22,974 bases of DNA. It comes from a virus. Of this stretch, positions 1-22,974 are shown one piece after another (positions within the stretch are counted from its first letter, which is position 1; each line of letters begins with the position of its first letter). The stretch spans positions 1 through 22,974 of IMG/VR virus record IMGVR_UViG_3300031999_000204; one strand, 5' to 3'. The notes under the pieces were generated by a model that ran no database searches, was not told the origin of the DNA, and saw only the letters and a list, made by a program, of their open reading frames with translations. Made by a program: the position numbers and the translations under genes.

Positions 1-60
1 CCACGACCAGGACCCCGACCCCGACCCCGACCGCGACCGCGACCCCGACCACGACCCCGA
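1..60. repeat. Degenerate 6-bp tandem repeat at the left edge
   Basis: About ten copies of a hexamer of the form CGACCC, with variants CGACCG, CCGCGA and CCACGA, fill the first 60 bases and continue to the window edge. On the minus strand the array reads as alternating Ser-Gly/Trp/Arg codons in one frame and alternating Val-Gly/Ala in another. It could be coding (see the partial gene at 1-96) or a minisatellite-like intergenic array. Its true length cannot be judged because it is cut. Confidence 0.85.
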
Positions 61-96
61 CATTAACCATCCAGTTCTAAGAAAAGATTGGTTCAT
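1..96 (-). CDS. Possible Ser/Gly-repeat protein, 3' end beyond the left edge
   Basis: An open minus-strand frame begins with ATG at 96-94, has AAAGG about 9 bases upstream as a possible ribosome site, and stays open to the edge. It gives a 12-residue lead (MNQSFLRTGWLM) and then a repeat of Ser alternating with Gly, Trp or Arg made by the hexamer array. It follows the nuclease gene (ends at 164) in the same direction with a 67-base gap, so it could be the next gene of the early operon. An alternative start at 70 in another frame would give a Val/Gly-rich hydrophobic stretch. Only 32 codons are visible and low-complexity DNA is often open by chance, so this is weak. Confidence 0.25.
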   Translation of the reverse strand, partial: MNQSFLRTGWLMSGSWSGSRSRSGSGSGSWSW

Positions 97-163
97 ATTA
101 TTTAACCTTTATCCTCTGACTTTAATGGCAATTAGCTTCCCGAATCTTTTCCCGGCGATATTT

Positions 164-1171
164 TTAATCATCCGCTTCCTTTACTTTACCGTCGAGAGAT
201 TGGATGACAAGTCTCATAACCGGGACTTGTTTTGCAAACTCTTTTTTGATCGCCGCGACTTGCTCTTCGGCCTCGGGCGTCAGTTCGTACGCAGTCCGCT
301 TCGATGCAATATTCTGGACGATGAATTTATCGCCGATGATCGCCTTCGCGACGTTTTTGAATTTCTCGCGAATCTCATCGTGAATTTTTTCAAACTCTTT
401 TGACAATGGTTTTAAAAATTCATGCCGGGCGACCGCAGTTTCAACCGCCTCGTCGATGATAAGCTCCGCGGGCTTGTTGGAGATGTCGGGCAAACAGATC
501 AGACTAAACGGACACCAACCGCAGATCGCCGAGTCATAGGTGATGCGATCCGGGTATGTCTTTGAGTCTATTGCCGCCGCGACCCGCTCGAGTTTGAGCA
601 ATATCGCCTCGCATTCGCCATAGTCGAGGAAGACGGGGAGCATTTTGATATGCCCCAGACAATCGGTCAGGATGAAAATGCCCTCTTCGAGATTATTCCC
701 GTACAAATAAGTTTGAATTTGACGCAGGTATTTGCGGAGATACGGCTTTTTTTGAAAGTCGTCCAACGACTTGATCCCGTTGAAAATATTCGGGTTCATC
801 GATTTGATCTCGAAAGGGACCCTCTTTCCTTCCCATTTAATCATCCCGTCAATTTTGCCCCGGGCGATGAGCTTGCCGGATTTGCCGAGGACGTCGACGG
901 GTTGTTGGGACAGGATAACCTCAAAGCCGAGCTTGATGAGCTGGTTGATGATTTCGCGCTCTTGAAGGTTGCCCGCTTCGAGCCGCGCTTTCGTTTCGAT
1001 GTCGAAGAGCTGGCGGCTCTTCCAGTCGAGCACGGCATATACCATCGACCGCTCGCATTCCGAGATGTCGGAGAGGATGGACTGATTACGCGGGTATGAT
1101 TGAATATTGCTTTCAAGCTCCCGCGCCCGGCGTTCCATTATGGCTTTAATCAAGTCGGTTGACGGATTCAT
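164..1171 (-). CDS. Cas4/AddB-like RecB-family Fe-S exonuclease
   Basis: A 335-residue protein with the layout of Cas4-like PD-(D/E)XK nucleases. Cys39 lies near the N-terminus, the catalytic-type residues are Asp108 (GKIDG) and Glu121-x-Lys123 (FEIKS), followed by the QxxxY motif at 151-155 (QIQTY). The C-terminal cysteines Cys217, Cys220 and Cys226 with Cys39 would hold a 4Fe-4S cluster, as in Cas4 and AddB. About 100 residues follow the last Cys, which is longer than a minimal Cas4. The start ATG overlaps the upstream stop (ATGA, 1168-1171) and has a GGGGGTGA ribosome site. Family knowledge: such phage nucleases make 3' single strands for recombination. The pairing with the annealing-type gene just upstream supports a recombination role. 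No CRISPR array is present. Confidence 0.85.
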   Translation of the reverse strand: MNPSTDLIKAIMERRARELESNIQSYPRNQSILSDISECERSMVYAVLDWKSRQLFDIETKARLEAGNLQEREIINQLIKLGFEVILSQQPVDVLGKSGKLIARGKIDGMIKWEGKRVPFEIKSMNPNIFNGIKSLDDFQKKPYLRKYLRQIQTYLYGNNLEEGIFILTDCLGHIKMLPVFLDYGECEAILLKLERVAAAIDSKTYPDRITYDSAICGWCPFSLICLPDISNKPAELIIDEAVETAVARHEFLKPLSKEFEKIHDEIREKFKNVAKAIIGDKFIVQNIASKRTAYELTPEAEEQVAAIKKEFAKQVPVMRLVIQSLDGKVKEADD

Positions 1172-2064
1172 TGGTCACCCCCAGAGGTTACGCCGTTGAA
1201 TGAGGCGATATTGAGCCCCCATTGGTCCCGCGCATAGTCAATTTTTGCTGGCGTTTTGTTTTCTTTGGCTTTCTTTGCCTCTTCTGCGATAGTCTTCGAG
1301 AATGTAGAATAACCGACCCCCTCGACATCGACCACGGTATATTTCGTCCACGGCTTCCCGGTCGACTTATTTGTCCCCGTTTTGACGAGGACTTGCTCGA
1401 TCGCGACGTTTACAGATTCAGTCCCGGCGGCGGTTGTCTCTTTGCCCTTGAACGTATGCCCCCCGGCGCCGCTCAATACGATGCCGTTTTTCTCTAAAAA
1501 GTCCGGGTCGAGGTGATGCAACCCCAGCAAGTCCCGGACGCCCTCTTTTTTGGCGGCTCTCATTGCCGCGACCTTAATGTCATCCTCTTTTATTTCGTGG
1601 ATTTGTTTTGCTACCCCGTGGGCTTTCCCAAAGAATTTGTCCCGGGACCCGGCGCGCCCATAGACTCGGATTTCGGTATTACGGAAAGAGGCATCGCAGG
1701 TAAACTCCCAAAGATACCATTCCCCGGCGTCGTCTCTCTGGGTCGTCTTTTTGACTTCCCAATTTTTGTATGAAATGCCGAGCGTCGCCCCGATGCGGTT
1801 TGCCCCGGCAAAACCGAGCTCCGCTTTTTTGACGCCAGACTCTTTGGATTCAAAAACAATCCAGTCCCCGGGCTGGGCGAGTTTCAAGATGGCGGTTCTT
1901 ATTTTGTTTTGGGATGCGATGATTTTTTCAATATTGTCGGCGAGCCAATAGATGTCTTCGGCGCTGGATTTTGTGGTGGCGATGATGCCCCCGGACTCCG
2001 GGAGCGGTTCGATTTCGGTTTCAAGAGCTTCGATTGCGGCGAGTTCTTTCGTTTGGTCAGTCAT
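1168..2064 (-). CDS. Putative ssDNA-annealing recombinase with C-terminal OB-like domain
   Basis: A 298-residue protein. Residues about 50-185 contain a core resembling phage single-strand annealing proteins of the Rad52/Sak type, including an AAMRAAKKEGVRDLLGL helix like the conserved 'A..RA.k...r.llGL' element. Residues about 215-290 (from NVAIEQVLVKTG to LNIASFNGV) look like a small beta-rich OB-type domain with Lys/Gly-rich turns, as in ssDNA-binding modules. The gene is coupled to the Cas4-like nuclease by a 4-base ATGA overlap, the usual exonuclease-annealase pairing. The start at 2064 has AGGGGGATATT before ATG, and a good minus-strand promoter lies at 2099-2127. The family is inferred from pattern only; a general recombination mediator is the main alternative. 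Confidence 0.6.
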   Translation of the reverse strand: MTDQTKELAAIEALETEIEPLPESGGIIATTKSSAEDIYWLADNIEKIIASQNKIRTAILKLAQPGDWIVFESKESGVKKAELGFAGANRIGATLGISYKNWEVKKTTQRDDAGEWYLWEFTCDASFRNTEIRVYGRAGSRDKFFGKAHGVAKQIHEIKEDDIKVAAMRAAKKEGVRDLLGLHHLDPDFLEKNGIVLSGAGGHTFKGKETTAAGTESVNVAIEQVLVKTGTNKSTGKPWTKYTVVDVEGVGYSTFSKTIAEEAKKAKENKTPAKIDYARDQWGLNIASFNGVTSGGDQ

Positions 2065-2098
2065 AATATCCCCCTATGATTTAAGATCGTGAGGGCTT

Positions 2099-2127
2099 AT
2101 TTTACAACATCGATCAAAATAATTCAA
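2099..2127 (-). promoter_or_regulatory. Sigma70-type promoter for the recombination genes
   Basis: On the minus strand, TTGAAT (2127-2122) and TAAAAT (2104-2099) are separated by exactly 17 bases, about 35 bases upstream of the 2064 start. An inverted pair ATTCAAG (2122-2128) and CTTGAAT (2142-2148) overlaps the -35 and may be a regulator site. Its TCAAG/CTTGA half-sites also occur in the palindrome at 4115-4129. Confidence 0.55.
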
Positions 2128-2155
2128 GCGAATAAATATCTCTTGAATATTCGGA

Positions 2156-2302
2156 TCACGGTTTTGTTTGCAAGGCAATTTTGAGAGCATCGACGAGCTT
2201 TTCAATCTCGACCCGGGAATAATCCCGGATGTCGAGGCCGTGATGGGTCAGCAGTACGCGGACGGCGAAGTCATAAGTCTGGCGAGCGTCGAGCGTTGTC
2301 AT
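2156..2302 (-). CDS. Small conserved-looking protein, 48 aa
   Basis: A 48-residue gene that starts with ATG at 2302-2300, overlapping the stop of the upstream gene by ATGA, and ends with TGA at 2158-2156. A strong AAAGGGGGGA ribosome site sits about 7 bases before the start. The product (MTTLDARQTYDFAVRVLL to ALQTKP) is amphipathic and probably a two-helix protein with no motif I recognise. The perfect translational coupling and the strong ribosome site are the main reasons to call it. It is the last gene of the upper early block before the promoter at 2099-2127. Confidence 0.65.
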   Translation of the reverse strand: MTTLDARQTYDFAVRVLLTHHGLDIRDYSRVEIEKLVDALKIALQTKP

Positions 2303-2520
2303 TGGAGTGTCCCCCCTTTCCGTTTGAGTTTGGATCGTTTCTCGAAGGCCAGCGAAACGAGGTTGTTTTGCGCGACGAGCAGTTCCCGGACGGCCGCGAT
2401 CAGGTGGGTCAAGGCGCGGTCGTGCGGGGTCGCGCCAGTCTTCCGCAGGACATCCTCGGCCGTGGTCAGATGCAATTTGACGAGCTCTTTGCTTTGGAAA
2501 TAATTCGATAATCGGCTCAT
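2299..2520 (-). CDS. Small basic helical protein, 73 aa
   Basis: The chosen start is ATG at 2520-2518 (MSRLSNYFQSKELVKL), because AAGGGGGAAAATAAA directly precedes it. An ATG further upstream in frame would overlap the previous gene by about 50 bases and lacks such a site. The product is helical and ends in a Lys/Arg-rich tail (EKRSKLKRKGGTLQ). No domain is recognised. It lies one base after the stop of the preceding gene and is coupled by ATGA to the 48-residue gene downstream. A nucleic-acid-binding accessory role would fit the basic tail but is a guess. Confidence 0.7.
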   Translation of the reverse strand: MSRLSNYFQSKELVKLHLTTAEDVLRKTGATPHDRALTHLIAAVRELLVAQNNLVSLAFEKRSKLKRKGGTLQ

Positions 2521-2521
2521 T

Positions 2522-2920
2522 TTATTTTCCCCCTTTTTTGATTTCGTCATATTCACCGTTGAGAGAATTGTCAAAAATATCGTGAAGATATTCTTTGATT
2601 TGATTTCTATCTTTCCCGGAAATATGCAAAACGAATCCGAATTGGAGAGAGGGCTTAACGGTTATTTTATGATCAGTCCATCCGTCGTACCCGCCGTTTT
2701 CGTCCATGTGGTGAAACCCGCCGGATAGGACTATTTTTTCATCGCTCGACTCTGATTCGACGAGAGAAGTCCCCACGTCCCACCCCGACCCGGACGGTAA
2801 ATAATTGTCGACTATTTTTTTTATTTCCTCGTCGTGCTTAATTTCCCATTCTCGATTATTGGAATTTCTACAATTTTGGCGAGCATTCAACAACGACGAC
2901 AATTTTTGATATATTTTCAT
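2522..2920 (-). CDS. Conserved phage protein of unknown function, 132 aa
   Basis: This resembles a family of uncharacterised proteins found in many phage early regions. The shared hallmarks are an N-terminal helix ending in 'ARxNCxxSNNxEW', a central 'LPSGSGxDxGTxL' stretch (here residues about 42-52), 'FHHMxENGGYDGWTxH' at about 69-84, and 'PSLxFGFxLxIxGKDRNxIKEYLxDxF' near the C-terminus. Length matches the family. No catalytic motif is evident and function is unknown. The start at 2920 follows AAGGGGGCTGACTCAA, a variant of the repeated translation-start cassette of this operon. The last codons (IKKGGK) overlay the ribosome site of the next gene, which implies coupled translation. Confidence 0.8.
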   Translation of the reverse strand: MKIYQKLSSLLNARQNCRNSNNREWEIKHDEEIKKIVDNYLPSGSGWDVGTSLVESESSDEKIVLSGGFHHMDENGGYDGWTDHKITVKPSLQFGFVLHISGKDRNQIKEYLHDIFDNSLNGEYDEIKKGGK

Positions 2921-2934
2921 TTGAGTCAGCCCCC

Positions 2935-3324
2935 TTACGCCGCGGCCTTAAGTTCAGCCGGGGCGTCGAAATTAAAATAATATTGATTATGATTAAACAG
3001 CTTTTTGAAGTCCGGGACATAACCGAAATATTTTTTCCATTTCGTCGCCACGGGCACCGCCCGGAGCGTCCCGTCTTCGCGGACTTCGATTTGATGCTCG
3101 GTTTCCTCACCGTCGCTCCAACCCCGCCCGGAAAGAGACGGCGGCTCGGGGATGAGTGAGCCGCCGTAAATTTTGCGCCAGTATTGAGCCCGGGAGATGA
3201 TTTGCAAAGTCCCGTCCTCATTTACCCAAATTGAATGGTCACACGTCCCCCTATAGGTCGCGTTACGACAGTTACAAGTCAAAGAGTCCCGGTCCGCCGT
3301 GCCTATCTTTTTTTTATTTTCCAT
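2935..3324 (-). CDS. Small protein with SWIM-like zinc finger
   Basis: A 129-residue protein started at ATG 3324-3322 (MENKKKIGTADRD), which has AAGGGGGATGACTCTA in front. The ATG nine bases earlier touches the G-run and is less likely. Cys17, Cys19, Cys28 and His30 form CxC-x8-CxH, the signature of SWIM zinc fingers, which bind nucleic acid or protein. Two similar segments follow, 'VNEDGTLQIISRAQYWRKIYG' and 'VREDGTLRAVPVATKWKKYFG', each with (E)DGTL and a W(R/K)K aromatic element, so the rest looks like an internal duplication. It overlaps the upstream gene by 11 bases. The SWIM assignment rests on the motif only. Confidence 0.7.
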   Translation of the reverse strand: MENKKKIGTADRDSLTCNCRNATYRGTCDHSIWVNEDGTLQIISRAQYWRKIYGGSLIPEPPSLSGRGWSDGEETEHQIEVREDGTLRAVPVATKWKKYFGYVPDFKKLFNHNQYYFNFDAPAELKAAA

Positions 3325-3508
3325 TAGAGTCATCCCCCTTTATGTCAACATAACATCTCGAGATCAGCGATTTCAAAGATGCCAGAATTTGCTCACTAAC
3401 CCAGCTTTCCGGGTTGTCTTTTAAACAGTCATTCCAGTATTTTTGGTTTGCTCTTATTTTTTGCGCGAGCGTTTTCCCGCTCGGTGTGTAGATTTGAATT
3501 TTTTTCAT
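3314..3508 (-). CDS. Small hypothetical protein, 64 aa
   Basis: The start is ATG 3508-3506 (MKKIQIYTPSGKTL), preceded by AAAAAGGGGGATGACTATA. The product is basic at the N-terminus and has a C-terminal KGDDSNGK tail encoded by the next gene's start cassette. It overlaps the 3' part of the upstream gene by 80 bases in another frame, and the downstream gene by 11 bases. No domain is recognised. The middle (NQKYWNDCLKDNPESWVSEQ) is Trp-rich. The gene call depends on the ribosome site and on codons typical of the operon. Confidence 0.6.
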   Translation of the reverse strand: MKKIQIYTPSGKTLAQKIRANQKYWNDCLKDNPESWVSEQILASLKSLISRCYVDIKGDDSNGK

Positions 3509-3977
3509 TATAGTCATCCCCCTTTTTGTTAAGACCGACCGCAATCGCCGCATCGAGCCGCCGTTGTTTTTCCTCTTCCGAGAGTTTGTCAAAGTCCGCC
3601 GGAAAGTCGATGCCCGGGCACAGTTTTAAAAACCGCGCTTTCCATTTATTTTGGTCGGCGGTCTCTTTGCATTCCAGAGCCCCGAGCGCCGCGACAAACG
3701 AGCAAGTTTTGAGCAATGAGTCGTCCCGGATGAGCCCGATGTCGTCAACCCGCTTAATGAAAGCGTCCGCGACTTCGCCCTTGAAGTATTGACGCACAAT
3801 CTTATGAGCAACCGATTGAAAGTCAAAGCTCTCCCACGTCCTGTTTTGATAGCAGATTTTCGTTTCGCAGACCTCGGCTCCGTTTCGCAAGAGCGTCGCG
3901 ACGTGCTTAAATGCTATCCGGGTTTTTTTCCATTCACAGACGATTTCCAACTCATCATTCAGCTTGAATGTTTTCAT
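3429..3977 (-). CDS. Hypothetical early protein, first gene of the leftward operon, 182 aa
   Basis: The first gene behind the leftward promoter at 4022-4050, started at ATG 3977-3975 with AAGGGGATGACTATA in front. The product has a beta-rich N-terminal third (MKTFKLNDELEIVCEWKKTR) and a helical remainder. Residues about 100-155 include 'FVAALGALECKE' and 'KWKARFLKLCPGIDFPADFDKLS'. The last 27 or so residues, from KKGDDYNEK onward, are Lys/Asn-rich and read through the start cassette and first codons of the next gene. This suggests that an original stop near that point was lost. No family is recognised. Being promoter-proximal, it is probably expressed immediately after infection. Confidence 0.75.
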   Translation of the reverse strand: MKTFKLNDELEIVCEWKKTRIAFKHVATLLRNGAEVCETKICYQNRTWESFDFQSVAHKIVRQYFKGEVADAFIKRVDDIGLIRDDSLLKTCSFVAALGALECKETADQNKWKARFLKLCPGIDFPADFDKLSEEEKQRRLDAAIAVGLNKKGDDYNEKNSNLHTERENARAKNKSKPKILE

Positions 3978-4021
3978 TATAGTCATCCCCTTCGCGCCCT
4001 TCGATTTCTTCCTTCCCTAAA

Positions 4022-4050
4022 ATTATACAGGAAGTTTGCATTTTTGTCAA
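4022..4050 (-). promoter_or_regulatory. Leftward early promoter, consensus sigma70
   Basis: On the minus strand, TTGACA (4050-4045) and TATAAT (4027-4022) lie exactly 17 bases apart, a perfect consensus promoter. Transcription would start near 4015, giving an untranslated leader of about 38 bases before the 3977 start. It drives the whole minus-strand operon. Confidence 0.85.
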
Positions 4051-4069
4051 GGGGTATAAAAAAATAACT

Positions 4070-4096
4070 AAACCCGGGGTTTCTCCCGGTTTTTTT
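4070..4096. terminator. Bidirectional terminator between the divergent promoters
   Basis: Left arm AAACC(C)GGGG and right arm CTCCCGGTTT pair with one bulged C around a four-base loop, followed by T7 on the plus strand. On the minus strand the same hairpin is followed by an imperfect T-tract (AGTTATTTTTTT). It lies between the -35 boxes of the back-to-back promoters and would insulate the two arms from each other. Confidence 0.6.
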
Positions 4097-4114
4097 CGTC
4101 GCAAAATATTTTTA

Positions 4115-4129
4115 TCAAGTTTAACTTGA
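4115..4129. promoter_or_regulatory. Perfect 15-bp palindrome overlapping the rightward -35 (candidate operator)
   Basis: TCAAGTT-T-AACTTGA is a perfect 7+1+7 palindrome whose right arm covers the first four bases of the -35 TTGACT (4126-4131). A further CTTGA half-site follows at 4130-4134. Position and symmetry fit a dimeric repressor or activator. No regulator gene was identified in the window. Confidence 0.55.
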
Positions 4130-4154
4130 CTTGAGCCCGGGACTTTCCTATAAT
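4126..4154 (+). promoter_or_regulatory. Rightward promoter, near-consensus sigma70
   Basis: TTGACT (4126-4131) and TATAAT (4149-4154) have a 17-base spacer. The start is predicted at about 4161, the A of the GCTATGGG sequence. It drives the replication genes through the leader at 4161-4290. Confidence 0.85.
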
Positions 4155-4161
4155 TTTGCTA

Positions 4162-4248
4162 TGGGAATTATAGTGCAATCACAAAAGATTTCAACCGCGC
4201 CTTTTTGGCGTCGGTTTTTTTATGCTCTCCGGCCGCCTATAATTCCCA
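4162..4248 (+). promoter_or_regulatory. 12-bp inverted repeat enclosing the leader terminator
   Basis: TGGGAATTATAG (4162-4173), essentially the first bases of the rightward transcript, is perfectly complementary to CTATAATTCCCA (4237-4248), with 63 bases between. A third related copy, CTATAATT at 4148-4155, overlaps the -10. In RNA the 5' end could therefore pair across the terminator and into the loop of the second hairpin, giving alternative folds. Confidence 0.5.
4193..4221 (+). terminator. Intrinsic terminator about 30 bases after the rightward start
   Basis: AACCG-CGCC pairs with GGCG-(T)-CGGTT around a TTTTT loop with one bulge, followed by seven T. It should release an RNA of about 60 bases unless antiterminated. 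Its AACCG...CGGTTTTTT frame resembles the terminator at 6513-6549. Confidence 0.75.
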
Positions 4249-4278
4249 AAGTTAAAAGCGCCGGGGGGCTATTTTTTT
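4224..4278 (+). terminator. Second leader hairpin with T-run just before the initiator gene
   Basis: GCTCTCCGGC (4224-4233) pairs with GCCGGGGGGC (4260-4269) over ten positions, two of them G-U, with a 26-base loop. It is followed by TATTTTTTT ending at the AAGGGGGG ribosome site of the gene at 4291. The loop contains one arm of the 12-bp inverted repeat, so the hairpin could compete with pairing to the RNA 5' end. Terminator or attenuator activity is inferred. Confidence 0.45.
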
Positions 4279-4290
4279 AAGGGGGGATAA

Positions 4291-5016
4291 ATGGCGAGAA
4301 TCAGAACAGTCAAGCCGGAGTTGTTTTTTGACGTTGAGCTGGGCGATGTTAGCATCCCGGCGCGATTTCTATTTATCGGTTTATTCACGCAAGCCGATTG
4401 TGAAGGTCGACTCGATGATTCCCCCAAAAAGATCAAGGCAAATATTTTCCCGTACGATGAGAAAATAAATGTCGAGCCGCTTCTCGCCGAGTTGGCTCCC
4501 CGCTTCATAGTTCGCTATGAAGTCGAAGGAAGAAAATATATACAAGTTAGAAATTTTGGGAAGCACCAAAGACTTTCCGGGAGCGAATTAAAATACGAGT
4601 CGAAGTTTCCAGCCGTCCCGGATGATTACAAGGAAGCACCCGGGAAGCACTTGGGAAGCACTCAGGAAGCACCCGGGAAGCACTTAGTCACGCTGGAAAG
4701 GGAAAGGGAAAGGGAAAAGGAAAGGAGTATATCCCCAAAAATCAAATTTTCCAAACTCAAAAACGTACTTTTGACGCAAGAGGAGTTTGAAAAGCTCAAA
4801 GATCGGTTTAACGGACACGATAATGCGATGGTGTGGGTTGAAAAGATGAGCATCGGGATCGCAATGAAGGGGTATAAATACAAAAGTCACTATCTCGCCA
4901 TTTTGAAATGGGCAGAAAATGAAAATCCAACTGAAAAACTTGATAGTTTCAAGAAACCGACGGAGCACATAATTAATTATAAAGAATTGCCAGTCGTGGT
5001 AAAGGGAGGAGTATGA
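4291..5016 (+). CDS. Phage replication initiator (replisome organiser, O-like)
   Basis: A 241-residue protein. Residues 1 to about 108 match the winged-helix start of phage replisome organisers ('MARIRTVKPELF', 'IPARFLFIGLFTQADCEGRL', 'YIQVRNFGKHQR'). Residues about 110-148 are low-complexity and encoded by the iterons and purine tract. Residues about 160-215 (EEFEKLKDRFNG, KYKSHYLAILKWAEN) resemble the DnaD-type C-terminal domain that recruits the host helicase loader. Family knowledge: such proteins bind iterons within their own gene, as lambda O does, and the same arrangement is seen here. The gene starts after a strong AAGGGGGGATAA site and ends in an ATGA overlap with the next gene. Expression is controlled by the 4126-4154 promoter and leader. 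Confidence 0.85.
   Translation: MARIRTVKPELFFDVELGDVSIPARFLFIGLFTQADCEGRLDDSPKKIKANIFPYDEKINVEPLLAELAPRFIVRYEVEGRKYIQVRNFGKHQRLSGSELKYESKFPAVPDDYKEAPGKHLGSTQEAPGKHLVTLEREREREKERSISPKIKFSKLKNVLLTQEEFEKLKDRFNGHDNAMVWVEKMSIGIAMKGYKYKSHYLAILKWAENENPTEKLDSFKKPTEHIINYKELPVVVKGGV
4632..4683 (+). repeat. Five 11-bp iterons: replication origin inside the initiator gene
   Basis: GGAAGCAC recurs at 4632, 4643, 4654, 4665 and 4676, exactly every 11 bases, with the three spacer bases varying (CCG, TTG, TCA, CCG). A lone copy lies at 4559-4566. Eleven is not a multiple of three, so each copy is read in a different frame, and the protein shows only a 33-base period (EAPGKHL twice). The repeat is therefore kept at DNA level, as expected of binding sites on one face of the helix. 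Confidence 0.8.
4695..4760 (+). other. Purine-asymmetric and AT-rich tract, likely unwinding element of the origin
   Basis: Positions 4695-4727 are an unbroken run of 33 purines built from GGAAAG-like units, starting 11 bases after the last iteron. An A/T-rich stretch runs from about 4728 to 4760. In lambda, the iterons in O are followed by a similar AT-rich, strand-asymmetric region where the duplex opens. The functional role here is inferred from that parallel. Confidence 0.6.
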
Positions 5017-5561
5017 ATATAGCAATGCCAGAGGCGCCAGCGAAGTATTACGCAGAGTACGACCCGGCAGAGTTCCGGCTCGAATCCTACTTAATTTCAA
5101 AAAATATAAAAGAGATTGGGGATCGAAACGCGATGCTCGCTTGGTATGAAAAAACAAACTATAAGCGTCGCAGGCAAATTGAAATGAGCGATGCGGAGAG
5201 AATTTTTCGCACTCGGTTAATCTTAAAAACAATCGACGAGGAAAAATTAATAAACTGGCACAACAACGAAGAGAAGGCCGGGCGGTTTTTATACCCCGAC
5301 TTATTCAAGAAAAAAGATGAGGCCGAAACGCTAAATATAACTCCGATCGAGTTCAGAAAAATTGTGACTTATCAAAATTATTGCAGGCCAGTTAATCAAA
5401 AATTTCACGGATTCGATATCCCGCCTTATTTTATTTACGATTTGGATTTTGACGGATTCAAATATCATCGTGACTGGGACAAAAAAATCTTTGACAAAAA
5501 GGCGATTTTTCAGACGATGTATTATGATCAAAAAAATGACAAATGGCTGGTGACGGGTTGA
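5013..5561 (+). CDS. Hypothetical replication-region protein, 182 aa
   Basis: Starts in an ATGA overlap with the initiator gene, with GGGAGGAGT in front, so it is translated from the same message. The product is rich in Lys, Tyr and Asp and ends with a region of aromatic and Asp residues (FDIPPYFIYDLDFDGFKYHRDWDK). An Arg/Lys stretch, KTNYKRRRQIEMSDAERIF, lies near residues 48-66. No cysteine cluster, Walker motif or nuclease motif was identified. The position next to the initiator suggests a helicase-loader or replication accessory role, but the sequence does not show it. Lower GC than the structural genes is noticeable by eye. Confidence 0.75.
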   Translation: MNIAMPEAPAKYYAEYDPAEFRLESYLISKNIKEIGDRNAMLAWYEKTNYKRRRQIEMSDAERIFRTRLILKTIDEEKLINWHNNEEKAGRFLYPDLFKKKDEAETLNITPIEFRKIVTYQNYCRPVNQKFHGFDIPPYFIYDLDFDGFKYHRDWDKKIFDKKAIFQTMYYDQKNDKWLVTG

Positions 5562-5580
5562 TATGGCAAAAGGAGAAATT

Positions 5581-5883
5581 ATGTCAAACCCAAACTATCC
5601 CGAAGGCGTGACGGAAAAAGACATTGACAATATCGGCGAGCCAATATGCCCGGGCGAAGAGCCGGAAGACGAAGAATTGACGGTCGACGAAGTGATTGAA
5701 ATTTTAGAAGACGTTGTCAATCAATCCTGCTCTTATACCGAAGGCGGAAAAACGTATTTAGACTCGGCGGCGATTTCGGCTTATGCGGGCGCGATGCGGT
5801 TTTTGGCGGCGCAAGGGCGGATTAAAATTACTACCGAAGGCGGTCGGAGAGTCATCGGGGAATGGGTGGAGGTTAAAAAATGA
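5581..5883 (+). CDS. Hypothetical acidic protein, 100 aa
   Basis: ATG at 5581 is chosen over ATG 5563 because AAAGGAG stands directly before it. The N-terminal half is strongly acidic (EEPEDEELTVDEVIEILEDV). The C-terminal half is a compact Ala/Gly region (AISAYAGAMRFLAAQGRIKI) ending in a basic beta-like segment. No family is recognised. Its stop overlaps the start of a 32-residue gene by ATGA, with a GGAGG ribosome site for that gene lying inside this one. Confidence 0.75.
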   Translation: MSNPNYPEGVTEKDIDNIGEPICPGEEPEDEELTVDEVIEILEDVVNQSCSYTEGGKTYLDSAAISAYAGAMRFLAAQGRIKITTEGGRRVIGEWVEVKK

Positions 5884-5978
5884 TCAGAGTTTGTTTCAAT
5901 TCAGGGAATCACGGCGGCGATGGAATATCAGAGCCGTTGATGTCAAAAATAAAAAGAGAATTGGGAGGTCAAAAATGA
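5880..5978 (+). CDS. Tiny coupled gene, 32 aa
   Basis: The frame from ATG 5880 to TGA 5978 encodes 32 residues (MIRVCFNSGNHGGDGISEP, then a basic tail KIKRELGGQK). It is joined to both neighbours by 4-base ATGA overlaps and has GGAGG eight bases before its start. This spacing is hard to explain by chance and argues for a real small protein. Function unknown. Confidence 0.55.
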   Translation: MIRVCFNSGNHGGDGISEPLMSKIKRELGGQK

Positions 5979-6199
5979 AAATCAATAAAGCCGTGACGGG
6001 AGAATTAGACGGAAAGCCGTGTATTTGGCTGGAGGACAAGGAGGGAAACATTAAAAAATTAGCGCAGTTTGTCGACGAGGATTCGTATGAGGACTTTCTC
6101 AAATGCGTCGAAGCGGGTTACTTTATGCCTTGCAATAAAGCGCCAGCCGAGCTGAAGCCATATCAAAACGACGCGAAGCGGCGGAAGGCGGTCGCATGA
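5975..6199 (+). CDS. Hypothetical protein, 74 aa
   Basis: Start at ATG 5975 behind GGGAGG (5963-5968). The same frame is open further upstream, but no start there has a comparable ribosome site. The N-terminal 35 residues look like a small beta sheet (AVTGELDGKPCIWLEDKEGNI). The C-terminus is basic (NDAKRRKAVA). It is coupled by ATGA overlaps at both ends. No domain is recognised. Confidence 0.7.
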   Translation: MKINKAVTGELDGKPCIWLEDKEGNIKKLAQFVDEDSYEDFLKCVEAGYFMPCNKAPAELKPYQNDAKRRKAVA

Positions 6200-6441
6200 T
6201 CGACAAAAAACAGCTTGAAAAAGACGCGACCGAAGTCGAAAAGCTTATCGGCGAATTTATAAACAATTTGCCGAAACGGTTAAGAAGGCAAGGCACATTG
6301 ATGGGCGCGCTTTTGACGCATATCACCGGAATCTGGGTCGCCGGCAAAGCCGCACAATTCGGCGACAAAGAATTTCACGACATGTGTCAGGCCTTTCTTG
6401 ATACGGCAAAAGAACGGGAAGATTATTTTCAAAACAAATAA
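6196..6441 (+). CDS. Hypothetical helical protein, 81 aa
   Basis: Starts by an ATGA overlap with the previous gene. The ribosome site is weak (GGCGGAAGGCGG lies upstream). The product begins with a charged helix (DKKQLEKDATEVEKLIGEFI), has a moderately hydrophobic centre (GALLTHITGIWVAGKAAQF) and ends charged. It is the last gene of the replication block, and 45 bases of AT-rich DNA with a promoter follow. Function unknown. Confidence 0.7.
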   Translation: MIDKKQLEKDATEVEKLIGEFINNLPKRLRRQGTLMGALLTHITGIWVAGKAAQFGDKEFHDMCQAFLDTAKEREDYFQNK

Positions 6442-6443
6442 AT

Positions 6444-6472
6444 TTGACATTTTGATTTTGTTTTTGTATTTT
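6444..6472 (+). promoter_or_regulatory. Candidate late promoter
   Basis: TTGACA (6444-6449) and TATTTT (6467-6472) are 17 bases apart in a T-rich tract directly after the replication block. The predicted start is A6479, seven bases after the -10, within GCTATG. That is the same geometry as the rightward early promoter (TATAAT, six bases, ATG). Confidence 0.65.
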
Positions 6473-6486
6473 TGAGCTATGCTCAA
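6472..6486. promoter_or_regulatory. 15-bp palindrome across the late transcription start
   Basis: TTGAGC-TAT-GCTCAA is a perfect 6+3+6 palindrome beginning at the last base of the -10 and centred on the predicted +1. It could be an operator. The RNA retains only part of it, so a DNA-level role is more likely. Confidence 0.5.
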
Positions 6487-6638
6487 TGCGAAAATCAAAA
6501 CGTCGCAAACTTAACCGTCAGCAATTTAAAACTTTGCGGGCGGTTTTTTATTTACGCCGCCTTGCAGAATTGACGCTTGAAATATACGGGCACGGCGCGC
6601 CCAACCTTGACAGCTTCACAATCTCGCGCAAGAATTAA
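6486..6638 (+). CDS. Possible small basic protein, 50 aa, no ribosome site
   Basis: An open frame from ATG 6486 to TAA 6638 encodes a basic, protein-like product (MRKSKRRKLNRQQFKTLRAV, then a LRRLAELTLEIYGHGAP segment). It has no Shine-Dalgarno sequence and would start only about seven bases after the predicted transcription start. The terminator hairpin at 6513-6549 lies inside it. It could be a leaderless or coupled peptide, or chance coding. Without it, 6442-6654 is a pure leader. Confidence 0.3.
   Translation: MRKSKRRKLNRQQFKTLRAVFYLRRLAELTLEIYGHGAPNLDSFTISRKN
6513..6549 (+). terminator. Intrinsic terminator in the late leader
   Basis: AACCGTCAGCAA (6513-6524) pairs with TTGCGGGCGGTT (6534-6545) over twelve positions, with one A/G mismatch and one G-U pair. 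It is followed by a run of T to 6549. It lies about 35 bases after the predicted late start, so the promoter alone would give an RNA of about 70 bases. Confidence 0.7.
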
Positions 6639-6654
6639 AATAGAGAGGTGATTT

Positions 6655-6816
6655 ATGATCGACCCAGAAGAAAAAAAAGAAGAGACCCCCAGCCCCGCGC
6701 CTGTCATCCCGGCACCCGTCCCGGCAGAGCCAGCGCCGGAAGTCATCGCCGCGATCATTGAGCCAGCCCCGGAGCCGCAACCCGAGGAGAAAAAAGTCGA
6801 TGCCGTTCCAGAGTAA
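6655..6816 (+). CDS. Pro/Glu/Ala-rich small protein, 53 aa
   Basis: Start at ATG 6655 with an excellent AGAGGTGATTT ribosome site. The product is an acidic head (MIDPEEKKEE) and a Pro/Ala/Glu repeat region (PAPVPAEPAPE), so it is probably disordered. Its end overlaps the next gene by 17 bases. It is the first well-initiated gene behind the late promoter. The role is unknown. Confidence 0.65.
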   Translation: MIDPEEKKEETPSPAPVIPAPVPAEPAPEVIAAIIEPAPEPQPEEKKVDAVPE

Positions 6817-6955
6817 AGCCCAGCAAAGATTTATGTTTGCCCAGCATCCGCGCATTGCCAAACGCTGGGCGGACGAGACGCCCGATATGTCCGGGCTCCC
6901 GGAAAAAAAGAAAAGAGCAAAACATCTCGCACTAAAAAAATTAAGCGGACAATGA
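6800..6955 (+). CDS. Conserved small phage protein upstream of terminase, 51 aa
   Basis: Start ATG 6800 (MPFQSKAQQRFMFAQHP), with GAGGAG about ten bases upstream inside the previous gene. I recognise the pattern 'MPFxSKAQQRFMFAxHPxIAKRWAxETP...LPEKKK' as a short protein widely found in phages near packaging genes, with unknown function. It is basic and may bind nucleic acid. It overlaps the terminase small subunit gene by ATGA. An upstream start in this frame (6758) is not supported by a ribosome site. Confidence 0.8.
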   Translation: MPFQSKAQQRFMFAQHPRIAKRWADETPDMSGLPEKKKRAKHLALKKLSGQ

Positions 6956-7515
6956 GTAAATCAAAATATAAAGTTGGACGACCGACGACCTATGACAAAA
7001 AATATTGTCAGATGATCGTCGATTTTTTTGATAGGGATCATACGAAACAAGTTTGCACAGGCACAGATATTGACGGTAAAAAAATAATGAAAACCGTTGC
7101 TAACGAATTGCCCCTCTTCACTTCGTTTGCTTATTCAATCGGGACAGTTCGTGACACGCTTAACGAATGGGTACACGTTCACAAAGATTTTTCCGCCGCC
7201 CATAAAATTGCTTATGAATTGCAAGAATCGATGTTAGTAGACAACACAATTCACAATCTCTACGCCCAGCCCGGTGCAATCTTTACGATGAAAAATCTGT
7301 TGCGTTGGACAGACCGGTCCGAGATCATCGAAACGAAATTCATTTTTCAGTATGTTGGGCTCATCACGGAAGTGATAAACAAAACGATGCCGGACTTTTG
7401 TCCGCATTGCAAAAAACCTTTGAAACTCCGCGAAGAAACTATCAGGCAACTTGAAGAGGTCTCCCGCAATATGGAAATCGGCAAACATCAAAAAAAACAG
7501 TATGACGATAAATAG
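6952..7515 (+). CDS. Terminase small subunit (DNA-recognition component)
   Basis: A 187-residue protein that starts with the Lys-rich 'KYKVGRPTTYDKKYCQMIVDFF' typical of small terminases. A helix-turn-helix-like region follows ('AYSIGTVRDTLNEWVHVHKDFSAAHKIA', residues about 61-88), then 'LYAQPGAIFTMKNLLRWTDRSE', which recurs in this family. The C-terminus adds CPHC (about 148-151), half of a zinc ribbon, and a charged tail. The role in the family is to bind viral DNA and activate the large subunit. It lies about 800 bases upstream of the large subunit with three small genes between. Confidence 0.75.
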   Translation: MSKSKYKVGRPTTYDKKYCQMIVDFFDRDHTKQVCTGTDIDGKKIMKTVANELPLFTSFAYSIGTVRDTLNEWVHVHKDFSAAHKIAYELQESMLVDNTIHNLYAQPGAIFTMKNLLRWTDRSEIIETKFIFQYVGLITEVINKTMPDFCPHCKKPLKLREETIRQLEEVSRNMEIGKHQKKQYDDK

Positions 7516-7753
7516 TTCGCAACTCCGTGATGCGATGAGGGTTTTAAAAGTCAAACCGACAAAAGAACGCCTTGATCTTTTTTTTGAATATCTCGTCATC
7601 TTGATCGAGGATTTAGAGGGAAAAATCGATGAGCTCATTGATGAAAAAAATAGCAGGCGTATTCAAGAGGGGGCGGGAAATGGCACAGGAAAACGGGAAG
7701 GAATTTTATCTCCGAATGGAAGAGGCGAAGCGGAAAAAAGCGGAGCAAGGTGA
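7502..7753 (+). CDS. Hypothetical protein, 83 aa, overlapping both neighbours
   Basis: Likely start ATG 7502 (MTINSSQLRDAMRV), overlapping the end of the small terminase gene by 14 bases, with no clear ribosome site. Residues 1-50 look like a helical coiled region (LDLFFEYLVILIEDLEGKID). Beyond a run of seven A (7643-7649) the frame becomes Gly/Arg-rich and overlaps the next gene, whose frame then looks more natural. A frameshift at the A-run joining this gene to the next is possible. Otherwise this is a short gene with a meaningless tail. Confidence 0.45.
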   Translation: MTINSSQLRDAMRVLKVKPTKERLDLFFEYLVILIEDLEGKIDELIDEKNSRRIQEGAGNGTGKREGILSPNGRGEAEKSGAR

Positions 7754-8015
7754 AGCGGTGACAACCGTGACCCCAGCACCCGCGCAGTCGGCTACGATTA
7801 ATGTCGCTGGGTCGCAGAATGTGGCGATCATAACCGAGGCGCGCAAGATTGTCAAAGCATTCGGAATCTTGAAGCGTGAAGGTACGATGCTTTACTTTTT
7901 GCGGACTTACTCGATCATTGACAATCAGGTAGTCGGTCAGGAAGACAGCATCGAAGACCTTTTCGGAATGGTAATGGGTCGGATGCAAAACGATGTCGAG
8001 GACAGCAGTCTATGA
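7680..8015 (+). CDS. Hypothetical virion-region protein, 111 aa
   Basis: ATG 7680 is preferred because AAGAGGGGGCGGGAA precedes it. In-frame ATGs at 7629 and 7641 are alternatives. The N-terminus is a charged helix (NGKEFYLRMEEAKRKKAEQG), followed by a Thr/Pro/Ala linker (TTVTPAPAQSATINVAG). The C-terminal domain (about 55-111) includes 'IVKAFGILKREGTMLYFLRTYSI'. No family is recognised. It is coupled by ATGA to the membrane protein downstream. Confidence 0.65.
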   Translation: MAQENGKEFYLRMEEAKRKKAEQGEAVTTVTPAPAQSATINVAGSQNVAIITEARKIVKAFGILKREGTMLYFLRTYSIIDNQVVGQEDSIEDLFGMVMGRMQNDVEDSSL

Positions 8016-8329
8016 ACAGACCGAGCGATGAAGCTATTGTCCACGGTTGCCTTATACTTGCTCTTTGCGCTTATGGTTTTTTGCGCGCTTTTAATTTTGC
8101 CGTCGTATTCGGGATCGTGGCGATCCTCTTGATTCACTATCGCCGCGATTTTCTCCCGGAGCGGAAGGCGCCCGCAGGGTTGAAGCCCGGAGACTTGCGC
8201 TTTGAGTTTGAGTTCGATCAGCTCAAAGAAAAAGTCAATCAACTCTCGGCCTTGATCGCATTCAAAACAGGGATGGCCGGAAGAGCGGCGCCCGGAGCGC
8301 CGCAGGGAGTCCAGCCCGGCGCAAGATGA
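8012..8329 (+). CDS. Small membrane protein with C-terminal coiled coil, 105 aa
   Basis: Residues about 9-42 are hydrophobic (two segments, HGCLILALCAYGFL and FNFAVVFGIVAILLI), followed by positively charged residues (HYRRDF). A short amphipathic region (FEFDQLKEKVNQLSALIAF) and a Gly/Ala/Pro tail come next. It sits between two genes with ATGA overlaps at both ends, immediately before the large terminase. A membrane protein at this location is not typical of a terminase module. Holin-like or exclusion roles are possible but not shown. Confidence 0.65.
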   Translation: MNRPSDEAIVHGCLILALCAYGFLRAFNFAVVFGIVAILLIHYRRDFLPERKAPAGLKPGDLRFEFEFDQLKEKVNQLSALIAFKTGMAGRAAPGAPQGVQPGAR

Positions 8330-9810
8330 TCCCGACGTCGCCGCACTTAGTCACGCCGTTGCAGATGGCGATCGCGGCGCAGGTAGAAAAGCTCAGATAT
8401 TCAAAAGCGACCTACCACAACGTTGACGTTGAAAAATTTTGGTACGATGGCGACTTGAGTTTTAAGTTTTGGCCAGTTCAACATCGGATGGCCGCAGTTC
8501 TCGAATCGCCCGGCTCTTTGAAAAAAGTCCTCAACTGTTCTCGACGTACGCGGAAGACCACGACCGCGTTGATCAAGTCCATCGAGAGGGCTTTAAAAAA
8601 GGAATATGCTCTAATACGCTACGCCGCACCAACCGGGAAGATGCTCAGGACGATCATTCACCCCATTATGCGGAAGATATGCGAAGATGCACCCCCCGAT
8701 TTAAAACCTATCTGGAAACCTCAAGACGGCCTTTACTTATTCCCTTCCACGCGCGCCGAGTTACACATTGCAGGCGTCAACAACGGACACGAAGACGATA
8801 TGCGCGGCAACGCCGCCGACCTTTGTGTGCTGGACGAGGCGCAATTAATCGACAAACTGAAATATATAGTCAACGACGTGATGATCCCTCAGCTCTTGGC
8901 TCAGGATCACGCCCGGGGCGAGCTTTGGATGATCATCACTCCGCCAAAGACACCCGTGCACGAATGTATGCAGTTCGTGCAGGAAGCGAAGCTCGCAAAG
9001 TGTTACGCCGAGTTCACGATCGATGACAGCGAATACACCGAAGACGTCAAAGAAATTTTTGCAACCGAGGCGGGCGGCCGGGAGTCGGTGACTTGGAAGC
9101 GCGAATACTTTTGCCAGTTCATTGTTGATACGAATTACAGCATCGTCCCGGAGTTCAAGGACGAATATATCCGCGAGTATGTCCCGGACGAGTTTCACAA
9201 TTTCTACGAAAAGTATGAAGGGATGGACATCGGCGTCCGCGACAAAACGGTCAACCTCTTTGCGACATACGATTTTAAAAAAGCGACGCTCTTTGTGCAG
9301 GACGAAATTTCGCTGGAAGGCGCGGCAATGACGACTCAGCTCATCGCCGATCAGATCAAGGCGAAGGAAAAGGCGCTCTGGCCGGGACAGACCCCGCGGC
9401 TCAGGATATCAGATAATAACAATTTGATTTTGTTGCAGGACTTGGGGTTGTTGCACGGAATCCATTTCGCGCCGACCTTGAAGGACACGCTGGAAGCGAT
9501 GGTCAACGAAATGCGGCTCTGGGTTGGCCGCGGTCGGTTGATAGTCAGCCCGCGATGCGAGCAATTGATCGGATGTTTAAAGTATGGAGTTTGGAACGAT
9601 CGACGGACGGAATGGGAGCGATCGAGCGTATACGGACACTTTGATGCGCTGGCCGCTTTGATGTATTTACTCCGAAACATCGATCAGGCAACGAATCCGA
9701 TCCCGCGCTTCCACAACGTCGACCCGGAAAACACTTTCATCGATCGGCGCGAACGAGATAGATTGACGGATCAGGGCGAAGAGTTAAAAAAAGCTTTCAG
9801 ACTTAAATAA
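8326..9810 (+). CDS. terL: Terminase large subunit (packaging ATPase-nuclease)
   Basis: A 494-residue protein with the two expected domains. In the ATPase domain, the Walker A-like segment is CSRRTRKTTT (71-80, Lys77), Walker B is LCVLDE (166-171) and the coupling motif is IITPP (203-207). In the RNaseH-like nuclease domain, the metal-binding aspartates are Asp301 (GMDIG), Asp363 (ISDNN) and Asp440 (GHFDALAALMYL). Length is normal for the family. Arg76 stands where a Gly usually precedes the Walker Lys, which is an unusual variant. It starts in an ATGA overlap with the upstream membrane protein gene. It packages DNA into procapsids through the portal encoded next. Confidence 0.92.
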   Translation: MIPTSPHLVTPLQMAIAAQVEKLRYSKATYHNVDVEKFWYDGDLSFKFWPVQHRMAAVLESPGSLKKVLNCSRRTRKTTTALIKSIERALKKEYALIRYAAPTGKMLRTIIHPIMRKICEDAPPDLKPIWKPQDGLYLFPSTRAELHIAGVNNGHEDDMRGNAADLCVLDEAQLIDKLKYIVNDVMIPQLLAQDHARGELWMIITPPKTPVHECMQFVQEAKLAKCYAEFTIDDSEYTEDVKEIFATEAGGRESVTWKREYFCQFIVDTNYSIVPEFKDEYIREYVPDEFHNFYEKYEGMDIGVRDKTVNLFATYDFKKATLFVQDEISLEGAAMTTQLIADQIKAKEKALWPGQTPRLRISDNNNLILLQDLGLLHGIHFAPTLKDTLEAMVNEMRLWVGRGRLIVSPRCEQLIGCLKYGVWNDRRTEWERSSVYGHFDALAALMYLLRNIDQATNPIPRFHNVDPENTFIDRRERDRLTDQGEELKKAFRLK

Positions 9811-9823
9811 AAGGGGTTGAGCT

Positions 9824-11839
9824 ATGGCCACAGATAGAACGGGCAGGCATTATGATCAATACTTCGCGGCGCTCGCGCCGGAAGCTTTGACGTCGGAGAT
9901 TTTGGGCAAGGTTGAGGACTTCGACAAGTTCGTTTATACTTCCGGGCGGCTCTCGCTCTGGGCTCGATGCTATAACTATTTCAACCGCGGCGCCTACAAA
10001 GACGCCCGGCTCAATCGGCTCGGCGAGCAAGCCGAATACACCGAGATTTATATCAATCACTATCGCAATTTGTTGCTCCATATTTTGCAGATGACGACGA
10101 ATCAGCGGCCGTCGTTCGATTGTCGCGCCGCTAACACCGATCACAAGTCTCAGGCGCAGGCCATCGTCGGCAATGGCATTCTCGATTATTATAACCGCGA
10201 CAAAAGTTTGGATCAGGTCGCGAAGACCGCGGTCGAAGACGTTTTACAATTCGGCGACGCTTATGTTTATCAGGGCTGGGACTTCTCGCTCGGCGACCCG
10301 GTGATGGAAGACCCCAACACGGGCAAGATCATAAAACAGGGCGACGTCTTCCACAAAAACTACACGCCTCTGGACGTCATCTTTGACACGGCCGCCGGGC
10401 TCCACGACGCGAAAAAAAATTGGTACATTATCCGCGACTATCAAAACAAGTGGGAATTGATCGAGCGCTATCCCGAAATGAAAGAAAAGATTTTGCGGGT
10501 CGCGAACGATTCGCAGATGTGGCAATATATGCGCGTCGGCTATCAGTTCAACGCTTGGTCAGATTATGTCCCGGTGTTTATGTTTTTCCACGACAGGACG
10601 GACGCACTTCCTAACGGGCGCCTGTTTACGATGCTGGGTTATGACACTTGGTTCATCGACACGGCGCTCCCGCCTTTTTATAAAAAGCTCCCGATTTATA
10701 GACTTTGCGCTTCGGAGCAAAGAGGATCGGGCTTCGGGTATACCATCGCTTACGACTTATCGCCTATTCAAGAGGCCGTCGACGGCTTATATTCGACAGT
10801 CATTACGAATCAGAGCACGTTCGGAGTTCAAAATATCATTATGCCGAAGGGTAACGATATATCCGTGGCCGAAATTGCCGACGGATTAAATTTGATCAGC
10901 TACGATTCAAAGCTCGGGAAACCCGAAGTCCTCTCTCTGCTATCAACGCCGCCGGAAATTTTCAACTTTATCAAACAGCTTGAAGCGGTGATGGAAACCG
11001 TGTCCGGGGTCAACTCAGTCGCCCGGGGCAATCCCGAGTCCAGCTTGAAGTCGGGCTCAGCGCTTGCGCTGGTTCAGAGTATGGCAATCCAATTCATTTC
11101 GGGTTTGCAACAGTCTTACACCGGGTTGCTTGAAAATCTCGGCACCGGGTTGATAAACATTTTGAAAGCCAACGCCAACACGAAACGGATGATCGACATC
11201 TCAGGCAAAAACAACAAAAGCTATATGACGGAGTTCGACAAAGACGACATCGCTGGAATCAATCGCGTGACGGTTGACGTGGGCAATCCGCTCGCCCGGA
11301 CGACCGCGGGGAAAGTGAATATGGCCGACAATCTATTGCAAGCCGGGCTCGTTGAGACGCCAGCTCAATACTTGCAAGTGATGGCGACCGGGAAGCTTGA
11401 GCCATTGATCGAAGGCAAACAATCCGAATTGATGCTCATCCGGGGCGAGAATGAGGCAATGGGCGCCGGGAAACAAGTTCAAGCCGTGATGACAGACAAT
11501 CACGCGCTTCACGTTATGGAGCACAAAAACGTTTTAGCAAGTCCCGAGGCAAGGCAAGACCCGAACGTCGTGCAGACGGCGCTCGCGCATATTATGGAGC
11601 ATATCAATTTGTGGAAGTCAGGCGACCCGGCACTCTTTGCAATGCTCGGCCAGCCGTTGCCGCCGCCACAGATGCCGCCGCCGGGAGCCCCGGGCGCACC
11701 GGGAGCACCATCCGACAAGGCGCCGGGAGCTGGGGCGCCGATGGCGCCGGGCAACCCGACAGAGAAGGAAGCGGCCACAGTCCGCCAGCCGAATATGCCG
11801 CGCAATCCATTATCCGGGGAAAGAGCAAAAACACAATAA
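9824..11839 (+). CDS. Portal protein
   Basis: A 671-residue protein directly after the large terminase, with AAAAGGGGTTGAGCT before ATG. The N-terminal part contains portal-type helices and beta segments ('YINHYRNLLLHILQMTTNQRPSFDC', 'VEDVLQFGDAYVYQGWD', 'YTPLDVIFD'). The centre, near residues 275-430, carries 'FYKKLPIYRL', 'GFGYTIAYDLSPIQEAVDGLYS' and 'SGVNSVARGNPESSLKSGSALALVQS', which matches the crown/wing-to-stem layout of large portal proteins. The last 60 or so residues are a Pro/Gly/Ala-rich tail (PPGAPGAPGAPSDKAPG), probably disordered. It forms the dodecameric DNA channel at one capsid vertex. Confidence 0.85.
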   Translation: MATDRTGRHYDQYFAALAPEALTSEILGKVEDFDKFVYTSGRLSLWARCYNYFNRGAYKDARLNRLGEQAEYTEIYINHYRNLLLHILQMTTNQRPSFDCRAANTDHKSQAQAIVGNGILDYYNRDKSLDQVAKTAVEDVLQFGDAYVYQGWDFSLGDPVMEDPNTGKIIKQGDVFHKNYTPLDVIFDTAAGLHDAKKNWYIIRDYQNKWELIERYPEMKEKILRVANDSQMWQYMRVGYQFNAWSDYVPVFMFFHDRTDALPNGRLFTMLGYDTWFIDTALPPFYKKLPIYRLCASEQRGSGFGYTIAYDLSPIQEAVDGLYSTVITNQSTFGVQNIIMPKGNDISVAEIADGLNLISYDSKLGKPEVLSLLSTPPEIFNFIKQLEAVMETVSGVNSVARGNPESSLKSGSALALVQSMAIQFISGLQQSYTGLLENLGTGLINILKANANTKRMIDISGKNNKSYMTEFDKDDIAGINRVTVDVGNPLARTTAGKVNMADNLLQAGLVETPAQYLQVMATGKLEPLIEGKQSELMLIRGENEAMGAGKQVQAVMTDNHALHVMEHKNVLASPEARQDPNVVQTALAHIMEHINLWKSGDPALFAMLGQPLPPPQMPPPGAPGAPGAPSDKAPGAGAPMAPGNPTEKEAATVRQPNMPRNPLSGERAKTQ

Positions 11840-11912
11840 AATATTTAAAAAATAGAGAATATGTTTTGACGCAAATAGCATAAATTTAAAAAACAGGAGC
11901 GAGGTGACTAAA

Positions 11913-13256
11913 ATGAAGAAATTCGCAAAAGTATTGATGACGGTCGGAGCTTTAATCCTTCCCGGGCTGGTTTACGGGAATGCCTTAATCAACGAGTCGG
12001 CGCTGGCAGTAAACACGACCGCGGTCATTGATACGGTCGCCAACAACTATGCAAAAATATCCGTGACGGCTTTTTGCTCAACGGTGACAGTCCCGGCCGT
12101 CTCTTTGACGGATGGCAGGCCGTCAACCGTCGCGATCACAGTCACAGACAACAACGCGCTCATCGCTCTTGCCTCTTCCAACACGATCACGATCAGCTCA
12201 AATGCCGCTTGTAAAAATGAATGGATCAGACTCAATGGCGTTTATTTTGTCAATCCGCAGGACTGGGCAGTCGCGATCGACACGCACAACGTCGGATTTT
12301 CTACTCAGACCGCGCAGAATTTGGCCAACGCAATCAACGGCTCGGCGTCGTCCGCCACGTTCACGGCCGTCCGCTCCGGGTCAATGATTTACCTCGCGAC
12401 AAAGAGCTCCGGGTCGCTTCTCAACGCTTACACTTTGACGTCGAGCACCCCGGCCGCGCTGGTTCCCGGGTCGGCGACGTTTTTCAATGGTCGCGATGCC
12501 GCTCAACTCAAGCTCGCAAACTTCACTTTGACAAATGGGATTCATTGGTTCAAGGGAGCCAACGCCGCCGCGACCGCTCAATCAATTTCGTCCGGGATCG
12601 TCGCTTTCACGGGCGGGCTTATCATTTCGACTTGGAACGGGTCAGTCGTTTATGCGACCTCGACCGCCATCGATAAAAATTCCTATGTCGTGATGTCGAC
12701 CACGCAGTCCGCGCTCACCGTTTCGAGCGTCGCTTATTTATCAAACGGATTCGGGATCGGCAATTTCCAGAACGGATCGGCCTCATCGGTCGACCTCGCA
12801 ACGGATTATATCTCAGCGGCCAACGCTTACCCGGTCGGGCTCCCGGTGCTCTACTCAACCGCAACCGGGACGAACATCCGCCCGCTGGTCAGCCAGACGA
12901 CCTATTTTGTAACAGCGCCGACGTCCTCAAAATTCAAACTGGCGACATCCCGCGCCAATGCGATCAACGGGGCGGCGGTGAATTTTACGTCTTTTCTATC
13001 AACGGGGTCAGTCTCGTATGTTTTAACCCCGATCGCCTATTCCGCGGGCAATCCGGCCTCGTTTAAGTGGCAACTCTCGAACGATGCGATCAACTGGTTC
13101 GACGCGCCCATTTCCAGCGTGACTATTTACTCGACCGCCGTATCAACCGGGCAAGCCGTCAACGTGGGCGATGCGAATTTCAAATATTATCGGACAGTCT
13201 TCACGACTTCCGACAACGGAGCGTCAGCCGTTAAAATTGACGTGCAGGGCAAATAA
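11913..13256 (+). CDS. Beta-rich virion-type protein with Sec signal peptide, 447 aa
   Basis: Start at ATG 11913 after GGAGCGAGGTGACTAAA. The frame also has ATG 11904, which lies inside that ribosome site. The N-terminus is a textbook signal peptide: Lys-Lys, a hydrophobic core VLMTVGALILPGLV, and a likely cut after VYG at residue 22. The mature part is Ser/Thr/Ala-rich and beta-strand-like. It has 'TAQNLANAINGS' and 'QTTYFVTAPTSSKFKLATSRANAINGAAVNF', which resemble repeated modules of phage structural proteins. A C-terminal 'FKWQLSNDAINWFDA' beta-sandwich follows. It lies between portal and scaffold, where a head decoration or neck protein would be expected. An export signal there is unusual. 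Confidence 0.75.
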   Translation: MKKFAKVLMTVGALILPGLVYGNALINESALAVNTTAVIDTVANNYAKISVTAFCSTVTVPAVSLTDGRPSTVAITVTDNNALIALASSNTITISSNAACKNEWIRLNGVYFVNPQDWAVAIDTHNVGFSTQTAQNLANAINGSASSATFTAVRSGSMIYLATKSSGSLLNAYTLTSSTPAALVPGSATFFNGRDAAQLKLANFTLTNGIHWFKGANAAATAQSISSGIVAFTGGLIISTWNGSVVYATSTAIDKNSYVVMSTTQSALTVSSVAYLSNGFGIGNFQNGSASSVDLATDYISAANAYPVGLPVLYSTATGTNIRPLVSQTTYFVTAPTSSKFKLATSRANAINGAAVNFTSFLSTGSVSYVLTPIAYSAGNPASFKWQLSNDAINWFDAPISSVTIYSTAVSTGQAVNVGDANFKYYRTVFTTSDNGASAVKIDVQGK

Positions 13257-13277
13257 AATCGAAGAGGAGATATAAAA

Positions 13278-14225
13278 ATGGAAACGACAATCACAGCCCC
13301 CGCGCCGTCCGCGCCCACAGCGCCAGCGACAACGGAGCCCGGATCAGACGTTAAACAACCCGTCGGAAATGAAACGAAGGCCGCCCCCGCAAGCGCCGCA
13401 AAGCCAGCGGAAGGCGAGATCAAAAAAGAGACCGCCCCGGCCGACCCGGAGCGCCCGTTCGTTTTCAAACTTGAAGGGAAAGAATATCACTTGACGAAGG
13501 ATGAGGCGGAACGACTGGCCTCAAAGGGAATCGGAGCGGACAAAAAATTCGGCGAAGCGGCAAAGATGCGGCAACAGTTTGAGGATTTTGTTCACGTCCT
13601 CAAGACCGACCCGATGAGCATTTTGCAAAATCCAAACCTCGGGCTCGATTTCAAACGACTGGCGCAGGACTATCTCGCCAAAGAAATTGAAAAAGAGATG
13701 ATGTCCCCGGAACAGAGGGAATTGCTTGAAACGAAAGAAAAAATCAAACAGATGGAGGACGAGAAGAAAAAAGGCGAAGAAAAAGCCAATCAGGAGCGGA
13801 TGCAACAGCTCGTCCAGCACTATTCGGGAGAATACGAAAAAGATATCCAGTCGGTGCTTCAAACGTCCGGGCTTCCGAAGACGCGCGGCACCGTCAAACG
13901 GCTCGCGTATTATATGCAAAAAGGGCTCGAGCGCGGCGTTGAGCTTAAAGCCGGAGACGTCATCGACTTGGTCAGATCGGATTATATTCAAGAGCATAAT
14001 GAGCTTTACGGCTCAGCGAATGGCGAAACCCTCTTAAAACTTTTCGCCGATCCCGTGTTGAAAAAATTGATGGAAGCGAATTTGAAAAAGGTCAAGGGCG
14101 GTGACGCGATGTCCCCTACCCTTGCCAAAAAGCCGGGAACGCCCGACATTCTATCCGTCCCAACGAAAAAAATGGACAAGGACGAATGGAGAGCGGAATT
14201 AGACAGACACGTCAATCAACTTTAA
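13278..14225 (+). CDS. Capsid scaffolding protein
   Basis: A 315-residue protein directly upstream of the capsid gene, with GAAGAGGAGATATAAAA as ribosome site. The first 60 residues are a disordered Pro/Ala/Thr/Glu stretch. A short beta element (FVFKLEGKEYHLTKDEAERLA) and long charged coiled-coil helices follow (about 130-190, EIEKEMMSPEQRELLETKEK and MEDEKKKGEEKANQERM). The C-terminus is a short basic/acidic helix (KMDKDEWRAELDRHVNQL), where scaffolds bind coat protein. Composition, size and position match phage scaffolding proteins, which direct procapsid assembly and then leave. Confidence 0.85.
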   Translation: METTITAPAPSAPTAPATTEPGSDVKQPVGNETKAAPASAAKPAEGEIKKETAPADPERPFVFKLEGKEYHLTKDEAERLASKGIGADKKFGEAAKMRQQFEDFVHVLKTDPMSILQNPNLGLDFKRLAQDYLAKEIEKEMMSPEQRELLETKEKIKQMEDEKKKGEEKANQERMQQLVQHYSGEYEKDIQSVLQTSGLPKTRGTVKRLAYYMQKGLERGVELKAGDVIDLVRSDYIQEHNELYGSANGETLLKLFADPVLKKLMEANLKKVKGGDAMSPTLAKKPGTPDILSVPTKKMDKDEWRAELDRHVNQL

Positions 14226-14236
14226 AAAAAGCGGAC

Positions 14237-14268
14237 GCCGGGAACGCCCCGGGCTATCTTAATTTTTT
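14237..14268 (+). terminator. Weak terminator between scaffold and capsid genes
   Basis: GCCGGG (14237-14242) pairs with CCC-(G)-GGC (14248-14254) around a five-base loop with one bulged G. A T-rich tract TATCTTAATTTTTT follows. The stem is short, so partial termination or RNA processing is more likely than a full stop. Confidence 0.4.
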
Positions 14269-14314
14269 GAGTTTTAGAATTGACTTCGATGTAAAATGTG
14301 ACACAAAAAAAATA

Positions 14315-14346
14315 GTTTAACTTAATTATTCATAATTGAGTTAAAC
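14315..14346. promoter_or_regulatory. 32-base palindrome in front of the capsid gene
   Basis: GTTTAACTTAATTAT and ATAATTGAGTTAAAC form 15-bp arms around TC. The single mismatch becomes a G-U pair in RNA, so the transcript can form a continuous 15-pair hairpin 11 bases before the AAAAGGAGAAAAA ribosome site. It has no T-run and is AT-rich, so it is more likely a message-stabilising or protein-binding element than a terminator. Confidence 0.65.
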
Positions 14347-14369
14347 AAATTCTAAAAGGAGAAAAATTT

Positions 14370-15653
14370 ATGTCTTCACCTACAAGCATTTCAGATTTAG
14401 ACGGTTTATTTAAAATCGTCTACGGGTCGCAAATTATTAATTTGATGCCCGAAGCTTCAAAAGTCGTTCGGATGATCCCGTTCTCGCAGGAAGAGCGGAT
14501 CGGAAAACGTTTCGACCAACCCGTCGCGCTCACTTACGAGCACGGCTTCACTTACGGCGCCCCGGGCGCTGGCGCCTTCTCTCTCCGCGCTTCCATCTCT
14601 ATGAAGATGCAGAACGCGGAAGTCGACGGCTATCAGGGAATTTTGCGCGCACAGATGGACTATGAGACCGCCGCCAAAGCGGTCGCAGGTGGCGCGAAGG
14701 CCTTCAAAAAAGCGACTCAATTGCAGGTCGAGAATATGATGGAATCCGGCACGAAACGCATCGAGCTCGCTTGCCTTTACGGACAGAGCGGACTCGGCAA
14801 GACCGCGTCCAGCGTCAACACCGACACCACGACAACCGTGTTGCAGATCAGCACGGCGAGCTGGGCGACCGGGATTTGGTCAGGGATGGAAAATTGCGGG
14901 CTTAATTTCTTCGCCGCAAACGGCACCATCGTTAGCTCCGGCGCCGATGCCATTTTCTACATTCAGTCAGTCGATGTAGACAATCGCAAACTCACCGTCA
15001 CGGGCACAATTACCGGGATCACAGCTCTCGACATCGCGGCTGGTTCTGGCGCTCTCGACATTTATTTCGACACCGCTCGCACGGGCGCGACTTCGTGGAA
15101 TGAGATGGTCGGGATCGACAAAATTATCACTAACACCGGGATTCTATTCAACATCGATGCGGCAACCTACAACCTATGGAAAGGTAATACATATTCCAAT
15201 TCCGGCGCCGCATTGACACTCGGAAAAATTCTCTCCGCCATCGCCTTGCCAGTCGGCCGCGGACTGAATGAAAAAGTCGTCGTGTTGTTAAACGACAGAA
15301 CGTGGGCGAATGTCGCCAACGATCAAGCCGCTCTCCGCAAATACGATGCCTCGTATTCCAGCGAAGAGATCAAAAACGGCGCGCGCGCGATTCGTTTCTA
15401 CTCTCAGAACGGAGAGATCGAATTACAACCGTACAACTGTATCAAAGAAGGCGAGTCGTTCGTCTTCCCCCCGAAACGGTTAAAACGTATCGGAGCGCAG
15501 GATATTTCCTTCAACTCCCTCGGAGTCGAAGGTCGCATTTTCCGCGAGCTTTCCGATAACGCTGGGTTTGAATACAGGTTATACACCGATCAGAGCATTT
15601 TTTGCGAGACCCCCGCGAAAATGATGAAGATAACTTCAATAGTAAACAGCTGA
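14370..15653 (+). CDS. Major capsid protein
   Basis: A 427-residue protein with a strong AAAAGGAGAAAAATTT ribosome site. The N-terminal part contains segments typical of the P22/HK97-fold coat family ('SKVVRMIPFSQEERIGKRFDQPVAL', 'GFTYGAPG', 'GGAKAFKKATQLQVENMMES'). A beta-rich Ser/Thr/Gly insertion spans about 150-245. The C-terminal part has 'NEKVVVLLNDRTWANVANDQAALRKYDASY' and 'IELQPYNCIKEGESFVFPPK', as in the A-domain of coat proteins. It follows the scaffold, and the upstream palindrome and ribosome site suggest high expression. The GC-rich, codon-biased sequence fits an abundant protein. The family subtype is inferred. Confidence 0.85.
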   Translation: MSSPTSISDLDGLFKIVYGSQIINLMPEASKVVRMIPFSQEERIGKRFDQPVALTYEHGFTYGAPGAGAFSLRASISMKMQNAEVDGYQGILRAQMDYETAAKAVAGGAKAFKKATQLQVENMMESGTKRIELACLYGQSGLGKTASSVNTDTTTTVLQISTASWATGIWSGMENCGLNFFAANGTIVSSGADAIFYIQSVDVDNRKLTVTGTITGITALDIAAGSGALDIYFDTARTGATSWNEMVGIDKIITNTGILFNIDAATYNLWKGNTYSNSGAALTLGKILSAIALPVGRGLNEKVVVLLNDRTWANVANDQAALRKYDASYSSEEIKNGARAIRFYSQNGEIELQPYNCIKEGESFVFPPKRLKRIGAQDISFNSLGVEGRIFRELSDNAGFEYRLYTDQSIFCETPAKMMKITSIVNS

Positions 15654-15666
15654 AAATTGTAAATAA

Positions 15667-15695
15667 TTGACAATGTACTAAATCCTTTGTACAAT
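15667..15695 (+). promoter_or_regulatory. Dedicated promoter of the HNH endonuclease gene
   Basis: TTGACA (15667-15672) and TACAAT (15690-15695) have a 17-base spacer, starting 14 bases after the capsid stop. The predicted start is near 15702. The -10 lies inside the left arm of the hairpin at 15684-15717, so its own transcript lacks that arm. Confidence 0.75.
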
Positions 15696-15717
15696 GGAGA
15701 AATCCGTTGTACAAAGG
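15684..15717 (+). promoter_or_regulatory. Hairpin that would mask the HNH ribosome site in read-through RNA
   Basis: CCTTTGTACAA (15684-15694) and TTGTACAAAGG (15707-15717) are perfect 11-bp arms with a 12-base loop. The right arm contains the first five bases of the AAAGGAGG ribosome site (15713-15720). Both arms carry the palindrome TTGTACAA, which could also bind a regulator on DNA. Confidence 0.7.
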
Positions 15718-15724
15718 AGGCGGT

Positions 15725-16177
15725 ATGAATCCAATAGAAAACGCAAAATTAAATGAGCAAACAGGTTGTTTTGATTGGCAGGGAAGATTGTGGAATCACG
15801 GTTACGGATATTATAAAAATCATCAACTTGCGCATCGTGTTTCGTACAAAATTAATGTCGGAATAATTCCTGAAGGATTGTGTGTCTTACATAAATGCGA
15901 CAACAGAAAATGCGTTAATCCGGAGCATTTGTTTTTAGGAACGAAAGAAGAAAATAATCGTGATTGTGAGAAAAAAGGACGGAGACCGCATAGATCGTGT
16001 TTTATTGCTAGTGAAAAAGTAAAAGAAAAAGCGAAGTTAATGGGATTGTCAAATATTGGAAGAGTTCATACGGATGAATCAAAAAAAAATATGGCTCTTT
16101 CAAGATTAGGTAAACCCAGAGGGAAATATAAACCTCAAATTAGATTATGTCAAAAATGTTTGCAATCAATTAATTAA
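15725..16177 (+). CDS. Free-standing HNH homing endonuclease with NUMOD3-like motif
   Basis: A 150-residue protein with the HNH_3-type core 'HRVSYKINVGIIPEGLCVLHKCDNRKCVNPEHLFLGT' (residues about 39-75), in which His57 is the likely catalytic His and CxxxxC and Asn/His residues set the fold. A NUMOD3-like DNA-binding element follows, 'GRVHTDESKKNMALSRLGKPRG' (about 114-135). A CxxC occurs near the end. Start at ATG 15725 after AAAGGAGG. Base composition differs from its neighbours: two sampled 60-base lines of this gene have 35 and 40 percent GC, against 63 percent in a line of the capsid gene. This suggests a recent arrival. Such genes nick intron- or gene-less alleles in co-infecting phages and spread themselves. 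Confidence 0.88.
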   Translation: MNPIENAKLNEQTGCFDWQGRLWNHGYGYYKNHQLAHRVSYKINVGIIPEGLCVLHKCDNRKCVNPEHLFLGTKEENNRDCEKKGRRPHRSCFIASEKVKEKAKLMGLSNIGRVHTDESKKNMALSRLGKPRGKYKPQIRLCQKCLQSIN

Positions 16178-16186
16178 GTTGTGCCA

Positions 16187-16217
16187 GCCCGGCCGGGTGA
16201 TCCCTCTCCCGGTCGGG
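16187..16217 (+). repeat. Two GC-rich near-identical palindromic units after the HNH gene
   Basis: GCCCGGCCGGGT and TCCCGGTCGGGT occur 20 bases apart, each a self-complementary unit, with a small GTAC-TCA-GTAC hairpin following at 16217-16226. There is no T-run, so this is not a standard terminator. The GC content jumps here from the AT-rich HNH gene, so this may be the right boundary of the inserted segment. Confidence 0.5.
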
Positions 16218-16242
16218 TACTCAGTACACAGGAGCGCGTAAA

Positions 16243-18981
16243 ATGAAAAAATTTTTAATCGGGTTCGTGACGATGTTGGCAATGGGAATCGGGCTCGCAC
16301 GGGCTTATCAAACATACACGATCAATGGCATTCCTTACCTCTTCCCGGACGTCAACGATGAAACTTGGGGACAGCGCGTTACAGATTGGGCGGGCGCCGT
16401 CACGAATGGGATGCTCCAAAAAGCCGGAGGGACATTCACTTTAACAAGCGAGGCATATTTCGGGGCGAATTATGGGCTCCGCGCCGCCTATTTCAAAAGC
16501 AAAAATTTACCCGTCGCATCGACCGGGGCGATCCGGCTTGCCAACGCCGATACAATCCGCTGGCGAAATATCAACAACACGGGAGATTTTATATTTCAAG
16601 TCAACTCCTCAAGTCTTCCAGTTTTTAACGGTTACGTTTTAGGATTTTCAACCGATATTTCTAATACCATATTTTTATCGACGTCCGCTTTGCAATCCAA
16701 TATTGACGCTCTTTATGTCAATGTCTCTTCGACTTATACTGCCTTGAATAATCGCATTGATGCCGCCGCTATTTCTTCCACAACAGCAAACTCCCGGCTC
16801 AATGATCTTGATTTATCAACCGCGGCGATCACGTCCCGCGCCGATGCCGTCGCTATTGCAACCTCAACGATGGTCGACACAACTTCGTCAACTCAAGCGA
16901 AAGCCGGAGGGTTTATCGTGGGAGGAGACTTGACAAGCTCATCGACCGTCCGCTCAAATATGGCGACAACCTCAACGACCGGGGAACGGTTTAATTTCGT
17001 CGCGTATGTCGGGTCCGATACCCCGGCAGAGATCAACATAAAAAACAACGCAACGAGCGGCAATACAAACTCTTATGAGTATTTAAGTTCGAGCGGGATC
17101 GTCGGGAATATCCGTTTTTATGCTCCTTATTCGGGCGCTGGCAATATGGAATATTTCAGATTATCGAATGTGATACTTAATCGGAATCTCGGGGACATCG
17201 CCTCTCAAATGATATTTTGGGGACCGAATGTTAATGGGACTGCTATCCCATTGGGGACGATCGTGTCGATCAAAAACAAGGCGCGCTGGGGAATTAGAGC
17301 GTCAGCCGATCCCGCTTATATTCCGAGCTCGATGTTCGAGCTAATTGATGGTTCAATGACGATCGTCCGCGGAGGCATTAATTTGAGGGAGGCGAGCAAT
17401 CTCCGGGTCGATGGATTATCCGAATTGCTGGCGACGACAAAGATTGGGAGCGCGACGGTTTACGGAACAGTTACGTCAACGTCAGGATTTGTGGGTGATG
17501 GTTCTGGGCTTTATAATCTTCCGGCTCGGCTTCCGCTCGCGCAGGGGTCGACATACTATGCGATTTGGCAAGATGTGTCGAATGCGACCGCGGCGATCAT
17601 TACGCGGGCGGACGGAGCGGCGATTTCTTCAACGACCGCGGTGACACGGATTAGCAATCTCGATCAATCGACAGCCGCAATCACAACCCGGGCGGACGCG
17701 GTGGCAATCGCCACGACAGCGGCAACCGTTCAAAAAATCACGGTTTACAGCGCTGGCGTTTTCGCTGGGAACGTGTCGACAATCAATTTCAATACAAATT
17801 TAAGCGTGTCAGTCACGGGCGGGACGGCGACCGTCAACGCGTCCGGGGGTGGCGGCGGCGGGACGAGCAATGAAATTTATACGCTTATTATTGGGACGTC
17901 TTCGGTCCGAGGGGCGACTATTGTCGGCAACACGCAGGACGCTTTCAATTTCGCGATTTCTTCGGCTTTAACGATGATCGGCGGGACTACTATCCCGATT
18001 TGCATTTACGTCCAGCGCGGGAGTTATACGTTCACGTCACAGGTTTTCGTGCCGTATAATGTCACGATCAAGGGGGAAGATACGGGAGCAGTCTGTTACA
18101 ACAACAACGGGCTTGGAGTTTTTTCTATCGAAGGGCGGGTTACGAATATGGGTTTTGTTTCCCGGGCGTGGACTTATAGCGGGTCGGGAAGGGATCATAT
18201 CATCCAAATGAAATGGCGCGGGAAATTTGATTACAATACTTTCCACGAAGGGAAGGCGTCAAACGGCGGGCAAACAGTTAATATTGTCATTTCAGTTAAT
18301 GGTTCATCATTCACCACAGTTTCAAACAATGAGTTTTTGAATTTTACAGAAAATTCTTATACGCTTTACGGGCTAACTCACGATGCGTCTTTGTCTGTTT
18401 CAAATGCCAACAACAACGTATTTACGTTTAACAAAATAGTCTTTTCCGAATCCACGGCGGCGGGTTATGTTTGTTTTATTTATAGCGGGAACAACAACAA
18501 GATGGAATACAACGATATTTATCAAAATAGAAAATCAAACATATTGATGAACGTGATGGCTTATTCATTGACGAGCAATTGTTTCAATAATTCATTTTCT
18601 TATAATAGAGTGTCAATGGATTTAAATTCAACGGACGGAAGCGGATTTGCTCTATTTAGCCCAGACTTTTATGGTCAAGGGATTTCCACGGGGACTCAAA
18701 TTGTCGGCAATCAAATAACATTGCGGGTCCCCAGCGCTGGAAACAACTTAATCACTTTGCAGACTGATGGTTCTGGATATGAAGAGGGAATGCTTATCGC
18801 AGATAATGTGGTTATATCGACAACGGCTGGCGCCGGGAATTTTGTCACCGTAAATTCTGGAGCGCGCCGGACGTTAATTAAAAATAATACCGTGCGCGGG
18901 ATGGGCGGATTTGTAAGTGACAGCGGCACTCAAACGATCTATACAAATAAAAATAATGATCTGAATAATATCGCTCAATAA
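16243..18981 (+). CDS. Tail fibre/tailspike protein with signal peptide and C-terminal beta-helix
   Basis: A 912-residue protein starting after CAGGAGCGCGTAAA. The N-terminus is a signal peptide (KK, hydrophobic FLIGFVTMLAMGIGL, cut after ARA at residue 21). Residues about 22-120 form a virion-attachment-like beta region (YTINGIPYLFPDV; TGAIRLANADTIRWRN). A Ser/Thr/Ala coiled motif occurs twice, 'AAISSTTANSRLNDLDLSTAA' near 185 and 'AAISSTTAVTRISNLDQSTAA' near 455, as in trimeric fibre shafts. A Gly-rich linker SGGGGGG near 545 precedes a right-handed parallel beta-helix (570-900, repeated short Asn-rich turns such as 'SNNEFLNF' and 'NNNKMEYNDIY'), typical of tailspike polysaccharide-binding or -cleaving domains. 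No catalytic triad was identified. Receptor-binding role is inferred. Confidence 0.8.
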   Translation: MKKFLIGFVTMLAMGIGLARAYQTYTINGIPYLFPDVNDETWGQRVTDWAGAVTNGMLQKAGGTFTLTSEAYFGANYGLRAAYFKSKNLPVASTGAIRLANADTIRWRNINNTGDFIFQVNSSSLPVFNGYVLGFSTDISNTIFLSTSALQSNIDALYVNVSSTYTALNNRIDAAAISSTTANSRLNDLDLSTAAITSRADAVAIATSTMVDTTSSTQAKAGGFIVGGDLTSSSTVRSNMATTSTTGERFNFVAYVGSDTPAEINIKNNATSGNTNSYEYLSSSGIVGNIRFYAPYSGAGNMEYFRLSNVILNRNLGDIASQMIFWGPNVNGTAIPLGTIVSIKNKARWGIRASADPAYIPSSMFELIDGSMTIVRGGINLREASNLRVDGLSELLATTKIGSATVYGTVTSTSGFVGDGSGLYNLPARLPLAQGSTYYAIWQDVSNATAAIITRADGAAISSTTAVTRISNLDQSTAAITTRADAVAIATTAATVQKITVYSAGVFAGNVSTINFNTNLSVSVTGGTATVNASGGGGGGTSNEIYTLIIGTSSVRGATIVGNTQDAFNFAISSALTMIGGTTIPICIYVQRGSYTFTSQVFVPYNVTIKGEDTGAVCYNNNGLGVFSIEGRVTNMGFVSRAWTYSGSGRDHIIQMKWRGKFDYNTFHEGKASNGGQTVNIVISVNGSSFTTVSNNEFLNFTENSYTLYGLTHDASLSVSNANNNVFTFNKIVFSESTAAGYVCFIYSGNNNKMEYNDIYQNRKSNILMNVMAYSLTSNCFNNSFSYNRVSMDLNSTDGSGFALFSPDFYGQGISTGTQIVGNQITLRVPSAGNNLITLQTDGSGYEEGMLIADNVVISTTAGAGNFVTVNSGARRTLIKNNTVRGMGGFVSDSGTQTIYTNKNNDLNNIAQ

Positions 18982-18992
18982 AGGAGTTCAAG

Positions 18993-19400
18993 ATGAAATA
19001 TTTTATATCAACATTTTTAATGTTTGGGTTGGCGGGCGGATTGATGGCGACGGAAGCCCGGGTCGTTGACAATTCCGTTGATTTTGCAAAGGTGAAGGTC
19101 GTATTAAATGGCTCCGATTATTTTTTCTACAACAAAAATAAAGGCGATAATTTTTACGATCAGGTGAACGTCGGCACCAATACGGCGGTTCTCACCTATC
19201 CGACGCCGACAGCCGATGAAATTAATTTGTCAACGTGCGTTCTTTATGGGTTCAGCGGGCTGGATGATTGGAAACAATGCAAAAAAGGATTTTTAAACAA
19301 AAAAATCAAAGAGTTAAAAGATAATGACGACGACCTTATCATTGTCGACGTTGACTCCCGGATCGCGTGGCTCCGGGATTATCGGCAGGCGCACAGATGA
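18993..19400 (+). CDS. Exported protein, first of two tandem paralogues, 135 aa
   Basis: Starts after AAAGGAGTTCAAG. Residues 1-19 (MKYFISTFLMFGLAGGLMA) are a signal peptide with a likely cut before TEA. The mature 116 residues share with the next gene 'VDFAKVKVVLNGS', 'TYPTPTADEINLSTC', 'KKIKELKDNDDD' and 'IVDVDSRIAWLR'. One Cys is conserved between the two (STC), a second (QCKK) is not. No family is recognised. The two genes lie between the tailspike and the lysis genes and probably act in the periplasm or on the cell surface, for example in superinfection exclusion or tail-associated functions, but nothing proves this. Confidence 0.75.
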   Translation: MKYFISTFLMFGLAGGLMATEARVVDNSVDFAKVKVVLNGSDYFFYNKNKGDNFYDQVNVGTNTAVLTYPTPTADEINLSTCVLYGFSGLDDWKQCKKGFLNKKIKELKDNDDDLIIVDVDSRIAWLRDYRQAHR

Positions 19401-19804
19401 AATATTTAATCGCGCTTTTTCTCATTTTTCCCGCCGGGCTCTTGAATGCGACCGAATATAAGGTCGCAAATTATCAAGTTAAATTTGCAAAAGTAAAATT
19501 GATTTTGAATGGTGGCTCCCCGGAGTTTTATTTCAGTTTAACGAAAGGCAATGATCGATATGACGATTACGTTTCCGTTGCGACGAACGTCGTGACGCGG
19601 ACTTTTCCGACGCCAACATCCGACGAAATTAATTTATCAACGTGCGCTTATCGCTGGTATTCCGACGCGGAATTTAAGGCGGCAAAAAAAGGGTATGTTA
19701 CGTCGAAGATCAAAGAATTAAAAGACAACCGGGACGACGAAGAGATCGTTGATTTTAAAGCCCGGGTCAACTGGCTCAGATTGTGGAAAATATTAAACCC
19801 GTGA
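19397..19804 (+). CDS. Exported protein, second tandem paralogue, 135 aa
   Basis: Begins at ATG 19397 overlapping the stop of its paralogue (ATGA). Residues 1-18 (MKYLIALFLIFPAGLLNA) are a signal peptide with a cut before TEY. It aligns with the previous protein over the whole length: 'VKFAKVKLILNGG', 'FPTPTSDEINLSTC', 'SKIKELKDNRDDEEIVDF' and 'RVNWLRLWK'. Identical length and order argue for a tandem gene duplication followed by divergence, most strongly in the region after the signal peptide and in the middle loop. It is coupled to the membrane protein gene downstream by a GTGA overlap. Confidence 0.75.
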   Translation: MKYLIALFLIFPAGLLNATEYKVANYQVKFAKVKLILNGGSPEFYFSLTKGNDRYDDYVSVATNVVTRTFPTPTSDEINLSTCAYRWYSDAEFKAAKKGYVTSKIKELKDNRDDEEIVDFKARVNWLRLWKILNP

Positions 19805-20076
19805 CGAATCCATTCAAAAACGACAATTTTTTGATGCGGGTTAAAGATTATATCTTGCTCGCGCTGGCCGCTATCGGCTTGCTCGGATATCTCGGGAAGG
19901 GATTCAAGGCGGGAGCGCGGCTGGAAAATGCGGAAACAAAAATCGAAACCCATATAAAAAAATACGAGCCGATGGCGGATGAAATGCATACAAAGCTTGC
20001 GGTCGTCGATCAAAAATTTAATGAAATTATGGAAACGCTAAAAGAGATTAAAAGGTATCAGCGGGGCGGGCGATGA
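19801..20076 (+). CDS. Holin-like membrane protein with coiled-coil tail, 91 aa
   Basis: GTG at 19801 overlaps the previous stop (GTGA). A GTG at 19783 is also in frame but has no better ribosome site. A single membrane segment (YILLALAAIGLLGYLGKGF, about residues 18-36) follows a short polar N-terminus. The rest is a charged coiled coil (ENAETKIETHIKKYEPMADE, LKEIKRYQRGGR). This layout matches small phage holins or spanin-like proteins and the gene belongs to a membrane-gene cluster directly before an endolysin. The exact class is undetermined. Confidence 0.55.
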   Translation: MTNPFKNDNFLMRVKDYILLALAAIGLLGYLGKGFKAGARLENAETKIETHIKKYEPMADEMHTKLAVVDQKFNEIMETLKEIKRYQRGGR

Positions 20077-20177
20077 ACATATTGATTGGCGTTTTGATTT
20101 TAGGATTTATCGTTTTTGTTGTTTATAGCTGGCTGGATGGGATTAAGGAAATAAGGCGGCTCGAAACGGAGAAATAA
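20073..20177 (+). CDS. Tiny membrane protein, 34 aa
   Basis: ATG 20073 overlaps the previous stop by ATGA and follows GCGGGGCGGGCG. The product is one hydrophobic helix (LIGVLILGFIVFVVYSW) with a charged tail (DGIKEIRRLETEK). Small single-span proteins of this type occur in phage lysis modules. The coupling and the strong hydrophobic core support a real gene. Confidence 0.5.
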   Translation: MNILIGVLILGFIVFVVYSWLDGIKEIRRLETEK

Positions 20178-20179
20178 AA

Positions 20180-20317
20180 TTGCAGATTATCGATGTTATC
20201 GATGCGAGCGATTTTTGTGGGATTATGAGGCCGGATTATATTTTACCGCGCAAGGGAGCATCTTACATTTTCATAAATGCGGATGCCCCCTTGAGCAATG
20301 GGAGATCAAATGGGTGA
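20180..20317 (+). CDS. Possible small protein between membrane genes and endolysin, 45 aa
   Basis: TTG 20180 with GGAGA about eight bases upstream opens a frame of 45 residues (MQIIDVIDASDFCGIMRPDY, then a short beta-like end) that overlaps the endolysin start by eight bases. The first residues are not hydrophobic enough for a membrane segment. The call rests on spacing, and a chance frame is possible. Confidence 0.35.
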   Translation: MQIIDVIDASDFCGIMRPDYILPRKGASYIFINADAPLSNGRSNG

Positions 20318-20792
20318 CGTCGCCGTTAAGATCACAGCATTGCATCCAAAGGTTGCAGACGCCGTCGCCAGCATTTTGACAGAGGCAAGAGCCCGGTCGC
20401 TCAATGTTGGAGTTTTTTCCGGGGTCCGTCAGCCAGAAGATCAGGAGAAACTCTACGCTCTCGGGCGCACGGTTGTCAATCCAAACGGTAAGACGCCCGA
20501 GAAACCTCTGGGAGATATTGTTACAAACGGGAAACCGTGGTCATCGTGGCATAATTACGGGCTGGCGATCGATATTGTCTTTAAAAACGAGAAGGGCTGG
20601 ACGTGGGACAAAAAGTTTGATGAATGGGAAGAGCTGGGGAAGGTCGGGGAGATTTTTAATTTAGAATGGGGTGGACGATGGAAAATGCAGGATTTACCTC
20701 ATTTTCAAAAACGCGGGTCAATTCAAGGCGTTGGGCACGCGAAAGAAATATTATTTAGTAAAGGATTAGATTTTTTATGGAATTTGGTTTGA
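20310..20792 (+). CDS. Endolysin, M15-type L-alanyl-D-glutamate/D-Ala peptidase
   Basis: A 160-residue protein from ATG 20310, which has GGGAGATCAA in front. The ATG at 20298 lies inside that site. The zinc-binding pattern of M15 peptidases is visible: SSWHNYGLAIDI with His81 and Asp88, and LPHF with His131. Also conserved are FSGVRQPEDQEKLYALGR near the start and the WGGRWK-x-D-LPHFQ end, with Asp128 before the third ligand. This is a single catalytic domain with no cell-wall-binding domain, so length is normal for Gram-negative phage lysins. It cuts the peptide stem of peptidoglycan at the end of infection, after the adjacent membrane proteins open the inner membrane. No signal peptide is present. 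Confidence 0.88.
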   Translation: MGDVAVKITALHPKVADAVASILTEARARSLNVGVFSGVRQPEDQEKLYALGRTVVNPNGKTPEKPLGDIVTNGKPWSSWHNYGLAIDIVFKNEKGWTWDKKFDEWEELGKVGEIFNLEWGGRWKMQDLPHFQKRGSIQGVGHAKEILFSKGLDFLWNLV

Positions 20793-20924
20793 TTATGCAA
20801 TTTAGAATGTTCAGATTAATATTATATATCAAAACCGAATAATTATCAAACAAATATATGAATTACGGGCGATGGTTTAAAGGCGTGATTTTCGGCTGGA
20901 CGTGGAATTTTGGTTGGACAGGAT

Positions 20925-21737
20925 ATGAAAATAATCGACAAACTGAAAGCAAAAGCGGTTCTCTGGGGAATCGAAGCATTCACGGACGAAAAATACAAAC
21001 TTCGGAGAATTGTGTTAATCCCAATAATCAGAAGAAAAATTGACGGATATTTTGAGGAGGGTAACAAAATGGCAGATCAACCGACAGATCAATCAGGAGC
21101 AAAGTCAAAGTGGAAGTCGAAAGCATTTCTCGCCGCGGCGGTGACGGTCATCGTTGGCGCGATTCAGCCGATATCGTCCGCGCTTGGGCATCCGATTGAA
21201 GTCCCAAATTGGGTTGTAGAAGTATTGGTCGGGCTCGGGCTTTATGGCGTCCGGGATGCGGTCGGAAAAAACTCGGCACTCAAGACGCTCATTGTTTGCG
21301 CTCTCTTTGGGTTTACGTCCCGGGCGACGGCTTATGATGTGACTGATTTTGTTAAAGAGGTCAAGCGCGACTCCGCGGCGCAATCATTCAAAAACATAAA
21401 AACGTCATATCTTTATGATTTTTTGGAAGACGATAACGGCTCCCGGAGCAAGGTCGCGATGGGGACGACAGTTTTGGCGTGGAAATTTATTTCATTCGAT
21501 CCGCTTTTCGTTTATGTCCCAACAGCCGCGGACAAAAAAGCGGAGATCGGGCTCTCTTTTCCGATTTCACCCGGAGATATACCTATCGGCGATGGTCGGC
21601 TTTTGAAAGACGCCCTATTCCCGTCAGAGGTCAACAACAATGAGCTTTGGAAGCGATTTTATTTCGGGCTTTATTTGTCACAAAACGTAACAACCGGGCG
21701 CTTTGGGTTCGGACTTAACACCGGGATAAAATTCTAA
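20925..21737 (+). CDS. Holin-like N-terminal part joined to a beta-barrel-like C-terminal part, 270 aa
   Basis: The frame from ATG 20925 runs to 21737. A very strong GAGGAGGG site (21054-21061) precedes an in-frame ATG at 21069, so a shorter form starting MADQPTDQ is likely, alone or together with the long one. Two membrane segments (FLAAAVTVIVGAIQPIS and VVEVLVGLGLYGVRDA) give a holin-like layout. A third, signal-peptide-like stretch follows (LKTLIVCALFGFTSRATA, then YDV). The last 120 residues resemble an outer-membrane beta-barrel fragment, with alternating aromatic strands (LAWKFISFDPLFVYV, WKRFYFGLYL, FGFGLNTGIKF) and a C-terminal Phe. This looks like a fusion of holin and secreted barrel genes, or an assembly or biological loss of a stop between them. 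Confidence 0.65.
   Translation: MKIIDKLKAKAVLWGIEAFTDEKYKLRRIVLIPIIRRKIDGYFEEGNKMADQPTDQSGAKSKWKSKAFLAAAVTVIVGAIQPISSALGHPIEVPNWVVEVLVGLGLYGVRDAVGKNSALKTLIVCALFGFTSRATAYDVTDFVKEVKRDSAAQSFKNIKTSYLYDFLEDDNGSRSKVAMGTTVLAWKFISFDPLFVYVPTAADKKAEIGLSFPISPGDIPIGDGRLLKDALFPSEVNNNELWKRFYFGLYLSQNVTTGRFGFGLNTGIKF
21054..21071 (+). promoter_or_regulatory. Internal ribosome site and alternative start
   Basis: GAGGAGGG followed after seven bases by ATG (21069). It is the best ribosome site within this stretch and lies in frame in the longer gene, so it either marks the true start or gives two products. The upstream start (20925) has only ACAGGAT at short distance. Confidence 0.6.
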
Positions 21738-21754
21738 AAAGGAGAGGTGATACG

Positions 21755-22159
21755 ATGGAAAATCTAAACTTGAAAGCGCGTGGCAAAAGTCTAAACGATT
21801 TAGTCGGCGCGATGGAAGAGGACGACGCGAAGTCAATACCAACCTTGATGATCCGCATTTCCGCTGGACCCGAGGGGATTGAAATTGAGAAGGGCAACCC
21901 GGACGGGACGTTTACAAAGGAAGAAGGGACCCCGGAAGAGGAAGGAAATGAGCTGGAATCCAGCTCCCCGGAGCAAGAGAAGGGCGAAAACGAGCTCGGC
22001 GTCCCGGAAGAAAAACAGGGAGAAGAGCCAGACGGCGCCGCCTCACAGGATATGGGCGCGGAGATGCCGGAAGGCGAAGGCGACGACTCTGGGCGATCGG
22101 CGTTTGAAATGCTCATTGAAAAGAAGAAAAAAGAGAAGGAATCCGAAGAGGGTTATTAA
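21755..22159 (+). CDS. Acidic low-complexity protein, 134 aa
   Basis: Starts after AAAAGGAGAGGTGATACG, a near-perfect ribosome site. Residues 1-45 are moderately ordered (LNDLVGAMEEDDAKSIPTLMIRIS). From about 46 on it is dominated by Glu, Gly, Pro and Ser (EEGTPEEEGNELESSSPEQE) and ends with a Lys/Glu helix (EMLIEKKKKEKESEEGY). No domain is recognised. Disordered acidic phage proteins include assembly chaperones, scaffold-like factors and DNA mimics. The next gene follows immediately (TAAATG). Confidence 0.7.
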   Translation: MENLNLKARGKSLNDLVGAMEEDDAKSIPTLMIRISAGPEGIEIEKGNPDGTFTKEEGTPEEEGNELESSSPEQEKGENELGVPEEKQGEEPDGAASQDMGAEMPEGEGDDSGRSAFEMLIEKKKKEKESEEGY

Positions 22160-22974
22160 ATGGCTCAACGGTTCGACAAATTACGGGCTTTTTTGAGCCC
22201 GGAGAAGGTGGCGGCTATGGTTAAAGGCGCCGCCGCGCCTTATACGGATATTACCTATCCGCTCACCAACCCCATAGCACAGGGGCTCGAAACGGCTGGG
22301 GAAGACCTCAACAAAGTGACGCAGGAGTCGGCTCTCAATGTCTTAAACGAGCCGACACCCTCTTTTATCCCCGGAGCGCTACGCCAACCCATCGAAGACT
22401 TAAAAACGGTCGGAAAAGGCACAATCCCGTCCGTTTTGGATGCCTTAAAGCTCACCCCGTCAAATTTGGCGGGTCAAATTGGGATGACGGTCGCTGGAGG
22501 GGCTGGGGGAGCTTATTTGATGCCTAAAATTGCCCGGCTTGCCGCCAAAGGGTCAACGATGCTCCCGGACAAATTGGTTGATACTCTTTTGACGAATGTT
22601 GAAGACTTGCCCGGGGTTCGCGGGCTGGTGGCTGGTCCGAAACCTATCCCAGAAATGCCGCTTGCGCCAAAACAAAAATTCTATCGCGGAGGCGGATCGC
22701 CAGAAAAGGTTCGCGGGAAAACGGCACAAGATGTTGTGGATTTTGAAAGAGAAGAGTTGGGAAATGCCGACGTTATCCCGGAAGCCGGAATCGACTTAAA
22801 ATCTATTCCGTCCGAAAATTTGCATTGGCTTACAAAAACAAAATCCGCCGCAATCGAAAAAGCCGCTCAAAGGGCTCAAGTTTCGCTTGAGTCCAGCCCG
22901 GGACCAAAGACGAAATTTATCCCGGAAGAATTGACCGCTCCCGCTCCGCAACGTAAAGCATTCCACGATGAAAT
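22160..22974 (+). CDS. Large virion or injected protein, 3' end beyond the window
   Basis: ATG 22160 directly follows the previous stop, with GAAGAGGG about nine bases upstream. At least 271 codons are open to the right edge. The N-terminus is helical with a Gly/Ala membrane-like stretch (IGMTVAGGAGGAYLMPKIARLAA, about 107-129). Near 173 'FYRGGG' and near 225 'SENLHWLTKTKSAAIEKAAQRA' resemble ADP-ribosyltransferase-like or YRG-fold elements embedded in large virion proteins. Position after the tail genes and the amphipathic segments suit an internal or ejected protein. Identification is tentative because the gene is truncated. Confidence 0.7.
   Translation, partial: MAQRFDKLRAFLSPEKVAAMVKGAAAPYTDITYPLTNPIAQGLETAGEDLNKVTQESALNVLNEPTPSFIPGALRQPIEDLKTVGKGTIPSVLDALKLTPSNLAGQIGMTVAGGAGGAYLMPKIARLAAKGSTMLPDKLVDTLLTNVEDLPGVRGLVAGPKPIPEMPLAPKQKFYRGGGSPEKVRGKTAQDVVDFEREELGNADVIPEAGIDLKSIPSENLHWLTKTKSAAIEKAAQRAQVSLESSPGPKTKFIPEELTAPAPQRKAFHDE

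Follow-up and report, generated by a model that had tools for sequence, protein, structure and literature searches.

A candidate self-unmasking leader in front of an HNH endonuclease gene that follows the capsid gene of a phage

The stretch of DNA analysed here (the window, a virus record of 22,974 bases) carries a gene for an HNH endonuclease between those for the major capsid protein and for a 912-aa protein (Table 1). The endonuclease belongs to the HNH_3 family (PF13392; 49.4 bits against a curated cut-off of 24.8), and the H-N-H motif LHKCDNRKCVNPEHL is intact in its translation. Its closest HNH homologs share 53-58% identity with it across about 80 aa, and no solved structures were found for it by sequence. 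Terminase, portal and capsid genes of the window have remote relatives only, the closest phage listed having a Silvanigrella host; the capsid protein is 23% identical to that of a Silvanigrella phage at 96% coverage, and no match to it was found in IMG/VR.

Table 1. Features of the HNH locus, and promoters predicted at other HNH genes with the same leader plan
Feature	Position	Strand	Sequence or evidence
Gene for the major capsid (head) protein, 5' of the HNH module	14370..15653	+	phrog_14242 major head protein, E 3.6e-7
AT-rich inserted module (leader and HNH gene; probable insertion)	15654..16177	+	GC 0.33-0.34
-35 element (predicted)	15667..15672	+	TTGACA, consensus match
Left arm of masking hairpin, near-palindrome	15683..15698	+	TCCTTTGTACAATGGA
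-10 element (predicted), within left arm	15690..15695	+	TACAAT, consensus match
Right arm of masking hairpin, near-palindrome, overlaps ribosome site	15703..15718	+	TCCGTTGTACAAAGGA
Ribosome-binding site	15713..15720	+	AAAGGAGG; masked in predicted read-through RNA
HNH_3 endonuclease gene, 150 aa	15725..16177	+	ATG 15725, stop 16175-16177; Pfam HNH_3 E 3.4e-13; phrog_1872 endonuclease E 2.9e-29
Downstream gene, 912 aa, right-hand neighbour of insertion	16243..18981	+	no family match
L024 promoter			TTGACA-17-TAAGAT
L034 promoter			TTGCTT-17-TATTAT
L031 promoter			TTTACA-17-TAATCT; TTCG loop
L073 promoter			TTGCTT-18-TATCAT
L082 promoter			TTGAAT-17-TATAAT
L356 promoter			ATGAGT-18-TATAAT
L326-L346 family promoter			TTGACA-18-CATACT or TATACT

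Rfam gave no match of any kind, group I introns included, at the gathering threshold in the whole window, and the HNH gene sits between two complete ORFs. It is free-standing and probably mobile, having entered the space that separates the capsid gene from the 912-aa gene. Base composition fits insertion: the module has a GC of 0.33-0.34, whereas the capsid gene has 0.52 and the spacer just 3' of the module 0.65, a difference that points to joint arrival of leader and gene. An empty-site relative was sought via relatives of the capsid and terminase and was not found, the search yielding one remote phage only. Directly 3' of the HNH stop codon, at 16188-16217, lies a G+C-rich inverted repeat without a T run (CCCGGCCGGG-N10-CCCGGTCGGG), which may be the original capsid 3' element, displaced by the insertion. 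The segment GTACAAAGGAGGCG (15709-15722), before the HNH gene, resembles GTACACAGGAGCGCG (16224-16238), before the downstream gene, with a score of 18 compared with 11.0 (sd 1.9) for shuffles, a level reached by 0.4% of them; copying of a ribosome-site segment at insertion is possible.

The first-pass annotation had described 11-base perfect inverted arms in the leader, the right one covering part of the ribosome site. Both are present exactly (CCTTTGTACAA at 15684-15694 and TTGTACAAAGG at 15707-15717), and the full stem is longer, with 16 pairs, one of them U-G, around a 4-base loop at 15699-15702. This is the longest inverted repeat within 60 nt in the window. Its right arm spans, and pairs, the AAAGGA of the ribosome site, leaving the final GG outside the stem, and RNA folding adds a second helix, in which GUACU 5' of the stem pairs with GGUAU beside the AUG. 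The fold predicted for 15653-15760 has an energy of -30.5 kcal/mol (z -5.7) that none of 200 shuffles matches. Arm length alone is only moderately unlikely, since the 12-base perfect core of the stem is equalled in 2 of 40 whole-window shuffles.

The left arm also contains the -10 box of a TTGACA-17-TACAAT promoter, as had been proposed; the match to consensus is 11/12, ranking 4th among 45,868 positions on both strands. This predicted promoter is a consensus match of sigma70 type only. Because the -10 box lies within the left arm, a start at the usual 7-base distance is predicted near 15702, the last base of the loop, so that the whole left arm would be absent from the RNA. The leader holds no T4 late-type TATAAATA, nor was a late or middle promoter of T4-type phages found in it; such promoters are a trait of the T4-type examples discussed below rather than of the mechanism. 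Of sigma70 type, too, are the strongest matches within a divergent region at 4022-4167, which adjoins a replication-initiation-like gene and may be an early control region. The 5th best match in the window, TTGACA-17-TATATT at 16153-16125 on the minus strand, lies in antisense orientation within the last part of the HNH gene; an antisense RNA to the HNH mRNA is conceivable, though this gene is AT-rich.

Folding of RNAs with different 5' ends predicts how much the left arm matters. Opening the ribosome site and AUG is predicted to cost 14-16 kcal/mol in RNAs that start at 15500-15667, 11.2 kcal/mol in one that starts at 15684, and 3.9-5.5 kcal/mol in those that start at 15690-15704 (about 5 from 15702). 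In silico, therefore, read-through RNA hides the ribosome site and promoter RNA lacks the masking arm, which is the behaviour of the I-TevI, segB and mobE kind. The energy measure is imperfect when used alone, because the gene at 3986 on the minus strand of the window, tried as a second case, passed it with a shuffle-like fold (z 0.7) and was rejected.

The left arm would thus have two roles, carrying the -10 box as DNA, and pairing with and hiding the ribosome site as RNA. Read-through RNA, presumed to come from the capsid gene, would contain both arms and go untranslated, whereas RNA from the internal promoter would lack the left arm and be translated. We consider it likely that this is a self-unmasking leader, by which synthesis of the nuclease would depend on its own promoter alone and be indifferent to how much capsid RNA is present. 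Such a switch between masked and unmasked RNA had been suggested in the first-pass annotation; its geometry stands, with folding costs and with relatives of the same plan and co-varying arms behind it, and the switching itself keeps the rank of a prediction. Sequence, predicted fold, and enrichment and co-variation in relatives form its observed basis, from which we infer promoter activity, read-through, silencing, timing and homing.

The closest known counterpart is I-TevI, encoded in the td intron of T4. Its masking hairpin has been established by experiment, with read-through RNA hiding the ribosome site (PMC2988022; also PMC3014915), and transcripts that begin at a promoter in or beside the left arm are without this arm and are translated (PMC2988022). 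Similar arrangements exist at I-TevII, I-TevIII and segB, and mobE of Aeromonas phage Aeh1 is described as a free-standing HNH gene with the same plan and experimental support (PMC2988022). The earlier comparison with I-TevI holds, and extends to I-TevII, I-TevIII, segB and mobE. All cases published in these sources are from T4-like phages (PMC2988022, PMC3014915). The mechanism is already known from I-TevI, segB and mobE; the window departs from them in its sigma70-like promoter, in belonging to a non-T4 phage and in its twin-palindrome arms.

Individual examples differ from the window in several ways. I-TevI, I-TevII and I-TevIII are intron-encoded, whereas the window gene is free-standing; I-TevI and I-TevII are GIY-YIG nucleases, whereas the window protein is HNH_3. 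The promoters of the I-TevI group are T4 middle or late ones known from experiment; that of the window is a sigma70 consensus match, predicted only. Both mobE (an HNH gene) and T4 segB are described as endonuclease genes that stand free among other phage genes and have the hairpin and the promoter, as the window gene does; unlike the window, they belong to T4-type phages and have phage late promoters. The T7 gp2.8/gp3.8-type HNH_3 genes of podoviruses encode nucleases of the same family as the window protein, but in most cases they overlap the gene before them or directly adjoin it, without such a leader, a promoter-less cassette strategy. The predicted promoter of the window is of sigma70 type and not a phage late or middle one; if the divergent region at 4022-4167 is indeed an early control region, expression of the nuclease would be early or constant, with no contribution from late capsid RNA, whereas in T4 the timing of I-TevI is the opposite.

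Searches yielded neither a leader homologous to that of the window nor a close relative of the phage. Other HNH genes of uncultured phages nevertheless have leaders built on this plan, with arms of unrelated sequence (loci L024, L020/L034, L031, L073, L082 and L356 and the L326-L346 family; Table 1) and fold z values of -2.7 to -5.9. Several of these leaders use the -10 box itself as the pairing partner of the ribosome site, the spacer or the start codon. The L326-L346 family has a 13-pair stem in which 96.6% of cells are paired and 5 of the 13 pairs show compensatory change; there are 9 such cells, compared with 2.3 in shuffles (0/500), and slid controls give 0-2 pairs with compensatory change. 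Tolerance of G-U pairs points to action of this stem by RNA pairing. We take these alignments to show that leaders of such kind are under selection for RNA pairing, which is not evidence for the window's own copy. A 201-aa protein at L216:1116-1721, endonuclease-like by eye and without a significant Pfam match, is likewise preceded by a masking hairpin, a very strong one (z of the fold -6.9), with the promoter TTGTAA-17-TAGGGT.

The arms of the window hairpin have another property, which had been noticed early as twin palindromes: each reads TCCNTTGTACAANGGA and is self-symmetric in 14 of 16 positions (7/8), the two copies lying 20 bp apart. Self-symmetry in ten other leaders examined is only 4-6 of 8. 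The two near-identical 16-bp palindromes could be operators, bound by a dimeric repressor or else by the nuclease, with the hairpin a by-product of their adjacency. Besides a self-symmetry that none of the ten other leaders reaches, this reading is favoured by the position of the first palindrome over the -10 box, by the restriction of exact TTGTACAA to these two palindromes within the window, and by the established precedent of I-TevI, which represses its own late promoter by way of an overlapping operator (PMC2988022). Yet about 11 such palindromes occur per 23 kb, near chance, so that one palindromic arm is not very rare, and no repressor gene was identified; moreover, relatives keep the hairpin without a palindrome, and their arms co-vary instead of staying fixed. 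A search of viral contigs for the palindrome gave 117 stretches, none doubled among the matches listed, which is about chance level. We regard operator control as the sole function of the arms as unlikely. A putative operator role is compatible with RNA masking, and the two can coexist.

A purely fortuitous leader, in which inserted AT-rich DNA contains both the hairpin and a good match to a promoter by coincidence, with low-level translation from the upstream operon, would be in keeping with the G+C content of the segment (33%), which raises promoter-like matches, with the perfect-arm length attained in whole-window shuffles and with the absence of the plan from most HNH genes. When 15654-15712 was shuffled with the ribosome site fixed in place, however, an equally strong hairpin arose in 3 of 1500 leaders, an equally strong promoter in 0 of 3000, and both together in 0 of 3000; a weaker version of the pair (promoter at least 8, masking gain at least 5 kcal) arose in 19 of 3000. 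With recurrence and co-variation of the plan in relatives, this makes coincidence very improbable. The hairpin lies 30 nt past the capsid stop codon, but that it serves mainly as a terminator, processing element or stabilising 3' hairpin of the capsid mRNA is less credible still, as it has no T run, is absent from the listing of intrinsic terminators on both strands, and has an equally eligible rival in the separate G+C-rich hairpin at 16188-16217.

The frequency of the self-unmasking plan was assessed in viral contigs. A crude accessibility measure barely separated HNH genes from controls (median 0.41 vs 0.44) and was replaced by the two thresholds of the weaker version above, set before later loci were added. 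They are passed by 7/53 HNH clusters and 4/586 other clusters, in a sample of loci chosen partly because of earlier hits; the passing HNH clusters are partly related, which makes p-values too small. With fold z of -3 or below as a further requirement, 6 HNH clusters remain (5 and the window, whose z is -6.7), against 2/586 others, namely an antisense ORF over the L335 hairpin and L353, which is in fact another HNH_3 gene. As L020/L034, L031, L073 and L082 share one protein subfamily, about four independent HNH lineages are represented. Passing genes all lie in gaps of at least 48 nt, and none of the HNH genes that abut the upstream gene passes. Among the viral and genome loci added last, the passing fraction is 1/23 for HNH and 1/131 for the rest, an excess that is not significant. 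The plan was found in none of 18 cultured-phage HNH genes and in none of 60 chromosomal or prophage HNH_3 genes, the latter limiting any claim of generality; among free-standing HNH genes of phages it thus recurs, but in a minority.

The same scan picked an IS200-type transposase gene, L380:5425 (Y1_Tnp E 1.4e-37), with an uncertain start codon. In tnpA of the IS200/IS605 family, which encodes a transposase rather than an HNH protein, a leader hairpin over the ribosome site holds down translation, and known controls include antisense RNA.

Once a mobile nuclease gene has entered a structural operon with strong transcription, bulk production of the nuclease must be avoided, and a leader combining promoter and mask would solve this in fewer than 60 bases that move with the gene. 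The window and its relatives suggest wider use of this device beyond T4-like phages, with host-type promoters, and a -10 box complementary to a ribosome site or start codon is a signature by which more cases can be sought. Only tentatively can one go further and propose that free-standing HNH genes of many non-T4 phages have arrived again and again at the same route to operon independence, with the -10 box placed inside the arm that masks the ribosome site, and that 36 bases of the window carry three codes at once, those of a promoter, an RNA mask and a paired operator for a repressor.

Elsewhere in the window, a Cas4-domain exonuclease-like protein is encoded at 164-1171 on the minus strand (phrog_1990 E 3.7e-17). 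ORFs of the structural region at 11904, 16243, 18993 and 19367 begin with signal-peptide-like N-terminal stretches, and those at 18993-19400 and 19367-19804 are apparent tandem paralogues. A stable hairpin at 20250-20310 (z -4.0) stands immediately 5' of an M15-type endolysin gene, the start codon of which is uncertain.
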